Assembly (NCBI GenBank): GCA_017940465.1
Contig: JAGAYN010000031.1
Location: 62,001 to 126,000, forward strand
Direction: 5' to 3'
Length of the DNA: 64,000 nucleotides
Origin: Bacteroidales bacterium
GTDB taxonomy: Bacteria; Bacteroidota; Bacteroidia; Bacteroidales; P3
The position numbers were made by a program, and so were the translations under genes. This document shows, one piece after another, positions 1-64,000 of the stretch; the first letter of the stretch is position 1; each line of letters opens with the position of its first letter. Under the pieces are notes generated by a model, which did no database searches, had not been told where the DNA came from, and worked only from the letters and a program-made list of their open reading frames with translations.

Positions 1-581
1 CCAACGTGGCCAATGCCACCGACGTCATCACCAACGACCAAACCTTCAGCATCGCCGAGGGTGCCTATCGCTCCATCTACGTCATGCCCAAGGGCGACCA
101 CACCGTCATCAGAAGCATCACCCTCAACGGTAACGAACTCATCGGCACCGAGGGCGACGAGGATCTCGCTGTCGAGTTCCTGAACTACACCTACAATGTC
201 GAGGATGCCAACGCCTCTGTGCTCCTCTACCGCGACTACTACCTGATCTTCGTCGGCCCCGCCCTGGCCAACACCACCCTCAACATTGTCGTCACCACCG
301 AGCAGCAGGAGCACATCGTTGGCATCGACCCGGTCAGCGCCAATGTCCGCCTCGCCCTCACCCCCAACCCCGCCACCTCCACCGTCAAGCTCGACCTCGC
401 CGGTGTCAGCGGCATGGTGAACTGCAACATCATCGACATGAGCGGCCGCGTCGTCTACAACGCCACCATGGATGCCGAAAAGGAAAACCCCATCGACGTG
501 AGCTCCATGCCCGCCGGTGCCTACTTCGTCCGCGTCACCAACAACAACTTCAGCAAGATAGAGAAGCTCATCATCAAATAA
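1..581 (+). CDS. C-terminal part of a T9SS-secreted surface protein (5' end outside window)
   Basis: Only the last ~193 codons lie in the window; the frame is open to the left edge and the GTG at position 6 is probably not the start. The last ~80 residues form a Por secretion-system type A sorting domain: a TPNPATSTVKLDL strand, a middle IIDMSGRVVYNA strand, the MPAGAYFVRV strand, and a basic end KLIIK. In this family the domain directs export through the type IX secretion system, after which it is normally cleaved and the protein is anchored at the cell surface. The preceding ~110 residues look like a beta-rich repeat and give no catalytic clue. A strong hairpin follows the stop. The function of the passenger cannot be told from this fragment. 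Confidence 0.85.
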   Translation, partial: NVANATDVITNDQTFSIAEGAYRSIYVMPKGDHTVIRSITLNGNELIGTEGDEDLAVEFLNYTYNVEDANASVLLYRDYYLIFVGPALANTTLNIVVTTEQQEHIVGIDPVSANVRLALTPNPATSTVKLDLAGVSGMVNCNIIDMSGRVVYNATMDAEKENPIDVSSMPAGAYFVRVTNNNFSKIEKLIIK

Positions 582-599
582 GCATCCCTGTCCATGATA

Positions 600-637
600 A
601 AGAGAGGGGCATCCGCTTGCTTGGATGCCCCTCTCTT
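600..637. terminator. Intrinsic terminator between convergent genes
   Basis: A perfect 15-bp stem (600-614 with 623-637) has an 8-nt loop. It lies between the stop of the T9SS gene at 581 and the stop of the convergent yicC gene at 658, so it could stop transcription from both sides. The T tract after the stem is short. Confidence 0.75.
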
Positions 638-657
638 ATTGCCCCCTCGGCGGGCGC

Positions 658-1518
658 CTAAAGTATGTTGCCGAGCTGCTCCTTGATCTTCTCCAGCTCG
701 TCTTTCATCACCACCACCAGCTTCTGTATCTCCACATGGTTGGCCTTCGAGCCCGTGGTGTTGATCTCCCGCCCCATCTCCTGCACGATGAAGCCCAGTT
801 TCTTGCCGCAGCTGCTCTCCTCGCGCACCGTCTGGCGGAAGTAGTCGATATGCTTCTGCAGCCGCACCTTCTCCTCCGTGATGTCCAGCTTCTCAAGGTA
901 GTAGATGAGCTCCTGCTCGAAGCGGTTGGCATCCACCTCCTTCACCGAAGCCTCGGCCATGTAGCGCCGGATGCGCTCCTTGGCCGTATCGATGCGCTCG
1001 GCCTCGTAGGCCGGTATGCGGCCCAGCATCTCCTCGATGAGGTCCACATGGGTGCGGAAATCGCCCTCCAGCACCGCACCCTCCTCACTCCGGAAACGGT
1101 CGGTCTCCTCGATGGCCCGCTGGATGTCCGCGGCTATCTGCTGCCACGCGGCATCGTCCAACTCCTGCTCGTCGCTGCTGTTCCAAATGTCCGAACTGCC
1201 CACCAGGCTGGCCAGCAGGTGCTCGGTGTCGGCTCCCAGCCGCGTGGCCACCTGCTGCAGGGCGGTGTACCGCGAGGAGAGCAGCGCCTCGTTCAGCGTG
1301 GCCTCGCTGCCGGCATTCTCCTCGCTCATGATGAATTCCACCTTCCCTCGCTCCAGCTGCGAAAGCATGGAGCGGATCTCCAGTTCGCGACTGCGGTACA
1401 GCGAGGGCACCTTCACAATCAGGTCCAGCTGCTTGCTGTTGAGGGTCTTGATTTCGATGTTGAGTTTCTTCTCGCCAAAGGCCGATTGCACCTTGGCGTA
1501 GCCTGTCATTGATTTCAT
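658..1518 (-). CDS. yicC: YicC-family endoribonuclease
   Basis: The 286-residue product starts MKSMTGYAKV, the hallmark N-terminus of the YicC family, and ends with the conserved ISTTG-like NTTGSKANH and VVVMKDELEKIKEQ helix typical of its DUF1732 C-terminal domain. Family members are reported to be endoribonucleases acting in RNA turnover. A longer frame extends to 1566, but the conserved MKSMTGYA start at 1518 is preferred. The gene begins 4 bp after the apbE stop (1523), so the two are probably co-transcribed. Length and motif order are normal for the family. Confidence 0.9.
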   Translation of the reverse strand: MKSMTGYAKVQSAFGEKKLNIEIKTLNSKQLDLIVKVPSLYRSRELEIRSMLSQLERGKVEFIMSEENAGSEATLNEALLSSRYTALQQVATRLGADTEHLLASLVGSSDIWNSSDEQELDDAAWQQIAADIQRAIEETDRFRSEEGAVLEGDFRTHVDLIEEMLGRIPAYEAERIDTAKERIRRYMAEASVKEVDANRFEQELIYYLEKLDITEEKVRLQKHIDYFRQTVREESSCGKKLGFIVQEMGREINTTGSKANHVEIQKLVVVMKDELEKIKEQLGNIL

Positions 1519-1522
1519 ATTG

Positions 1523-2569
1523 CTATCGTGTTTTTGTTTGCAATGATTGGAATTGCGGCGTGGCATAGGTCTCCAGCTGCCCGCCGTTGTCGTAGATGAA
1601 CATCACGGCCCCGGTGCCCGGCTGTCCGCTATGCGAGGCGATGAACGCCTTGGCCTTCTCCAGCCCCATCACCATGTAGGCCGTAGCCATGGCGTCGGCC
1701 ATCCAGCACTCCTTCTCCACCACCGAGGCGCTGAGCAGTGAATGGGTCACCGGCCTCCCCGTGGCAGGGTCGATGGTGTGGGAATAGCGCTGGCCATCCT
1801 TCTCGTAGTACTTGCGGTAGCTCCCCGAAGTCACCAGCGACCCGTCGCGCAGTTCCACCGCCGTCATCACCACCGGGGCGCTGTAGCGGTCGGCCGCCGG
1901 ACGCTCGATGCCCACACGCCAGGGCTTTCCCCCTGGCTTGCACCCGCGGGCCGTCACCTCGCCCCCCACGTCGATCAGGTAGCTCTCTATGCCCAGACTG
2001 TCGAACATCGAGGCCAGCAGGTCGACAGCGTACCCCTGTGCGATGGCGTTGAAGTCGAGCTCTGTGGCGGGGTTCTCCTTGCTCACGTGGTTGTTGGAAT
2101 CGATGCCGATGCCGCCTCGGGAAGCCTCGAGCAGGGTCGCCAGCATGGCGCTGTCGGGTTCCTCGCGGGTCTTGAAACTGAATCCCCAGGCCTGCACCAG
2201 GCGTCCGATGCGCACGTCGAAGGCCCCTCCGCTATAGCGGCAGACCTCCTGCGAGTGCTCCAGAAGGGTAGCGAGGATATCGTCCACGCTGTCCGTCTCG
2301 TTGGCGTTGAGGCGCCGCAGCAGCGAACTGTCCACCCACAGCGAAGCCGAGAGGTCGAAGGCATCCAGCAGCGAGTCCACCTGCGGCTGCAGGTTGCGCC
2401 TTCCGCTGTCGAAGTATTGGATACTGTAGTAGGTCCCCTGTGCTTCCCCGTAGAGCTGCACAGGGCCTTCGGGACGGCAGGCCACGGCTGCCAGGGCCAC
2501 GGCCGCTGCTACCAAAAAGCGTCCGGCACATGCTTGCCGGACGCTTTTGTCTTTAAGCCAAGGTATCAT
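1523..2569 (-). CDS. apbE: ApbE-type FAD:protein FMN transferase, lipoprotein
   Basis: This enzyme transfers FMN from FAD to a threonine of target proteins, such as Na+-translocating NADH:quinone reductase and RNF subunits, on the outer face of the inner membrane. The 348-residue product has a signal segment ending in a lipobox-like LAAVAC (Cys near residue 31), then the ApbE core: GTYYSIQY, the SGGAFDVRIGRLVQAWGF region, DFNAIAQGYAVD (the FAD and Mg site loop), VGGEV, and SHTIDPATGRP. The start ATG overlaps the stop of the upstream T9SS gene by one base (TAATG), which suggests coupling. Oddly, a perfect 14-bp hairpin with a T run lies inside the signal-peptide codons (2515-2548). Confidence 0.92.
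   Translation of the reverse strand: MIPWLKDKSVRQACAGRFLVAAAVALAAVACRPEGPVQLYGEAQGTYYSIQYFDSGRRNLQPQVDSLLDAFDLSASLWVDSSLLRRLNANETDSVDDILATLLEHSQEVCRYSGGAFDVRIGRLVQAWGFSFKTREEPDSAMLATLLEASRGGIGIDSNNHVSKENPATELDFNAIAQGYAVDLLASMFDSLGIESYLIDVGGEVTARGCKPGGKPWRVGIERPAADRYSAPVVMTAVELRDGSLVTSGSYRKYYEKDGQRYSHTIDPATGRPVTHSLLSASVVEKECWMADAMATAYMVMGLEKAKAFIASHSGQPGTGAVMFIYDNGGQLETYATPQFQSLQTKTR
2515..2548 (-). terminator. Terminator-like hairpin inside the apbE signal-peptide codons
   Basis: A perfect 14-bp stem (2515-2528 with 2535-2548) with a 6-nt loop is flanked by A and T runs. On the minus strand it ends in five T's, so it looks like an intrinsic terminator for the T9SS gene that ends at 2569. It lies at codons 8-18 of apbE, so it may act as an attenuator between the two genes. 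Confidence 0.6.
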
Positions 2570-4788
2570 TATTTATTAATGATGAACTTGCGGTTGATTT
2601 GTTTTCCGTCAAACGAGGTGATCCGCATGGAGTAGGCACCGTTGGCCATCTGGCCCAGGTCCACAACGGTGTGGGTGCCGGCGGCCTGCTGGGTCATCAC
2701 CTGCTGGCCTACGGCATTGTAGATGGCGATTTCGGCAAGGCCTTCGCTGCATTCCACATTCAGGAACCGGGCGGCAGGGTTGGGGTAGAGGTTGACCTGT
2801 GCAGCCTCGCTCTCGTCGATGCCCACATTGACGGTGATGGTGATCCAGTTGCTCGAGACGCACTGCTCTGCGTTGGTGCTCTCAAGGCGTATGTTGGTGT
2901 TGGTGTTCACCGTGCGCTCGAAGGTGGGTTCGGTAGAGGCCGGGGTGGTCTCGTTGCCGACATACCAGGCATAGGCCACAATCGAATCCTCGCTAACGGC
3001 CTGGAGACGGGCGGTGCCCTGGCCGTTGGCGTCGGGCTGCAGGTTCCAGTCGCCTTCGATGACGACGGTGGAGGTGTGGTTGATCGTCAGGTTGAGGCGA
3101 CCGACAGAGTCGCATCCGGCGGCGTTCTTCACATTGGAGAGCTTGAGGGAATCCACCGTGGAACGGGTATAGGTCTTGTTGGTGTAGCCGACCCAGGTGT
3201 AGGCGTCGCACGCGGTGGTGTCGTAATTGGCATAGCTCTTCTTCTTGACGGTGAGGATAAGGTGATTGGTGGAGTCATAGCATGCTTTGGCGGTGTTGCC
3301 GCGGCTCTCCATGACGAAGATGGTGTCGATGGAGCGGGTGAAGTTGCGCACGCCGTTGAAACGGTGGGTATACTTGTCGCACACGGTGGTATCCACAACG
3401 CTCGTGCCGCGCTGCGTCACGGGGAGGATGTCGAGGTGGAGGGTGTAGTAGGTGCGGCATTCGTCGTTTCTATTCGTGGAATAGAGGGTGTCGCCGTTCA
3501 TATCGGTAACGTATGTGCCGGCGGTGGTGAAGATGGCGGTCTCCTGGTTGCCGGTACCCTGGCGCGAGTTGAACCGGAAGGTGTACTTCTCGCAGACGGT
3601 GGCGGGGGTGCGCTCATCGTGATTGGGAGTGCGGGTGAAGAAGAGGTGGGTGGTCTTCAGACAGGCGGGGCTGGTGGCGGTGGCGGCGACGGTGTCCACA
3701 TGGGAGTATTCGCCGCTGAGGCGGAGGGTGTCGCCGTGCCAGCGGTAGTAGCCGCACTGTTCCACCTCGAGGGTGTCGTGCTGGGTGCCGTTGAAGGCGG
3801 TGATGCGGATGGCCATGAGGCTGTCGCAGTTGCCCGCGGTGGTGGTGCCCATGGCATAGAGGGGCGTGTTCACATCGTCAAGGGTGTAGGTGTCGCCCAT
3901 CCACTCCAGGGAGCAGCCTCCCACAGTGTCGCGGATCACCGTGCTGGCGGTGTCTTTGAACGTGTTGCGGATGCTGATCTGCAGGACGCTGTAGGCATGG
4001 CAGGCGGTGGTGCTGTCGATGGTCACGATGGTGGTGTCGGACGTGATGTCGGTGCCGTCCAGCACATACTTGTCGCAGGCCACAATCTGGGTGGTGTCGT
4101 AGCTCCTGTTGGAGAGGGTCACCTGTATGCTGGTGATGCTATCGCAGCCGTTGGCAAGGGTGGTGGTGTCGCGGTAGATGCTGTCGGACACCTCGACCAG
4201 GATGCCGTTCCAGTCATAGGAGCAGCCTTCGTGGGCAATCTGCTCGGTGGCGGTGGTCAGTGACGAGTTGATGGTGACGTTGAGCTCCTGCACCAGCACC
4301 GTGCAGCTGGCGGTGGTGAACGGGACATTCGTGCCGGAAGCGCTGGCAGTCAGCGTGTCGCCCCACGAGGTGGCATAGTGGTCGCAGGCGGTGGCGACCT
4401 CGGATTCGATGGTATCTTGACCGCTGAGGGTCACCTCGATCTTGACCAGCTTGTCGCACGACTGGCCGGCCACACGGAGGGTGTCGGTGAACGTGCCGGC
4501 GACGGTCCACTTTTTCTCATTGTACATGGCATAGCATCCGCCGCTGACGGGGATGGCATTGACGGTGTCTACCTGCGGAGGCTCGAGGGTGAGGTTCAGC
4601 ACATACACCGTATCGCCCGAGGTGTAGGTGTCCACCGTGGAGGCGGTGTAGACCGAGTCGTTGGTCCACTTGAAGCTTCCGCAAGCCGTCGTGTCGGTCG
4701 TCTCGAACGTGGCGGTGGCGGGACGTTGGCCAAGGGCCAGGGGCATGATTGCGATTGTCAGTAACAGACTCAATAATGCTTTTTTCAT
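2569..4788 (-). CDS. Large T9SS-secreted repeat protein
   Basis: The 739-residue product begins MKKALLSLLLTIAIMPLALGQ, a clear Sec signal peptide, and this start is preferred over an ORF extension to 4947. The body is built of degenerate ~60-90-residue repeats with a recurring pattern of an aromatic after CD (ACDHY, ACDKY, VCEKY, ACDAY) and a later GCDS or NCDSL. Such repeats are common in large Bacteroidales surface proteins, but their binding partner is not known. The last ~80 residues are a type A sorting domain (VNLYPNPAARFLNVE, IYNAVGQQV, ANGAYSMRI, KFIINK), so type IX secretion to the surface is expected. No enzymatic motif was seen. A promoter-like box lies about 125 bp upstream. Confidence 0.88.
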   Translation of the reverse strand: MKKALLSLLLTIAIMPLALGQRPATATFETTDTTACGSFKWTNDSVYTASTVDTYTSGDTVYVLNLTLEPPQVDTVNAIPVSGGCYAMYNEKKWTVAGTFTDTLRVAGQSCDKLVKIEVTLSGQDTIESEVATACDHYATSWGDTLTASASGTNVPFTTASCTVLVQELNVTINSSLTTATEQIAHEGCSYDWNGILVEVSDSIYRDTTTLANGCDSITSIQVTLSNRSYDTTQIVACDKYVLDGTDITSDTTIVTIDSTTACHAYSVLQISIRNTFKDTASTVIRDTVGGCSLEWMGDTYTLDDVNTPLYAMGTTTAGNCDSLMAIRITAFNGTQHDTLEVEQCGYYRWHGDTLRLSGEYSHVDTVAATATSPACLKTTHLFFTRTPNHDERTPATVCEKYTFRFNSRQGTGNQETAIFTTAGTYVTDMNGDTLYSTNRNDECRTYYTLHLDILPVTQRGTSVVDTTVCDKYTHRFNGVRNFTRSIDTIFVMESRGNTAKACYDSTNHLILTVKKKSYANYDTTACDAYTWVGYTNKTYTRSTVDSLKLSNVKNAAGCDSVGRLNLTINHTSTVVIEGDWNLQPDANGQGTARLQAVSEDSIVAYAWYVGNETTPASTEPTFERTVNTNTNIRLESTNAEQCVSSNWITITVNVGIDESEAAQVNLYPNPAARFLNVECSEGLAEIAIYNAVGQQVMTQQAAGTHTVVDLGQMANGAYSMRITSFDGKQINRKFIINK

Positions 4789-4914
4789 CTTGTTAGTGTG
4801 TATTTTTATTATTTGTTTTCTTTCCTTACTTGTCGTGCGCGTTTGTGCGCATCTATTTGTTATCCAATTTCTTGTATTGCTGCAGGGGCCGATAGTGGCC
4901 GTGCGAACAACATG

Positions 4915-4948
4915 CAAAGATAATACTTTTTTTTGGAATGGAAGCAAA
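4915..4948 (-). promoter_or_regulatory. Bacteroidota-type promoter for the T9SS repeat protein
   Basis: On the minus strand TATCTTTG (4922-4915) matches the TAnnTTTG -7 box. A TTTG (4948-4945) lies 22 bp upstream, close to the usual 19-21 bp spacing. It predicts a 5' leader of about 120 nt. Confidence 0.55.
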
Positions 4949-5299
4949 AAAAGTTTTTTTTAGGATTTTTAATGTTTCCAGTCCGGATTCCAAAGGTGTT
5001 GGATGTAGTTTGTTGAAATGTTAAAAATGCACAATTTAACATTTGTTAGTAAAGTCTGGCTGTTGTTTTTAGAAGTCTTAAAAGTTGTTAAAATAAGCCA
5101 AAGGGGTACTTCTGGCGATTTTGTAAGTAGTTGGTAATGAATGTGTAGCAAAGTCAAAATGACTTATTGTGCTGTTGTTTAGCGCTTTAAGGCACCCTGT
5201 AGGTATCCTGTAGGTATTTAGTAGGTGTTTGGTAGGTATCCGGAAAAGGGACTTTTCGGAAGTGTTAATAGATGTTAAACAGGGGCCGTCTACGAAAGT
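4949..5299. other. AT-rich intergenic stretch
   Basis: No gene is supported here. The stretch is AT-rich compared with its neighbours and carries one TACCT-repeat copy (5191-5246). It separates the rlmD stop from the promoter of the T9SS gene; both genes are on the minus strand. Confidence 0.6.
5191..5246 (-). repeat. TACCT phased repeat, copy 1
   Basis: Read on the minus strand, this contains four TACCT or CACCT units spaced about 11 bp apart, ending GGATACCTACAGGGTGCC. The same module occurs at 21446-21525, 30392-30470 and 55503-55580, with a shorter form at 37974-38040. This copy lacks the flanking AGTCGAAGTAAATA box. Confidence 0.75.
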
Positions 5300-6727
5300 T
5301 TAGCGCACCAGAATCAGCTCGGCGATATTCTCCACGTGGTGGGTGTGGGGGAACATGTCAACGGGCTGGATGCGGCGCACGTCGTAGCGCGTGGCGAGGA
5401 GCTGCAGGTCGCGTGCCTGGGTGGCAGGGTTGCAGCTGACGTAGATGATTTTCCTCGGCGCGGTGGCAAGCAGCTGGTTCACAACCTTTTCGTGCATCCC
5501 TGCCCGTGGCGGGTCGGTGACGACCACGTCGGGCCGCCCGTTCGCGGCGATGAACTCCTCAGTGAGCACCTCGGCCATGTCGCCCGCGTAGAAGGCGGTG
5601 TTGTCGAACCCGTTGCGTCGCGCGTTGAGGCGGGCGTCGGCGATGGCTTCCTCCACATATTCTATGCCCACCACACGGCGGCAGCGCGAGGCGAGGAAGA
5701 GGGCGATGGTGCCGGTGCCGGTGTAGAGGTCGTAGAGGGTGTCGTCTGGCTGGAGTTCAGCCAGTTCCGCCACATGGCTGTACAGGCGTTGCGCCTGGGC
5801 CGAGTTGGTCTGGTAGAACGATTTGGGGTTGATGATGAAGCGCAGTTCGCTGCCGCCGCCGTAGCCCTCCATCCGCTCCTCGATGTGGTCGGCGCCGTGG
5901 TAGGTGTGCACCTCCAGGTCGGCATACGAATCGTTCATCTTGCCGTTGATAATGTACTGAAGCGAAGTGATTTGCGGAAACTCGCGCCGCAACATGTCGA
6001 GCAGGGGCGTCAGGCGCTCCATGTCGTCCTGCGCCACGATGACAATCACCATCCAGTGCCCCAGGCTGGTGTTGCGGATGACGAGGTTGCGCAGGAATCC
6101 GGTGTGGTTGCGTATGTCGTAGAATTCCAGGTCGTTGGCTATCGCGTAGTCGCGCACCGCCAGCCGGATGCCGTTGCTGGGGTCGGGCTGGAGGGCGCAG
6201 TGTTCAATGGGGAGCACCTTGTCGAAAATCTGGGGGATGTGGAACCCGAGGGCGCCCGTGGGTGGTTGGTCGCCGTCGCGCAACTGCTCCGCCGTGCGCC
6301 AGGCACGGCTGGAGAAGGTGAATTCCAGCTTGTTGCGGTAGTAGAAGATGTTCTCCGAGCCGCAGATGGGGCGCATGCCGGAGCAGTCGATGCCCCCGAT
6401 GCGTTCCAGGTTGTCGCGCACCTGCTTCTGCTTGGCCTCCAACTGTGCCGCGTAGCTCATGGTCTGCCATTTGCATCCGCCGCAGGTGCCGAAATGGGGG
6501 CATTGCGGCTCCACCCGCAGGGGCGAGGCGCTGTAGAGTCGCACCACGCGGCCCTCCGCATAGTTCTTCTTCTTCTTGTACAGCTGGATGTCGGCCACGT
6601 CGCCCGGCACCGCGAACGGCACGAATACCACCATGCCCTCCACCCTGGCCAGGGCCATCCCTTCGGCCGCGGTGTCGGTGATCTCCACCCGCTCCAGCAG
6701 CGGCAACTCTTTCTTCTTCCTTCCCAT
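5300..6727 (-). CDS. rlmD: 23S rRNA (uracil-5-)-methyltransferase, RlmD/TrmA family
   Basis: The 475-residue product is an S-adenosylmethionine-dependent RNA m5U methyltransferase. It has an N-terminal TRAM domain (residues ~5-65), a 4Fe-4S cysteine cluster CPHFGTCGGCKW, the SAM-binding DLYTGTGTIALFLA, the VTDPPRAGMHEKV loop and the catalytic IIYVSCNPATQARDL with its nucleophilic Cys. Order and length match bacterial RlmD/RumA-like enzymes. The exact target uridine cannot be told from sequence alone; Bacteroidota often carry two paralogues. The ATG at 6727 lies ~100 bp beyond the rpmH stop on the same strand, with a terminator between them. Confidence 0.92.
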   Translation of the reverse strand: MGRKKKELPLLERVEITDTAAEGMALARVEGMVVFVPFAVPGDVADIQLYKKKKNYAEGRVVRLYSASPLRVEPQCPHFGTCGGCKWQTMSYAAQLEAKQKQVRDNLERIGGIDCSGMRPICGSENIFYYRNKLEFTFSSRAWRTAEQLRDGDQPPTGALGFHIPQIFDKVLPIEHCALQPDPSNGIRLAVRDYAIANDLEFYDIRNHTGFLRNLVIRNTSLGHWMVIVIVAQDDMERLTPLLDMLRREFPQITSLQYIINGKMNDSYADLEVHTYHGADHIEERMEGYGGGSELRFIINPKSFYQTNSAQAQRLYSHVAELAELQPDDTLYDLYTGTGTIALFLASRCRRVVGIEYVEEAIADARLNARRNGFDNTAFYAGDMAEVLTEEFIAANGRPDVVVTDPPRAGMHEKVVNQLLATAPRKIIYVSCNPATQARDLQLLATRYDVRRIQPVDMFPHTHHVENIAELILVR

Positions 6728-6757
6728 TGCGCTTGTCTTTCAGGTCATAAAACAAAA

Positions 6758-6784
6758 AAAAGAAGTATCCTCAATACTTCTTTT
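6758..6784 (-). terminator. Intrinsic terminator after rpmH
   Basis: An 11-bp perfect stem (6758-6768 with 6774-6784) has a 5-nt loop. On the minus strand an A/T-rich run follows. It sits just downstream of rpmH (stop at 6830) and just upstream of rlmD. Confidence 0.7.
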
Positions 6785-6829
6785 CATTGCGTTCCTGCAG
6801 CCTCCCCATGAGTCAGTCTCAAGGGAATA

Positions 6830-6976
6830 CTACATCTCGTCAGAAACGGACAGTCTCTTTCTGCCTTTTCTGCGGCGGGCGGCCAGCACTTTTCTGCCGT
6901 TGGCGGTGGACATTCTCTTGCGGAAACCGTGCTTGTTCGCTCTTTTTCTTCTGGAAGGTTGGAATGTTCTTTTCAT
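6830..6976 (-). CDS. rpmH: 50S ribosomal protein bL34
   Basis: A 48-codon gene. The product begins [18 protein letters not shown] and continues [27 protein letters not shown], which is the universal bL34 pattern, with a short DEM tail. bL34 is a small basic protein of the large ribosomal subunit. A TACTTTTG -7 box lies 25 bp upstream of the ATG and a terminator lies 45 bp downstream, so it appears to be a single-gene transcript. The overlapping longer frames on both strands are shadows. Confidence 0.96.
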
Positions 6977-7001
6977 CTTTTTTACTCAATTTTTGGAAGT
7001 G

Positions 7002-7031
7002 CAAAAGTACACAAAAAAATCCATACGGCAA
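7002..7031 (-). promoter_or_regulatory. rpmH promoter
   Basis: On the minus strand TACTTTTG (7009-7002) matches TAnnTTTG, with TTG (7031-7029) 19 bp upstream. The predicted transcript start is about 20 nt before the rpmH ATG. Confidence 0.7.
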
Positions 7032-7113
7032 TGAAAAAATATCGCCTGGGGAAAAAGTCGCCGAATAATACACTGATAACGTGCACTTTACGTCGGCAAA
7101 ATAAATTCTTTTC

Positions 7114-7143
7114 TTTGTGTTTGAAAAAAAATATGTACCTTTG
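7114..7143 (+). promoter_or_regulatory. Promoter for the TPR-like gene and secG
   Basis: TTTG (7114-7117) and TACCTTTG (7136-7143) are separated by 18 bp, close to the Bacteroidota consensus. It predicts a leader of about 75 nt before the ATG at 7227 and is divergent from the rpmH promoter. Confidence 0.7.
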
Positions 7144-7226
7144 CAAATCCGTTTTTCAACCAGGCAAAGTTGGAAAATAACCGCCCGCCGCGCCGCGCGG
7201 AATGAGTAAAACAATGAAATGAACCG

Positions 7227-7823
7227 ATGGACAAAAAGGAATTCGTAGACAAAGTGTCGAAGCCCACAGGCTTCACCTCGCAGGACCGGGGCTGGCTGAA
7301 GGCCAAGTCCTCCATGTACCCCTACTCCTCCGTGGTCTCCACCCTGGCCCTCCTCGCCGACCATGCCTACGGCTACGACACCCCCGCGTCGCGTCGCGCC
7401 GTGGCCTTGGCCCTGTGCAACCCCGACACCATGGACGCCCTCCTCGCCTCCGCCTCCAAAAAGGAAGCCGCCCCCAGCGCCGACGCCGGCGTCGATATCC
7501 TGAACGAAATCAACACCTTCCAGGAAATTTCCTTCAAAACCGCCCCCAAGAGCGTCATCCTCTCCCAATTTCTGCAATCCGACCCCTCCGAAGAGCCCCT
7601 TCCCGCCCACGACGACCGCTCCGCCCACGAATTCAACGACAAAAAAAGCCTCGCGCCGGATGTTTCCTTAGGAACTGAAACTCTTGCAGTTATACTCGAA
7701 AAGCAGGGAAAAATCGACAAGGCCCTCGCCATTTACAAGAATTTATTGGCCCACAATCCCGAAAAAAGTAGTATTTTTGCACCCCGAATCGAGCGTTTGG
7801 AAACGCTCCTGAACAGTAAATAA
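7227..7823 (+). CDS. Conserved hypothetical protein with C-terminal TPR-like repeat
   Basis: A 198-residue protein without signal peptide. The middle (residues ~75-145) is rich in Ala, Ser, Pro and Asp and looks disordered. The C-terminus, TETLAVILEKQGKIDKALAIYKNL followed by NPEKSSIFAPRIERLE, resembles one tetratricopeptide repeat. Proteins of this shape are found directly upstream of secG in other Bacteroidales, as here (14-bp gap). It has its own promoter at 7114-7143. No catalytic function can be assigned; a scaffolding role is only a guess. Confidence 0.8.
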   Translation: MDKKEFVDKVSKPTGFTSQDRGWLKAKSSMYPYSSVVSTLALLADHAYGYDTPASRRAVALALCNPDTMDALLASASKKEAAPSADAGVDILNEINTFQEISFKTAPKSVILSQFLQSDPSEEPLPAHDDRSAHEFNDKKSLAPDVSLGTETLAVILEKQGKIDKALAIYKNLLAHNPEKSSIFAPRIERLETLLNSK

Positions 7824-7837
7824 TAAAGGTAAGAAAC

Positions 7838-8167
7838 ATGTATACAGTTATTGTCATCCTGATTCTGATTGTCAGCGTCCTGCTGGCCGGTGTCGTCCTG
7901 ATCCAGAACTCGAAAGGGGGCGGCCTGGCCGCCAACTTCTCGGCCCCCCAGCAGGTGCTTGGCGCCCGCGGAACCGCCGACTTCCTGGAGAAAGCCACCT
8001 GGTGGCTCGCCGGCATCATGGTCGTCCTCTGCCTCGCCGCTACCATTTCCGTCCACAGCGGCCGCGCCGAAGACCCCATGCAGACCGAAGTGAAGGTCTC
8101 CGACTTCAACCCCGTGCAGCCGCAGCAGACCATCCCCATGGAGGTCACCATCCCCGCGGAAGAGTAA
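7838..8167 (+). CDS. secG: SecG subunit of the Sec translocon
   Basis: A 109-residue membrane protein. It begins with a hydrophobic helix (residues ~2-22, YTVIVILILIVSVLLAGVVL), then IQNSKGGGLAANF, the cytoplasmic loop diagnostic of SecG, then a second helix around residues 53-72 (TWWLAGIMVVLCLAATIS) and a short acidic tail. SecG associates with SecYE and assists SecA-driven protein export across the inner membrane. It follows the TPR-like gene at 14 bp, and the helicase gene begins 12 bp later, so all three are probably one transcript. Confidence 0.95.
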   Translation: MYTVIVILILIVSVLLAGVVLIQNSKGGGLAANFSAPQQVLGARGTADFLEKATWWLAGIMVVLCLAATISVHSGRAEDPMQTEVKVSDFNPVQPQQTIPMEVTIPAEE

Positions 8168-8179
8168 GACCCTCTTCCT

Positions 8180-9625
8180 GTGGACTATCGTGGTGTAGAA
8201 CAGACCGTTAGTCGACTCATCCTATCCCGCTTTCCGCACTCCCCCACGTGTGGACAGCGGGATGCCTGTGCCCTCATGGCGCACTTCCTCTACGACCGCG
8301 ACCCCCGTTCCCTCTTCCTCCTCAAAGGCTACGCCGGCACCGGCAAGACCTCCCTTGTCTCCGCCCTGATACAGACCCTGCCGCAGCTGAAGCTCAACAC
8401 CATGCTCCTGGCGCCCACCGGACGCGCGGCCAAGGTCATCGCCGGCTATTCCGGCCGCCCCGCCTACACCATCCACAAGAAAATCTACATGACCGCCACC
8501 GACGCCTCTGGCGTCGTCCGCACGGTCCGGGCCGTAAACAAGCACGCCTACACCCTCTTCATCGTCGACGAAGCCTCCATGATCGGCCTCGAACCCACCG
8601 CCTCGCGCCACAGCCTGCTCGAGGACCTGGTGGAATATGTCTACAGCGGCAACCACTGCCGCCTCATGCTCATCGGCGACACCGCCCAGCTCCCACCCGT
8701 AGGCCAGAGCGAAAGCCCGGCCCTCGACGAGCGGTTCCTCACCGCCACTTTCAGCCTCAACCTTATTTCCTGCGAACTCACCGAAGTGGTCCGCCAGCAG
8801 CAGCTGTCGGGTATCCTCGACAATGCCACCGCACTCCGTTCCCAGATCGCAGCCCTCGCCGACGCCGACGAGGCCACCCTCCCACTCTTCTCCCTGCAGG
8901 GCGCCTCCGACGTCGTCCGCCTCCAAGGCGAGGACCTCATGGAGACGCTCTACCGCGAGTACAACGACTTCTCGCTCGAGCAGGTCGTCGTCGTATGCCG
9001 CTCCAACAAACGCGCCAACCTCTTCAACCAAGGCATCCGCAACAGCGTCCTCTTCCGCGAGGAGGAAGTCAACGCAGGCGACTACCTCATGGTGGTGAAA
9101 AACAACTACTATTGGATTGACACCGAGAGCAATATCGGCTTCATCGCCAATGGCGACATCGTGGAGGTGCTGGCCGTTCGCAACGTGCAGGAGCTCTACG
9201 GCTTCCGTTTCGCCGACGCCACCCTGCGCTTCGTGGACTATCCCGACGAGGAACCCCGCGAATGCAAGCTCCTCCTCTCCACCCTCTACAGCGAATCCCC
9301 TTCGCTGACGGCCGAGGAATCGGAGCGTCTCTACAACGTTGTCCTTGAGGACTATGCCGACCTCCCCACCAAGGCCGACCGCCTCCGCGAGATGCGCCAG
9401 AACCCCTACTACAACGCCCTGCAGGTGAAGTTCTCCTATGCCCTCACCTGCCACAAGACACAGGGTGGCCAGTGGAACACCGTCATCGTGGACCAAGGCT
9501 ACCTCGGCGAGAGCCCTATCGACCGCAACTACCTGCGCTGGCTCTACACCGCCTTCACCCGCGCCACCGACCGCGTCTACCTCCTCAACTTCGACTCCAG
9601 GTTCTTCCCTGAGCAAGACCAGTAG
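8180..9625 (+). CDS. RecD-like superfamily 1 ATP-dependent DNA helicase
   Basis: A 481-residue helicase. The Walker A motif is LLKGYAGTGKTSLV (residues ~47-60), motif Ia is APTGRAAKVI, motif II is LFIVDEASMIG, motif III is LIGDTAQLPPVG, and motif VI is YTAFTRATDRVYLLNF. The C-terminal SYALTCHKTQGGQW block is the UvrD/RecD-type 2B segment. It is shorter than RecD of RecBCD and matches the stand-alone Bacteroidales form. GTG at 8180 is taken as start because conserved-looking sequence precedes the first ATG (8276). Its likely role is DNA repair or processing; polarity and partners cannot be read from sequence. Confidence 0.9.
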   Translation: MDYRGVEQTVSRLILSRFPHSPTCGQRDACALMAHFLYDRDPRSLFLLKGYAGTGKTSLVSALIQTLPQLKLNTMLLAPTGRAAKVIAGYSGRPAYTIHKKIYMTATDASGVVRTVRAVNKHAYTLFIVDEASMIGLEPTASRHSLLEDLVEYVYSGNHCRLMLIGDTAQLPPVGQSESPALDERFLTATFSLNLISCELTEVVRQQQLSGILDNATALRSQIAALADADEATLPLFSLQGASDVVRLQGEDLMETLYREYNDFSLEQVVVVCRSNKRANLFNQGIRNSVLFREEEVNAGDYLMVVKNNYYWIDTESNIGFIANGDIVEVLAVRNVQELYGFRFADATLRFVDYPDEEPRECKLLLSTLYSESPSLTAEESERLYNVVLEDYADLPTKADRLREMRQNPYYNALQVKFSYALTCHKTQGGQWNTVIVDQGYLGESPIDRNYLRWLYTAFTRATDRVYLLNFDSRFFPEQDQ

Positions 9626-9639
9626 CGCCCCCCGGAATC

Positions 9640-9770
9640 CCCCGCAGAAAATCCCGCACCAAAACCCGTTTTCCCCCCGAAATGCCAGTTTTGCAACAGA
9701 CTGTTTCCTTGCATGTTACAGGCATCCTCTTCTTCCTCTCTTCTTCTCCTCCTGCTGTCCTCCTGCAACT
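9640..9770 (+). repeat. Intergenic repeat family 2, copy A
   Basis: The copy contains GCCAGTTTTGCAACAGACTG followed about 25 nt later by GGCATCCTCTTCTTCCTCTC. Related copies lie at 13140-13315 (same strand) and 46760-46980 (opposite strand). Boundaries are approximate. Confidence 0.65.
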
Positions 9771-9804
9771 CCCTCTGCATCCCCTCCGGAAATGGCAAAG
9801 ATAG

Positions 9805-9838
9805 AAAGAGGCAACCCCGCAGGATTGCCTCCTTTTTA
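9805..9838 (+). terminator. Terminator after the helicase gene
   Basis: A 7-bp perfect stem (9808-9814 with 9825-9831) is followed by a run of five T's. It lies 180 bp after the helicase stop and before the convergent BspA-like gene. Confidence 0.65.
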
Positions 9839-9891
9839 GAAAGTTGTCCCCAGTTGTCTTCAATCAAAAACCGGTAACAGCCGCCCTGGCA

Positions 9892-12702
9892 CTATCGCAC
9901 TACGACGACTCTTCGAGCCGCCCCGTTGCCCACGCGGACAAGGTAAGTGCCGGCTGCCGGTGCCTCGAATCGCACAGGCTGGTAGGTGTCGTGGCGTGTG
10001 GCGAGCAGTCTTCCCACGGCGTCGTAGAGTGCCACCGGCTGCCCCTCGGCTCCTTCCACCACAATCTGCCCACCCTGCAGGTAGAGGCTATAGTGGAGGG
10101 TTTCAACTTCGCTGACCCCCACGTAGACAGTGTCGGTTACATATATTGTATCGTGCACGATGCGGTCGATGTATAAGGTATCTGTAATATGCACGGTATC
10201 GGTCAGGTACAGCGTGTCGGTGTGCATCATGACGAGGGTGTCGACGAGCGTGATGTAGGCCGTGTCGTGGAGAAGATTGTCAATATAGGTGGTGTCGTGT
10301 ATGTAGGTGGTATCCACTGGCGGCAAGGAAAATGTGGCGATAATAAGGGTGTCGGCATCGACGGCGAAGGAGAGCGGGTTGCTGACTTGTCCGTCAGGCC
10401 AATGGCTGAAAATGAGGCCGCCAGTGGGGAAGGCGTAGAGCGTGGCCGTGTCACCGCGGTAGTAGGTGCCGGCGCCGATTACAGTGCCAAGTCCTGACGG
10501 CGTTGCGGTGGAGGATACGATAAAGGTGTCGGGTTCAAAGGAGGCAATGAAAGCCGTGTCGTGTGTGAGGGTGACGGAGCGTGGGTTCTCGGTGTTTCCG
10601 TCGTTCCATGCCACAAAGCGGAAGTGCCCGTCGGGGACTGCCTGGATGGTGGCCTGCCCCGTCTCGCATGGCGAGGTCAGATATTCAACGGTTCCACGTC
10701 CTGCGTCAGAAGATGAAACGTGCATCGTGTGGCTGCCGCTGAGCAGCTGGTAGTTGGTAAAGCGGCTCCAGCCTGTGGCGTTCTGGTAGTCCTGGATGGC
10801 CGTGCAGGGAACGTAGACGGGGATGGCGAATTGCCCACTGTTAATCAAGTATTGGGAGGATGAGGATGGAGGTGTCGGAGCCAAAGAACGGATTTCGACA
10901 AGATTATCCATGCCGTCAAAAGCGTTGCTGCCAATGCTGGTGAGAGAGGCAGGAAGTACAAGATGTGTTACGCCCGGGCACCCGTAGAAGGCATACGGAG
11001 GAAGGTACCGCACATTGTTGCCTATATGGATTTGGGCAAGGCTGTTGCTTTGCAAGGCGGAATACCGTGTATAGCCATGTACGTTACTTATCAAAAGGCA
11101 ACTATCAGCATTGAAGTATATATCTGTCAGTGCAGGACAGTTCTCAATGAGCCTTTCCCCAATATAGGTTACCGCCGGGGGGAATGTGAGGGAAACCAGC
11201 GAGGAGCACCTTTGGAATACGCCGTAGCCAAGATAGCGCAGGGTGGAAGGAAAGTCTATGCCGGAAAGCGACTGGCAATTTTCGAAGGCGCTGTATTTGA
11301 TAGTGTCCAGCCCTTCGGGAAGAGAAATATTCTGTAGGTTGGTGCATCCATAGAAAGCGTTTTCTCCCAAGCTCTGCAAGGCAGGGATTGTAATGGATGC
11401 TAAAGAAGTACAACTTTGGAATGCGGAATTACCAATCCGTTCGACAGACGTTCCCATCTGGATGCTGGACAGTGAAGAGCATGACGAAAAAGCAGCGTCG
11501 CCAATGTCGCGGACACCATTGCCGATGATGACACCCAAAAGGTTGCTGCAGCTGCCGAAAGCCCTTCGCTCGATACGGGTAACAGAATTGGGGATAATCA
11601 GATTGACGAGGTTGGTTTCGGCGAAGGCCGAGAAGGGGATGTTCTTCACGTCGGGACCAATAGTAAGTGTGGAGAAGTAAGGGCACGCTTCAAACCAGTC
11701 GCCCCTGCTGCCTGTCGAGGGATTGATGCAAGAGTCTGCATTGAAATTGACGTTGGTCAAGGCTGTCCACCAGGAGAATGCTCCATAGCAGATTTCTTCA
11801 ATGCCGGCAGGTATGGTCAGCTCGCTGATGATGCTATTGCCACGGAACGCCGTGATTCCGATGTACTTCAACGACGAGGGCAGGGTGAGTTGATGAAGCG
11901 CATTGTCAAAGAACGCACCGTTGTCTATTGTGTCCAATCCCGTACCCCAGGTTATATGTTTGATTTTGCACCCCCCGAAGGCGTATTTTCCAATGCTACG
12001 CACGGAGTTGGGAATTCCTATGGTGTCTATGTTTGTGCGGTTGATGAAAAGGTTTGCCGGGATATATTTCACATGGGGGCCAAAGTTGACGTATGCAATG
12101 GGGGAGTTCCCAAACACGGTATTGTTTACACTGTAGATATAGGCGTTGTTGGTGGCAAAACTTGCAGGGAAGGCTCGGCAACTGTCGGCCTGGAAGTTTA
12201 TGGTGCGCAACAGGGTGCACCCATTGAAGGCATGCTGCCCGATGCTGCCCATTTGGCGAGGGATTGTGAGGGAGGGGAGGGTGATACAACCATAGAAGGC
12301 ATACTGCCCGATGGAGGCTACGCCAGTCCCGAGGTCGAGGCTGCCCAGTTCGCTGCAGCCATAGAAGGCATAGTCGCCGATGGAAGACACTGTGGCCGGG
12401 ATGGTGACGGAGGTGAGGCTGTCACACTGGTAGAAGGTGTTGAGGGTGATGGTGGTAACGGTGTAGGTGGTGCCGTTGTGGGTGACGGTGGCCGGGATGT
12501 CCAGGATGCCGTGCGGCTTGGCGTAGCCGCTGTAATAGTTGTTGGATGCATAGTTGGGGTATGTCAGGCCGACGGTGGTGGGCGAGAGGATTTTGAAGTA
12601 GAGTGTCTTGCCGCTTCCAAGCGAGTGCTGGAAGTCGAAATTCTGCGCAAAGGCATTCATGGCAACTGCCAACAGGGGCAAAAGCAATAGCGTTTTTCGC
12701 AT
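9892..12702 (-). CDS. BspA-like leucine-rich-repeat surface protein with T9SS sorting tail
   Basis: The product is 936 residues from MRKTLLLLPLLAVAMNAFAQ, a signal peptide. Residues ~70-640 carry many LRR_5 (BspA-type) repeats of the form IGxxAFxxCxxLxxITIP, for example SIGDYAFYGCSEL. BspA-type proteins of oral and gut Bacteroidales bind host or microbial ligands, but the ligand here is unknown. A beta-rich segment follows (GRGTVEY to TAFIASFEP, then a second copy), resembling bacterial surface B-repeats, then a Thr/Asp-rich stalk of DTxY units, and finally a sorting domain (YDAVGRLLAT, PAAGTYLVRV, VVVVR). Export by type IX secretion is expected. No promoter was seen directly upstream; the ncRNA terminator lies ~100 bp before the start. 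Confidence 0.9.
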   Translation of the reverse strand: MRKTLLLLPLLAVAMNAFAQNFDFQHSLGSGKTLYFKILSPTTVGLTYPNYASNNYYSGYAKPHGILDIPATVTHNGTTYTVTTITLNTFYQCDSLTSVTIPATVSSIGDYAFYGCSELGSLDLGTGVASIGQYAFYGCITLPSLTIPRQMGSIGQHAFNGCTLLRTINFQADSCRAFPASFATNNAYIYSVNNTVFGNSPIAYVNFGPHVKYIPANLFINRTNIDTIGIPNSVRSIGKYAFGGCKIKHITWGTGLDTIDNGAFFDNALHQLTLPSSLKYIGITAFRGNSIISELTIPAGIEEICYGAFSWWTALTNVNFNADSCINPSTGSRGDWFEACPYFSTLTIGPDVKNIPFSAFAETNLVNLIIPNSVTRIERRAFGSCSNLLGVIIGNGVRDIGDAAFSSCSSLSSIQMGTSVERIGNSAFQSCTSLASITIPALQSLGENAFYGCTNLQNISLPEGLDTIKYSAFENCQSLSGIDFPSTLRYLGYGVFQRCSSLVSLTFPPAVTYIGERLIENCPALTDIYFNADSCLLISNVHGYTRYSALQSNSLAQIHIGNNVRYLPPYAFYGCPGVTHLVLPASLTSIGSNAFDGMDNLVEIRSLAPTPPSSSSQYLINSGQFAIPVYVPCTAIQDYQNATGWSRFTNYQLLSGSHTMHVSSSDAGRGTVEYLTSPCETGQATIQAVPDGHFRFVAWNDGNTENPRSVTLTHDTAFIASFEPDTFIVSSTATPSGLGTVIGAGTYYRGDTATLYAFPTGGLIFSHWPDGQVSNPLSFAVDADTLIIATFSLPPVDTTYIHDTTYIDNLLHDTAYITLVDTLVMMHTDTLYLTDTVHITDTLYIDRIVHDTIYVTDTVYVGVSEVETLHYSLYLQGGQIVVEGAEGQPVALYDAVGRLLATRHDTYQPVRFEAPAAGTYLVRVGNGAARRVVVVR

Positions 12703-12803
12703 TCGTTTGTCGCCGGTTATATACCATCGGCCCGTCGGTTCTGGTTGCTCTGATACCCGTGGGAGCGTGTGGAATCGGTTTTGTCTACGTAGGGACACAT
12801 AAA

Positions 12804-13082
12804 AAAGTAGCGCGGGTATCTAGCTCATCGCTTATCCCGCCCTTTCGGCTCTCGCATTGCCTTCTAATCGAGAATAAGCAATGCCTGTAGCCCACGCATG
12901 CAGTATAACACAACCCGGGGGCTGAATATACCACGCCATGGACGAAGGCCGTTGCCTTATCGCGCGATTAGATGGTTGAATTTGCGAGATTCAAAAGGGC
13001 CGCCGATAAAACGTTAGCTCAACGTCTTTCCTATTATGTCTCTGTCGTCGAACCACTTACCCTACAGGGCACCGGTGCGATG
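12804..13082 (-). ncRNA. Candidate structured non-coding RNA (~280 nt), class not identified
   Basis: On the minus strand a TATCTTTG box (13096-13089) is followed by ~280 nt with no long ORF, ending in a GC hairpin and six T's (~12806). Several helices are visible: CATCGC near the 5' end can pair with GCGATG near the 3' end; CCTGTAG pairs with a distant CTACAGG; GCATTGC pairs with GCAATGC; TTGAAT pairs with ATTCAA; and there is a GAAA tetraloop. I saw no tmRNA tRNA-like ends, no RNase P core and no SRP Alu or S-domain signature. It could be a 6S-like regulator or the Bacteroidales-1 type RNA; an Rfam covariance search would decide. A 35-codon frame inside it is probably chance. Confidence 0.6.
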
Positions 13083-13088
13083 ACACTG

Positions 13089-13096
13089 CAAAGATA
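13089..13096 (-). promoter_or_regulatory. -7 box of the candidate ncRNA
   Basis: TATCTTTG on the minus strand (13096-13089), with the start expected near 13082. The -33 element is weak. Confidence 0.55.
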
Positions 13097-13139
13097 CACA
13101 TATTTTCTCCAATGGAGGGCATCCTTTTGTTAAAATTCA

Positions 13140-13315
13140 CTAAATTGCCTCCGGCATCCGCCCCAGCGTGGAGTGGGAAAAGGGGTAGAAAAACGGCCGC
13201 AAGGCAAATTTTTCTAGGTTTGCAACAGGCTGGCTGCCAGTAGGCTGGAGGCATCTTCTTCTTCCTATCTTCTTCTCCCCTTGGGGTGTGGATACAATAA
13301 AAGGGGAGTGGGGGC
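13140..13315 (+). repeat. Intergenic repeat family 2, copy B
   Basis: It shares ATTGCCTCCGG, TTTGCAACAGGCTG and GGAGGCATCTTCTTCTTCC with the copies at 9640-9770 and 46760-46980. It ends near GGGGCGTTATGAATG. Boundaries are approximate. Confidence 0.6.
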
Positions 13316-13317
13316 GT

Positions 13318-13438
13318 TATGAATGAAGAATGAAAAATGAAGAACGAAAAATGAAGAATGAAGAATTTCAATTTTCAATCCTCAATTCTCAATTTCAATT
13401 TTCAAATCTCAATTATAAATTTCAATTTTAATTCTAAA
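13318..13438. repeat. Low-complexity GAATGAAAA / CAATTTT tract
   Basis: About 120 bp of short imperfect units, first purine-rich (ATGAAGAATGAAAAATG) and then pyrimidine-rich (TTCAATTTTCAATC). The two halves are roughly inverted and could fold. It lies directly upstream of the DUF6266 gene. Confidence 0.7.
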
Positions 13439-13442
13439 GATT

Positions 13443-14225
13443 ATGGCAAAGATAGAACAAGGCATCCTCGGGCCGTTCCGGGGCAAGGTGGGCACGGTGG
13501 TGGGCTTCCTGTGGCGGGGGCGTCACGTGGTGCGCGGCTACCGCAAGGAAATCAACTACCCGAACACTGAGAACCAGCGACTTGAGCGCGACTGGTTCGT
13601 CTCCATGGTGCGCTTCGCCGCCACGGCGCGGCAGGCCCTCCTGCTGGGCTTCCGCGAGAAGGCTGCGCAGTGGCAGATGACCGAAGGGAACGCCTTCGTG
13701 AGGGAGAACAAGCGGTGCTTTGCGAAGTGCGACGGCGGCAGCGTGGTTGATTACAAGCATATTAGCATTTCGCAGGGCCCTGCGGCACCGGTGATTTTCA
13801 CGGGTGCCAGGCTTGGCGGGGACGGTGTGCTGGAGGTGGGCTTCGAGCGGAACAGCGGCATGACGCGCGCCAAGGCTGCCGACCGCGTGTATGTCTACAT
13901 CTACCATACCGCCACGCGTGCGGGCCTCCTCTCCGCCCCGGCCGAACGCCGCGCGGGGCGCCTGCGCGTGCAGCTGCCCGACGGGTGGGCGGCGCAGGAG
14001 GTCAGGCTTTGGGGTTTCGTGGTGGACAAAGAAGGCCGAGCCAGCGGCTCGGCCTACATAGACCTGGAGCGGGAGGACCGCCCCGAGGGTGTTGCTGCAA
14101 ACGATTCACTCTCAACGCACCACGGCGAGGCACTGCACGGCGGTGCCGCTGTCGGTGAGGAGGCTGACGATGTAGAGGCCCGGCTCCATCCCCGAGGTGT
14201 TGAGCTCGATGTCGGTGGCGTTTAG
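13443..14225 (+). CDS. DUF6266-family protein
   Basis: A 260-residue product starting MAKIEQGILGPFRGKVGTVVG, the N-terminal pattern I associate with the DUF6266 family, which is found in Bacteroidota and often in several copies per genome. The conserved part runs to about residue 200 (LWGFVVDKEGRASGSAYI). The last ~38 codons are read antisense to the end of the convergent T9SS gene (stop at 14112), so the original stop may have been lost and the tail is probably not conserved. A related gene is at 58475. No signal peptide is seen. Function is unknown; the basic N-terminal half, with KxxRGYRKE, could suggest nucleic-acid contact, but this is a guess. Confidence 0.75.
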   Translation: MAKIEQGILGPFRGKVGTVVGFLWRGRHVVRGYRKEINYPNTENQRLERDWFVSMVRFAATARQALLLGFREKAAQWQMTEGNAFVRENKRCFAKCDGGSVVDYKHISISQGPAAPVIFTGARLGGDGVLEVGFERNSGMTRAKAADRVYVYIYHTATRAGLLSAPAERRAGRLRVQLPDGWAAQEVRLWGFVVDKEGRASGSAYIDLEREDRPEGVAANDSLSTHHGEALHGGAAVGEEADDVEARLHPRGVELDVGGV

Positions 14226-14947
14226 GTTGTGGCGGGTCATGACGACCTGCCCCAGCGCGTTGGTCACCTGCAGGCTGCGGATGGTGCTCGAGGCGGTGAT
14301 GCGGGCCACGTCGGACGTGGGGTTGGGGTAGAGGCTCACGGTTGTGGGCTCGACGGCCTCGAACGATACCGGTGCATCGGCCTGTGCCTGGGTGGGGCCG
14401 TTGATGGCACACGAAAGGGCGGGCGCGCTGGCCGAGGTGATGGCCTGTATTCTCCAAGCCACATCGTAGTTGGACGACACGCTCACCATGCTGACCCACT
14501 CCCCGTTGTTGTATATGTACTGGCCGTTGATGGTGCCGTTGGGGGCGTCCACGTAGGAGGCGGGGTAGGAGACGCCGTCGGTGGAGAAGGTCACCCAGAG
14601 GTCCTGGCTGGTGTTGAGGGCAAGGCCGCCGTGGATGGGGATGTACTCCCAGGTGTTGGTGGCGGACAGGGTAACCTGGTCGGTATGGATCGGTGTGGCG
14701 CTGCTGATGTCGGAACCCTGGTAGATATTGAGGGTGTACTCCCCGGCCGAGTGGAGAAACAGACCCACGGAGGTGAGGTAGTTGCGTCCCGAGAGGTGGT
14801 TGGAGGGGATGCGGATGCCCCAATCTATGGCACCGGTGTTGCCGCGACCGAGGGCGTCGGCGTCGGCGTCGGGGCGGTCGTCGCAGTAACTGACGGTGTC
14901 GTTCCATGCGGCAAGGCTGATGCGCGGACGGAACGTGTTGCTTTCAT
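14112..14947 (-). pseudogene. T9SS-sorted protein with no usable in-frame start
   Basis: The open frame encodes ~270 residues of secreted-type sequence (NDTVSYCDD onward, an IPSNHLSG and NIYQGSD beta domain) and a sorting domain (VSLYPNPTSDVARI, VTNALGQVV, MEPGLYIVSL, LAVVR) much like that of the protein at 44750. The only ATG next to the frame (14947-14945) is offset by one base. Reading upstream in frame gives no signal peptide and runs back through a terminator and the HU gene. The 5' part is therefore frameshifted or deleted, or the sequence has an indel. The 3' end overlaps the convergent DUF6266 gene by 114 bp. Confidence 0.6.
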
Positions 14948-14980
14948 GTTTTTTTGATTTTATATGTATGTTGTAATAAA

Positions 14981-15016
14981 TACGACGGGTCAATCCGCAG
15001 GGGGAGACCCGTCGTA
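14981..15016 (-). terminator. Terminator of the HU gene
   Basis: A perfect 11-bp stem (14981-14991 with 15006-15016) with a 14-nt loop. A T-rich run follows on the minus strand, and the element begins ~30 bp after the HU stop. Confidence 0.75.
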
Positions 15017-15046
15017 ATTGCGTAAGTGTCAGAGCGGGGCTGCAGC

Positions 15047-15307
15047 TTAGATAAGCTTGCTGCCGGCTTTGAACTTGGCGACTTTCTTGGCGGCCACTTT
15101 CACGGGCTTGCCAGTGCGGGGGTTCTTGGCGGTGCGGGCTTTGCGCTTCACAACGCTGAAGGTGCCGAAGCCGATGAGGGTAACCTTCTCGCCTTTCTTG
15201 AGCTGCTCCTGGATGGTGTCGAAGCAAGCGGTCATAGCCTGTTTGGCGGCGACTTTGGTCATGCCGGTTTTCTCGGCCATGGCGTTAACTAACTCGGTTT
15301 TGTTCAT
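15047..15307 (-). CDS. hup: HU-family DNA-binding protein
   Basis: The 86-residue product MNKTELVNAMAEKTGMTKVA is a histone-like HU subunit: an N-terminal helical dimerisation part, the GFGTFSVVKRKARTAKNPRTG beta-arm with the conserved NPRTG tip, and a basic C-terminal helix. HU bends and compacts DNA and helps replication and recombination. It has its own promoter (15366-15398) and terminator (14981-15016), as expected for an abundant nucleoid protein. Confidence 0.96.
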   Translation of the reverse strand: MNKTELVNAMAEKTGMTKVAAKQAMTACFDTIQEQLKKGEKVTLIGFGTFSVVKRKARTAKNPRTGKPVKVAAKKVAKFKAGSKLI

Positions 15308-15365
15308 AATGGTTGATGTTTAAAGGGTTATTATTGAATTGTTTTTACGTTGTTTGTTCACGGTG

Positions 15366-15398
15366 CAAATGTAAGAACTTTTTTTAATTTGCACCAAA
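15366..15398 (-). promoter_or_regulatory. HU promoter
   Basis: On the minus strand TTTG (15398-15395) and TACATTTG (15373-15366) are 21 bp apart. This is a near-consensus Bacteroidota promoter about 60 bp upstream of the HU start. Confidence 0.75.
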
Positions 15399-15441
15399 TT
15401 TTTTTTCAATTTTCTCAATCGGATTTTCGGCCGATTTTGCA

Positions 15442-16374
15442 TTATGCTAATTCCCAGCCGGTTACATTTTTTCCGCGGAGAAATTCCTCGATGCTATTTT
15501 GTTTCTTACCGCTCATTTGAAGGCTCAAAATGCTGATAAATCCGTCGTTTGCGCCGATTTTCAATGACTTTTTGCCATCGCAGACGAGGGCTCCCGGCGT
15601 GGCGGAGGGGTCGGGGAGAAAGGCGGTGTCGAAGATTTTGAACGGCACCTCGTCGCCCTGTGGCGAGCGGAGGGTGAGGGTGGCGGCGGGGTAGGGTGCG
15701 AGGCCGCGGACGAAGTCGGCCACCTGCCGTCCCGGCTGCCGGAAATCGATGCGGCAGTCCTCCTTGAAGATTTTGGGTGCGGTGGTAGGTGTGCCCTGCT
15801 GCGGAGCGGGGGCGAGGGTGCCGGCCTGCAGCCCGTCGAGGGTGCGCACGACGAGGCCGCGGCCCATGTCGGCCAGGCGGTCGTGGAGGGTGCCGGCGGT
15901 GTCGGACGGCAGGATGGGGGTGGACTGCTGGAGCAGGATGTGCCCTTCGTCGATCTGGTGGTTGAGGAGGAAGGTGGTCACGCCGGTCTGTCGTTCGCCG
16001 CGGATGATGGCCCAGTTGATAGGCGCTGCGCCGCGGTAGGCGGGCAGGAGGGAGGCGTGGAGGTTGAAGGTGCCGTGCGGCGGCATGTTCCACACCACCT
16101 CGGGCAGCATGCGGAAGGCCACCACCACGATGATGTCGGCCCCGAGGGCGCGGAGGGCGTCGAGGAAGGCGGGGTCGCGCAGGCGGTCGGGTTGCAGGAG
16201 GGGAAGCCCGTGGTCCAACGCGTACTGCTTCACCGGGCTGAAGACCACCTTCTGCCCGCGGCCGGCCTGCCGGTCGGGCACGGTGACGACGGCGCAGACC
16301 TCGTGGGAGGAGTGCACAATGGCGTCGAGCGAGGCCACTGCGAAGTCGGGGGTGCCGAGGAAGACTACTCGCAT
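15442..16374 (-). CDS. fmt: Methionyl-tRNA formyltransferase
   Basis: A 310-residue enzyme that formylates initiator Met-tRNA with 10-formyltetrahydrofolate. It shows the N-terminal Rossmann start MRVVFLGTPDFAV, the folate/catalytic segment FNLHASLLPAYRGAAPINWAI (Asn and His of the active site) and the later Asp loop ITTFLL-like VTTFLLNHQIDEG. The C-terminal OB-like domain follows. Start and stop are normal. Its ATG (16374) directly abuts the ribH stop (16375), so it is the last gene of a four-gene operon with the S46 peptidase, rpoN-M23 and ribH. Confidence 0.96.
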   Translation of the reverse strand: MRVVFLGTPDFAVASLDAIVHSSHEVCAVVTVPDRQAGRGQKVVFSPVKQYALDHGLPLLQPDRLRDPAFLDALRALGADIIVVVAFRMLPEVVWNMPPHGTFNLHASLLPAYRGAAPINWAIIRGERQTGVTTFLLNHQIDEGHILLQQSTPILPSDTAGTLHDRLADMGRGLVVRTLDGLQAGTLAPAPQQGTPTTAPKIFKEDCRIDFRQPGRQVADFVRGLAPYPAATLTLRSPQGDEVPFKIFDTAFLPDPSATPGALVCDGKKSLKIGANDGFISILSLQMSGKKQNSIEEFLRGKNVTGWELA

Positions 16375-16875
16375 TTAGAAAGGTATTTCGTATTCGATAC
16401 TGTCGGCGAGTGCCACCATCTTGAGGGCGGCCACGGCACCTTCGACACCCTTGTTGCCGTGGCGTCCGCCGGCCCGGTCGAGGGCCTGCTGCATGGTGTC
16501 GGTGGTGAGCACGCTGAAGATGACGGGGCGGCCGCGCTGGAGGGAGACGTTGGTGAGCCCTTGGGAGACGGCCTGGCAGATGAACTCGAAATGGCGCGTC
16601 TCGCCCTGGATGACGCAGCCGATGCAGATGACGGCATCGACCGTGGTGCGCCGCAGGATGGTGTCGGCGGCCGTGGTGAGCTCGAAGGTGCCGGGGACGC
16701 GGTAGACGCGTATGTCCTCCTCGCTGACGTGATGCTCGCGCAGGGTGTCTACTGCCCCCTGGAGCATGGCGTCGGTCACCTCGGGGTTCCACTCGGCAGC
16801 CACAATGGCGAAGCGTTTGCCCTCGCCAGAGGGGACGGTGGAGGGGTCGTGGTCGGAAAGGTTGGTCTTTTTCAT
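16375..16875 (-). CDS. ribH: 6,7-dimethyl-8-ribityllumazine synthase
   Basis: A 166-residue riboflavin-pathway enzyme that joins the ribityl-aminouracil and dihydroxybutanone phosphate. Recognised from FAIVAAEWNPEVTDAM, VPGTFELTTAAD, the catalytic IGCVIQGETRHFEFI (His) and the end-domain GGRHGNKGVEGA. Length and motifs are typical. It lies 2 bp after the rpoN-M23 stop and directly before fmt, so it is presumably translated from the same mRNA. Confidence 0.96.
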   Translation of the reverse strand: MKKTNLSDHDPSTVPSGEGKRFAIVAAEWNPEVTDAMLQGAVDTLREHHVSEEDIRVYRVPGTFELTTAADTILRRTTVDAVICIGCVIQGETRHFEFICQAVSQGLTNVSLQRGRPVIFSVLTTDTMQQALDRAGGRHGNKGVEGAVAALKMVALADSIEYEIPF

Positions 16876-16877
16876 AG

Positions 16878-19172
16878 TTAGAAGTCCTTTATATTATATG
16901 TATAGGAGGAGGCTGCTGGTTTGCGCTTGCCCTTGGGGTTGGAGGGCTCCTTGATGATGCTCCCGTCGGGCTTGTGGTGCGATTCCCGCCCATGGCCCGG
17001 CTGACGGATGCCGAAATAGGTCTTGTCCAGGTGCAGGCGCCGGGTGCGTAGGGTGTAGTTGTCGAAGTCCAGTATCCACTCGGGGTCGAAGGTCTGGTAG
17101 AGGAAGCGGCACTCGAAGTGCAGGTGGGGTCCTGTGGAGTTGCCTGTGCTGCCGCCGAGGCCCAGCACCTCGCCGGCGGCGACTTCCTGGTTGGGCTTGA
17201 CATGGATTTTGGAGAGGTGGCCGTAGAGTGTCTCCAAGCCGTTGGGATGCCTCACCACCACACAGTTGCCGTATCCTCCCATCGGGGAAGCCACGCGGAC
17301 GGTGCCCCCGAAGGCGGCATGGACAGGGTCGCCTGTATTGAGTGCTATGTCCACTCCGTGGTGCCCGCGCTGCCACCGCCAGCCGTAGTTGGAGGTCTTG
17401 CTGTTCTTCACCGGGAAGCAGAAACCGCCGGTGTCGCTGACCAACTTCAAGATGATTTCGTCGGGCAACATGTCGAGTTGCGTGCGCCCGTGGGGATTGA
17501 CGCGGTGGTGGGGGAAGGCGTCGTACCAGAGGGGGACCCATGCGCGGTCGAGGGGGGTGGCGTCGGCGGTGGTGGCAGGGGAGGGGGGCGGAGTGGCGGG
17601 CTTGGCTGTAGGGGACGGGGTGGCTTTGACGGGGGCCGCCTTGGGGGTGGAGGTGGCTTTGGGTGCAGCAGGGGCTTTAGGCTTCTCCAGCCGGACAGCA
17701 ATCAAGGAGTCGTAGTAGGACATCTGGGCTTGACTGATACCGATACCGCACAGGAACAGGAGTGCCAGCACCAGCGTGCGCCGCAGCCGCGCCACAGGGA
17801 ATCCCAACAGCTCGCGGTATTTGGCTACGGTGCGCCGCGCCAAAGGGAAGCCCTGGGCATTGAGCCGCTGGGTGAGGGCCTCGTCGGAGAGAGGTGAATG
17901 CTTGTCTTCCGCATTGATGGCATCGGCCAGCTTCTGCTTGATGGTCTCCACCGAAATCTCTTCGCCGGCATCGCCCATCATGCCCTTGGAGAAGCACTCC
18001 TTGAGGGGTATGGTGCCGAAGTCGGTCTGTAGGTACTTGCTGTTGGCCATGCGCGAGACGGTGCTGATGTCCAGCCCCGTGGCCTCGGCCACCTCGCGCT
18101 GCCGTAGGGGTTGCATCTGGTCGGGGTCGCCGGTGAGGAGGAACCGCCGCTGGTGCTTGATGATGAAGCGCATCACACGGACAATCGTGTCGTGCCGCTG
18201 CTGGAGCAGGTCGATAAACCCCTGGGCATCGGCCTGTTTGGTGCGCAGGAACTGGAGGGTCTCCTTGTCGCCTTTCTGCCGCTCCATCTCGGCCAGCATG
18301 TCGGTGTAGTAGGTGTTGAGGCTCAGTTTGGGAATATTGCCGTCGTTCAGGTAGAAGGATAGTTGCCCGTCGTGCTGCTGGAGGATGATGTCGGGCGTGT
18401 AGGTCTGGGCGGCCATGTCGCTCTCGGCTTCGGAGCCGCCAGGCTTGGGGTTGAGCCGCCGGATGAGCGATGCGGCCTCGTCCAGCGCCTCTCCGCCTAC
18501 GCCAAGGGCGGCCTGCAGGTATTCATAGCGGTGGTTGGCAAAGTCGTCGAAATGGCCCTGAAGGATACTCCTGGCCAGCGCGGAAGCGGAGGTGGGCTCC
18601 ATGCGCCGGAGCTGCAGCAGGAGGCATTCCTGCAGGTTGCGGGCGCCGATGCCGGGCGGGTCGAGGTTCTGGATAAGATGCAGCACCTCCTCCACCTCCT
18701 GTGGCGAGGCATCGATGCCCTGCCGGAAGGCAAGGTCATTGGCTATGAGGTTGAGGTCGCGCCCCAGATAGCCTGCTTCGTCGAGCGATCCTATCAACTC
18801 GTCGGCAATCAGGTGCTGGCGTGGGGTGAGGTTGAGGGAGACGAGCTGCTGGTAGAGCCGGTCGGAGAACGAAGAGTGGTCGGCCACTATGAACTCGTGC
18901 CGCTGGGCGTTGGGGTCGTGCTCCAGGCGTTCTCGGTAGTCGTATCCGAAGTCCTCCTCGTCGCTGTCCCAATCGGACGAGTCGTTGTCGCGGGCCAGGG
19001 TGTCGATATCCTCGGCATTGTCCGGGGCTTCCGCCTCGAGGAGCGGGTTCTTCTCTATCTCTTCCTTGATGGCATGTTCGAGGTCAGTGACGGGCAACTG
19101 CAGCAGACGCATGAGTTGTATCTGTTGCGGAGAGAACTTCTGCTGCAGTTGCTGTCGCTGGACCTGTTTCAT
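16878..19172 (-). CDS. rpoN: Sigma-54 factor fused in frame to a signal anchor and M23 (LytM) peptidase
   Basis: A 764-residue open frame. Residues 1-465 are a complete RpoN: Gln-rich region I (LQQKFSPQQIQLMRLLQLP), an acidic linker, the core-binding domain and the RpoN box ARRTVAKYRE (445-454), ending at VARLRR where RpoN proteins usually stop. With no stop codon, the frame continues into a hydrophobic segment (466-482), a Pro/Ala-rich linker and a LytM domain with intact zinc ligands (H604, D608, H685) and H652 and H683. GTG at 17795 (residue 460) could start a separate exported peptidase, MARLRRTLVLALLFLCGIGIS. Both halves keep all key motifs, so loss of a stop between two overlapping genes is likely; an indel in the assembly is possible. 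Confidence 0.9.
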   Translation of the reverse strand: MKQVQRQQLQQKFSPQQIQLMRLLQLPVTDLEHAIKEEIEKNPLLEAEAPDNAEDIDTLARDNDSSDWDSDEEDFGYDYRERLEHDPNAQRHEFIVADHSSFSDRLYQQLVSLNLTPRQHLIADELIGSLDEAGYLGRDLNLIANDLAFRQGIDASPQEVEEVLHLIQNLDPPGIGARNLQECLLLQLRRMEPTSASALARSILQGHFDDFANHRYEYLQAALGVGGEALDEAASLIRRLNPKPGGSEAESDMAAQTYTPDIILQQHDGQLSFYLNDGNIPKLSLNTYYTDMLAEMERQKGDKETLQFLRTKQADAQGFIDLLQQRHDTIVRVMRFIIKHQRRFLLTGDPDQMQPLRQREVAEATGLDISTVSRMANSKYLQTDFGTIPLKECFSKGMMGDAGEEISVETIKQKLADAINAEDKHSPLSDEALTQRLNAQGFPLARRTVAKYRELLGFPVARLRRTLVLALLFLCGIGISQAQMSYYDSLIAVRLEKPKAPAAPKATSTPKAAPVKATPSPTAKPATPPPSPATTADATPLDRAWVPLWYDAFPHHRVNPHGRTQLDMLPDEIILKLVSDTGGFCFPVKNSKTSNYGWRWQRGHHGVDIALNTGDPVHAAFGGTVRVASPMGGYGNCVVVRHPNGLETLYGHLSKIHVKPNQEVAAGEVLGLGGSTGNSTGPHLHFECRFLYQTFDPEWILDFDNYTLRTRRLHLDKTYFGIRQPGHGRESHHKPDGSIIKEPSNPKGKRKPAASSYTYNIKDF

Positions 19173-19175
19173 TGT

Positions 19176-21338
19176 TTAGCGGACGATGTCCATTTCTGCA
19201 ATGAGGTTCTTGGCACCGGCGTAGACGTCGATGACCCAGAGCATGTAGCGGCTGTCGAGGCAGATGCAGCGCTGCAGATTCTCCTCGAAGTCGATGTCGC
19301 CGCTCATGGCCTCGCTGTTGCCGTCGAATGCCAGGCCGATGAGGCGGCCGCGGGCGTCGATGACAGGCGAACCACTGTTGCCGCCGGTGATGTCGTTATT
19401 GGTGATGAAGCAGGTGGGGAGTTCGCCTTTACGGTTGGTGTAGCGGCCGAAGTCGCGCTTCTCGTAGAGTTCCTTGAGGCGTGTGGGGACAGCGAATTCG
19501 CTGCTGGTGGGATCCTCCTTCTCGATGACACCCTTGAGGGTGGTGTAATAGTGGTAGGAGACACCGTCCTTGGGGTCGTAGCTCATGACGTTGCCATAGG
19601 TGAGGCGGATGGTGCTGTTGGCATCGGGCGACATGAGTTTGCGGCTGCTGTTGATTTGCAGGATGCCATCGGTGAAGTCGCGGATGCCACGCTCCAGGTT
19701 GTCCTGGGAGTCCTGCGGGAGTTCGTCGTTGAGGGCCTGGTAGGCGTTGATGGCTTCGGTGCCGGCCTGCGCCAGGGGGTCTTTCTCAAGGCTCTTGGCA
19801 TTGGGCTTCTGCATGAACTTGGCCAGGGCGTCGGCATTGGAGAAGAAGGACTTCTTGTAGAGCTCGTCGGCATACTTGCCGAAGTCGCCTTTGTACTTCT
19901 TGTTGGCGTCCACCAGGAACTTCGGGCAGTAGCTGGGGTTCATGTTGTCCACCACGTACTTGAACATTGCGGTCACCAGGCGCTTGTCCACGTTCATATC
20001 GTAGTCTTTGTAGAAGTTGTCGATGTAGTTCTGGTATTTGGACAGGTCGGCGTTCTTGTCCTGTTCGAGCTCGGCCTGGAAGGTACGGCTGAGGCGGGCG
20101 GCGAAGAGCGGGGCCTCGGGTCCGGAGAGAAGGCCTTCGATGAGGTACTGGTTGGCTTCCGAGATGTTGGTGCGTGCGGCGTAGCCGTCGCGGATGAGGT
20201 CGAGGGCGCGGCTGTATTTGGGCGAGCGCTGGCGGCGGGCCCAGGTGGTGTATTCGCGCTCCACCTCTTTCTTCACCTCCATGGTGCCCAGGTTCTTGAG
20301 GGCTTTGTTCTGCTCGTAGCTGTACTTCCAGTAGTTGGAGCAGGAGGCGTATTTGGAGGCGTATTTGATGCGCGTGGCCTGGTCGGCGGCCATCTCCTCG
20401 CGGAGGATGTTGATTTTCACGGTGCGGATCTCGTAGCGCAGCTTGTTGGTGATGTTCATAGTCTCCTCGAGGCCGTAGGAGGTGAGGAAGTGGTCGGTGG
20501 TGCCGGGGAAGCCCATGACCATGGCGAAGTCACCGTCGCCGATCTCGCCGGCGCTGACGGGCAGCGAGTGCTTGGGGTTGAGGGGGACGTTGTCCTTGCT
20601 GTAGTCGGCGGGGGAACCGTCGGGGGCGGTATAGATGCGGAAGAGGGAGAAGTCGCAGGTGTGGCGCGGCCAGGACCAGTTGTCGGTGTCGCCGCCGAAC
20701 TTACCCATCGACGAGGGGGGGGCACCCACAAGGCGCACGTCGCGATAGATGACGTGCACGAAGAGGAAGAACTGGTTGCCGTTGAACATCGGACGCACGC
20801 GTGCGCTGTAGACGGTGCCCTCGACGGCTTTCTTCGCTATCTCTTCGCTCACGCGGTCGATGGCGGCCTGGCGGTCGCTCTCGCTCATCTCGTCGGAGAG
20901 ATGCTCCTTGACGCGGTCGGTGACGTCCTCCATGCGGACGAGGATGGAGGCGGTGAGGCCCGGGTTGGGGAGCTCCTGGTCCATGGTGTAGGCCCAGAAC
21001 CCGTCGCGCAGGTAGTCGTGTTCGACGGTGGAATGCTCCTGTATCTTGCCGTAGCCGCAGTGGTGGTTGGTGCTCATCAGGCCCTGCTTGGAGATAATCT
21101 CGCCGGTGCAGAAGTGCCAGAAGGGCGAACCTGCGTTGCCGAGGCCCACGATGGCGTCCTTGAGGCAGGCACGGTTGATGCTGTAGATGTCTTCGGGCGT
21201 GAGTTTGAATCCGGCCCGTTGCATGTCGGAATAGTTCTTTCCGATCAGGGACAGCAGCCACATGCCTTCGTCGGCGCGCGCGGCATTGGGGGCGATGACG
21301 GCCATCGCCAGGGCAATCACTAAGGTGCGAATTTTCAT
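19176..21338 (-). CDS. S46-family dipeptidyl-peptidase, DPP7-like
   Basis: A 720-residue exported serine exopeptidase with signal peptide MKIRTLVIALAMAVIAPNAARA. The catalytic triad is visible: His in STNHHCGYG, Asp in GGDTDNWSWPRH, and Ser in GGNSGSPVIDARG. S46 enzymes remove dipeptides from the N-terminus of oligopeptides in the periplasm and feed peptide catabolism. The segment after the serine reads IGLAFDGNSEAMSGDI; glycine in FDG fits DPP7-like (hydrophobic P1) rather than DPP11-like (acidic P1, FDR) specificity. Its stop lies 3 bp before rpoN. A near-consensus promoter precedes it, so it is probably the first gene of the operon. Confidence 0.93.
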   Translation of the reverse strand: MKIRTLVIALAMAVIAPNAARADEGMWLLSLIGKNYSDMQRAGFKLTPEDIYSINRACLKDAIVGLGNAGSPFWHFCTGEIISKQGLMSTNHHCGYGKIQEHSTVEHDYLRDGFWAYTMDQELPNPGLTASILVRMEDVTDRVKEHLSDEMSESDRQAAIDRVSEEIAKKAVEGTVYSARVRPMFNGNQFFLFVHVIYRDVRLVGAPPSSMGKFGGDTDNWSWPRHTCDFSLFRIYTAPDGSPADYSKDNVPLNPKHSLPVSAGEIGDGDFAMVMGFPGTTDHFLTSYGLEETMNITNKLRYEIRTVKINILREEMAADQATRIKYASKYASCSNYWKYSYEQNKALKNLGTMEVKKEVEREYTTWARRQRSPKYSRALDLIRDGYAARTNISEANQYLIEGLLSGPEAPLFAARLSRTFQAELEQDKNADLSKYQNYIDNFYKDYDMNVDKRLVTAMFKYVVDNMNPSYCPKFLVDANKKYKGDFGKYADELYKKSFFSNADALAKFMQKPNAKSLEKDPLAQAGTEAINAYQALNDELPQDSQDNLERGIRDFTDGILQINSSRKLMSPDANSTIRLTYGNVMSYDPKDGVSYHYYTTLKGVIEKEDPTSSEFAVPTRLKELYEKRDFGRYTNRKGELPTCFITNNDITGGNSGSPVIDARGRLIGLAFDGNSEAMSGDIDFEENLQRCICLDSRYMLWVIDVYAGAKNLIAEMDIVR

Positions 21339-21384
21339 TGTGTTAATCTGTTTTTATTATTTATGAATACTATTTTTCAAGGTG

Positions 21385-21416
21385 CAAAGATACAACTTCC
21401 GCCCGAAATGGCCAAA
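21385..21416 (-). promoter_or_regulatory. Promoter of the S46-rpoN-ribH-fmt operon
   Basis: On the minus strand TTTG (21416-21413) and TATCTTTG (21392-21385) are 20 bp apart. This matches the consensus and lies ~50 bp upstream of the S46 start. Confidence 0.78.
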
Positions 21417-21445
21417 TTTATTTTTCCTCCGTCCGGTTTCCGGCA

Positions 21446-21525
21446 GGGACCCTATAGGTATCCCCCAGGTATCCTGTAGGTATTTACTTCGACTGTGAAC
21501 CGATATGACCCCTTATGAACCCCCG
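21446..21525 (-). repeat. TACCT phased repeat, copy 2 (full form)
   Basis: Read on the minus strand: GGTCATATCGGTTCACAGTC, then GAAGTAAA and three TACCT units 11 bp apart, ending TATAGGGTCCC. It closely matches the copy at 55503-55580. It sits in the divergent region between the S46 operon and mraZ. Confidence 0.8.
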
Positions 21526-21660
21526 ATTTCCCTGCCTGTCTGGCAACTCCTATGACTGCCAGTGTTTTAGCCTCTTCCGGGCATCGGAAACGGTCCCTTC
21601 CCGCCTCCTTCGGCCGGGCGGGGTTCCGGGGCAGGGGAGGGGCGGAAAGTTTTCAACACG

Positions 21661-21691
21661 GGCGGCGGGCGGCCACCGGCCGCCCGCCGCC
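21661..21691. other. Very GC-rich 14-bp hairpin
   Basis: A perfect stem (21661-21674 with 21678-21691) with a 3-nt loop, made almost only of G and C, and not followed by a T run. Role unknown; it could be an insulator between the divergent operons. Confidence 0.6.
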
Positions 21692-21826
21692 CGCCAAAAG
21701 CGGATTCAAGTCGCACTTATACAGCCTGTTGTGAAATTTTTAAAGAAAAATGAAACCTTTTTCTGGAAATTCCGTTAATGGTTATGAACAACAAAATTTG
21801 GTTAAAAAAAACAAAAAAAGGATTTT

Positions 21827-21860
21827 TTTGGCAGAAATTGGAAATTTCTTCGTAATTTTA
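21827..21860 (+). promoter_or_regulatory. Possible promoter of the dcw cluster
   Basis: TTTG (21827-21830) and TAATTTTA (21853-21860, last base off consensus) are 22 bp apart, in the AT-rich 60 bp before mraZ. Confidence 0.4.
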
Positions 21861-21884
21861 CAACCTGAAAAATAGTAGGCAAAA

Positions 21885-22361
21885 ATGGCGTTAATACTTG
21901 GAAAAGAGTACTGTAAGATTGACTCGAACGGTCGTTTCAAGTTTCCAATTGCGTTGAAGAGGCAGTTGGAGACCGAGGACGGGCGTTTCGTCATCCGTCA
22001 GAGCGTCTATGCCGAGTGTTTGGAGCTGTGGACCTATGCCAGTTTCAGGGAGGAAGTGGAGAAACTCCAAGGAATGCTCAACCCCTACCGCCGCGAGGAC
22101 CGCGAACTGCTGCGCAAGCTGACCGAAGGCAACATCGTCGAGCTCGACTCGAACGACCGCCTTCTGGTGCCCGCCGAGCAGAAGCACGTCATCGCCAAGG
22201 CCAAGGAGGTTGTCCTGCAATCGACCGGCAAGTTCATCGAGCTCTGGGACCGCACCGCCTACGACCGTATGAACACCGCCGGCGGCGACTTTGCCCAGAG
22301 GGCAGAGGCGCTGCTCGGCCCAAGCCGGAGCGATGCCGATGCAGGAAACCAGCTACCATAG
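21885..22361 (+). CDS. mraZ: MraZ transcriptional regulator of the dcw cluster
   Basis: A 158-residue protein with the two SpoVT/AbrB-like halves of MraZ: DSNGRFKFPIALKRQLE near residue 10 and ELDSNDRLLVPAEQK near residue 85, each followed by a D-x-x-x-R type DNA-contact loop. In other bacteria MraZ binds repeats upstream of its own gene and represses the dcw operon. The start ATG is taken at 21885, beside an AT-rich promoter region. Its end overlaps the start of rsmH by ~23 bp. Confidence 0.94.
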   Translation: MALILGKEYCKIDSNGRFKFPIALKRQLETEDGRFVIRQSVYAECLELWTYASFREEVEKLQGMLNPYRREDRELLRKLTEGNIVELDSNDRLLVPAEQKHVIAKAKEVVLQSTGKFIELWDRTAYDRMNTAGGDFAQRAEALLGPSRSDADAGNQLP

Positions 22362-23265
22362 CCCCGTGATGCTTGCCGAGGCCCTCGACGGCCTCGCCCT
22401 GCGCCCCGAAGGCACCTATGTGGACGCCACCTTCGGCGGCGGCGGCCATTCCCGCGCCATCCTCCAGCGGCTCGGCCCCGAAGGCCGCCTGCTGGCTTTC
22501 GACCAGGACGCCGACGCCCTGGCCAACGCCATCGACGACCCGCGCTTCACCCTCATCAACGAGAACTTCCGCCACATGAAAAACTTCCTCCGCCTGCACG
22601 GGGTGCGGCAGGTGGACGGCCTGCTGGCCGACCTCGGCGTGAGCAGCCACCAGTTCGACGTGCCGGAGCGCGGCTTCTCCACCCGCTTCGACGGCGAGCT
22701 CGACCTCCGCATGGACCGCCGCGCACCCACCACGGCGCGCGACCTCGTGAACTCGCTCCCCGAGGAGGACCTCGCCCGCCTGCTGAAACTCTACGGCGAG
22801 CTGCCCAACGCACGCCAGATGGCCAAAGCCATCGTCCAGGCACGTTCCGAAAAGGAACTGCTCACCACCTTCGACCTCCGCCAGGCCGTGGCCCGCCACC
22901 TGCCCCGCGGCATGGAGAACAAATACCTCGCCATGCTCTTCCAGGCCCTGCGCATCGAGGTGAACGGCGAACTCGACGCCCTGCGCGAAATGCTCCTCCA
23001 GGCCTGCACGCTGCTGCCCGAAGGCGGGCGGCTGGTGGTGATCAGCTACCACTCGCTCGAGGACCGCCTGGTGAAAAACTTCATGAAAAGCGGCAACTTC
23101 GAGGGCGACCAGGAGAAGGACTTCTACGGCAATCTCCTGGCCCCGATGCGCATGGTGAGCCGCGGCGCCGTGAAAGCCTCCGCCGGCGAACTGGAGCGCA
23201 ACAACCGCGCCCGCAGCGCACGCCTGCGCGTGGCCGAACGGACTGCCAATAATATAATGAATTAA
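22339..23265 (+). CDS. rsmH: 16S rRNA (cytosine(1402)-N(4))-methyltransferase
   Basis: A 308-residue product from MQETSYHSPVMLAEALDGL; a longer frame from 22291 is not supported. The SAM-binding YVDATFGGGGHSRAIL, the LLADLGVSSHQFD segment, FSTRFDGELDLRMDRR, and the C-terminal VISYHSLEDRLVKNF are all RsmH signatures. It methylates C1402 in the ribosomal P site. It is the second gene of the dcw cluster, overlapping mraZ. Confidence 0.95.
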   Translation: MQETSYHSPVMLAEALDGLALRPEGTYVDATFGGGGHSRAILQRLGPEGRLLAFDQDADALANAIDDPRFTLINENFRHMKNFLRLHGVRQVDGLLADLGVSSHQFDVPERGFSTRFDGELDLRMDRRAPTTARDLVNSLPEEDLARLLKLYGELPNARQMAKAIVQARSEKELLTTFDLRQAVARHLPRGMENKYLAMLFQALRIEVNGELDALREMLLQACTLLPEGGRLVVISYHSLEDRLVKNFMKSGNFEGDQEKDFYGNLLAPMRMVSRGAVKASAGELERNNRARSARLRVAERTANNIMN

Positions 23266-23286
23266 AGAAAAGGAATCACGAAAGGA

Positions 23287-23733
23287 ATGGGAAACCGCTT
23301 CAGAGAAAAAGTAGTCGAGGAAGGGCTCAAGCCCGAACCCGAAGTGGCCGAGGCCGAGGTGCAGCCTGCAGCCCCCGAGGCCGAAGCCGCACAGGCCGGG
23401 CCCGAACGCCGGCGCGGTGTCGGCAAGGTGCTGGGCGGCATCGGCAAGGTGCTGGGCGGCGACCTGCTGGCCGACAAGATGGTGCTGCAGCAGATCCCCC
23501 TGCTGCTGCTCTGCCTGGTCTTCCTCCTCCTCATCGTGGCCAACCGCTACAAGGTGGAAAGCCTCAGCCGCGACAAGCTGGCCACTCAGGAACGCATCAA
23601 CGACCTGCGCGAGCACCGCATCCAGATGCAGAAGCAGTACCAGAAGAGCGTCAAACTTTCGCAACTAGCCGAAGACCTGAGCGCCACCGGCGTGGGCATC
23701 ACCTCCGGCCCGCCCTATGAAATCGAGAAATAA
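23287..23733 (+). CDS. ftsL: FtsL-like division protein
   Basis: A 148-residue bitopic protein: a cytoplasmic N-terminus rich in Glu, Ala and Pro (residues 1-60), one transmembrane helix (IPLLLLCLVFLLLIV, ~residues 70-86), and a short periplasmic coiled coil (LATQERINDLREHRIQMQKQ). Topology, size and position between rsmH and ftsI match FtsL, which forms a complex with FtsB and FtsQ and activates FtsWI. Primary sequence is poorly conserved, so the call rests on context. Its stop lies 4 bp before the preferred ftsI start. Confidence 0.8.
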   Translation: MGNRFREKVVEEGLKPEPEVAEAEVQPAAPEAEAAQAGPERRRGVGKVLGGIGKVLGGDLLADKMVLQQIPLLLLCLVFLLLIVANRYKVESLSRDKLATQERINDLREHRIQMQKQYQKSVKLSQLAEDLSATGVGITSGPPYEIEK

Positions 23734-23737
23734 GACC

Positions 23738-25990
23738 ATGAAACAGGAAGACAACGATAAACGGATGACACGCGGCATGGTGGTCCTCTACCTGCTGCTC
23801 ACGCTCGGCGTGGGCATTGCCGTCATCGTCGGCATCGTCAAGATACAGTTTGTCCACGGCGACGAATGGCGCGCCCGCGCCAGCAAGCGCGAAGCCGGCC
23901 TGCGCATCGACCCCGCGCGGCGCGGCAACATCTACTCCAGCGACGGCAAGATACTGGCCACCACGGTGACCGAATGCGACCTCTACCTCGACCTCTACAA
24001 CGCCCCGCTGCTCGACGACAAGGGCAACCCCGTGTATGACAAGAAAGGCCGCCCCCGCGAGACGGGACCCATCACCGACAGCAACTTCATGGCCTGCCTC
24101 GACACGGTTTCCTTCATGCTGGCACAGGCCCTCCCGGCACACAGCGTCCAGTACTACCGCGACCGCCTCCTCAAAGGACGCCAGCGCGAGAAGTCGCGCC
24201 GCTGTGTACTCATCCAGCGCGGAGTGCCCTACTCGGTATGGCTCGACATTAGCCGCCTCCCGGGATGGCGGCGCGGCGTGGTGAAGCAGGTCGACGGGCA
24301 GAGCGTGATCCGACAGGTCCGCGCCCACATCTACGGCAACCTCGCCGAAAACACCATCGGCTTCCGCAACAGCCGCGAGAAGAATACCTACACCGGCCTC
24401 GAAGGCTACTACGACAGCATCCTCCGCGGCCAGGACGGCATCTTCAACTGCCGCCGCCTCACCATGGGCATCTGGCTCCCCGATGAGCCCCGCGAACGCA
24501 AGGAAATACCCCAGCGCACCGACGGCGACCGCGTGGACACCCTCGTGGTGCAGAACAAGGTGGACGGCCAGAGCATCGTCTCCACCATCGACACCCGCTA
24601 CCAGGACATCGCCGAAAGCTCCCTCCGCAAGGCCCTGCGCCAGTACGGCGGCAGCGCCGGATGCGCCATCCTGATGGAGATGCAGACCGGCTATGTACTG
24701 GCATGTGCCAACCTGGCGGTAGACACCTCGGTGCACGACTACATGGAGGTGCGCGACCGCAACGTGGCCGTCAGCGATGTCTACGAGCCGGGCTCCACCT
24801 TCAAGACCGTCATCCTCTCGGCCATGCTCGAGGATCCCGCCAACAGCATCGACACCGCCATGCGCCTCCCCGCCCGCTACAAGAACTTCGGTGGCAAAAA
24901 CGGCGAAATCAAGGACGACCATGGCAACTGGGACTCCCTCAGCCTCCGGCGCGTCATCGAGCAGTCGTCCAACGTCGGCATGTGCGACCTCGGCTGGCAG
25001 CTCTACAGCAACCGCCGCGACACCCTCCGGCACCTCGTGGAGCGCATGTTCCCCTACGACAAACTCAATCCCGACATCAAAACGCCTGAATACAAGACGC
25101 ACATCAACAACCTTTCCGCCTCCAACCGCGACTTCCTCAACTTCTGCTACGGCTACTCCACCAACGTCTCCGCCCTGCGCCTGATTACCTTCTACAATGC
25201 CCTTGGTGCCGGCGGACGCATGGTGAAGCCACTCTTCTGCCGCGCCGTCATCGACCGCAACGGCCGCCAGCACGAGGTGAAGCCCGTGGTGCTCAACCCC
25301 TCCATCTGCAGCCGCCGCACCGCCCTGCTGATGCACGACATGCTGGAGAATGTGGTGGAGAACGGAACCGGCAACAACATCAAGAACAACACTTACGGCA
25401 TCGCCGGCAAGACAGGCACGGCGGTGCACAACTATACCAACTTCAAGCGCTACAACGCCTCCTTCGCAGGCTTCTTCCCCTCGGAGAACCCGCGCTACAC
25501 CTGCCTGGTGGTGGTGAAGGACATACCGGCCTATGGACGTCAGGCGGCGACGGTCTTCAAATCGATAGCCGATTGCGTAGTGGCTGTGGACAAGCGGCTG
25601 AGCGATGGCTCGGTCAAGTCGGCCTGGCCCACCCTGCAGGAGGACAGCGCCAAGGCCCTCCAGCGGCCCTACACAGAGAAGGGCGACCAGCAGAGCATCG
25701 AAAGGGCCTACCGTCTGCTCAGGCTCCCCTACCAGTCCGCCGACCCCGACAGCCGCTGGGTCTACTACCAGTCCGCCACCGACTCCACCCCATCCACCTA
25801 CCGCCCCTACACACCGCCTTCGGGTCAGGTTCCCAACTGCTATGGTATGACGGCCAAGGATGGAGTGGAACTGTTGCAGTCGGTAGGCTACAAGGTCAAG
25901 GTCCAGGGCTATGGACGCGTGGCGTCGCAATCGCCCAAGGGCGGTGCCGCCGCCAGACAGGGGGCCACCGTAGTGCTAACAATGAAATAA
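23738..25990 (+). CDS. ftsI: Division transpeptidase, class B penicillin-binding protein (PBP3/FtsI) with PASTA domain
   Basis: A 750-residue protein with one N-terminal membrane helix, a dimerisation domain (RRGNIYSSDGKILATTV), and the transpeptidase domain: SxxK in EPGSTFKTVI, SxN in EQSSNVGMC, KTG in GIAGKTGTAVH. The last ~55 residues (VPNCYGMTAKDGVELLQSVG) are a PASTA domain. It cross-links septal peptidoglycan with FtsW. ATG at 23738 is preferred over 23717, which would overlap ftsL. An extended loop with KGNPVYDKKGRPRETG lies between the first and second blocks. murE begins 4 bp downstream. Confidence 0.94.
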   Translation: MKQEDNDKRMTRGMVVLYLLLTLGVGIAVIVGIVKIQFVHGDEWRARASKREAGLRIDPARRGNIYSSDGKILATTVTECDLYLDLYNAPLLDDKGNPVYDKKGRPRETGPITDSNFMACLDTVSFMLAQALPAHSVQYYRDRLLKGRQREKSRRCVLIQRGVPYSVWLDISRLPGWRRGVVKQVDGQSVIRQVRAHIYGNLAENTIGFRNSREKNTYTGLEGYYDSILRGQDGIFNCRRLTMGIWLPDEPRERKEIPQRTDGDRVDTLVVQNKVDGQSIVSTIDTRYQDIAESSLRKALRQYGGSAGCAILMEMQTGYVLACANLAVDTSVHDYMEVRDRNVAVSDVYEPGSTFKTVILSAMLEDPANSIDTAMRLPARYKNFGGKNGEIKDDHGNWDSLSLRRVIEQSSNVGMCDLGWQLYSNRRDTLRHLVERMFPYDKLNPDIKTPEYKTHINNLSASNRDFLNFCYGYSTNVSALRLITFYNALGAGGRMVKPLFCRAVIDRNGRQHEVKPVVLNPSICSRRTALLMHDMLENVVENGTGNNIKNNTYGIAGKTGTAVHNYTNFKRYNASFAGFFPSENPRYTCLVVVKDIPAYGRQAATVFKSIADCVVAVDKRLSDGSVKSAWPTLQEDSAKALQRPYTEKGDQQSIERAYRLLRLPYQSADPDSRWVYYQSATDSTPSTYRPYTPPSGQVPNCYGMTAKDGVELLQSVGYKVKVQGYGRVASQSPKGGAAARQGATVVLTMK

Positions 25991-25994
25991 GTCA

Positions 25995-27443
25995 ATGAAA
26001 CTGAAAGAGATCATACAGGGAATTGCCGCAGAGGTGCGTGGCGATGTGGAAGTGGAGGTGAAAGACCTCCAGTTCGACTCGCGTAGCGTCTCGCAGGGCA
26101 CCCTCTTCGTGGCCCAGCCCGGCACCAAGGTGGATGGGCACGACTACATCGCCAAGGCTGTCGAGGCCGGCGCGGTGGCGATCATCTGCCAGCAGGTGCC
26201 GGCAGGTGCGCCGGCTGCCACCTACATCGTGGTGGACGACAGCAGCAGAGCCCTGGGCCTGGCGGCCGCCAATTTCTATGGTCACCCTTCGCGCCGTATC
26301 AGGTTGGTGGGCATCACCGGCACCAACGGCAAGACCACCACCGTCACCCTCCTGCACCGCATGTTCCGTAGCCTGGGCCGTCATGTCGGCCTCATATCCA
26401 CCATAGTGAACAAAATCGACGACGAGGAGATCCCCACCGGCCACACTACCCCAGACGCGCTGGAACTCAACCGGCTGATAGGGCGTATGGTGGAGGCCGG
26501 ATGCGAATACTGCTTCATGGAGGTGAGCAGCCACGCCGTGGTGCAGCAGCGCATCGCGGGGCTGGAATTCGCCGGCGGCATATTCAGCAACATCACCCAT
26601 GACCACCTCGATTTCCACAAGACCATGCAAGCCTACATCGCCGCCAAGAAGGGCTTCTTCGATGCCCTGTCTGTCTCGGCGTGGGCCTTGGTGAACGTGG
26701 ACGACAAGAACGGGCGCGTCATGGTGCAGAACACACGGGCGCAGGTGAAGACCTACGCTCTCCGGCAGACGGCCGACTTCCACGGGAAAATCGTCGAGGA
26801 GGGCTTCGAGGGGATGCAGTTGCGTATCAACGGGCAGGAGGTGTGGAGCCGCCTGGTGGGCCGCTTCAATGCCTACAATCTGCTGGCCATCTACGGCGCG
26901 GCCGTCCTGTGCGGCGTGCCTGCCGGCGAGGCGCTGCGTGTGCTTTCCCTGCTCACCCCCGCACCGGGCCGCTTCCAGTATGTCAGCGGAAAGGGAATTA
27001 CCGCCATCGTCGACTATGCCCATACCCCCGACGCGCTGCAGAATGTGCTGGAGACCATCCACGACCTGCGCCGCGACACCCAGCAGATTATCACCGTGGT
27101 GGGCTGCGGTGGCGACCGCGACCGCACCAAACGTCCCGAGATGGCGCGCATAGCCATGCTGGGAAGCGACAAGCTGGTACTCACCAGCGACAATCCGCGC
27201 ACCGAGCAGCCGGAGGCTATCCTGAACGATATGGAGGCCGGGCTCACTGCCGAACAGCTCAGCCACGTCGTGCGTATCACCGACCGCCGCCAGGCCATAC
27301 GCACCGCCTGCCTCATGGCTCGCGAGGGCGACATCATCCTGGTGGCTGGCAAGGGACACGAGAAGTATCAGGAGGTGAACGGCGTCCGTTCCCATTTCGA
27401 CGATGTGGAGGAATTGGAAACTGAATTAGGAATCAAGAGCTAA
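25995..27443 (+). CDS. murE: UDP-MurNAc-tripeptide synthetase (meso-DAP adding)
   Basis: A 482-residue Mur ligase that adds the third residue to UDP-MurNAc-L-Ala-D-Glu in the cytoplasm. ATP loop GITGTNGKTTTVTLL (residues ~111-125), the VSSHAVVQQR and NITHDHLDFHKTM blocks, and the specificity loop TSDNPRTEQPEAI: the DNPR motif is the meso-diaminopimelate signature, so the cell wall is presumably DAP-type. Located between ftsI and mraY with 4- and 5-bp gaps. Confidence 0.96.
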   Translation: MKLKEIIQGIAAEVRGDVEVEVKDLQFDSRSVSQGTLFVAQPGTKVDGHDYIAKAVEAGAVAIICQQVPAGAPAATYIVVDDSSRALGLAAANFYGHPSRRIRLVGITGTNGKTTTVTLLHRMFRSLGRHVGLISTIVNKIDDEEIPTGHTTPDALELNRLIGRMVEAGCEYCFMEVSSHAVVQQRIAGLEFAGGIFSNITHDHLDFHKTMQAYIAAKKGFFDALSVSAWALVNVDDKNGRVMVQNTRAQVKTYALRQTADFHGKIVEEGFEGMQLRINGQEVWSRLVGRFNAYNLLAIYGAAVLCGVPAGEALRVLSLLTPAPGRFQYVSGKGITAIVDYAHTPDALQNVLETIHDLRRDTQQIITVVGCGGDRDRTKRPEMARIAMLGSDKLVLTSDNPRTEQPEAILNDMEAGLTAEQLSHVVRITDRRQAIRTACLMAREGDIILVAGKGHEKYQEVNGVRSHFDDVEELETELGIKS

Positions 27444-27448
27444 GCGTT

Positions 27449-28627
27449 ATGTTATACTATTTGTTTGATTGGATAGACAGGAGTTTCGACTTCCCCGGTG
27501 CGGGAGTGTTCCAATACATTTCGTTCCGTGCGGCAGCGAGTATGGTCACCTCGCTCTTCATCATGCTCTTTGTCGGCAAGCCTTTCATACGCTGGATGAA
27601 AAACAAGATGGGCATGATGGACGAGGTGCGTACCGAGTTAGGCCTGGAGGGTGCCGTGCGCAAGAGCCAGACCCCTACCATGGGCGGTGTGCTTATCCTC
27701 GGGGCCATCATCATCCCCACCCTCCTGTTTGCCAAGCTGGACAATATCTATGTGCAGATCATGCTCGGCACCACGATGTGGATGGGGCTGATAGGCTTCC
27801 TGGATGATTTTTTGAAGAAGACGCGCGGCAAGGCGGGCCTGCCGGGCAAGTACAAGGTGCTGGCACAGACGATGCTGGGTCTGGTGGTGGGCTTGCTCAT
27901 CATGCACCACCCCGGCATCAGCGGCTCCACCACGACGACCATCCCCTTTGTGAAGAACAACGAGTTCGACTATGCCTGGCTTGTCACCTGGATGGGCCCG
28001 TGGGCGGATAATCTGGTGTGGGTGGTCTATGTGGCGGTCATCGTGCTGATTGTGACGGCGGTGAGCAATGCCTCGAACCTAACCGACGGCATTGACGGCA
28101 TCGCCACCGGCGTGGCCGCTGTCAATGGCGGCGCGCTGGCCCTGCTGGCGTGGGTGAGCGGCAACGTGGTGATGGCCACCTATTTGAATATCATGTACCT
28201 GCCCAATATCGGCGAGCTGGCCATCTTCAGCACCGCCTTTGTGGGTGCCACGCTCGGCTTCCTGTGGTACAACTCGCATCCGGCCGAGATTTTCATGGGC
28301 GACACCGGTTCGCTGGCCATCGGAAGCATCATCGCGGTCTTCGCGGTGCTGATTAAGAAGGAGCTGCTGCTGCCGGTGCTTTGCGGCATCTATGTGGTGG
28401 AGAACCTTTCGGTCATCATCCAGACGTCGGCCTGCAAGCTCTACCGCCGCAGGCACAAGCTGCCGCCGGAGCAGTCCGTTCCGGTCAGCGTGCGACCCTT
28501 CCTGATGACACCCCTCCACCACCATTACCAGAAGAAGGGCATGGCCGAGGAGAAGGTGGTGATGCGCTTCGTCATCATCGCCATCCTGCTGGCTATTTTC
28601 ACCCTCTCCACGCTGAAACTCCGATAG
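27449..28627 (+). CDS. mraY: Phospho-MurNAc-pentapeptide translocase
   Basis: A 392-residue polytopic membrane enzyme that transfers phospho-MurNAc-pentapeptide from UDP to undecaprenyl phosphate, making lipid I. Motifs: KSQTPTMGGV, GFLDDFLKKTRGKAGLPGKYK, NASNLTDGIDGIATG, FMGDTGSLAIGS and the His-rich loop PLHHHYQKKG near the C-terminus. All Asp residues of the active site are present. Ten or so hydrophobic helices are apparent. The next gene is the unusual short MurD-like gene. Confidence 0.96.
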   Translation: MLYYLFDWIDRSFDFPGAGVFQYISFRAAASMVTSLFIMLFVGKPFIRWMKNKMGMMDEVRTELGLEGAVRKSQTPTMGGVLILGAIIIPTLLFAKLDNIYVQIMLGTTMWMGLIGFLDDFLKKTRGKAGLPGKYKVLAQTMLGLVVGLLIMHHPGISGSTTTTIPFVKNNEFDYAWLVTWMGPWADNLVWVVYVAVIVLIVTAVSNASNLTDGIDGIATGVAAVNGGALALLAWVSGNVVMATYLNIMYLPNIGELAIFSTAFVGATLGFLWYNSHPAEIFMGDTGSLAIGSIIAVFAVLIKKELLLPVLCGIYVVENLSVIIQTSACKLYRRRHKLPPEQSVPVSVRPFLMTPLHHHYQKKGMAEEKVVMRFVIIAILLAIFTLSTLKLR

Positions 28628-28659
28628 ATAACAGTAACGAACAAACGTAACAACAAAAT

Positions 28660-29199
28660 ATGACGATAGAAACCATGGTCCAACAGGGCCGCGACAGAGT
28701 CCACACCGGTTTGGCCGGCATAGATGTGCAACGCCTGAAAGCCATGCGCAACGCCTCGCTGCGCGACTGTTTCCGCCGGTTGGAGGACACGCGCTACAGG
28801 CTCGAGTTTGTGGCCCGCATCTGTGGACGCGAATATATCAACGACGCGGCCTCGCGGTCGGTGAACGCCACGTGGTACAGCCTGGAGAGCATGCAGGGCG
28901 GCGTGATTTGGATTGCCGACACGCCCGTGGCCGAGGCAGACTACAGCCGCCTGGTGCCCACGGCGCTGCGCAAGGTGCGCATGCTGCTGGTGGTGGGCGG
29001 CGAGAGTGCGAGCATGCGGGAGGCTTTCGAGGGGGTGGTCCCCTCCATCGCCGTCTGCGGCTCCATGCGCGAGGCGCTGCACCAGGCCTACCGCTACGAT
29101 GCCGACGACGTGAAGGTCCTCTATTCCCCCGCCTGCGCCAACGGATTCTCCACCGACGAGTGCGGCGAGCGCTTCAGAAAGGAAGTCAACGAGTTGTAG
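28660..29199 (+). CDS. Stand-alone MurD C-terminal domain, probably inactive as a ligase
   Basis: A 179-residue protein in the normal murD slot. It aligns with the last ~40% of MurD: the HRLE-like YRLEFV (46-51), the FINDSKATN position read as YINDAASRS (59-67, Lys to Ala64), NATWYSLESM, VIWIADTPVAEADYS where GGKDKGNDY is usual, and YSPACANGF near the end. The N-terminal UDP-binding and central ATPase domains, with the P-loop, are absent, so ligation cannot occur. The frame is open and starts with its own ATG 33 bp after mraY, and codon use matches the neighbours. It may be a retained regulator or scaffold. A full-length MurD must be encoded elsewhere. Confidence 0.8.
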   Translation: MTIETMVQQGRDRVHTGLAGIDVQRLKAMRNASLRDCFRRLEDTRYRLEFVARICGREYINDAASRSVNATWYSLESMQGGVIWIADTPVAEADYSRLVPTALRKVRMLLVVGGESASMREAFEGVVPSIAVCGSMREALHQAYRYDADDVKVLYSPACANGFSTDECGERFRKEVNEL

Positions 29200-29206
29200 A
29201 AATGTT

Positions 29207-30439
29207 ATGATGCTATCCAGAATATTCAAGGGCGACAAGGCGATATGGGTGGTGTTCCTGCTCCTCTCCATCGTCTCGCTGGTGGAGGTCTACAGTTCGA
29301 TAGGGCTGTATGCCTACACCGCCTTCTCCTCCAAGACGCCCTCCACCCTCTTCCTGCGCCACCTGTTGGTGGTGGCGGTCACGTGGGTGGTGGCGATAGC
29401 CCTCACGAGGGTGAACTACCGCTATTTCTCGCGCTTTGCGGTGCTGGGCTATTGGGCTTCGTTTGTGCTGCTGGCGGTGATGCTGATGATTGGCGGCCGC
29501 TGGTTCCGTGTGCCCGTCATCGGGCAGTTCCAGCCCTCGGAGGTGGCCAAGGTGGCCCTCATCCCCTTCGTGGCACGTCTGCTGGCACTGAATAAGGACA
29601 AGGTCGACGACCTGGGCACCTTCCTGCAACTGCTTGTCTACATCGGTTTTGTCGTGGCGCTGGTGCTCCCGGAGAACTTCTCCACCGCCGCGCTGATTTT
29701 CCTCTCCTGTTACCTGATGATGCTTTTCGGCGGCGTGAACCGCAAGTACTGGTGGCGGCTCTTCCTGGTGGGCATGGTGCTGGTGGTGGCGGGCCTGGCG
29801 GTGACCTACTACCGCTACGACCGCTCCCTCTACGCCGACGCCCAGCCGCAGAAAGAGCAGCTCCTCGAGCGTAGCTCCACGTGGGGCCACCGTGTCCACT
29901 CGTGGGTCCACCCCGACACACTGCTCACGCAGGAGAACATGGCCCGCATGGCCATCGCCCGCGGCGGAGCCTTCGGCAAGGGCCCCGGCAACACCGTCCA
30001 TGCCCGCCTCATGACGCAGGCGCACAACGACTTCATCTATGCCATCATCATCGAGGAGACCGGATTGGTGGGGGGCATACTGGTGTTTCTCCTCTACAGT
30101 TTCCTCTACTTCAGGTGCATACGCCTCTCGTGGCGGTGCAAGGGGCGCTTCGGGGCGCTCACGGTGGCCGGCATGGGCACCATGATCTACCTCCAGGCGG
30201 TGGCCAACATGTGCGTCGCCGTGGGTGTGCTGCCCGTCACGGGGCAGACGCTGCCCTTCATCTCCTACGGCGGCACGGCCTACCTCTTCCTCGGCTGCGG
30301 ACTGGGCATCATCCAGTCGGTGGCGGCGGAGGTGTACGGCGACAGGAAAGAAGCCTCCGGCGAGGGGTCCATAGAGGGTCAAAACGAACAAACGGTCCAT
30401 AACGGCTCATTAGGGGCCACAGTCGAAGTAAATACTTAG
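29207..30439 (+). CDS. ftsW: Septal peptidoglycan polymerase FtsW
   Basis: A 410-residue SEDS-family glycosyltransferase with about ten membrane helices. Diagnostic blocks: FQPSEVAKVALI, the large periplasmic loop containing RVHSWVHPD, GAFGKGPGNTVHARLMTQAHNDFIYAIIIEETG (the conserved catalytic-loop block) and LPFISYGGTAYLFLGCGLGII. It polymerises glycan with FtsI at the septum. The last ~18 codons (after SIEGQ) and the stop lie inside an intergenic repeat copy (30392-30470), so the tail is repeat-derived and unlikely to be conserved. Two adjacent ATGs (29207, 29210) are possible starts. Confidence 0.95.
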   Translation: MMLSRIFKGDKAIWVVFLLLSIVSLVEVYSSIGLYAYTAFSSKTPSTLFLRHLLVVAVTWVVAIALTRVNYRYFSRFAVLGYWASFVLLAVMLMIGGRWFRVPVIGQFQPSEVAKVALIPFVARLLALNKDKVDDLGTFLQLLVYIGFVVALVLPENFSTAALIFLSCYLMMLFGGVNRKYWWRLFLVGMVLVVAGLAVTYYRYDRSLYADAQPQKEQLLERSSTWGHRVHSWVHPDTLLTQENMARMAIARGGAFGKGPGNTVHARLMTQAHNDFIYAIIIEETGLVGGILVFLLYSFLYFRCIRLSWRCKGRFGALTVAGMGTMIYLQAVANMCVAVGVLPVTGQTLPFISYGGTAYLFLGCGLGIIQSVAAEVYGDRKEASGEGSIEGQNEQTVHNGSLGATVEVNT

Positions 30440-30470
30440 AGGATACCTACAGGATACCTACAGGGTGCCA
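30392..30470 (+). repeat. TACCT phased repeat, copy 3, reaching into ftsW
   Basis: GGTCCATAACGGCTC, then ACAGTCGAAGTAAATAC, then two GGATACCTAC units ending CAGGGTGCC. It is closest to the copies at 21446 (inverted) and 55503 (same strand). It provides the ftsW stop codon (30437-30439) and fills the ftsW-murG gap. Confidence 0.8.
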
Positions 30471-30524
30471 ACGGAAATGGGTCAAAACGGTGTTAAATTA
30501 ACAAAAATTAATAAACAAACCAAC

Positions 30525-31631
30525 ATGAAGATCATCATCAGCGGAGGAGGGAGCGGCGGACATATATTCCCCGCAGTGGCCATCGCCAACGCCGTCAAGG
30601 CGCGGTGGGCGGACGCCGACATCCTGTTCGTCGGCGCCGAAGGCAAGATGGAGATGGAGAAGGTGCCTGCGGCGGGCTACCGCATCGTGGGGCTCCCCAT
30701 TGCGGGCCTGCAGCGCAAGCTCACCCTTTCCAACCTGGCGAAGAACCTCCAGCTGCCGCTGAAGATGATGCGCAGCCGCAAGAAGGTGAAGGCGGTGCTG
30801 GCCGATTTCCGGCCGGACATCGTGGTGGGCGTGGGAGGCTTCGCCAGCGAACCCACCCTCAAGGCAGCCTCCTCCCTCGGCTACACCACCCTCCTGCAGG
30901 AGCAGAACTCCTACGCCGGCCTCACAAACAAGATGCTCTCCCGCAAGGCCGCCAGGATATGCGTGGCCTACGAGGGCATGGACCGCTTCTTCCCGCGCGA
31001 GAAAATCGTCTTCACCGGCAACCCCGTGCGGGCCGATATCGAGCAGATGGCTGTCGGCGTGGAGGAAAGCCGCCTCCACTTCGGCCTCGAACCCCGGGGG
31101 CGTGTCCTCCTCTCCGTGGGCGGAAGCCTGGGAGCCCGCAGCATCAACGAGATGATTATAGGCCACCTCCACTTCTTCAAGGAGAACGACATACAGCTCA
31201 TCTGGCAGACCGGCCGCTGGATGTATGACGAGGCTGTGGCCGCCGTCGAGAAGAGCGGCGCCGGGCATTGGGTCAAGGTGCACCAGTTCATCTCGCGCAT
31301 GGACATGGCCTACACGGCGGCCGACGTGGTGGTGTCGCGTGCGGGTGCCATCGCTATATCCGAACTCTGCCTGGTGGGCAAGCCCGTGGTGCTGATTCCC
31401 TCGCCCAATGTGGCCGAGGACCACCAGACCAAGAACGCCCTGGCGCTGGTGGACCGCGGGGCGGCAGTCATGGTGCGTGACGCCGACTGCTATGCGCAGG
31501 GCCTCCCCATCGTCAAGGATCTCTTTGAATCTCCCCAGAAGCAACGGCAGATGGGCGAGGCCATAGCCAAGATGGCTGTGCGCGGCGCCGCCGGAAAAAT
31601 CGTGGACGAAATAGAAAAACTCATAGGATGA
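30525..31631 (+). CDS. murG: UDP-GlcNAc:lipid I GlcNAc transferase
   Basis: A 368-residue peripheral membrane glycosyltransferase that makes lipid II. Start MKIIISGGGSGGHIFPAVAIA holds the first glycine-rich G-loop; further signatures are GVGGFASEPTLKAA, QEQNSYAGLTNK, FTGNPVRADI, SVGGSLGARSINEM, and RAGAIAISELCLVGKPVVLIP. The upstream extension of the frame to 30465 lies in the repeat and is not used. The stop overlaps the murC start (ATGA). Confidence 0.96.
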   Translation: MKIIISGGGSGGHIFPAVAIANAVKARWADADILFVGAEGKMEMEKVPAAGYRIVGLPIAGLQRKLTLSNLAKNLQLPLKMMRSRKKVKAVLADFRPDIVVGVGGFASEPTLKAASSLGYTTLLQEQNSYAGLTNKMLSRKAARICVAYEGMDRFFPREKIVFTGNPVRADIEQMAVGVEESRLHFGLEPRGRVLLSVGGSLGARSINEMIIGHLHFFKENDIQLIWQTGRWMYDEAVAAVEKSGAGHWVKVHQFISRMDMAYTAADVVVSRAGAIAISELCLVGKPVVLIPSPNVAEDHQTKNALALVDRGAAVMVRDADCYAQGLPIVKDLFESPQKQRQMGEAIAKMAVRGAAGKIVDEIEKLIG

Positions 31632-33046
31632 ACTACTACTTTCTCGGCATAGGAGGCATCGGCATGAGCGCTCTGGCGCGCTTCTTCCACCGCAGGGGCG
31701 ACCGCGTCTGCGGCTACGACCGCACCCCGTCGCCCCTCACCGACCAGTTGCAGGCCGAGGGCATCGATGTCCATTTCGACGACAACCCCTCCCTCATACC
31801 TCCGGATATCGACCTGGCTGTCTACACCCCCGCCGTGCCGCAGGAGACGCTCGAGTACCAGGCCCTGGTGCAACGCGGCGTGAAGATGGAGAAACGCTCG
31901 CAGGTGCTGGGCGAATTGACCCGTGGCAAGCGTTGCATCGCCGTCGCCGGCAGCCATGGGAAGACTTCCACCTCCTCGATGATTGCCCACCTGCTTTCCA
32001 AGGCTCCCTGCGGATGCAGCGCCTTCCTGGGCGGGATAAGCAAGAACTTCGACTCCAACCTGCTGGTGGATACGCAGAGCGAATATGTGGTGGTGGAGGC
32101 CGATGAGTACGACCGTTCCTTCCTGCAGCTGCAGCCCTACATGGCGGTGGTCACCGCTACCGACCCCGACCACCTGGACATCTATGGCGACCACCGGCAC
32201 ATGCTCGAAGCCTACGTCCAGTTTGCCTCGCAGGTGTCGGCCGGGGGCCGCCTCTTTGTCAAGGAAGGTGCCTTCCTCACCGCCGACGGGGAGCCTGTGA
32301 TAGACTATGGGCATCACCACCACGACCACGGGCATCACCACCACCACGACCACCCATCGCTTGCCGCACCCCTTTCCACCTACACCGCACACGGCATGGA
32401 GGCCGACTACTATGCCGTCAATGTGCGTACCTATCACGGCAATCTTTTCTTTGATTTACGCACACCTGACGGGGTGCTCTACGACATGGAGCTGCAGGGC
32501 ACGGCCCTGTTCAACGTGGAGAATGCAGTGGCGGCCGCGGCGGTGGCCTTGTCATGCGGACTGGATCAGTACCAGCTCCGCCATGGCCTCAAGACCTTCC
32601 AGGGGGTGCGTCGCCGTTTCGACTACCGCATACGCGAGAAGGACCTCGTCTATATCGACGACTATGCCCACCATCCGCAGGAGATACAGTCCACCATAGA
32701 GTCGGTGCGCTACCTCTATCCCGGCAAGCGGGTTGTAGGCATCTTCCAGCCGCACCTCTACAGCCGCACGCGCGACCTGGCCGATGGCTTTGTGCGGGTG
32801 CTGCAGATGCTGGACGAGGTGATAATGCTCCCCATCTATCCCGCCCGGGAGAAACCCATCGCAGGCGTCACCTCCAGCATGGTGCTGCGCAAGATGGACA
32901 CCATGTCCAAGTACCTCTGCACACCCGATCAGGCCCTGGAGCTGGTGCCGGCGCTGTGTCCCGACGTGGTGCTCACCCTCGGGGCAGGGGATATTGACCG
33001 CCTGGTGCCCCGTATGGAATCAGTATTAAGAGAGACTATGCTATGA
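31628..33046 (+). CDS. murC: UDP-MurNAc:L-alanine ligase, with a His-rich insertion
   Basis: A 472-residue Mur ligase adding L-Ala to UDP-MurNAc. It shows FLGIGGIGMSALARF (UDP site), the ATP loop VAGSHGKTSTSSMI, VEADEYDRSFLQL, TDPDHLDIYGD, DDYAHHPQEI and the C-terminal GAGDID. Between the central-domain blocks, residues 229-242 form an insert with 11 His and two Asp in 14 residues (HHHHDHGHHHHHDH), which is not part of the usual MurC fold that I know. It could be a metal-binding loop. Start overlaps the murG stop and the end overlaps the ftsQ start, both as ATGA. Confidence 0.95.
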   Translation: MNYYFLGIGGIGMSALARFFHRRGDRVCGYDRTPSPLTDQLQAEGIDVHFDDNPSLIPPDIDLAVYTPAVPQETLEYQALVQRGVKMEKRSQVLGELTRGKRCIAVAGSHGKTSTSSMIAHLLSKAPCGCSAFLGGISKNFDSNLLVDTQSEYVVVEADEYDRSFLQLQPYMAVVTATDPDHLDIYGDHRHMLEAYVQFASQVSAGGRLFVKEGAFLTADGEPVIDYGHHHHDHGHHHHHDHPSLAAPLSTYTAHGMEADYYAVNVRTYHGNLFFDLRTPDGVLYDMELQGTALFNVENAVAAAAVALSCGLDQYQLRHGLKTFQGVRRRFDYRIREKDLVYIDDYAHHPQEIQSTIESVRYLYPGKRVVGIFQPHLYSRTRDLADGFVRVLQMLDEVIMLPIYPAREKPIAGVTSSMVLRKMDTMSKYLCTPDQALELVPALCPDVVLTLGAGDIDRLVPRMESVLRETML

Positions 33047-33801
33047 AACGACCTGTCAAAATATTGCTCATTCTGCTGGGGGCCGCCGTGCTGACGGTGC
33101 TGGTGGTGGTGGCCAACGTGTCGCGTTCGCGTTCGCAGGTGCGCGGCATCGAGGTGGCTATTCGCTATGGCGACACACCGGTGTTGGTCAGCGAGCAGAC
33201 CGTAGTCGATACGGTGCTCGGCGCGATGCCGGCTTTATTGCAGCAGAGCATCAAGTCGGTCGATTGCGATCGCGTGGCCGATGCGGCGCGTAATGTGCCG
33301 TTCCTCACACGGGTGAGCGCGGCGGTCAGTGTCAGTGGCAAGGTGGTGGTCAGGGCCGACCAGCGGCGACCCATAGCGCGCCTCTACTATGGCAGCAGGG
33401 AGCTGTACATGGACGGCGAGGGGGGGCTGTTCCCTACCTCAAGCAGTGGCAACTGCAACGTGCTGGTGGCTGGAGGCGACTTCAAGGAGCCCCTGCGGAT
33501 GGACAGCCTCAACGCGCAGACGCGGGCGCTGTGGGAGGTGGCGTTGTACCTGGACGACCATCGCGACTACAAGAACTTCATCGACCAGATCTATGTGTTG
33601 TCCAACGGCGATGTGATGATGGTGCCCAAGGTGGGCAGCCATGTCATCGAACTGGGCGATGCGGACAACCTCGACGAGAAGTTCTCCAACCTGGTGGCGT
33701 TCTACCGCAAGGGGATGCCGCGGGCCGGGTGGGACACCTATTCCAAGGTGAGCCTCAAGTTCAAAGAGCAAGTGGTTTGCACAAAAAAACAAAATAAATA
33801 A
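33043..33801 (+). CDS. ftsQ: Cell division protein FtsQ
   Basis: A 252-residue bitopic protein: short cytoplasmic N-terminus, one membrane helix (residues ~6-24, ILLILLGAAVLTVLVVV), then a POTRA-like part (RGIEVAIRYG to RVSAAVSVSGKVVVRADQRRPIARLYYG) and the FtsQ beta domain (LYMDGEGGLFP, with the IDQIYVLSNGD block). FtsQ scaffolds FtsL and FtsB in the divisome. Gene order murC-ftsQ-ftsA and the ATGA overlap support the call. Confidence 0.9.
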   Translation: MKRPVKILLILLGAAVLTVLVVVANVSRSRSQVRGIEVAIRYGDTPVLVSEQTVVDTVLGAMPALLQQSIKSVDCDRVADAARNVPFLTRVSAAVSVSGKVVVRADQRRPIARLYYGSRELYMDGEGGLFPTSSSGNCNVLVAGGDFKEPLRMDSLNAQTRALWEVALYLDDHRDYKNFIDQIYVLSNGDVMMVPKVGSHVIELGDADNLDEKFSNLVAFYRKGMPRAGWDTYSKVSLKFKEQVVCTKKQNK

Positions 33802-33813
33802 AACAGCAGCATT

Positions 33814-35190
33814 ATGGAAAACGAAATCATTGTAGGTCTTGACATCGGCACCACCAAGATAGCCTGCTTTGTGGGCATGAGGGGCCAGACAGGAAAAGTA
33901 AAGATTCTGGGCTATGGGAAAACCGAGTCTACGGGAGTGGAGCACGGCGTGGTGAGGAATGTCTCCTTCGCGGCCGAGTCGATCCGCCGTGCGGTGAACG
34001 AAGCCGCCGACCAGGCGGATGTGGACATCGAGGAGGTGTGGGTCGGCGTGGCCGGGCAGCACATCAAGTCGCGCCCCGCCCAGGGTTCCATCACCATTCC
34101 GGCAGATCACCGCCTGATCGAGAGGGAGGACGTGAAGCGCCTCATCGACGACCAGTACAACACCCAGCTGTCGCCCGGCGAGGAGATTATCCATATCTTC
34201 CCCCAGCAGTACATAGTGGATGGCGAAGCGCTGAGCCGCGAGGTGTCGCCGATAGGGGTGCCTGGGCGCAAGCTGATGGCCAACTTCCACATGGTCACGG
34301 CAAACGTGCAGAACCTGCAGTATATCAAGTATGCCGTGCAGGATGCTGGACTGAAAATCAAGGGTGTGGTGCTGGAGCCTGTGGCTTCGGCCAAGGCAGT
34401 GCTGGTCGATACCGACCGCGACGCCGGTGTGGCCATAGTGGACATTGGAGGCGGCACCACCGACATCGCCGTCTTCCACGACGGCATCATCCGCCACACA
34501 TCCGTCCTGCCGCTGGCGGGCAACGCCATCACCAACGACATCCGCGAGGGTTGCAACATCCTCAAGAGGCAGGCCGAGAGTCTGAAGGTGAAGTTCGGTT
34601 CCTGCCTGGTGCAGGCGGTGTCGGAGAACGATGTCATTTCGATTCCCAGCATGCACAGCCAGGCGCCGCGCGAGATTCATGTGAAGAACCTGGCGGGTAT
34701 CATCAATGCGCGTGCCAAGATGATCATGGAGCAGGTGGACTATGAAATCAAGATTTCGGGCTATCAGAAGAAACTCATTGCCGGCGTGACCCTCACCGGC
34801 GGCGGCGCGCAGCTCAAGGACATCAAGGCCCTGTGTGAGCTCGTTACCGCCACCGATACCCGCATCGGCAACCCCACAGAGCATCTGGAGGCCGACAGTG
34901 TCTCGTATGCCGACCTTGCGCACCCGATGTATGCCACGGGTATCGGCCTGGTGCTCTACGGCCTGGAGGAGGCGGAGTCGGCCGACGAGAAGGAGGTTGA
35001 GACCAAGGAGAAGGACTGGAAAGAGACCATGTGGGACGGCCTGCCCGACCCCCCCGCCGCCGAGGCGCAGCCTGCCGCCCAGCCCACAGCGCAGCCGAAG
35101 CCGGCTCCCGATAAGCCGAAGACCCCCAAGTGGGACAGATTCATCAACAAGGCCATCGAGAAATTCCTCAACGAGGGGCTGGATAAATAG
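33814..35190 (+). CDS. ftsA: Actin-like division protein FtsA
   Basis: A 458-residue actin-fold protein. Phosphate 1 loop VGLDIGTTKIACFVG, the 1C domain region, phosphate 2 VDIGGGTTDIAVFHDG, and adenosine loop VTLTGGGAQLKDI. A Pro/Ala-rich linker (residues ~405-440) leads to the C-terminal amphipathic helix RFINKAIEKFLNEG, which tethers FtsZ filaments to the membrane. It lies 12 bp after ftsQ; a 142-bp gap follows before ftsZ. Confidence 0.96.
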   Translation: MENEIIVGLDIGTTKIACFVGMRGQTGKVKILGYGKTESTGVEHGVVRNVSFAAESIRRAVNEAADQADVDIEEVWVGVAGQHIKSRPAQGSITIPADHRLIEREDVKRLIDDQYNTQLSPGEEIIHIFPQQYIVDGEALSREVSPIGVPGRKLMANFHMVTANVQNLQYIKYAVQDAGLKIKGVVLEPVASAKAVLVDTDRDAGVAIVDIGGGTTDIAVFHDGIIRHTSVLPLAGNAITNDIREGCNILKRQAESLKVKFGSCLVQAVSENDVISIPSMHSQAPREIHVKNLAGIINARAKMIMEQVDYEIKISGYQKKLIAGVTLTGGGAQLKDIKALCELVTATDTRIGNPTEHLEADSVSYADLAHPMYATGIGLVLYGLEEAESADEKEVETKEKDWKETMWDGLPDPPAAEAQPAAQPTAQPKPAPDKPKTPKWDRFINKAIEKFLNEGLDK

Positions 35191-35332
35191 GTCGCTGTGT
35201 ATAAGTTGTTGATAACTAAATGATACGACAATGTCGTAAAAGGCAGTAATTTAGTAATTTTACGGTGTCTTTTGATTAGATACGATTTGTAATAAGAAAC
35301 TGTAGTTCAGTAAAATAGAAATAAGCAAGCAC

Positions 35333-36949
35333 ATGGAAGATACGCTCAATTTATCCAATCAGGCCGCACAACCTGAGACTTTTTTCGCCTTTGACTCCCC
35401 CAAGGGCCAGTCGTCGTACATCAAAGTGATCGGTGTCGGCGGCGGTGGCGGCAATGCCGTCAACCACATGTACAAGCAAGGCATCAAGGGAGTGGACTTC
35501 ATCGTCTGCAACACCGACATGAAGGCGCTCAACGCCTCGCCCATACCCAACAAGATTCCGCTCGGGAACCTCGGCCTCGGAGCCGGAGGCAAACCTGAGA
35601 AGGGCCGCAAGGCCGCCGAGATGAAGGCGGAGGAGATCAAGGAGGCATTGAGCCACAACACGCAGATGCTCTTCATCACCGCCGGCATGGGCGGCGGCAC
35701 CGGCACGGGTGCCGCTCCCGTCATTGCCGACATCGCCAAGAGCATCGACCTGCAGAATGAGGAGAACGAGAAGATTCTGGTGGTGGCCATTGTCACGCGT
35801 CCCTTCGTCTTCGAGGGCACAGACCGTTGCGAGCAGGCGGAGGCCGGCATCGCCGAGCTGCGCGACAAGGTGGATTCCATCATCGTCATCAACAACGAGA
35901 AGCTACGCTCGTTTGGCAACCTGACCAAGAGCAACGCCTTCGCCATGGCCGACGACATCCTGCTCACTGCGGCCAGGGGCATAGCCGAAATCATCACCAA
36001 GGACGGCTATGTGAACCGCGACTTCCAGGATGTGAAGACCGTCATGGAGCACAGCGGCACCGCCTTGATGGGCATCGGCACCGGCAAGGGCGAGAACCGC
36101 GCCCACGACGCCATCGAGGCCGCCACCACCAGCGTGCTGCTCGACGACAGCGATATCAACGGCGCCAAGAACGTGCTGCTCTATTTCTCCTACTCGCACG
36201 AGAATGAGATGACCATCGACGAGATGAACGAGGTGACCGACTATGTGAGCCAGGTCACCGGCGGCAGGGCCAAGGTGTTCTGGGGCGACAACTTCGACGA
36301 TTCGCTCGGCGAGGAGCTGAAGGTCATCCTCATCGCCACCGGATTCGAGCGGACTGCTGCTGCGGCCCCCCGCACGTTTGCCCTGCCGGAGACCGAGGAG
36401 ACCCCGACCCGTACCGTCCCGGTGGACGAGCCTACCGAGCCCACCCTTATCCATCACCAGGACATCGACGTGGAGCGTGTCCAGCCGTCGGTTCCGACCG
36501 CCTCGGTGGAGCAGCCGAAGGTCAATGTGATTGTGCTCGAGGACGAGGAGCCGGCGCCTGCCCCGCAGGCCTGCGCGCCCGCCCCCACGGCGACGGTGGA
36601 GGACAGGATGGTGCAGGAGATCCACCTGGTGGACACCCTTGTGGCCCCCGAGCCCAAGCGCGCGCCTGCCCCTGCCCCCGCCCCGACGCCCGAGGCCATG
36701 GCCGCCAGCGCTTTCCAGAACATGACCGACCTCAAGCTCTCGTCCGACCGCATACGCTACATCCACGACCTTCTGCGCAACAACCCCAACGGGGCCGAGA
36801 TGGTGCAGGGCATGACCACCGCCCAGATCAACGGTGGGGCGCCGTTGTACGAGGGCAGCCACTCTTCCGAACGCGAGGCGTCGGGCTACACCATGCGTGC
36901 CGACGGCACGGTGGTGAAGTCGGGATGGCTCGGTGACCAGCCCGATTGA
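35333..36949 (+). CDS. ftsZ: Tubulin-like division GTPase FtsZ
   Basis: A 538-residue protein. The GTP-binding VIGVGGGGGNAVNHM, the tubulin signature AGMGGGTGTGAAPVIA, and the T7-loop region with NRDFQDVKTVMEHSGTALMGIGTG are all present. After the globular core (~residue 345) a long, Pro/Glu/Ala-rich linker of ~140 residues follows, then an Ala-Phe-Gln-Asn segment and a C-terminal peptide GYTMRADGTVVKSGWLGDQ, a divergent version of the Bacteroidota FtsZ tail that binds FtsA. The 142-bp gap before it has an inverted repeat TACGAC/GTCGTA and might carry a promoter, but no clear -7 box. Confidence 0.96.
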   Translation: MEDTLNLSNQAAQPETFFAFDSPKGQSSYIKVIGVGGGGGNAVNHMYKQGIKGVDFIVCNTDMKALNASPIPNKIPLGNLGLGAGGKPEKGRKAAEMKAEEIKEALSHNTQMLFITAGMGGGTGTGAAPVIADIAKSIDLQNEENEKILVVAIVTRPFVFEGTDRCEQAEAGIAELRDKVDSIIVINNEKLRSFGNLTKSNAFAMADDILLTAARGIAEIITKDGYVNRDFQDVKTVMEHSGTALMGIGTGKGENRAHDAIEAATTSVLLDDSDINGAKNVLLYFSYSHENEMTIDEMNEVTDYVSQVTGGRAKVFWGDNFDDSLGEELKVILIATGFERTAAAAPRTFALPETEETPTRTVPVDEPTEPTLIHHQDIDVERVQPSVPTASVEQPKVNVIVLEDEEPAPAPQACAPAPTATVEDRMVQEIHLVDTLVAPEPKRAPAPAPAPTPEAMAASAFQNMTDLKLSSDRIRYIHDLLRNNPNGAEMVQGMTTAQINGGAPLYEGSHSSEREASGYTMRADGTVVKSGWLGDQPD

Positions 36950-37830
36950 TGACCTGGAACCGCAAACTGACAGGCGTCCTGTGCGCCGTTGGTGCCGCCG
37001 TGTGCTACGGCACCAACCCGCTGGGAGCCCTCAACCTGTATGCCGAGGGGATGAACACCCCCTCGGTTCTTTTCTACCGCTTCGGCCTGGCGTGGGTGAT
37101 TGTGGCGGCGGTGGTGCTGGTGCGGCAGGAGGGGGTGCGCGTCAGTGCGCCACAGCTGCGCACGCTGGCATCGCTCGGGGGGCTGTTCATCCTTTCGTCG
37201 CTGACGCTCTACCTGAGCTTCCACCACATGCCCGCCGGCGTGGCCTCCACCATCCTGTTCACTTATCCTGTCATGACGGCGGCCATCATGGCCCTCTTCT
37301 TCCGCGAACGGGTGACGGCGGCCACGGCGCTGGCCATCGCCCTGTCGCTGGGCGGGGTGCTGCTGCTCTACTGGGGCGACCCGGGCGGCGCCCTGTCCAT
37401 CCTCGGCGTGGTGCTGGTGCTGGTGTCCGCGCTGACCTATGCGCTCTATATCATCGTGGTGGACAAGAGCCCGTTGCCGATGTCGGCGTTCAAGATCAAC
37501 TTCTACGTCCTGGCCATCTGCGCCCTCGGCATGGCGGCCTACGCGCTGGCGAGCGGGCAGGGACTGATGCTGCCGCCCACGCCGCGGGCGTGGCTGTGGG
37601 TGGGGTGGCTGGCGGTGGTGCCGGCCATCATGGCGCTGGTGATGATGGTCTATGCAGCCAAATACCTCGGCTCCACGCCGACGGCCATCCTGGGGGCGCT
37701 GGAGCCGCTGACGGCGGTGCTGATAGGGGTCTTCGTCTTCGACGAGCCCTTCGGCCCGAGGCTGGTGGCAGGCATCGTGCTCATCCTGGCTGCGGTGGCC
37801 ATCGTGGTGCTCGGCAAGGCGCGGCGGTGA
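36949..37830 (+). CDS. EamA/DMT-family transporter
   Basis: A 293-residue membrane protein with about ten hydrophobic helices and two EamA repeats (residues ~5-135 and ~145-285), e.g. AAVCYGTNPLGALNLYAEGM and LGALEPLTAVLIGVFVFDEPF. Members export metabolites or amino acids; the substrate cannot be predicted. The ATG overlaps the ftsZ stop by one base (TGATG). It is probably co-transcribed with ftsZ but is not a usual dcw member. Confidence 0.88.
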   Translation: MTWNRKLTGVLCAVGAAVCYGTNPLGALNLYAEGMNTPSVLFYRFGLAWVIVAAVVLVRQEGVRVSAPQLRTLASLGGLFILSSLTLYLSFHHMPAGVASTILFTYPVMTAAIMALFFRERVTAATALAIALSLGGVLLLYWGDPGGALSILGVVLVLVSALTYALYIIVVDKSPLPMSAFKINFYVLAICALGMAAYALASGQGLMLPPTPRAWLWVGWLAVVPAIMALVMMVYAAKYLGSTPTAILGALEPLTAVLIGVFVFDEPFGPRLVAGIVLILAAVAIVVLGKARR

Positions 37831-37929
37831 CATTTTTTTTGCCCTGCGGCGAAACAAAATCCGCTTTTCCGCGTTATCTATATAAAGTTCCCGTCGGCCA
37901 CATTTTTCCCCAAGAAAGACCGCGTTCCG

Positions 37930-37973
37930 GTTAAAGAACAGTTAAAGAACAATTATAGAACAGTTATAGAACA
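37930..37973 (+). repeat. Short tandem repeat of about 11 bp
   Basis: Four imperfect copies of GTTA(A/T)AGAACA in a row: GTTAAAGAACAGTTAAAGAA, then CAATTATAGAACAGTTATAG. It lies between the EamA and flippase genes, directly before a TACCT-type repeat. Confidence 0.75.
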
Positions 37974-38040
37974 GACCTATAAGATACCTGGAGGATACCT
38001 GCCATCCCCCTGCCGCGTGCCTGCGGTGTGCGGGGAGGGC
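37974..38040 (+). repeat. TACCT-type repeat, diverged copy 4
   Basis: ACCTATAAGATACCTGGAGGATACCTGCC shows three TACCT-like units about 11 bp apart, without the AGTCGAAGTAAATA box found in the full copies. The rest of this 277-bp intergenic region shows no gene. Confidence 0.6.
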
Positions 38041-38107
38041 ATTTTGAGGCGCGGCACACAATAAACGGCGTCCATTCCAGTTATAGCGTGAAATAGACAG
38101 GAGCACC

Positions 38108-39631
38108 ATGGGAGTCATCGCACGGCAAAGCATCAAAGGGGCCCTGGCCAACTACCTCGGGGTGGCCATAGGCTTCTTTGTCTCGTTCTTCGTGCTGACG
38201 CGCTACCTGACACAGGAGGAGATCGGCCTGACGCGCGTGCTGGTCGATGCCGCCGTGTTGTTCTCCTCGCTGGCACAGCTGGGCACCAATGCCTCGGTGG
38301 TGCGCTTCTTCCCCTGGTTCAAGGACGGCAGGAACAACCACGGCATCTTCGGCTGGAGCCTCCTGCTGCCGCTGGCGGGATACGTGCTGTTCGCCCTGCT
38401 GTTCCTCGCCTTCCGCGAGCCGCTGCTGGAGGTCTACGCCCGCAATGCGCCGCTGGTGGCGGACTACTTCTACATGGTGCCGATGCTGACCTTCTTCGCG
38501 CTCTACACCACGGTGTTCGAGACCAATGCCTCGGTGCTGATGCGCATCACGGTGCCCAAGTTGGTGCGCGAGGTAGGAATCCGCCTGTTCAACCTGGCGG
38601 CCTATCTGCTCTACGGCTACGGCCTCATCTCGCTCGATGTCTTTGTGTGGGTGTTCTGCGGCAGCTACGGGCTGGCCATGCTGCTCAACCTCTGCTATCT
38701 GCTCAGCCTGGGCCACATATCCTTCCGCATCGACCGCAGCTTCCTCGACTGCGACAAGGTGAGGGACATCCTGCGCTACACCCTGTTCATGACCGCCACC
38801 GTGCTGGCAGGCAACATACCCCTCTTCAACTCCCTCTTCCTCGGTGCCAAGGCCGGCCTGGCGATGACGGGGGTGTTCACCATCGCGGCCTACATAGCCA
38901 ATGTGGTGGAGGTGCCCTACCGCTCGCTGGGGGCTATATCGAGGCCGGTGATCGCCACGGCGGTGAAAGAGGAACGGTGGGACGAGGTGAACCGCCTCGG
39001 GCGGCAGGTGAGCCTGCACCAGCTCCTGGTCAGCTCCACTATCCTGTACCTCATCTACATCAACCTCGACACCCTCTTCGCGCTCATCCCCAACGGCGGG
39101 TCCTATGCCGGCGGCAAGACGGTGGTGCTGCTGCTGGGACTGGCCAAGGTGGTCAACTCGTCGTTCTCGGTATGCACGGACATCCTCAACTTCTCGCGCC
39201 AATATATGTGGAGCCTGCTCTACATCGCCCTGCTCACCGGCGCTGCCATCGGGCTCAACAGCCAGCTGCCCGAGGGCGAGGGCGCCATCGACGGGGCTGC
39301 GGCGGCCACGCTGACGGCCTATGCAGCCTACTTCATCCTCCTCTTCCGCCACCTCTATGTGCATCTGGGACGCATCAGCGTCTTCAGCCGCGGCCAGGCC
39401 AAGGCGGTGGCCGTCATGGCCGCGATGGCTGTGGCCTACCTGGCATGGAGCTCCGCGGTGGAGCCGGTGCTGCCCCTCGGTCTCCTCGGCGTGGCGGTGG
39501 TACGCACGGCGGTGCTCGGCGGGATGCTGGCGGCGGCGGTATACTTCTGGCGCGTGTCGCCCACGGTGAACGGCCTGGTCGATGCCGGCCTCCGGAAGGT
39601 GTTCCCGGGGAAATTCAAAAATAATTCGTAA
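38108..39631 (+). CDS. Polysaccharide flippase (MOP superfamily, Wzx-like)
   Basis: A 507-residue protein with 12-14 hydrophobic helices. The N-terminus, ARQSIKGALANYLGVAIGFFVSFFVLTRYLTQEEIGLTRV, and NASVVRFFPWFKDGRNNHGI resemble Bacteroidota lipopolysaccharide/polysaccharide biosynthesis flippases. They move undecaprenyl-linked sugars across the inner membrane. The exact substrate is unknown, and no glycosyltransferase genes lie nearby. Confidence 0.85.
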   Translation: MGVIARQSIKGALANYLGVAIGFFVSFFVLTRYLTQEEIGLTRVLVDAAVLFSSLAQLGTNASVVRFFPWFKDGRNNHGIFGWSLLLPLAGYVLFALLFLAFREPLLEVYARNAPLVADYFYMVPMLTFFALYTTVFETNASVLMRITVPKLVREVGIRLFNLAAYLLYGYGLISLDVFVWVFCGSYGLAMLLNLCYLLSLGHISFRIDRSFLDCDKVRDILRYTLFMTATVLAGNIPLFNSLFLGAKAGLAMTGVFTIAAYIANVVEVPYRSLGAISRPVIATAVKEERWDEVNRLGRQVSLHQLLVSSTILYLIYINLDTLFALIPNGGSYAGGKTVVLLLGLAKVVNSSFSVCTDILNFSRQYMWSLLYIALLTGAAIGLNSQLPEGEGAIDGAAAATLTAYAAYFILLFRHLYVHLGRISVFSRGQAKAVAVMAAMAVAYLAWSSAVEPVLPLGLLGVAVVRTAVLGGMLAAAVYFWRVSPTVNGLVDAGLRKVFPGKFKNNS

Positions 39632-39636
39632 CTTTG
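39629..39636 (+). promoter_or_regulatory. -7 box directly before prfA
   Basis: TAACTTTG ends 8 bp before the prfA ATG, predicting a nearly leaderless mRNA. The -33 element is not clear, and the box overlaps the 3' end of the flippase gene. Confidence 0.5.
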
Positions 39637-39644
39637 CAAACGCT

Positions 39645-40715
39645 ATGTTAGATAAACTGGAAGCTATATACGCTCGTTATCAGGAAATTGAGCAACAGAT
39701 GAACGACCCGCAGGTCACTGCGGACATGAAGCGCTACGTCAAGTTGAGCAAGGACTACAAGGACCTGCAGCCCGTGGTCAAAGCCTACCACGACTACAAG
39801 TCCCTGCTGGACACTATCGCCGAGTGCAAGGAACTGCTGGAAACCGAGAAAGATGCCGAACTGCGCGACATGGCGAAGGAAGAGCTCAACGAGAGCCAGT
39901 CCCGTCGCGAGTCGATGGAGGACGAGATACGTCTCCTGCTCATCCCTGCCGATCCCACGGACAGCAAGAACGCTGTGGTGGAGATACGCGGAGGCACCGG
40001 CGGCGACGAAGCCTGCCTCTTCGCCGGCGACCTCTTCCGCATGTACACCCGCTTCTGCGAGAAGAAGAGGTGGAAGGTGGAGGTTACCGACTTCAACGAG
40101 GGCACTGCCGGTGGCTACAAGGACATCACCTTCTCCGTCACCGGAGACGGAGTCTACGGATTGCTCAAGTATGAAAGCGGAGTACACCGCGTGCAACGCG
40201 TCCCGGCTACAGAGACCCAGGGGCGTGTACACACCTCTGCGGCAGGTGTGGTCGTCCTGCCCGAGGCGGAAGAGTTCGATGTGGAGCTCAATCCCGCCGA
40301 CATCAAGAAAGAGATCTTCTGCGCCTCCGGCCCCGGAGGACAGAGTGTGAATACCACCTACAGCGCCGTCCGCCTCACACATGTGCCTACCGGCATCGTA
40401 GTGTCCATGCAGGATCAGAAGAGCCAAATCAAGAATATGGAAAAGGCCATGTCGCTGTTGCGCACAAGGCTCTATGAGCGCGAGTACAATAAATATATGG
40501 AGGAGATGTCCTCCAAGCGCAAGACCATGGTGGCTACCGGCGACCGCAGCGAGAAGGTGCGCACCTACAACTATCCCCAATCGCGTGTCACCGACCACCG
40601 CATCGGTTGGAGCATGCACAACCTGCCCGACTTCATGGACGGCAATATCGAGGACTGTATCGAAGCCCTCCAGTTGGCAGAGAATGCAGAGAAACTGAAA
40701 GCCTCCGTCGGCTGA
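39645..40715 (+). CDS. prfA: Peptide chain release factor 1
   Basis: A 356-residue class I release factor for UAA and UAG. It has N-terminal helical domain MLDKLEAIYARYQEIEQQM, the ribosomal GGQ loop CASGPGGQSVNTTYSAVRLTH, and the PxT-type codon-recognition motif PATETQGRVHTSA. The upstream part of the frame (to 39582) lies in the flippase gene and is not used; the conserved start is ATG 39645, 8 bp after a TAACTTTG box. Confidence 0.96.
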   Translation: MLDKLEAIYARYQEIEQQMNDPQVTADMKRYVKLSKDYKDLQPVVKAYHDYKSLLDTIAECKELLETEKDAELRDMAKEELNESQSRRESMEDEIRLLLIPADPTDSKNAVVEIRGGTGGDEACLFAGDLFRMYTRFCEKKRWKVEVTDFNEGTAGGYKDITFSVTGDGVYGLLKYESGVHRVQRVPATETQGRVHTSAAGVVVLPEAEEFDVELNPADIKKEIFCASGPGGQSVNTTYSAVRLTHVPTGIVVSMQDQKSQIKNMEKAMSLLRTRLYEREYNKYMEEMSSKRKTMVATGDRSEKVRTYNYPQSRVTDHRIGWSMHNLPDFMDGNIEDCIEALQLAENAEKLKASVG

Positions 40716-40734
40716 TGCCCGAATACGGAGGCTT
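40699..40734. terminator. Terminator-like hairpin between prfA and sppA
   Basis: A 10-bp perfect stem (40699-40708 with 40725-40734) has a 16-nt loop and spans the prfA stop. It could terminate both convergent genes; the T run is weak. Confidence 0.5.
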
Positions 40735-40755
40735 CAGGGGTTTCTCGGCAGTGGT

Positions 40756-42570
40756 TCAGTCGCCGATGACGACGTAGGGCAGGCGGGCTTGCAGACCGTT
40801 GCTGCCCGTGATGCACTGGATGTCCTGGTCGAGTTGCGACAGGGGCTTCCAATCCCTTGAGGCAACCCTCCACTTGACGGCCATGCGCATCTTGGAGAAC
40901 AGGGTGATGTCGTCGGCCGGTTCGTCGCCGAACAGTTCGCTCAACTGGGTCCATGGGTCTTTCTCCTTGGGGAATTCCTTGATGCTGTATGTCTCGATGC
41001 CTGCCTTCTGTGCAGCGATGTCGAGTGCCAGTCCGATGCCGCCCAGGGTGTCCACCAGTCCGATGCCTATCGCGTCGGCTCCGGTCCACACACGGCCACG
41101 GGCGATACGGTGTACCGCCTCGGTGGTCATGCCGCGGCCTTCGGCTACACGGTTCAGGAACACCTTGTAGAAATCCTCTACATTGCGTTCCATCATGGCC
41201 TTGGCGGTGGGGGAGAGCGGGCGGAAGAGAGTGAGGCCGCTGGCGTTGCGGTTGGTGCTGACGGTGTCGGTGGCGAGGCCGAGTTTCTGCCGCATGAGTT
41301 TGCTGATATTCGGTATAGTACCGAAGACGCCGATGGAGCCAGTGATGGTGGTGGGCTGTGCCACGATGGCATCGGCCAGGCACGACATCTCATAGCCGGC
41401 CGAGGCCGCAAGGTCGCCCATGCTCACGACGACGGGCTTCTTTTCCCGCGCCTGGCGGACGGCATGGGTCATGCTTTCGCTTGCGGTGGCGGAGCCTCCG
41501 GGGGAGTTCACGCGCAGCACGATGGCTTTCACGTTCTTGTCGTCGGAAGCCTGGCGGAGGGCCTTGACGATGTCGTCGCCATAGACGCCGGTGGCTATGC
41601 CGCGTGCCCTGCCGTCCATCACATTGCCTTCGGCATAGATGACGGCTATCTTGTCTTTGGAGGTGGAGGGTGTGGATTTCACCTTGGCCACATACTTGTC
41701 CAACGGCAGCAGTTGCTTGCCGCCGTGGGTTTGTTTAAGCATGTGGCGCACATCGGATTCAAAGCAGAGTGTGTCCACGAGGTGCGAGGAAAGCGCGTCG
41801 CTGGCCAGGTAGCCGATCAGGTTGTCGGCCACGGTGGCGAGTTGGCGGCTGGTGACGCCGCGGTCGGTGGCGATGGCCTCGGTGGCGGTGCTCCAGATGC
41901 TGGCGATATAGGCCCTCAGTTGTTCGCGGTTGGCTTCGCTCATGTGGTTCATGGTGTAGACTTCGCCGGCACTCTTGTAGGTGCAGCTTTCGGGCCGGAT
42001 GAGCTGCATCTCTACGCCCAGTTTGTCGAACAGGTCTTTGTAGTACATCACTTCGGCGCCGATTCCCCGGAAGTCCACCATGCCGGCAGGGTGCAGGCAC
42101 ACACGGTCGGCGGCGGAGCAGAGGTAGTAGCCCTCCTGGGAATAGGAGGTGGCGTAGCTGACGACGGGCTTGCCGCTGCTGCGGAAGCGGCTGATGGCAT
42201 CGCGCAGTTCGGTCATGGAACCCCAGGAGAGGGTGCTGGTTCCCGGGTCGGAGATGAGGAGGCCGGCAATTTTGTCGTCGTCGATGGCGGCGAGGATGGC
42301 CCGTTCGGCGTCGATAAGGCCGGTGGACTTGCTTTCGCCAAGGCTCGCCATCAGTCCTCCGGGGGTGCGGTCGCCGCTGATGCGGCCCAGGTCGACAGAC
42401 AGAATGGAGCCTTTCATGACTGCGGTGGCGCTGCTGTTGCCACTGCTTCCGATGGCGGCTACCATGGCAATCATTATGATGAACATAATCAGTCCGCCCA
42501 GAATAGATACAATCACCACGCCGAGGGCAGAGGCCAGCATGGTCATACCGAAGCTTAATGGTTTTTTCAT
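40756..42570 (-). CDS. sppA: Signal peptide peptidase SppA (S49), long form
   Basis: A 604-residue membrane-anchored serine protease that degrades cleaved signal peptides. It has an N-terminal membrane helix (residues ~8-40) and two S49 domains, the double-domain 67-kDa type. The general-base Lys is in the first domain (CTYKSAGE) and the nucleophile Ser in the second (SMGDLAASAGYEMSC). Catalytic residues appear intact. The start at 42570 lies 7 bp after the tex stop, so tex and sppA are probably one transcript. Confidence 0.94.
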   Translation of the reverse strand: MKKPLSFGMTMLASALGVVIVSILGGLIMFIIMIAMVAAIGSSGNSSATAVMKGSILSVDLGRISGDRTPGGLMASLGESKSTGLIDAERAILAAIDDDKIAGLLISDPGTSTLSWGSMTELRDAISRFRSSGKPVVSYATSYSQEGYYLCSAADRVCLHPAGMVDFRGIGAEVMYYKDLFDKLGVEMQLIRPESCTYKSAGEVYTMNHMSEANREQLRAYIASIWSTATEAIATDRGVTSRQLATVADNLIGYLASDALSSHLVDTLCFESDVRHMLKQTHGGKQLLPLDKYVAKVKSTPSTSKDKIAVIYAEGNVMDGRARGIATGVYGDDIVKALRQASDDKNVKAIVLRVNSPGGSATASESMTHAVRQAREKKPVVVSMGDLAASAGYEMSCLADAIVAQPTTITGSIGVFGTIPNISKLMRQKLGLATDTVSTNRNASGLTLFRPLSPTAKAMMERNVEDFYKVFLNRVAEGRGMTTEAVHRIARGRVWTGADAIGIGLVDTLGGIGLALDIAAQKAGIETYSIKEFPKEKDPWTQLSELFGDEPADDITLFSKMRMAVKWRVASRDWKPLSQLDQDIQCITGSNGLQARLPYVVIGD

Positions 42571-42576
42571 AGTGCT

Positions 42577-44670
42577 TTATTCTATATTTTTCAAGGTAAG
42601 GCTTATGCGGCGACGGCGGAGGTCCACTTCGAGGACTTTCACCTTGAGGTGCTGGTGCAGGTGGACTACCTCGCCGGGGTCGTTCACGCGGCGGTTGGCC
42701 ATCTGGCTGACGTGGATGAGACCGTCTTGGTGCACGCCTATGTCCACAAAGGCGCCGAAGGCGGTGATGTTGGTCACGATGCCGGGCAGCACCATTCCCT
42801 CCTTCACGTCCTCCAGCCGCGTTACATTCTTGTCGAATTCAAACACCTCGAACTTGGCCCTGGGGTCGAGTCCGGGTTTCTCCAGTTCCTTCATGATGTC
42901 CTGCAGGGTGGGCAGGCCGCAGTCGTCAGAAGTGAAGTCCTGCAGGTGGATTTTCGACCGCAGTTCTTTGTCCTTCATCACGGTCTCCACGTCAGCTCCC
43001 ACACTCGTGGCCATCCGTTCCACCAGGGCGTAGCGCTCGGGATGCACGGCGCTGCGGTCGAGAGGGTTTGTGGATTCGCGCACGCGCAGGAAGCCGGCGC
43101 ATTGCTCGAAGGCTTTCTCGCCCAGCCCTTTCACCTTTTTCAGGCTCTGCCGGTCGGCAAAGGCGCCGTTCTGGTTGCGGTGGGCCACTATCTTGTTTGC
43201 CAGCGCCGGCCCTATGCCGCTGACGTAGGAAAGCAGCTCGCGGCTGGCGGTGTTGAGTTCCACGCCCACGCTGTTCACGCAGGACACCACGGTGTCGGCC
43301 AGGCTTTCGGAGAGCATCTTCTGGTCCACATCGTGCTGGTATTGGCCTACGCCGATGCTTTTGGGGTCGATTTTCACCAGTTCGCTCAAGGGGTCCATCA
43401 GGCGGCGGCCGATGCTGACGGCGCCGCGCACAGTGACATCGTAGTCGGGGAACTCGCGGCGGGCTACCTCGCTGGCGCTGTAGACCGAGGCGCCGGCTTC
43501 GCTCACGCTGACGGCGATGACTTTGTTCTTGAAGCGGCACCGTTGCACCACCTCCTCGGTCTCGCGACCGGCGGTGCCGTTGCCGATGGCGATGGCCTCG
43601 ATGTGGAATGCCTCTACCAGGGCTTCCAGTTTGTCCACCGCCGCGCGTTCTTCGCGGACCGAGGTGAAGGGGTAGATGGTCTCGTTGTGGAGCAGTTGGC
43701 CTTGCGCGTCGAGGCACACCACCTTGCAGCCTGTGCGGAATCCGGGGTCGATGGCGAGGGTGCGCTTCTGTCCCATGGGGGCGGCCAGGAGCAGCTGGCG
43801 AAGGTTTTCGGCGAAGACGCGGATGGCCTCCTTGTCGGCCTTCTCTTTCAGTTGGTTGCGGAATTCGGTCTCTATCGAGGGCCCTATGAGGCGTTTGTAG
43901 CCGTCGGCGATGGATAACTGTATCTGTCTGGCGCAGTTGTCGTTCTTCACCCTGACGGCATCTGTCAGCACGCCGACAGCCTCCTCGTCGCTTTCCGGCC
44001 TCACGTGCACTTTGAGCACACCGGCCTCTTCGCCGCGGAAGAGGGCGAGGATGCGGTGCGAGGGGGCACGGTGGATGGGCTCCTTCCAGTCGATCCATGA
44101 TTCGAACTTGCCCACCCGTTCGTCGTCCGGGTCCACGCCGCGGGCCAGTGCCGAGGAGAGCATGGCCTTGCGCCTGAACACGTTGCGGACACGGTTGCGG
44201 CTGGCGGCATCCTCGTTGATGCGTTCGGCGATGATGTCGCGGGCGCCCTGCAGGGCTTCCTCGTCCCATTGTTGCCACTGGCCGCGCTGGATGGCGTCGG
44301 CCACGGGTTCGTAGCCTTTCTCGATGGCGATGGTGGCGCGGGTGCGCCGCTTGGGGCGGTAGGGGAGGTAGAGGTCCTCCAGGTCGGTCATGCTTTCCGC
44401 CGCCTCTATCTTCGCCTTCAGTTCGGGGGAGAGTTTCCCCTGTTCCTCAATGCTTTGCAACACCGCTTCGCGACGCTTGTCCAGTTCCTTGAGGCGGAGC
44501 AGGAGGTCGCGGATGGCGGCTATCTGCACCTCGTTGAGGCTGCCGGTAGCCTCCTTGCGGTAGCGTGCGATGAAGGGAACGGTGGCTCCCTGCTCAAGAA
44601 GTTCTATTGTTTTTTCTACCTGTCGCTGGCTGATTTCCAGCCGGTTGGATATGATTGCGGCATAATTCAT
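42577..44670 (-). CDS. tex: Tex-family RNA-binding transcription accessory protein
   Basis: A 697-residue protein with Tex N-terminal helical bundle, a YqgF/RNase H-like domain (LAIDPGFRTGCKVVCLDA; the DPG is intact), helix-hairpin-helix motifs (LLSYVSGIGPALANKIVAHRN) and a C-terminal S1 domain (VLPGIVTNITAFGAFVDIGVHQDGLIHVSQMA). Tex homologues bind RNA and affect transcription and stress responses. Its mRNA may be leaderless: the TAACTTTG box ends 4 bp before the start codon. Confidence 0.95.
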   Translation of the reverse strand: MNYAAIISNRLEISQRQVEKTIELLEQGATVPFIARYRKEATGSLNEVQIAAIRDLLLRLKELDKRREAVLQSIEEQGKLSPELKAKIEAAESMTDLEDLYLPYRPKRRTRATIAIEKGYEPVADAIQRGQWQQWDEEALQGARDIIAERINEDAASRNRVRNVFRRKAMLSSALARGVDPDDERVGKFESWIDWKEPIHRAPSHRILALFRGEEAGVLKVHVRPESDEEAVGVLTDAVRVKNDNCARQIQLSIADGYKRLIGPSIETEFRNQLKEKADKEAIRVFAENLRQLLLAAPMGQKRTLAIDPGFRTGCKVVCLDAQGQLLHNETIYPFTSVREERAAVDKLEALVEAFHIEAIAIGNGTAGRETEEVVQRCRFKNKVIAVSVSEAGASVYSASEVARREFPDYDVTVRGAVSIGRRLMDPLSELVKIDPKSIGVGQYQHDVDQKMLSESLADTVVSCVNSVGVELNTASRELLSYVSGIGPALANKIVAHRNQNGAFADRQSLKKVKGLGEKAFEQCAGFLRVRESTNPLDRSAVHPERYALVERMATSVGADVETVMKDKELRSKIHLQDFTSDDCGLPTLQDIMKELEKPGLDPRAKFEVFEFDKNVTRLEDVKEGMVLPGIVTNITAFGAFVDIGVHQDGLIHVSQMANRRVNDPGEVVHLHQHLKVKVLEVDLRRRRISLTLKNIE

Positions 44671-44674
44671 GATG

Positions 44675-44682
44675 CAAAGTTA
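44675..44682 (-). promoter_or_regulatory. -7 box directly before tex
   Basis: TAACTTTG on the minus strand (44682-44675) ends 4 bp from the tex ATG, so the transcript would start at or next to the start codon. Confidence 0.55.
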
Positions 44683-44713
44683 CAAAAAAATTCTGTATGT
44701 GAAAAAAAATGTG

Positions 44714-44721
44714 TAATTTTG
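44714..44721 (+). promoter_or_regulatory. Promoter of the Omp28-like gene
   Basis: TAATTTTG matches TAnnTTTG and lies ~28 bp before the ATG at 44750; a weak TTCTG lies 18 bp upstream. It is divergent from the tex promoter. Confidence 0.6.
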
Positions 44722-44749
44722 CCCCCACAACCAATTAAAAAAACACAAG

Positions 44750-46672
44750 ATGAAAAAAACACTATTACTTCTGGCAGCAGCATTGGTATGCAGCGCCATG
44801 ACCGCCCAAACCTTCTTCCAGGAGGATTTCAGCGGCGTATCCGTCAACAACCAGACCGGAATCGGAGCCGTGCCATCGACGTGGGTGACCTACGGCGACG
44901 GGATGGCCAATTACCAAAACTACGTGCAGAACTACGGTTTCACGAGCGACAGCTGGTTCGTGTACGGCACGTCGAATCCGGCGGCCCTGTCGATTTCGTA
45001 TAAGGCACAGGCTGCACCGAGCGACCGCTGGCTGGTGACACCTGCCATCACGATGCCTTCCGCGGCAGCCCCGGCAGGCAGCACCTACGCCCTTACCTTC
45101 TGGGCAGGCGGAAATGACGACCAGAATCCCGAGGAACTGGATGTGCGCATCTCCACCACCGGCACTGCCAAGGCCGACTTCACCACGCTCGGTTCGTTCT
45201 CTATCGGTTCTTCCAACGCGGGCGCTTTCATGGTGCCGCTGTCGAACTATGCCGGGCAGACCATCCACATCGCCTTTGTCAACAAGGGCGACGGCTGGTT
45301 CCTGTTCCTCGACAACATCAAGGTGGAGGTCCTCTCCAACAACAACCTTGAGGTACCCACCATCGTGGCCCCGCTTTTTTCGGAATCCAGCGTGGAGGTG
45401 GCCGTCGTAAACACTGGTGCAGAGCCGCTGACCGGTTTTGAGTATTCCTACACTATCAACGGTACCACCGTCTCCAACCAGAGTGTCAGCGGTATCTCGT
45501 TGAACTACAGCGACTACTATGTGGTAAACGTCCCCCTCGGCACCTACGGCCCTGCCTCCATCGAGTTCACCGCCAGCAATCCCAGCGGTCAAGCCCCCTC
45601 CGTCTCTTCCACCTCCAGGGGAAGCACCAATGTCGTCGACCCCAACGCCACCACCACCCGCACCACCCTGCTGGAGCATTTCACCACAGCACTGTGTGTC
45701 TTTTGCCCTGCCGGACACGAGCGCCTTGGCAATTCCATGCCCGGCTTTGAGGAGAAGATAGCCTGGGTGTCTCACCATTCCGGCTACGGCACCGATGGCC
45801 TCACAATCAACGCCTCGCGCAGCCTTGAGGTGCTCTTCGGCAACGGCGGCCCCTTTGCTCCGGCCATGTGCCTCGACCGCAACCAGGCCTTTGTGAAAGG
45901 CGGCTACGACGGCGTGGTGGGCAACGTGTCAAACGAGAACGATATCCGCCAGCTCTTCACCGCCGCCTCCAACACTCCCGCCGTGGCCACCATCAACATG
46001 AGCGACCTCGGATTCGACCCCCAGACCAACACCCTCACCGTCACCGTCAGCGGCCAGTTCCTCGGCAACTATGAGTTCGACCGTCTCGGCCTCAACCTCT
46101 ACCTGGTTCAGGACGGCATCGTCATGGCACAGAAGGACCAACAGGCCACCTTGGAGAACTACGTGCACAACCACGCCCTGCGCGCCAACATCACCACCGA
46201 CGTGGCCGGCGACACCACCGCCTTTACCTCCAACACCGTCCATGCGGGCGACACCTACAGCAAGACCTACACCTACACCCTCCCCAGCTCCAACTATGCC
46301 ATCCTCCCCGAGAACTGCCGCCTGGTGGCCTTCATCAACAACTTCGGCTACTCCTACAGCCGCCTCAACGTGCTCAACGCCTGCCAGAGCGGCCCCCTCA
46401 CCGGGAGCGTCTCCATCCGCACCGCCGACGAGGCCAGCATCAACGTCCGCACCTATCCCAACCCTGCCACCGAAATGGCCTACATCTCCGCCGAGAGCGT
46501 CATCCGCAGCATCCGTGTGGTCAATGCCCTGGGACAGACCGTGTTGAACCAGGAGAACGTCAATGCCGACATCGTGGAGCTCCGCGCCTCCGAGATGGAG
46601 CCCGGCATGTACATCGTCACCATCCAGACCGACAACGGCACCGCCAGCCAGCGCCTCAACGTCGTCCGCTAA
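44750..46672 (+). CDS. Omp28-related T9SS-secreted protein with choice-of-anchor domain
   Basis: A 640-residue product with signal peptide MKKTLLLLAAALVCSAMTAQ. Residues ~20-200 hold a cleaved-adhesin/choice-of-anchor-type jelly roll (DRWLVTPAITMP to FLDNIKVEVL); residues ~295-560 resemble Omp28 (TTLLEHFTTALCVFCPAGHE with a CxxC pair, YGTDGLTINASRSLE); and the last 80 form a type A sorting domain (YPNPATEMAYIS, VVNALGQTV, MEPGMYIVTI, LNVVR). It is expected to be surface-exposed or released. The CxxC in the Omp28 part resembles a thioredoxin-like site, but redox activity is an inference. The terminator 46702-46735 follows. Confidence 0.88.
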   Translation: MKKTLLLLAAALVCSAMTAQTFFQEDFSGVSVNNQTGIGAVPSTWVTYGDGMANYQNYVQNYGFTSDSWFVYGTSNPAALSISYKAQAAPSDRWLVTPAITMPSAAAPAGSTYALTFWAGGNDDQNPEELDVRISTTGTAKADFTTLGSFSIGSSNAGAFMVPLSNYAGQTIHIAFVNKGDGWFLFLDNIKVEVLSNNNLEVPTIVAPLFSESSVEVAVVNTGAEPLTGFEYSYTINGTTVSNQSVSGISLNYSDYYVVNVPLGTYGPASIEFTASNPSGQAPSVSSTSRGSTNVVDPNATTTRTTLLEHFTTALCVFCPAGHERLGNSMPGFEEKIAWVSHHSGYGTDGLTINASRSLEVLFGNGGPFAPAMCLDRNQAFVKGGYDGVVGNVSNENDIRQLFTAASNTPAVATINMSDLGFDPQTNTLTVTVSGQFLGNYEFDRLGLNLYLVQDGIVMAQKDQQATLENYVHNHALRANITTDVAGDTTAFTSNTVHAGDTYSKTYTYTLPSSNYAILPENCRLVAFINNFGYSYSRLNVLNACQSGPLTGSVSIRTADEASINVRTYPNPATEMAYISAESVIRSIRVVNALGQTVLNQENVNADIVELRASEMEPGMYIVTIQTDNGTASQRLNVVR

Positions 46673-46701
46673 CGACCGAGGCCGATGGCCTACCCCATCC
46701 A

Positions 46702-46735
46702 GAGGAGGATCCCCGCCAGGGACCCTCCTCTTTTT
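46702..46735 (+). terminator. Terminator after the Omp28-like gene
   Basis: A 12-bp stem with one mismatch (46702-46713 with 46719-46730) is followed by five T's, 30 bp after the stop. Confidence 0.78.
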
Positions 46736-46759
46736 GTACCCCTCGCTACCCACCCTCCA

Positions 46760-46980
46760 CCCACCTCCCTGCCACCTCCCTGCCACACACCAGGGAGGGA
46801 AGAAGAGAGGAAGAAGAGGGTGCCTCCAACAGGCTGTGAAACAGCCTGTTGTAAAACTGCCGTTTGGGCCCGTTTTCGGCATTTTGAACGAAAAATTTCC
46901 GCCCCGGAACGCCCCCTTTCCGGGCGATATTTTTTTTGCTCCGGAGGCAATAAAGGGGGCGAAGGGTCGTTATAGCACAA
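46760..46980 (-). repeat. Intergenic repeat family 2, copy C
   Basis: On the minus strand: TTGCCTCCGG, GGCAGTTTTACAACAGGCTG, a CAACAGGCTG/CAGCCTGTTG inverted repeat, then GGAGGCACCCTCTTCTTCC. It is related to the copies at 9640 and 13140. It fills the gap before the gene at 46998; no promoter was recognised in it. Confidence 0.6.
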
Positions 46981-46997
46981 ATGAAATATATAAAAAG

Positions 46998-47594
46998 ATG
47001 AAAAAGACACTTGCACTCCTCCTCCTGGCCTTGAGCTGCACGGCAGCTTTCTCGCAGCAGGTGGCCTCGCGCGCCAAGGCCATGCGCATGCTCGCCTTCA
47101 GCCGGCCAGAGTATATGATAAAAGATATCAAGGTCTATACCGACACGATGACGGTCTACTCCATGTCCGACCAGGTTATCTACCCCTTCGGCGTGTGGGA
47201 GTCGATGGAGCACTACATCACGGAGAACCAGCTCCATTGGTATCGCGAAAGCGGCTATAAGAAGTACTTCGACTCGATGGAGGTCTCCATCAACCGCATG
47301 AGCAGGCTGGACGACAGCTACCTGGACCTCTTCTATTCCATCTGGACCCGCAAGGTGGAGGTGCTGGCCGGGCGGGTGAACGACCCGGAGGTGGTGCTGG
47401 CGAACGGGCTCCATGTGGGGGTGTCGAAGGACGAGGTGTTCCACGTGTTCTTCAAGAAATACCCCAAGTCCTACACCGCCGACGTGGCGGTGCTGAAGGT
47501 GGTCTCCGCCGCTGGCGAGGTGGCCGAGATATATACCTTCAAAGGGCAGAAACTGAGGCATATCAAGGTAGAGACTGCCTATAAATACTATTAG
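46998..47594 (+). CDS. Exported protein of unknown function
   Basis: A 198-residue product with signal peptide MKKTLALLLLALSCTAAFSQ. No domain recognised. The mature part is charged and beta-rich-looking, with the segments IYTDTMTVYSMSDQVIYPFGV and VGVSKDEVFHVFFKKYPKSY. No cysteine or lipobox in the mature part. The ATG at 46998 is chosen because it begins the signal peptide; the longer frame upstream lies in repeat C. The stop overlaps the GTG start of nadD by one base, so the two are probably co-translated. Confidence 0.8.
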   Translation: MKKTLALLLLALSCTAAFSQQVASRAKAMRMLAFSRPEYMIKDIKVYTDTMTVYSMSDQVIYPFGVWESMEHYITENQLHWYRESGYKKYFDSMEVSINRMSRLDDSYLDLFYSIWTRKVEVLAGRVNDPEVVLANGLHVGVSKDEVFHVFFKKYPKSYTADVAVLKVVSAAGEVAEIYTFKGQKLRHIKVETAYKYY

Positions 47595-48172
47595 TGAAAA
47601 GCACCGCCCTCTTCTTCGGTTCGTTCAACCCCATCCATGTGGGGCACCTCATCATTGCCAACACCATACTCCGGCAGGAGGGCATCGATGAGGTGTGGCT
47701 TGTGGTGAGTCCGCAGAATCCGTTGAAGGAGCGTTCCTCGCTGCTGCCCAACCACCACCGGCTGCAGATGGTGCGCCGCGCCATCGATGACAACTACCGT
47801 CTCCGCGCATGCGACATAGAGATGCACCTGCCTGTGCCGAGTTACACCGTGGTGACCCTCGCGGCCCTGGAGGAGAAGTATCCCGACCGGCAGTTCTGCC
47901 TCGTCATGGGGTCCGACAACCTCGATACGCTCCACCGCTGGCGCAATTACCAGCACCTCCTCGACCACTACCGCATCCTGGTCTATCCCCGCCCGGGCAG
48001 CGAGCAGAGCCCCCTGCGCTCGCATCCGGCTGTGACAATGGTGGATGTGCCGATGATAGACATCTCCTCCACCTACATACGCACCCTCATACAGGCTGGC
48101 CAGGATGTGCGCTACCTCCTCACAGAGCCTGTCTACAAGTATCTCACCGAGATGCACTTTTACGAACATTGA
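47594..48172 (+). CDS. nadD: Nicotinate-nucleotide adenylyltransferase
   Basis: A 192-residue enzyme that adenylates nicotinate mononucleotide in NAD synthesis. Nucleotidyltransferase signatures: FFGSFNPIHVGHLIIA (HxGH) and DISSTYIRTLI (the ISSTxIR motif), plus LVMGSDNLDTLHRW. The start is GTG at 47594, one base into the stop of the upstream gene; the product's first residues align with the conserved N-terminus. Confidence 0.94.
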   Translation: MKSTALFFGSFNPIHVGHLIIANTILRQEGIDEVWLVVSPQNPLKERSSLLPNHHRLQMVRRAIDDNYRLRACDIEMHLPVPSYTVVTLAALEEKYPDRQFCLVMGSDNLDTLHRWRNYQHLLDHYRILVYPRPGSEQSPLRSHPAVTMVDVPMIDISSTYIRTLIQAGQDVRYLLTEPVYKYLTEMHFYEH

Positions 48173-48186
48173 AACCGCAAAGCCCT

Positions 48187-51100
48187 ATGAATACAAGACC
48201 CCTCGCACTGCTGTGTGCCCTGCTGATCGGCCTGACATCCGTGGCCCAGAAACCCAAGACGGTGGAGTTCTCCGCCGCCGGACTGCCGGACGAGTTGCTC
48301 GAATACATGAACAAGTCCACCTCCGACAGCGACCGGCAAAAGGAAAACACCAAGACGCTGAAGGCATTCAAGCCTGTCTATGGCTCGTTGGACGGCGCCA
48401 TGCAGCAGCGCATAGCGGAGCTGTATACCTATGGTGTCAAGGCCAAGCTCAAGGGCAATCCCGACATGTGCAACCTCACCAGGGCGCTGACTGCCTATGC
48501 CTCCACCCCCGGCAACGGGGCCAATTTCGACGCTTTCGTCAAGGGATTGGAGCAGATGAAGCAGAAGTCGGCCAAAGCCAAGGGAGTGAATGAGTATGTG
48601 GACTTCTGCCAAGGGCTGCTCGACGAGCGGGTGCTCTACAAGAGCAACTCCTGCGAGTGGCGCTTCGCCAAGGGCACACCGTTCAACTTGGAGGTGAAGG
48701 GTGGCGCGGTGCTGGTGCGGTTCGACGTGCCGGCCGACCTCAATTACTTCTCCAACAAGGACCACAATGTCATCCGTTCCACTACGGGAGTCTACGACTA
48801 CAAGGAGAACCGCTGGAAAGGAAAGGGGGGGCGTGTGGACTGGGCACGTACCGGCTTGCCGGCTGCCGATTGCTATGCCGACCTGGCATCGTACGAGTTG
48901 GAAACCAAGTTCCCCAAGTTCAAGGCCGATTCCGTGATGTTTGTCAATGTGCGCTACTTCGACAACCCCATCCCGGGCCGTCTGGAGGAGGCCCTGTCCA
49001 ACGTCATGGCGCCTGAGAAATACAACTATCCACGCTTCCGTTCCTACCAGCGCGACTTCGTCATCAAGGACATCATGCCCGAGGTGGACTACAGCGGCAG
49101 CTTTATGATGAACGGTTCCAAGTTCATCACCGCCAGCAGCAAGCATCCCGCCCGCCTGATTTTCAACCAGGGGGGCAAGCCCCGCCTGGCCGTTACCTCG
49201 CTCAAGTTCACCGTCACTCCGGAACGTATGCATGCCGAGAACGCCACGGTGGCCCTCTTTGTCGGCAAGGAGGACTCTATTGCCAACACGGGTATAACCG
49301 TGCGTTATGTTCCGGCAGACAAGCAGGTGGTGCTGGTGAACGATTCCAAGCGTAACTTCTACAGCCCCTATATCGACACTTATCACCAGCTGGATATCTA
49401 CAGCGAGTCGCTGGTGTGGAGGGTGGATCGCGACGAGGTGCTCTTCTCCAACCTGGGGGCGGCGGGCGCGGTGAGCAGCAACACCTTCGAGTCGAGCAGC
49501 TACTACACCTTCTCCAAGTATCGCCAAATCAAGGGTATCGACCAGGAAAGCCCTGTGGCAAGGGTGTATGACTACTCGCGCTCCGTGGGGTCCGAGTTCG
49601 GAGTGCAGGGGTTTTCCAACCACCTGGGGCTTGACATGAGCCAGACGCTGCTGATGATACACACCCTTTCGCGTCACGGTCTGGTCTCGTTCAACGAGAT
49701 TACGGGCAGGGTGTACGTGAAGGAGAAGCTGATTGACTACCACAAAGCCTTCTCGCGCAGCAAGGATTTCGACTATGATGCGCTCACACTGGAGTCCACG
49801 GCGGCAGGTACCAACGCCCGGTTGAGTATCGAGGACGGTCTGCTGCACGTCCGGGGGGTGAGTCAATTCGTGGTCTCCGACAGCCAGTCGGTGGTGGTGT
49901 ATCCTGATTCGCTGACGGGCAACATGGTCACCGTGGGGCAGAATCGCACCCTGCATTTCAGCGGGCGCATCAATGTGGGCAAGTTCATCCTTACGGTCAA
50001 GGATGCCGACTTCTCGTACGAGGACTTCAGTTTCAACATGCCTACCATAGAGCGTATGGAGTTCTATGTGCCTGATTTCAAGGATAACAAGTATGAGCAG
50101 TTGGTCCGCACACCGCTGAACAACCTGGTGGGTACGCTGGCAGTGGACAAGCCGGATAACCACAACGGGCTGACCAAGAACAAGGAGTATCCCATCTTCA
50201 AGAGTACGGAGAACAGCTTTGTCTACTACGACCGGCCTGAAATCCAGGGTCGTCAGTACGACCGCGAGCGGTTCTACTACACGCTGCATCCGTTCACGAT
50301 AAACAGTATGCTGGACTTTGTCACGGACAGCCTCCAGTTCAACGGTGTACTCACCTCGGCCGGCATCTTTCCGGACATCAAGGAGCCGCTCCGTGTGCAG
50401 AAAGACTACTATCTGGGCTTCCGCACAGCCACGCCGGCAGGCGGCTACCCTGCCTATGGCGGCAAGGGAACCTACAGCAACAAAATCAGTCTCGACCACA
50501 ACGGATTGCGCGGAGCGGGTGCGGTGGGCTACTTGGTGTCCCATTCCACCTCCAAGGACTACCTCTTCCTGCCGGATTCGATGGTGGCTGTGACCGACAC
50601 TTTCAGCGTCAAGGAGGAGCAGGGCTTCCCCGACATCCGCAACGGCCGTGCGTCCATGCACTGGCTTCCCTACCAGGATTCGATGGCTGTGGCCACGCTG
50701 GACAAGGGGCGTCCGTTCTCCATGTACCGTGGCGATGCCTCGCTGCGTGGCCGTGTGGCCCTGATGCCACAGGGGGCGTCGGCGGCCGGCACTGCCGTGG
50801 TGCGCGAGGGCACCTTCGAGTCGAAGCATTTCGCCCTCGCTTCGCGCGAGATGAGTGCCAACGTGAGCAACTTCACCTTGCGCAGCACGAAGTTCAACAC
50901 CGTGGCCTTCACGGCTACCGACATCGCCTCCAATGTCAACTACGACACCCGCCGCGCCGACCTGCAGTCGAAGCAAGGGCCTGTGCGCACCGAGCTGCAG
51001 CTGGTCCAGTACGAGGCCTGGGCCGACCGCTTCTCGTGGGAGATGGACCGCAAGGAACTGGATCTCCTGAACTCCACGCGCGAGACCTCCGAGGGGATGG

Positions 51101-52707
51101 AGAGCATGGACATACGGATGCGCCTGCAGAAGGCGTCCGACATGCCGGGGGTACGCTTTGTCAGCACCGACCCCGCGCAGCAGAGGCTCTCCTACCACTC
51201 CCTCCGCAGTATCTATAAATATGATTTGGGCGACCTTTCCAGCCAGGGGGTCTACCTCATCAACGTGGCCGACGCCGCCATTGCCCCGGCCGCCGACAGC
51301 GTGCATATCAACAAGGGAGGCGGCATGCGGGTGCTGAACAATGCCTCGCTGGTGTGCGACCGCGAACATGCCTACCACTATATCTTCAATGCCGACCTCA
51401 TTGTCAACGCCTCCAACAGCTACACCGGCAAGGGCTACATCGACTATCAGGACGACCTCAAGAAGAAGCAGCGCATCTTCCTGTCCGACATCGGGGTGCG
51501 CAACGGGGTGACGGTGGCACAAGGCTCCATCAGCGACAGCGCATCTTTCTCCCTCAGTTCGGCCTTCGGCTTTGCCGGCAAGGCGCGGGTGGAGGGCAAC
51601 CGGCAGTGGATCTTCTTCGAGGGCGGTGTGCGCCTCATACAGCCGTGCATCCCGGAAAATCAGCTGGCCCTGCTGGCCTATGCCGACTATACCGACCCCG
51701 AGCACATCCATGTCACCGTGCCTGAACAGCCTACCGACTGGAAGGGCAACCGCATCACCGCCTCTATCCTCATGGACAAGACCACCCTCCAGCCCCATGC
51801 CGCCTTCCTCACCAACGAGAAGGTGGCCGACAACGAGCTCCTTTCCGCCCACGGGGTGCTCACCCACCTGGGCGACAGCAAGCAGTACATGATAGGCTCC
51901 GAGGAGAAGGTGGCCGACCCTGACGCGGTGGTGGGGCCCTACCTCTCGCTCTCGACAAGCGACTGCGTGGTGGAAGGCGAGGGCATCATCAATTTCCCCA
52001 TGCGGCGCACACAGGCCGGCTTCTACGCCTACGGCACCGCCTCGGTGGGCATGCGCGACTCCCAGGAGGACTACCTCACCACCGTCTTCGGCATCAACTT
52101 CCCCATCGACGCCAGCCTGGTCGCCTCGCTCTACAGCAACCTCAAGGAGGACCTCCGCCTCTCTTCCATAGGTTCCACCACCAACGCCGAGATGCGCCAC
52201 GCCCTGATGCACCACCTGGGGGCCGACAAGGGGGCCGCCGCCTACGCCCTCTACAGCTCCACGGGCGAACTGGAGAAGGTGCCCGACGCGATGAAGGGCA
52301 ACCTGCTGTTCGACAATGTGAGGTGGCAGTACCTGCCCGGCTGGGGACTCTACTATGACGGCAAGGTGGGCCTGGTGGCCGCCGGCGACAAGGCGCTGGG
52401 TGTGCAGGTGAACCTCAAGGCGCAGATTTTCAAGCGCGGCAACTCGCAGCAGATGATTTTCTTCGTGCAGGCCGCACGCGACCACTGGTACTTCTTCAAA
52501 TATGACCTGGGCACCAGCGAGCTCACCATCTACACCTCCAATGGCACTTGGGCCGACCAGGTCAAGGCCCTGCCGCTCGACCAGCGCAAGGTGGAGAAGG
52601 AGGGGCTGCCCATGTTCCGCTACTTTGTGGGCAACAATTCGTCCGAGGTGCAGACGTGGCTCACGCGCTTCTCGAAGAGTGTCTACTCCGAAGAGGACGA
52701 TTTTTAA
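48187..52707 (+). CDS. Very large exported protein, 1506 residues, function unknown
   Basis: It begins MNTRPLALLCALLIGLTSVAQ, a signal peptide, 14 bp after nadD. No catalytic or sorting motif recognised. Residues ~20-150 look helical; the rest is a long series of beta-strand-rich stretches with similar local patterns (for example DSVMFVNVRYF, YSGSFMMNGSKF, KDADFSYEDFSFNM), suggesting a beta-solenoid or repeated beta fold. There is no C-terminal T9SS domain and no terminal aromatic typical of an outer-membrane barrel, so the location could be periplasmic or the outer-membrane inner face. The ORF extends upstream only in the nadD-overlapping frame. The large antisense frame (48160-52752) is a shadow. 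Confidence 0.85.
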   Translation: MNTRPLALLCALLIGLTSVAQKPKTVEFSAAGLPDELLEYMNKSTSDSDRQKENTKTLKAFKPVYGSLDGAMQQRIAELYTYGVKAKLKGNPDMCNLTRALTAYASTPGNGANFDAFVKGLEQMKQKSAKAKGVNEYVDFCQGLLDERVLYKSNSCEWRFAKGTPFNLEVKGGAVLVRFDVPADLNYFSNKDHNVIRSTTGVYDYKENRWKGKGGRVDWARTGLPAADCYADLASYELETKFPKFKADSVMFVNVRYFDNPIPGRLEEALSNVMAPEKYNYPRFRSYQRDFVIKDIMPEVDYSGSFMMNGSKFITASSKHPARLIFNQGGKPRLAVTSLKFTVTPERMHAENATVALFVGKEDSIANTGITVRYVPADKQVVLVNDSKRNFYSPYIDTYHQLDIYSESLVWRVDRDEVLFSNLGAAGAVSSNTFESSSYYTFSKYRQIKGIDQESPVARVYDYSRSVGSEFGVQGFSNHLGLDMSQTLLMIHTLSRHGLVSFNEITGRVYVKEKLIDYHKAFSRSKDFDYDALTLESTAAGTNARLSIEDGLLHVRGVSQFVVSDSQSVVVYPDSLTGNMVTVGQNRTLHFSGRINVGKFILTVKDADFSYEDFSFNMPTIERMEFYVPDFKDNKYEQLVRTPLNNLVGTLAVDKPDNHNGLTKNKEYPIFKSTENSFVYYDRPEIQGRQYDRERFYYTLHPFTINSMLDFVTDSLQFNGVLTSAGIFPDIKEPLRVQKDYYLGFRTATPAGGYPAYGGKGTYSNKISLDHNGLRGAGAVGYLVSHSTSKDYLFLPDSMVAVTDTFSVKEEQGFPDIRNGRASMHWLPYQDSMAVATLDKGRPFSMYRGDASLRGRVALMPQGASAAGTAVVREGTFESKHFALASREMSANVSNFTLRSTKFNTVAFTATDIASNVNYDTRRADLQSKQGPVRTELQLVQYEAWADRFSWEMDRKELDLLNSTRETSEGMESMDIRMRLQKASDMPGVRFVSTDPAQQRLSYHSLRSIYKYDLGDLSSQGVYLINVADAAIAPAADSVHINKGGGMRVLNNASLVCDREHAYHYIFNADLIVNASNSYTGKGYIDYQDDLKKKQRIFLSDIGVRNGVTVAQGSISDSASFSLSSAFGFAGKARVEGNRQWIFFEGGVRLIQPCIPENQLALLAYADYTDPEHIHVTVPEQPTDWKGNRITASILMDKTTLQPHAAFLTNEKVADNELLSAHGVLTHLGDSKQYMIGSEEKVADPDAVVGPYLSLSTSDCVVEGEGIINFPMRRTQAGFYAYGTASVGMRDSQEDYLTTVFGINFPIDASLVASLYSNLKEDLRLSSIGSTTNAEMRHALMHHLGADKGAAAYALYSSTGELEKVPDAMKGNLLFDNVRWQYLPGWGLYYDGKVGLVAAGDKALGVQVNLKAQIFKRGNSQQMIFFVQAARDHWYFFKYDLGTSELTIYTSNGTWADQVKALPLDQRKVEKEGLPMFRYFVGNNSSEVQTWLTRFSKSVYSEEDDF

Positions 52708-52716
52708 TGAAATCCG

Positions 52717-52753
52717 AGTGACGGCGGGGCCTCGAAGAGGCCCCGCCGTCACT
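52717..52753 (+). terminator. Strong intrinsic terminator
   Basis: A perfect 16-bp stem (52717-52732 with 52738-52753) with a 5-nt loop, followed by a short T run, 10 bp after the stop of the 1506-residue gene. Confidence 0.85.
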
Positions 52754-52823
52754 TTTCTGTGAAAATAATCGACCTTGAAAACCAGTCAGATAAGGTCAAA
52801 AACGTTCACTTTTGAAAAAAATA

Positions 52824-52855
52824 TTTGGCCAGTCGGAAAATTGTTTGTACTTTTG
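52824..52855 (+). promoter_or_regulatory. Promoter of the tRNA-Leu pair
   Basis: TTTG (52824-52827) and TACTTTTG (52848-52855) are 20 bp apart, a consensus Bacteroidota promoter, ~45 bp before the first tRNA. Confidence 0.8.
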
Positions 52856-52899
52856 CACCCGCTTTTAAAAGATAAAAGGTTGCTTTGGAAGCATCGAAT

Positions 52900-52983
52900 G
52901 CCCAGGTGGTGGAATTGGTAGACACGCTACTTTGAGGGGGTAGTGCCGATTTAGGCGTGCAAGTTCAAGTCTTGTCCTGGGCA
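52900..52983 (+). tRNA. tRNA-Leu (anticodon GAG)
   Basis: Acceptor arm GCCCAGG pairs with CCTGGGC. D-arm GGTGGAATTGGTAGACAC; anticodon stem CTACT/GGTAG with loop TTGAGGG, so anticodon GAG; a class II variable arm; T-arm with GTTCAAGTC. The 3' CCA is not fully encoded (ACCC follows). 28 bp separate it from the next tRNA. Confidence 0.92.
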
Positions 52984-53011
52984 CCCTGAAACGAGCTTGA
53001 GAAAGCAAAAT

Positions 53012-53096
53012 GCCCGGATGGCGGAATTGGTAGACGCGCACGTTTCAGGTGCGTGTATCGAAAGATGTGCAGGTTCAAGTCCTGTTCCGGGCACCA
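53012..53096 (+). tRNA. tRNA-Leu (anticodon CAG)
   Basis: Acceptor GCCCGGA pairs with TCCGGGC. Anticodon stem CACGT/GCGTG with loop TTCAGGT gives anticodon CAG. A class II variable arm and GTTCAAGTCC T-arm follow, and the CCA is encoded. A strong hairpin begins at its last base. Confidence 0.94.
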
Positions 53097-53135
53097 GAAA
53101 GGGAGACCTTGATTCAAGGTCTCCCTTTCTCTTTT
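53096..53135. terminator. Terminator of the tRNA pair
   Basis: A perfect 15-bp stem (53096-53110 with 53116-53130) with a 5-nt loop, then CTTTTGCTTT. The aroE gene ends ~80 bp away on the other strand. Confidence 0.85.
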
Positions 53136-53146
53136 GCTTTCTCCCA

Positions 53147-53227
53147 CGCCGGGTTTCCGACCGGAGTTTCGACACTCCCGGCCGCTGGTACAGTTGCCTG
53201 GGTTTCCGCGTCGTTATGGTTCTGTAG
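53147..53227 (+). pseudogene. 3'-end fragment of a DGR target gene (variable-repeat remnant)
   Basis: The 26 codons before the TAG at 53225 align, without gaps, to the last 26 codons of the SUMF1-like gene at 54264 (LGFRVVxVL end). The differences lie mainly in codons that would be AAC or AGG in a template repeat: GAC, TTC, GAC, GGC, CGC, TGG, TAC, TGC here, against TTT, TAC, TAC, ATC, AAC, AGG, AGC, ATC there. No upstream part of the gene remains; the fragment starts right after the tRNA terminator and its end overlaps the aroE 3' end by 14 bp. Confidence 0.75.
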
Positions 53228-53984
53228 CCTGGCAGGAGGCGGCGTGGTTCCAGAGGGCCCAGCTGAGGCGGGCCTGGCGGTGGAGCATGGCGAGGCCGTC
53301 GTGAGTGCGGGCGCCGAGGGCGGCGGCCTGCCGCAGGAGCAGGGTGGGGGAGGGGTTGTAGATGAGGTCGTAGACCAGGAGGCTTTGCGGGACGCGGAGC
53401 GCAAGGGGGAGCCGCGCGAGGTCGAGGGGCGAGCGGCCCGCGTCGGGGTGCATGCCGACGGGGGTGGCGTTCACCAGCAGGGTGGCCTCGGCGAGGGGGA
53501 GCCGTGCGAGGTCGGGGTAGGCTATCTGCCTGTCGCCCTTCGGATTGCGGCTGACGAAGAGGGGGTCCGTGCCCATCTGCTTCGCGGCCCAGGTCACGGC
53601 CTGTGCGGCGCCGCCGGTGCCGAGGATGAGGACGTGGCGGGGGGCGAAGGAGGAGAGCTGCAGCGTGTGGAGGAAGGCCGGGGCGTCGGTGTTGTGGCCG
53701 ATGAGGCGGCCGTGGCTGACGACGACGCAGTTGACGGCCCCAATGGCCTCGGCCTCCGGCGCGAGGCCGTCGAGCAGCGGCAGGATGGCCTGCTTGTAGG
53801 GGATGGTGACGTTGAAACCCGCAATATGCTCGCGCTCAACCCACTGCCGCAGTCCGTCGAGGTGCTCCATCTCGTAGAGCCCGTAGGCATGGTCGTCCAG
53901 CCCGAGGCGCGAGAAGAGCGCCTCGAACCACTGCTGCGACCACGAGTGTCCCAGCCGCCTGCCTATCAAGCCGTAACGCTGCAT
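53214..53984 (-). CDS. aroE: Shikimate dehydrogenase
   Basis: A 256-residue NADPH enzyme reducing 3-dehydroshikimate in aromatic amino-acid synthesis. Shikimate-binding GLIGRRLGHSWSQQWF, catalytic NVTIPYKQAILPLLD (Lys), NTDAPAF, the NADP loop LILGTGGAAQAVTWA, and VNATPVGMHP. A typical length for Bacteroidota AroE. The TATCTTTG box (53993-54000) lies 9 bp before the ATG, so the leader is very short. Its last codons overlap the retroelement fragment. Confidence 0.94.
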   Translation of the reverse strand: MQRYGLIGRRLGHSWSQQWFEALFSRLGLDDHAYGLYEMEHLDGLRQWVEREHIAGFNVTIPYKQAILPLLDGLAPEAEAIGAVNCVVVSHGRLIGHNTDAPAFLHTLQLSSFAPRHVLILGTGGAAQAVTWAAKQMGTDPLFVSRNPKGDRQIAYPDLARLPLAEATLLVNATPVGMHPDAGRSPLDLARLPLALRVPQSLLVYDLIYNPSPTLLLRQAAALGARTHDGLAMLHRQARLSWALWNHAASCQATEP

Positions 53985-53992
53985 TGCGGGTG

Positions 53993-54000
53993 CAAAGATA
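53993..54000 (-). promoter_or_regulatory. aroE -7 box
   Basis: TATCTTTG on the minus strand, ending 8 bp before the aroE ATG. Confidence 0.55.
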
Positions 54001-54042
54001 CGGTTTTTTTCTGACTTGGGGGTAGGATTCGGAAAAATGTCG

Positions 54043-54050
54043 TATCTTTG
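54043..54050 (+). promoter_or_regulatory. Possible promoter for the SUMF1-type gene
   Basis: TATCTTTG in the plus orientation, ~210 bp before the ATG at 54264, with the C14 tract between them. The -33 element is weak (TTGG 25 bp upstream). Confidence 0.5.
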
Positions 54051-54095
54051 CAGGTCGAAATATGATTAGGCATGGACATAACTTGCTGATTTTCA

Positions 54096-54109
54096 CCCCC
54101 CCCCCCCCC
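54096..54109 (+). repeat. Homopolymer C14 tract
   Basis: Fourteen consecutive C's in the transcribed leader of the SUMF1-type gene. A short frame beginning with ATG 54062 runs through it and stops at 54116 with 14 C's. With one more C (or two fewer) it would stay open to a TGA that overlaps the SUMF1 ATG. Confidence 0.85.
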
Positions 54110-54263
54110 AGGCGCTGAAGAGGGTAGGGGAGAGGGGTTTGCTTTCTTTGTTTTCCCGTCGGGGCCTCCGCTCCGCCGCCGTGGCGGCAGGGTGGGGGCA
54201 GGTCGGCATTTGCCAGGAATACAAGTTCAATTCATTTTTTTATAAATTAAATTACAACAAACT

Positions 54264-55088
54264 ATGAAGAAATGCTTCAAACTGATGGCCCTGTTGGCCA
54301 TGGGCGCCGCGCTGGCGATGACTGCCTGCGGCAAGGACGACGACAAGGGCAAGGACGACAACCCCACGGGACCTGCGGGAGTGGTGAAAGAGACCTTCAC
54401 CGCCGGGGGCGTGAGTTTCGACATGGTGCTGGTGAAGGCCGGCACGTTCACCATGGGAGCCCTGGAGGGCGACGAGGAGGCTGACGGCGACGAGACTCGT
54501 CACACAGTGACCCTCACGCGCGACTACTACATCGGCGCGACGGAGGTTACGCAGGAGCTGTATGCGGCTGTGATGGGCAGCAATCCCAGCGGTTTCACTG
54601 AGGGAGAGAACCTGCCTGTGGAGACGGTGTCGCACAACGATGCGGTGGCGTTTTGCGGTAAGCTGAGCGAGATGACGGGCAAGACCTTTGCGCTGCCGAC
54701 CGAGGCGCAGTGGGAGTATGCCGCCCGGGGCGGCCACAAGGCTCCCGCCACGGCGACGCTCTATGCCGGCGGCGACGACATAGAGGCGGTGGCCTGGTAC
54801 GGCGGGAACAGCGACAGCAAGACCCACGCCGTGGGCACGAAGGCACCGAATGCGCTGGGATTGTACGACATGTCGGGGAACGTGTGGGAATGGTGTGCCG
54901 ACTGGTATGGCGACTATTCAGCCGATGCAGTCACAGACCCTGCGGGTCCCTCTACGGGCTCTAACCGCGTGCTCCGCGGTGGCAGCTGGTTCAACAGCGC
55001 GCGGATCTGCCGGGCTTCCTTTCGGGACTACTACTACCCCATCAACAGGAGCTACATCTTAGGCTTCCGCGTCGTCTTGGTTCTGTAG
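54264..55088 (+). CDS. SUMF1/FGE-fold lipoprotein, probable DGR target protein
   Basis: A 274-residue protein with lipoprotein signal MKKCFKLMALLAMGAALAMTAC (acceptor Cys ~22), an Asp/Lys-rich spacer, and a formylglycine-generating-enzyme/C-type-lectin fold: FTMGALEGDEEADGDE, IGATEVTQELYAAVMG, LPTEAQWEYAARGG, GLYDMSGNVWEWCADWYG, RVLRGGSWFNSARICR. The catalytic cysteines of true FGE were not identified. Its 3' end has the structure of a DGR variable repeat (54981-55088). The protein would be displayed on the membrane and could bind varied ligands. A hairpin follows (55156-55183). Upstream lie a TATCTTTG box and a C14 tract. Confidence 0.9.
   Translation: MKKCFKLMALLAMGAALAMTACGKDDDKGKDDNPTGPAGVVKETFTAGGVSFDMVLVKAGTFTMGALEGDEEADGDETRHTVTLTRDYYIGATEVTQELYAAVMGSNPSGFTEGENLPVETVSHNDAVAFCGKLSEMTGKTFALPTEAQWEYAARGGHKAPATATLYAGGDDIEAVAWYGGNSDSKTHAVGTKAPNALGLYDMSGNVWEWCADWYGDYSADAVTDPAGPSTGSNRVLRGGSWFNSARICRASFRDYYYPINRSYILGFRVVLVL
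54981..55088 (+). other. Variable-repeat-like 3' end of the SUMF1-type gene
   Basis: The final ~108 bp, from GGCAGCTGG to the TAG. The codons at variable positions (TTC, AAC, AGC, ATC, GAC, TAC x3, ATC, AAC, AGC, TAC, ATC) nearly all end in C and can be derived from AAC by changes at A only, as in DGR adenine mutagenesis. The one exception is TTT at 55020-55022. No template repeat was found in the window. Confidence 0.7.
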
Positions 55089-55155
55089 TTTACCATCAAT
55101 GCTAAGCTCAAGCCAGAAAAGAGAGAAAGCAGGAAACGGACTCGGCAAGCCGGCT

Positions 55156-55183
55156 GGGGCGGCTTAATGAAAAAAGCCGCCCC
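55156..55183 (+). terminator. GC hairpin downstream of the variable repeat
   Basis: A perfect 10-bp stem (55156-55165 with 55174-55183) with an A-rich 8-nt loop, 68 bp after the SUMF1 stop. No T tract follows, so it may not be a terminator; DGRs often carry a hairpin just after the variable repeat. Confidence 0.5.
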
Positions 55184-55216
55184 GAGCAGGCTGGCCGCGC
55201 AAAGGGAAGGGAAAAT

Positions 55217-55396
55217 ATGCAACTTCAGGTATTTACCGTCGCCGCCTTGGGCGGCGACGCACAGATGGAGGAGGTGAACGCCTTTCTGCGAGGCCACCGG
55301 GTGGCCTCGGTAGACCGCTATGTGGTGCACCAGGCAGGCATTGCGTACTGGACATTCTCGCCAACCACTACCTTTCGCAGTTCGACCACTGGGTGA
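55217..55396 (+). pseudogene. Truncated DGR accessory ORF, fused to a reverse-transcriptase remnant
   Basis: A 59-residue frame starting MQLQVFTVAALGGDAQMEEV, then NAFLRGHRVASVDRYVVHQA. This resembles the N-terminus of the HRDC-type accessory proteins often found next to DGR reverse transcriptases, as far as I recall them. After residue ~48 (WTF) the frame leaves that sequence at a junction near 55352 and continues in the wrong frame of the RT fragment. The accessory gene is thus cut after ~135 bp. A family search with this 48-residue piece would confirm or refute the call. Confidence 0.5.
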
Positions 55397-55413
55397 AGGA
55401 GCTGCTGCAGGTG
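55354..55413 (+). pseudogene. Fragment of a DGR-type reverse transcriptase
   Basis: In the frame starting at 55354 the product reads ILANHYLSQFDHWVKELLQV. In DGR reverse transcriptases a block of this form (LANxYLxxFDHxVK) follows the GxPxGNxTSQ motif and comes just before the catalytic YxDD motif. Both flanking motifs are missing, so the rest of the enzyme has been deleted. After LLQV the frame changes to unrelated sequence that stops at 55468. Confidence 0.6.
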
Positions 55414-55502
55414 TCCGTGGGCTCACGCCCACGGCTATTCAAGGTGTCGCCCTGCGGGCTGGGGGGGTGAGGCCTGTCGGGGCTGGGGGGTGAGTCCGGG
55501 CA

Positions 55503-55580
55503 GTGGGTCATAAGCGGTCATATCGGTTCTCAGTCGAAGTAAATACCTAGGGGATACCTACCGGATACCTATAGGGTCCC
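55503..55580 (+). repeat. TACCT phased repeat, copy 5 (full form)
   Basis: GTGGGTCATAAGCGGTCATA, TCGGTTCTCAGTCGAAGTAA, then three units GATACCT every 11 bp, ending TATAGGGTCCC. It is nearly identical to copy 2 (inverted). It lies between the DGR remnant and the EF-G2 gene. Confidence 0.82.
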
Positions 55581-55701
55581 CGCCGCGGGGCGGAGGGATT
55601 TTGGATTCTGAAAGTCGGGTTTTGGATTATGGAATGGGAGTCCGTTGGTGGGTTGGTCGGGATTTTTTTTGAAAAAAAGTCTGTATATCGGCAAAAGTTT
55701 G

Positions 55702-55709
55702 TATCTTTG
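55702..55709 (+). promoter_or_regulatory. Probable promoter of the EF-G2 gene
   Basis: TATCTTTG ~95 bp before the ATG at 55804; predicted leader ~88 nt. The -33 element is not clear. Confidence 0.6.
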
Positions 55710-55803
55710 CCCTCCGGTACACTGGTGCCGCTGCAGGGGTGCGGCGGCGGTAGTGTATTCACAGTCATAGAATTAGGAAAATAATTAATATAATAGTAGA
55801 ACA

Positions 55804-57936
55804 ATGAAAATCTATCAGACCCAGGACATCCGCAACATCGCCCTCGTGGGCGGCGCCAAGAGCGGAAAGACCTCCATGGCCGAGGCAATGGCATTCTGTG
55901 GCGGCCTCATCAACCGCCGCGGCACCGTGGACGGCAAAAACACCATCAGCGACTATCGCGACATAGAGCTGGACCGCAAGTATTCGGTCGAGACCTCGCT
56001 CATGTACACCGAGTTCGGTGGCAAGAAGGTGAATATACTCGACGTGCCCGGCTTCGCCGACTATCAGGGCGAGCTGGTGAGCGCGATGAGTGTGGTGGAA
56101 GCCGCTGTGGTGGTGGTCAATGCACAGAGTGGCGTCGAGGTGGGCACCGAGATTGCCAACCGCTACGCCTCCAAGATCGGCACCCCCATCATCTATGCCG
56201 TCAACCACCTGGATGCCGAGAAGGCCAACTTCGACGACTGTGTGAACCAGCTGCGCGACTTCTTCGGCCCGAAGTGCTCCGTCCTCCAGTTCCCGACCAA
56301 TGCCGGCTTGGGCTTCAACCAGGTCATTGACATTGTGGCCAACAAGATGCTCACCTTCGCCGACGGCAAGACTACCGAGGCCGATATCCCCGCCGAGTAT
56401 GCCGACCGCGCCGAGGAGATGCGCATGGCCCTTGTGGAGGAAGCCGCCGCGGCCGACGATGCCCTGATGGAGAAATACTTCGAGAACGGCGACCTCACCC
56501 CCGAGGAGCTCAGCAAGGCCCTCCGCCTCGCCATCGACAAGCGCGACCTCTTCCCCATCCTCTGCACCAGCGCCAAGGAGAACTTCGGCGTGAACCGCCT
56601 GCTGGAGTTCATCAACGCCAACGTGCCCGCCCCCTGCGACGTGGCCTCCCCGAAGAAGACCAAAGCCGGCAAGGAACTCAAGAACAACGCCTCCAATCCC
56701 ACCGTGGCCTTCGCTTTCAAGAGCGCCAAGGACAAGAACCTCGGCGAGTTGACCTACCTCCGTATCTTCGACGGTGAGTTGGCCGAGGCTCAGGATGTGG
56801 TCAATGCCTGCAACCAGAGCAAGGAGCGTGTCAGCCAGGTGCTCGTCTGCAGCGGCAAGAACCGCCAGAAGGTGGAGAAGGCCAGCGCCGGCGATATCGT
56901 CTGCACCATCAAGCTCAAGGATGTGAAAATCAACCACACCCTCACTACTGCCAAGAACACTGACGATGCCGTCAGCGAGATAGAGTTCCCCGTGCCGATC
57001 TACACTGTCGCCGTCAAGGCTGCCAATAGCAACGACGACGAGAAGGTGGGCGCCGCACTGAAGGACCTCGCCACCTACGACCGCTCCCTCACGCTGGAGA
57101 ACAGCCGCGAGCTGCGTCAGGTCATCCTCGGCTGCCAGGGTGAGTTGCACCTCAACACCGTCAAGTGGTACTTCGAGAACCAGTACAAGCTGGAGGTGAA
57201 CTTTACCGCCCCGAACATCCCCTATCGCGAGACCATCACCAAGAGCGCCGAAGCCATGTACCGCCATAAGAAACAGTCTGGCGGCTCCGGCCAGTTCGGC
57301 GAGGTGCACATGCTCATTGAGCCTTACTTCGACGGCATGCCCAATCAGACCAAGTACCCCATCCGCGACACCCAGGAGTACCCCCTGGAGTGGGGCGGCA
57401 AGCTGGTCTTCAACAACTGCATCGTCGGCGGCTCAATCGACGCCCGCTTTATGCCCGCCATCCTCAAGGGCATCATGGAGAAGATGGAGCAGGGGCCGCT
57501 TACCGGTAGCTATGCCCGCGACATTGTGGTCAATATCTACGACGGTAAGATGCACCCCGTGGACTCCAACGAGACGGCCTTCAAGATTGCCGGCCGCACC
57601 GCCTTCCGCGAAGCCTTCAAGCAGGCTGCCCCGAAGATCAAGGAGCCCATCTACGACGTGGCCGTCACCGTGCCCACCGAGAGCCAGGGAGGCGTCATGA
57701 CCGACCTGCAGGGCCGCCGCGCCATCGTCATGGGCATGGACGCCGAGGGCAAGTACACCACGCTGAAGGCCAAGGCCCCCCTGGCCGAGATGAACCGCTA
57801 CTGCACCGCCCTGAGCTCGCTCACCAGCGGCCGCGGCACCTTCACCATGAGCTTCAGCAGCTACGAGCTCGTCCCCGCCGACGTGCAGACGGCCCTCCTC
57901 AAAGCCTACGAGGAAGCCGCCAGCGAGGAAGAGTAA
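55804..57936 (+). CDS. fusA2: EF-G2-type translation factor, GTPase motif altered
   Basis: A 710-residue EF-G paralogue with five EF-G-like domains. The P-loop is GGAKSGKT (16-23), G3 is DVPGF (80-84) where DxxGH is usual, so the catalytic His is Phe; G4 is NHLD (134-137) instead of NKxD. The domain IV region, FGEVHMLIEPYFDG, and the domain V end are kept. In Bacteroides thetaiotaomicron a divergent EF-G2 is reported to promote translocation without GTP hydrolysis under carbon starvation; this gene's pattern fits that type, but the tie is an inference. It has its own promoter (55702) and a terminator (58015). Confidence 0.9.
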   Translation: MKIYQTQDIRNIALVGGAKSGKTSMAEAMAFCGGLINRRGTVDGKNTISDYRDIELDRKYSVETSLMYTEFGGKKVNILDVPGFADYQGELVSAMSVVEAAVVVVNAQSGVEVGTEIANRYASKIGTPIIYAVNHLDAEKANFDDCVNQLRDFFGPKCSVLQFPTNAGLGFNQVIDIVANKMLTFADGKTTEADIPAEYADRAEEMRMALVEEAAAADDALMEKYFENGDLTPEELSKALRLAIDKRDLFPILCTSAKENFGVNRLLEFINANVPAPCDVASPKKTKAGKELKNNASNPTVAFAFKSAKDKNLGELTYLRIFDGELAEAQDVVNACNQSKERVSQVLVCSGKNRQKVEKASAGDIVCTIKLKDVKINHTLTTAKNTDDAVSEIEFPVPIYTVAVKAANSNDDEKVGAALKDLATYDRSLTLENSRELRQVILGCQGELHLNTVKWYFENQYKLEVNFTAPNIPYRETITKSAEAMYRHKKQSGGSGQFGEVHMLIEPYFDGMPNQTKYPIRDTQEYPLEWGGKLVFNNCIVGGSIDARFMPAILKGIMEKMEQGPLTGSYARDIVVNIYDGKMHPVDSNETAFKIAGRTAFREAFKQAAPKIKEPIYDVAVTVPTESQGGVMTDLQGRRAIVMGMDAEGKYTTLKAKAPLAEMNRYCTALSSLTSGRGTFTMSFSSYELVPADVQTALLKAYEEAASEEE

Positions 57937-58014
57937 TTTCTTATTCCGCGTGGCGCCGGTTGTCCCCCATGGGCAGCAACCTCACAGCCCCACAGCAACA
58001 TCATCAAAGGGTGT

Positions 58015-58035
58015 CCCCAGGGGATGCCCTTTTTC
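58015..58035 (+). terminator. Terminator after the EF-G2 gene
   Basis: A stem-loop from AAAGGG through CCCTTT with a small internal loop, followed by T-rich TTTTTCTTTT, ~80 bp after the stop. Confidence 0.7.
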
Positions 58036-58039
58036 TTTT

Positions 58040-58474
58040 ACGTCATTTTCTCAATAAGGAATCATTGTTTCTTTATAACGCCATTTCCCCTTTTTTATAA
58101 CGCCATTCTTTTCTTGTATGCTGAAATATCATTGCAGCCGTTTCGTCCGGTAGCGGGCATTTATGTCCGCCATCCCCATCCCGCCCATTCACCCCATTCA
58201 CCCCATTAGCCCCATACCACCCTATATAATTTATTTATAAATTATATATACCATTCATTCCCAATCCCTTTCCTCGTCAATCATCCCTGTTCCATCCCTA
58301 TACCAACCCCGTACCATCTCTATACCAACTCTATGGATCCTTCGGTGTGCCTCCAATGATCCTCCGGGGTTCCGTCGAGGTACATTCGGCGGTGCTCCGT
58401 CGCTCCACCTATACTCCCTCGACACAATATTATCCCACTTCTGACGTTATTCCTGTACAACAAAGGTAATCATC
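58040..58474. other. Repetitive intergenic region before the DUF6266-like gene
   Basis: No gene seen. It holds two copies of TTTATAACGCCATT (58073-58106), repeated CCCATTCACC/CCCATTAGCC units (~58185-58215), an AT stretch near 58225-58255, and the degenerate units TCCTTCGGTG, TCCTCCGGGG, TCCGTCGAGGTACATTCGGC (58340-58410). Such short, varying units look like the leader of a DUF6266-type gene rather than coding sequence. Confidence 0.6.
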
Positions 58475-59134
58475 ATGGCAAGGAAGTACGGCGACTCCGA
58501 GAGCGGAAAACTCGGCAACAAGATATACTACACCTGGCATGGGCGGCAATGCGAAAGGGCTATGCCCACCCATGTGGCCAATCCCCAAACCGAAGCGCAG
58601 CAGTCGCACCGCAGCAACTTTGCCCAGATTTCCAAGCTCTCGTCCTATCTCAAGGACGCCCACCTCATCGGCCTCCACTGGCACGCTGTCCGCGAGCATA
58701 ACAGCACCTACGCCCTCTTCCGCAAGCTCAACAAAGACTGCTTCACCCCCGACGGCGACATCGACTATCCCCGCGTCATAATCAGCAAAGGCTCCGTACC
58801 CGAGGTCATCATCACTTCCGCCAGCATTGCCGAAGGTGTCCTCACCGTTACCTACGATAGCCGTCCTTACGGTGGCACTCCTACCGACGAGTTCTACCTC
58901 TTCGTTTATTTTCCCACCCTCTGTATCGGCCGCCTCGCCACCCCCGTCCCCCGCTCTGCCGGCAAGGTCACCGCCGTCCTCCCCGCCGAATGGCTAAAAG
59001 CAACTCCCGATGACAACAACGAAGAGACTGACACAATAGCACATTTTCGAATTAACACATTCCATTTATACGCTTTTCTCCGTGGCCCCAAAGGTCGCAC
59101 CTCTGACACCATCTATCATTCAATAACACTCTGA
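58475..59134 (+). CDS. DUF6266-like protein
   Basis: A 219-residue protein, probably a paralogue of the gene at 13443: both start with a short Gly-rich segment (here GKLGNKIYYTWHGRQCERAM), followed by NPQTEAQQ/NTENQRLE, a stretch of helices with a conserved Phe-Ala before the lysines, and a beta-rich C-terminal half. No signal peptide. Function unknown. It is the last high-GC gene before the low-GC Hsp70 operon. Confidence 0.7.
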   Translation: MARKYGDSESGKLGNKIYYTWHGRQCERAMPTHVANPQTEAQQSHRSNFAQISKLSSYLKDAHLIGLHWHAVREHNSTYALFRKLNKDCFTPDGDIDYPRVIISKGSVPEVIITSASIAEGVLTVTYDSRPYGGTPTDEFYLFVYFPTLCIGRLATPVPRSAGKVTAVLPAEWLKATPDDNNEETDTIAHFRINTFHLYAFLRGPKGRTSDTIYHSITL

Positions 59135-59307
59135 CACAAAGCGATAGCATTTCAGGAGATTTCCCATCCTTCGTCCATTTATTGGGCATTCTATGCCCGC
59201 CACCTCCTCTCCTTTGTTCCGTGTCTAGACGGTTGTGTCTACTCCAAGTGGGATGTCCAGCATAAGGTGCTTTATCCTCGCAAAAAAATATGTCCGCGAA
59301 AATATTT

Positions 59308-59338
59308 TTTGCCTTATTGAAAATAATGTGTATTTTTG
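59308..59338 (+). promoter_or_regulatory. Promoter of the Hsp70 operon
   Basis: TTTG (59308-59311) and TATTTTTG (59331-59338) are 19 bp apart, a consensus Bacteroidota promoter. The transcript would have a ~245-nt leader before the ATG at 59591. Confidence 0.8.
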
Positions 59339-59422
59339 CAAATGGAAATAATAGTATAAAAGATATGTAAAATAACAAAAAAATAAAGACATAGACATAC
59401 AAATAGCGATTCGTGCTATTCT

Positions 59423-59595
59423 TGACTACCAAATTACCACTATAACCCAGCTCAGGGTGTCACAATCAAGAATAGGTCAACGAAACGCCGTTCATCGGCG
59501 TGGAATGACTTGTTGGATTGTGACGGGCGTGGTAACCCTGGTAGTCAGACAAGGATTACGTTCCACGCTATTTTTATACATTCCACGCCGATGAA
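59423..59595 (+). promoter_or_regulatory. Nested inverted repeats in the leader of the Hsp70 operon
   Basis: Three nested arm pairs, TGACTACCA/TGGTAGTCA (59423-59431, 59539-59547), TTACCAC/GTGGTAA (59434-59440, 59529-59535) and GTCACAATC/GATTGTGAC (59459-59467, 59516-59524), could form a long hairpin. A perfect 17-bp inverted repeat (59491-59507 with 59579-59595) includes the start codon at 59591, and its 5' arm lies in the hairpin loop. The two pairings would form a pseudoknot or be mutually exclusive. Confidence 0.75.
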
Positions 59596-61165
59596 ACTGA
59601 TAGAACATAACCCATTCCGAATGCTTGGCATACCAGTGAATGCCAGCGCCAGAGACCTTGCCGCCAACAAGGGCAAAATGAAATTGTTGGACATCGGCAA
59701 AGAGGTTGTATTTCCGTTGGACTTGCCCGGTCTTTTGCCTCCCGCCAACCGCAACAAAGAATTTGTTGCGACTGCCGAGCGCGACATCAATCTGCCACAG
59801 GACAAAATCAAGCACGCTCTGTTCTGGTTTGCACAGCCATCTGACCCATTAGGCAAACATGCCTACAATGACCACCTGCTGCAAGGCAACATCGCGAAGG
59901 CCGAAGAACTGTTTGGTAAAAGAACCTCGTGGGAATCGCAGCTATGCCTCTCTGTGCTGGAGTTGCAACAAGGAAAACTATGTGATGCCTTGCTCGACTT
60001 ATATTCCATTGCCAATGATTATTGTGACGAACTATGTCATGCTGTAGCGGGACAAACATTCACGATGGCCAGTGTCGAATTAGTGCAGTTGTACCTAAGG
60101 ACACTGGCTACCGAAATAGATGCATCGACACTATATCAGGAATGGAACAGTGACAGCAGGGTACTGCCTGGCGGTTCCGAAATCATAGAGTTTGAGTTGC
60201 GTGATATGGCAACGGATGCACCCATCAAAATCATAGAAAAGGAGATTGCCGCAGCAAAGGTAGTTGACAATAGCAACGCAGAGGCGCAGCTGGAGACAGG
60301 AAAGCGACTTTCCAACAATACCCATAAGGCCCGTATCCAACTGCAAAAACTGATTGGAGACAACGACCCTCGCTACAGTCGCTTGGTTGATAAGCTTGCC
60401 AACCAGATACTTCAATGCTCTATCAACTATTTCAATAAGATAGACGGAGAGAACAGAACTATTATTGAAAATGCTTTGAAACTTGGTGAGTATGCTCTCA
60501 AAATTGCTGTGGGTAAGATGGCCCGCGACCATATCCAGCACAATGTTGACATTCTGCGCAAAAAGAAAGAGAACCTACCACCAGCCGAAGTGGAACGGGA
60601 ATACTTTGCTATTATGGCTGCACTTTCCACCTTTGTCGAACAACCCGACCTTATTAAACATTCGGTCACTCTGCTCAATACCACAAAGCCTCATTTGCAA
60701 AGTATGAAGGTAAAGCTGGGGGCGACCAATACGACATACATAAAACTGTCGTCTCTAGTGGTGAATAATGCATTACACAATCTGATTGAAGAGGTCAATA
60801 ACTCTCAAAAGACAGACCTCTTTCTCGTTCAGCCAAACATAAACGAGGTAAAACGCGCCGTTGGTGCGGCGTGGAATGCCACCCTCTTGATGGACACCTT
60901 TGACATGGAACCCACTCTTCGTCAGCGGTACAATACACAGAAGGATACTCTTAAAGGTTTATGCGAGCAATTAGGGATAAAAACTGGAGAGGTTAGCAAA
61001 GGCTGTGTCTTTGGAATGATTCCCGTATTGATAGGAGGTATAATCGGTCTTATTATCGGAGCTAATAACGACGATGCAGGCGTGGGTTTTCTTGTTGGAT
61101 GCGGAATAGGTGTCTGGTTGGGAGGATATTCACTATATGATAACTTTAAAAACAAATATTTTTAA
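59591..61165 (+). CDS. J-like/scaffold protein of a Hsp70 operon, C-terminal membrane helices
   Basis: A 524-residue protein. The N-terminus, LIEHNPFRMLGIPVNASARD, resembles a J-like start (NPFRxLGVxxxAS), but no HPD motif is seen. The middle is helical with Leu-rich blocks. The last ~60 residues hold two glycine-rich hydrophobic segments (FGMIPVLIGGIIGLIIG and VGFLVGCGIGVWLGGYSLY), likely membrane-inserted. The preferred start is ATG 59591, as the conserved-looking part begins there; the frame upstream overlaps the inverted repeat. It is followed after 2 bp by the coiled-coil gene. I do not recognise a named family. Confidence 0.8.
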   Translation: MKLIEHNPFRMLGIPVNASARDLAANKGKMKLLDIGKEVVFPLDLPGLLPPANRNKEFVATAERDINLPQDKIKHALFWFAQPSDPLGKHAYNDHLLQGNIAKAEELFGKRTSWESQLCLSVLELQQGKLCDALLDLYSIANDYCDELCHAVAGQTFTMASVELVQLYLRTLATEIDASTLYQEWNSDSRVLPGGSEIIEFELRDMATDAPIKIIEKEIAAAKVVDNSNAEAQLETGKRLSNNTHKARIQLQKLIGDNDPRYSRLVDKLANQILQCSINYFNKIDGENRTIIENALKLGEYALKIAVGKMARDHIQHNVDILRKKKENLPPAEVEREYFAIMAALSTFVEQPDLIKHSVTLLNTTKPHLQSMKVKLGATNTTYIKLSSLVVNNALHNLIEEVNNSQKTDLFLVQPNINEVKRAVGAAWNATLLMDTFDMEPTLRQRYNTQKDTLKGLCEQLGIKTGEVSKGCVFGMIPVLIGGIIGLIIGANNDDAGVGFLVGCGIGVWLGGYSLYDNFKNKYF

Positions 61166-61167
61166 TT

Positions 61168-62049
61168 ATGGAACAATTAAAATATGCTTTTATTATGTTT
61201 GCCATGATGTGTTCACCTGTTCTGTATGCACAATCATACGATAGCATAATATCAGATATTGAACAAAAAAATGCAGAACTTCAAGAACAACTCACCAAGT
61301 TGGAGCAAAGAACCCAGGAACTTACCATTCAGGTGGCAGGCAATAGCGAAAGGGTAGCTTTGCTTGGAGAGGCAGTTGATCAAAAGGTCGGTGGTCTGCA
61401 CGAGCAGATGGATTCCATCGATGAACGCTATGGACTGCGAATGTCAGACGCTGAAACCGCAGTACAGGAAACAGGGATAAGACAGCAAAAGTCTGTTGTA
61501 TGGGGAACTATCATTGCAGTTGTTATTTGTCTTCTGCTGGCAATGACATTCCTCATCCTCCGCAAGCGTATTTCCAAGAAGGGTGACGACATTGAGTTGC
61601 TTCGTGCTCGAGCCGACGACCTCAACCGGCAAATGGTGGAGCGGATGGATAAAGAAATCGGGGAACTTCAAAAAATATCCGAAGGATTGAATAATTCACA
61701 AACCACCCAAACCACAAGAGACCCTGACCACAGCCTTGTCAAGGCACTTGCCGATCGTATTACATTTATGGAGATGACACTCTATCGTATGGATAGCAGT
61801 ATAAAGGGTCATAGGCATTTGACCAAGAGCATTAAGCAGATGAAAGACAATCTTCTTGCCAATGGATATGAACTGGTTGATATGCTTGGTAAAGACTACG
61901 TTGAGGGGATGAAGGTCACCGCATCATTTGTAGTGGATGATACCCTTGAAGACGGCAAACAGATTATCACAGGCATTCAAAAGCCGCAAATCAACTACAA
62001 AGGCAAAATGATTCAAGCAGCGCAAATAACCGTAAGTCAAAACATTTAA
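61168..62049 (+). CDS. Membrane coiled-coil protein of the Hsp70 operon
   Basis: A 293-residue protein with a signal-like N-terminus (YAFIMFAMMCSPVLYAQ), an exported coiled coil (IEQKNAELQEQLTKLEQR, residues ~30-100), a membrane helix ~110-130 (TIIAVVICLLLAMTFLIL) followed by the basic RKRISKK, and a cytoplasmic coiled-coil domain (~135-290). If the first segment is a signal peptide, the N-terminal coil is periplasmic. Located between the J-like and the Hsp70 genes with gaps of 2 and 11 bp. Function unknown; the order suggests it links the chaperone to the membrane. Confidence 0.8.
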   Translation: MEQLKYAFIMFAMMCSPVLYAQSYDSIISDIEQKNAELQEQLTKLEQRTQELTIQVAGNSERVALLGEAVDQKVGGLHEQMDSIDERYGLRMSDAETAVQETGIRQQKSVVWGTIIAVVICLLLAMTFLILRKRISKKGDDIELLRARADDLNRQMVERMDKEIGELQKISEGLNNSQTTQTTRDPDHSLVKALADRITFMEMTLYRMDSSIKGHRHLTKSIKQMKDNLLANGYELVDMLGKDYVEGMKVTASFVVDDTLEDGKQIITGIQKPQINYKGKMIQAAQITVSQNI

Positions 62050-62060
62050 TACACAAATAT

Positions 62061-64000
62061 ATGGCTAAGCTAAAAATGAAATATGGAATTGACCTTGGCA
62101 CCACCAATTCCGCAATCTGTAAGATGGAAAACGGGGAACCCATCATCAAGAAAACAGACACCTTAAAGGACACACTTCCATCTTGTATTTCTTTCACAAG
62201 GAAGAAACTGTCACGTGTTGGCGATTCTGCGTACAACGATTTGCGTCAAGACCGTTCAAGAGCCACTAAGGCATGGTCGAGTGGCAACAGCAATGTCTTC
62301 ATTGAGTTCAAGCGTACTATGGGACTTGATACACAGTATTCGAGCAGCTATATGGAGCGTAGTTACAGTAGCGAAGAATTGTCCGCTGAAGTTCTGAAGA
62401 CGTTGAAATCATTTATTGGAGATGATACTGTCGATGCCTGTGTTATTACAATTCCGGCCAAGTTCAAGGCACCCGAAATTGCAGCCACTATGCGTGCGGC
62501 AAAACTTGCCGGAATAGAGCAATGCTCTCTGTTACAGGAACCCATTGCCGCTTCGATGGCGTACGGATTGACCACTGACAACAAGAACGGTTACTGGTTG
62601 GTATTTGACTTCGGCGGTGGAACATTCGATGCTGCTCTTCTTCAAGTAGAAGATGGCATTATGCAGGTCAAAGACACTGAAGGTGACAACTACCTTGGTG
62701 GCAAGAACCTTGATTATGCCATTGTTGATGAAATCATCATTCCTTATCTGAGGGAGAATTACTCCATCGATGGCATTATGGCTGATTCGGCAAAACGGGA
62801 AATTCTGCGGGATGCGGTGAAATACTATGCCGAGCAAGCCAAGAACCAGCTATCGTTCAAACCTTCTGTCGATATTATGTCGCACTTGGACGAGTTCGGA
62901 GAAGATGACGAAGGCGAGCCGTTGGAGTTGGATATGGTCATTACAGCCGAACAAATGCAGCAGGTGCTGTCTCCCATATTCCAAAAGGCCGTGGACATTG
63001 TCAAGGGTTTGTTGAAACGCAACAACCTGAAAGGTACAGACCTCAGTTCTCTAATTCTTGTGGGTGGACCTACCTACTCACCAGTTTTGAGGCAGATGCT
63101 GAAGGATCAAGTAACACCCAACGTCGATACCAGTATTGACCCGATGACAGCTGTTGCCCGTGGTGCAGCCCTTTATGCCACAACACTGGAATACGATGCT
63201 GATATGAAAGCATCCGCAGAAGAGCAGCAAGTCGCCATCGAATTAGGCTACGAGTCGACGTCCGTTCTGTCAAGCGAATATGTGATTGTAAAACTGTTGC
63301 CTAATGAGAGCAAAGGGATAAACGGGAAGAGTCTGATGTTTGAGGTGACAAGTGGTGACGGTTCGTGGTCAAGTGGAAAACTTGCTTTGACTGCCACAGG
63401 CGATGCCGTCGAGTGTGTATTGAAAGAGGGGCGCGCCAATGCTTTTGCTATTGCCGTCTATGATGAAACCGGCAACAAACTGCCTTGCTTCCCCAACGAG
63501 TTGACTATTATTCAAGGAAGTCAGGTAGGTAGCGCAACCTTGCCATATAATATTGGTATCGAAGCTAAAGACGAAGTGATGGATCATAATGTCTTCGTTC
63601 CGTTGAAGGGTTTAGAGAAAAACCAGTCGTTGCCAGCAGTAGGTGTAAGGAACGGCCTGAGGGTTCTGAACCAGTTGAATCCAGGCAATCCTAATGACTG
63701 GTTGGTAATCCCAATCTATCAAGGAGAACACAATGCAGAGGGCAGTAGAGCCATCTATAACGAACATGTTTTCGATGTTGTGATTACTGGTGATGATGTG
63801 CCGGAGGTTGTTGCAGCAGGCAGTCTGGCAGACATTACATTGAAGGTAAACAACTCGCAAGGCTACCATATTGAAGTTCTTTTTGTGCAGATAGGTGAGA
63901 CCGTGGAAAAGGATATAGAGATCGGCACAAAAAGCGTGGTCAGCATGGCAGAATGGAACCGTCTATTCAAAGAGGCAAAAGGCAAACTCCAAAGTCTTAA
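62061..64000 (+). CDS. Hsp70-family (DnaK-like) chaperone, 3' end outside the window
   Basis: An open 646-codon partial frame with no stop before the edge. It starts MAKLKMKYGIDLGTTNSAICK, the phosphate 1 loop of Hsp70; phosphate 2 is VFDFGGGTFDAALLQ; adenosine motif LILVGGPTYSPVLRQML; a connect-type EPIAASMAYG. The nucleotide-binding domain runs to ~residue 370, with an acidic insert (DEFGEDDEGEPLELD, ~275-290) and no DnaK-type Lys/Thr deviation seen. The substrate-binding domain begins near residue 390 but is not the typical DnaK one. It is a divergent, probably non-housekeeping Hsp70. Its true length is unknown. Confidence 0.88.
   Translation, partial: MAKLKMKYGIDLGTTNSAICKMENGEPIIKKTDTLKDTLPSCISFTRKKLSRVGDSAYNDLRQDRSRATKAWSSGNSNVFIEFKRTMGLDTQYSSSYMERSYSSEELSAEVLKTLKSFIGDDTVDACVITIPAKFKAPEIAATMRAAKLAGIEQCSLLQEPIAASMAYGLTTDNKNGYWLVFDFGGGTFDAALLQVEDGIMQVKDTEGDNYLGGKNLDYAIVDEIIIPYLRENYSIDGIMADSAKREILRDAVKYYAEQAKNQLSFKPSVDIMSHLDEFGEDDEGEPLELDMVITAEQMQQVLSPIFQKAVDIVKGLLKRNNLKGTDLSSLILVGGPTYSPVLRQMLKDQVTPNVDTSIDPMTAVARGAALYATTLEYDADMKASAEEQQVAIELGYESTSVLSSEYVIVKLLPNESKGINGKSLMFEVTSGDGSWSSGKLALTATGDAVECVLKEGRANAFAIAVYDETGNKLPCFPNELTIIQGSQVGSATLPYNIGIEAKDEVMDHNVFVPLKGLEKNQSLPAVGVRNGLRVLNQLNPGNPNDWLVIPIYQGEHNAEGSRAIYNEHVFDVVITGDDVPEVVAAGSLADITLKVNNSQGYHIEVLFVQIGETVEKDIEIGTKSVVSMAEWNRLFKEAKGKLQSL

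Follow-up and report, generated by a model that had tools for sequence, protein, structure and literature searches.

An rpoN–M23 peptidase fusion gene with an internal predicted signal peptide in gut and rumen Bacteroidales

The fusion gene and its neighbours

The window, i.e. the whole stretch of 64,000 nucleotides analysed here (positions 62,001–126,000 of contig JAGAYN010000031.1 from a Bacteroidales genome, assembly GCA_017940465.1), carries on the minus strand an ORF coding for 764 aa (16878–19172), which starts with ATG and contains no internal stop codon. The domains and motifs described below are encoded on the same strand. Four Pfam domains, all above the cut-offs, were found in the product: the activator-interacting domain Sigma54_AID (residues 2–46, 19035–19169, E 1.1e-12), the core-binding domain Sigma54_CBD (residues 95–289, 18306–18890, E 5.7e-53), Sigma54_DBD (residues 307–465 with the C-terminal RLRR, 17778–18254, E 2.7e-45) and Peptidase_M23 (residues 603–697, 17082–17366, E 9.7e-33). 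No other Pfam family exceeded its cut-off in the fusion protein. Residues 2–465 make up a complete σ54 composed of AID, CBD and DBD, and the NCBIfam rpoN equivalog TIGR02395 matched residues 7–465 with 397.8 bits. The motif ARRTVAKYRE (residues 445–454, 17811–17840), which we take to be the RpoN box, was invariant in 40 aligned fused rows. With the three domains and this motif, the N-terminal part of the protein is a σ54 (RpoN).

The reading frame continues beyond RpoN. The RLRR end is followed by a hydrophobic run, QAQ, the SYYDS segment with a linker rich in Pro, Ala and Lys (residues 484–602, 17367–17723), and then by the M23 domain. The original prediction that a complete RpoN runs without a stop into a hydrophobic segment, a linker and an M23 peptidase agrees with both the ORF and the Pfam matches. 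The sequence VARLRR (residues 460–465, 17778–17795), which had been noted at the RpoN end, is indeed present there, and its Val460 is encoded by the GTG at 17795, as claimed. The M23 domain is related by sequence to M23/LytM enzymes in the PDB, e.g. 3slu and 2b0p (LytM). Its residues H604, D608, H652, H683 and H685 were invariant in the 40 aligned fused rows and are presumably, judging from LytM, the zinc and catalytic residues. By the domain match and the H..D, H and HxH pattern, this part is a member of the M23/LytM family and is predicted to cut peptidoglycan.

The gene directly downstream codes for lumazine synthase (ribH; 16375–16875, minus strand, Pfam DMRL_synthase), and the gene directly upstream for a peptidase of family S46 (19176–21338, minus strand, Pfam Peptidase_S46), which ends 3 bases from the fusion. 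No description of an RpoN–M23 fusion was found in a literature search covering titles and abstracts and few subscription journals.

Distribution and origin of the fusion

The corresponding region was compared in 149 distinct loci from relatives. The two genes are fused in 79 of them, 37 have a separate M23 gene (defined as lying within 1500 bases downstream of rpoN), 31 have no M23 within the stretch examined, many distant loci of this class reaching little past RpoN, and two end too soon. The search for such fusions in related genomes had been proposed originally, with the proviso that relatives always carrying two genes would speak against the fusion; the 79 distinct fused loci as opposed to 37 with a separate downstream M23 settle this in its favour. 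An assembly artefact or a missed stop codon was excluded by the 79 distinct fused sequences, which come from several MAG projects, and by the unbroken junction in the window.

Among the 104 genomes of the window's genus in which the locus was read (the window's own included; these are the loci fetched, a subset of those existing), 77 have the fusion, 26 a separate M23 and one no M23. The related loci are not independent and all counts refer to the loci fetched. The RpoN parts of the fused proteins share as little as 37% identity with that of the window, and together with the 79 stop-free loci this makes the fusion look old and kept. The RpoN of four fused loci (L029, L191, L109 and L180; 37–43% identity to the window) appears to be fast-evolving. 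The gene ribH was found in 57/79 fused and 36/37 separate loci, and a Peptidase S46 homologue in 47/79 fused and 0/37 separate loci, in both cases as fetched, with flanks of different length.

In a sample of the order, RpoN was found in 374/393 genomes. Among the matches listed, the two longest frames outside the genus (689 aa in G245 and 594 aa in G057) contain no M23 and end at the normal RpoN C-terminus. In a sample of the class (395 genomes), only the genome of the window had both parts in an unbroken frame among the matches listed; in G115, from another genus of the same family, both parts were matched with one TAA between them. Fusions with a very different M23 could escape these order- and class-wide searches. 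According to the same-genus counts and the class-wide sample, the fusion is common in the window's genus and looks rare outside it. Its carriers are a group of Bacteroidales from gut and rumen.

The RpoN trees, from which the two of the 149 loci with open ends were omitted, placed 78 of the 79 fused loci in nearly one clade. Three state changes are needed for the 78 fused rows in the first tree, and well-supported branches enforce one of them. The second tree was built with 32 of the 78 rows. Two unfused rpoN loci, L199 and L107, fall within the fused group, each on a long branch; one gain followed by two losses and an unresolved base of the group are therefore both possible. Their position within the group also suggests that the fusion is perhaps not essential. 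In L199 (genome G478), the rpoN stop and the M23 start overlap as ATGA, which may represent an intermediate or a reversal.

The fused locus L201 (G568, another genus of the family) also codes for an rpoN–M23 fusion, whose junction is built in the same way, with RLRK, a hydrophobic run and FG^Q. It groups with separate loci, including one from its own genus (SH-aLRT 99), and is therefore most simply explained as a second origin. The letter make-up of L201 was flagged as unusual, likewise that of some of its neighbours. By eye, its product has a LysM-like C-terminus. There is no match to the middle gene described below at L201, and ribH is next downstream.

In loci from four other genera of the family (L206/L074, L204, L207 and L209), rpoN is followed by a gene for a hydrophobic protein (about 200 aa) and then by M23 and ribH. 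One example of this middle gene (L071:4151–4777) gave no Pfam match at E 0.01, and with a single query its homologue was found in 0/79 fused and 8/37 separate loci. In L181, from the window's genus, the middle gene is still present, as judged by eye.

The separate rpoN and M23 of related Bacteroidales (e.g. L027, L134, L199 and G115) code for the same two proteins in the same order and with the same kind of signal peptide; they differ from the fusion in being two genes with a stop codon between them. Separate rpoN and M23 genes lie close together where the middle gene is missing. In 25 such pairs, the relative frames 0, 1 and 2 occur in 9, 6 and 10 cases, respectively, and in several the M23 gene may begin with an ATG at −4 that overlaps the rpoN stop codon. 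At the locus L288 of G115 (C38:10988–13123, minus strand), the TAA of rpoN is immediately followed by the in-frame ATG of M23, whose product has a signal peptide with FAQ. Genes that overlap or abut in any frame, and a pair parted by one TAA, indicate that the fusion was a small step reusing existing parts. It is rather likely that this step was neutral: a stop codon would have been lost between adjacent housekeeping genes, processing would work and the joint would regulate nothing. Both the overlapping or abutting genes of the relatives and the single TAA of G115 favour such an event. In contrast, two origins and deep retention suggest, without proving it, more than tolerance. A neutral fusion is compatible with the processing of a polyprotein proposed below and contradicts only a release of σ54 coupled to export.

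The junction between RpoN and the peptidase

The junction has the three regions of a signal peptide. VARLRR is at the same time the C-terminus of RpoN and the positively charged n-region; it is followed by the hydrophobic h-region (about residues 466–479, 17736–17777, placed by hydropathy and position) and by a c-region with a predicted signal peptidase I site, Ala482^Gln483 (17724–17729, with the cut between bases 17727 and 17726). A second candidate cut in the window, Ser480^Gln481, lies two residues before it. Using a pattern of which the first match was taken, [AGS]^Q was found 12–29 residues after RLRR/K in 78/78 parsed fusions; signal peptides were judged by this pattern and hydropathy, and 78/78 is a raw count. 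L143, the only one of the 79 fused loci that the pattern failed to parse, has THAQ on visual inspection. Q483 was conserved in 90% or more of the 40 aligned fused rows.

According to two reports, most signal peptidase I substrates of Bacteroidetes expose Gln at the cut (the Q-rule), and this Gln is converted to pyroglutamate (PMC5837995, PMC10653852). With its n-, h- and c-regions and Q at +1, the junction is a predicted Q-rule substrate of signal peptidase I. It departs from this class in its position: the signal peptide is not N-terminal but follows 465 residues. Among the separate M23 genes close behind rpoN, 24/25 have a signal peptide of the same kind with Q, which indicates that the site was kept after the fusion. 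Its retention is best explained by cleavage, and the site with Q at +1 in 78/78 suggests that the peptidase is probably cut off.

If the polypeptide stayed uncut, σ54 would be anchored to the inner membrane and the peptidase would lie outside, so that the protein could act as a sensor of the wall state. The original prediction had considered such a tether. The in-frame joint from which it starts is borne out at 79 loci, whereas a lasting tether seems quite improbable. The lack of a stop codon in 79/79 fused loci (by the definition of the class) and the hydrophobic segment with positive residues ahead of it would suit it; the Q-at-+1 site, which was kept in 78/78, is needless for a permanent anchor. 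Moreover, 11 residues separate the end of the RpoN box from the hydrophobic segment, so that little space would remain to bind DNA at the membrane.

The GTG at 17795 had also been proposed as the start of a separate exported peptidase. More generally, an internal GTG, ATG or TTG near Val460 would give such a second product beside the fusion. GTG occupies the Val460 column in 46/78 parsed sequences, the window included, and ATG, GTG or TTG is present within the 12 codons before the hydrophobic segment in 70/78. The share of GTG among the sequences with Val at this column (46/65, 0.71; 37/48, 0.77, in the first 57 sequences) is higher than among the pooled Val codons of RpoN (712/1277, 0.56, in 57 sequences), but it is ordinary in comparison with 22 other Val columns (0.00–0.85; at least 0.71 in 6/22). 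The codon is not conserved, since 13/78 sequences have no Val at this column (one of them has ATG), and in 8/78 none of ATG, GTG and TTG occurs among the 12 codons that precede the hydrophobic segment. Of these eight, four carry GTG at −17 and three a start codon at −22 or −30. Start codons within the hydrophobic run, which would leave out the positive residues, occur in six, and from −30 on L093 contains no start codon at all. The context upstream is not start-like either: the A content of the preceding 18 bases was 0.223, compared with 0.359 for 67 rpoN starts and 0.425 for 17 starts of separate M23 genes, the start calls of both reference sets being approximate. An internal start would also leave the fusion in place, as RpoN has no stop codon. 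We consider a second start in the same frame unlikely; internal starts may occur in single species, and they do not appear to be the conserved feature.

Free RpoN could also arise if ribosomes changed frame and soon met an out-of-frame stop codon. A stop codon in the +1 frame lies within 11 codons after RLRR in 49/78 sequences, and in 25 of these 49 it is located at the second codon; four other stretches of RpoN give 12–27/78 such stops. However, permutation of the hydrophobic codons gave 55.7 on average against the 49 observed, so that the codon make-up accounts for their number. A slippery heptamer of the kind sought was found in only 2/78 sequences, and 29/78 have no such +1 stop. These findings make frameshifting very hard to credit.

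Proposed processing and use of σ54

As translation meets no stop codon, each complete RpoN is extended into the signal peptide. We consider it probable that the fusion protein is a natural polyprotein from which signal peptidase I frees the peptidase, while RpoN keeps a membrane tail that is probably trimmed. One gene would give one polypeptide, in which σ54 would be joined through an internal, cleavable signal peptide to a secreted peptidoglycan peptidase of the M23 family. The Sec pathway would insert it in the N-in/C-out orientation, and signal peptidase I would cut at about Ala482^Gln483 and free the peptidase in the periplasm. RpoN would remain at the cytoplasmic side of the membrane, its C-terminus extended by the signal peptide. 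This membrane tail would probably be trimmed by an RseP-like site-2 protease (S2P) or by cytosolic proteases to yield a usable sigma factor. The sequences themselves show the fusion, its conservation, the retained signal peptide with its cleavage site and an internal start that is not conserved; export, cleavage, the tail and its trimming are inferred. Export by a signal peptide behind a cytosolic domain of 465 residues would be unusual, and this speaks against the model. The genome search yielded one gene for an S2P (with HELGH and LDG) and one for signal peptidase I. RseP of E. coli is reported to remove the signal peptides that remain once they have been cut off and generally to act on type II segments; its activity was assayed with HA-MBP-tagged signal peptides (PMC10470546). 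By analogy, S2P may have a role in the removal of the tail.

The fusion can be compared with several known systems. One-piece regulators such as ToxR and CadC have a cytoplasmic DNA-binding part, one membrane helix and a periplasmic part; they are not sigma factors and have no signal peptidase site. Pro-σK carries an N-terminal pro-sequence, belongs to the σ70 family and has no secreted enzyme attached. The likeness of pro-σK and SpoIVFB to the proposed processing is that a sigma factor is cut by an S2P protease. IutY of Pseudomonas putida is reported to be an ECF sigma factor fused to a membrane anti-sigma factor, from which Prc and RseP free the sigma (PMC5411451, PMC8999054). IutY is similar in that a sigma factor and a periplasmic domain form one membrane-bound polypeptide; in the fusion, too, a single chain holds a sigma factor and a domain of extracytoplasmic type, separated by a membrane segment. 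They differ in that the ECF sigma and anti-sigma factors of IutY are replaced here by σ54 and an M23 peptidoglycan peptidase, with a cut by signal peptidase I to be expected. Since no anti-sigma domain exceeded the Pfam cut-off, the protein is not an ECF sigma/anti-sigma fusion. The S2P gene exists in the genome, and an IutY-like release by S2P may, by analogy, occur here. ECF52 proteins of the SCO4117 type have a C-terminal membrane part, a periplasmic proline-rich region and a carbohydrate-binding domain, and their proteolytic activation is expected in a review (PMC8999054). They differ in belonging to an ECF family with a zinc-finger part, and the passages of the review on this type mention no signal peptidase site (PMC8999054). 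From its predicted layout, the fusion is best placed among fused, membrane-associated sigma factors.

In the genome of the window, which is 94% complete, no rpoN other than the fusion was found. Among 36 genomes of the same genus, 33 had an RpoN match, one each, and three had no match. Five M23 matches were found in the window's genome. One strong match to a σ54 activator (PF00158), which has GAFTGA (by eye) in its translation and HTH_8, stands beside weak AAA+ ones. With one rpoN and this activator, the use of σ54 is to be expected. The activator (L241:4932–6143, minus strand, own genome) has no receiver domain and lies between genes that, by eye, resemble dnaG and aroA.

Matches to the −24/−12 consensus with at most one mismatch numbered 89 compared with 58 for the reversed pattern, these putative promoters being defined by consensus only; eight matches in the genome were exact. 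One of the exact matches is located 77 bases before an htrA-like protease gene (L251, 1604–2746, minus strand). The site scored 11, 10 and 11 of 11 in the window's genome and two near relatives (L251, L257 and L258, respectively), and a −24/−12 match at that level was not reached in 27/30 loci examined, for which reason we make no regulon claim from it. Two divergent exact −24/−12 matches lie at L248:3970–4005 between the genes for a VTT-domain membrane protein and an HD-domain protein.

A regulatory role of the fusion is speculation. σ54 might be membrane-bound from its synthesis on and become free only after export of the peptidase, the signal peptidase I cut and removal of the remnant by S2P, which we regard as conceivable but doubtful. 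If such export-coupled release were true, the capacity of Sec and signal peptidase, or the output of the wall peptidase, would set the amount of free σ54, and envelope export would be joined directly to a transcription programme without an anti-sigma factor.

σ54 is usually regarded as free in the cell and as controlled through its activators. Here, the apparently sole σ54 of many species is not completed without the synthesis of a segment that enters the membrane. Either proteolysis frees σ54, a control step absent from the literature searched, or σ54 acts at the membrane. The fusion also illustrates how a cytosolic protein can acquire a signal peptide at its tail, which apparently happened twice.
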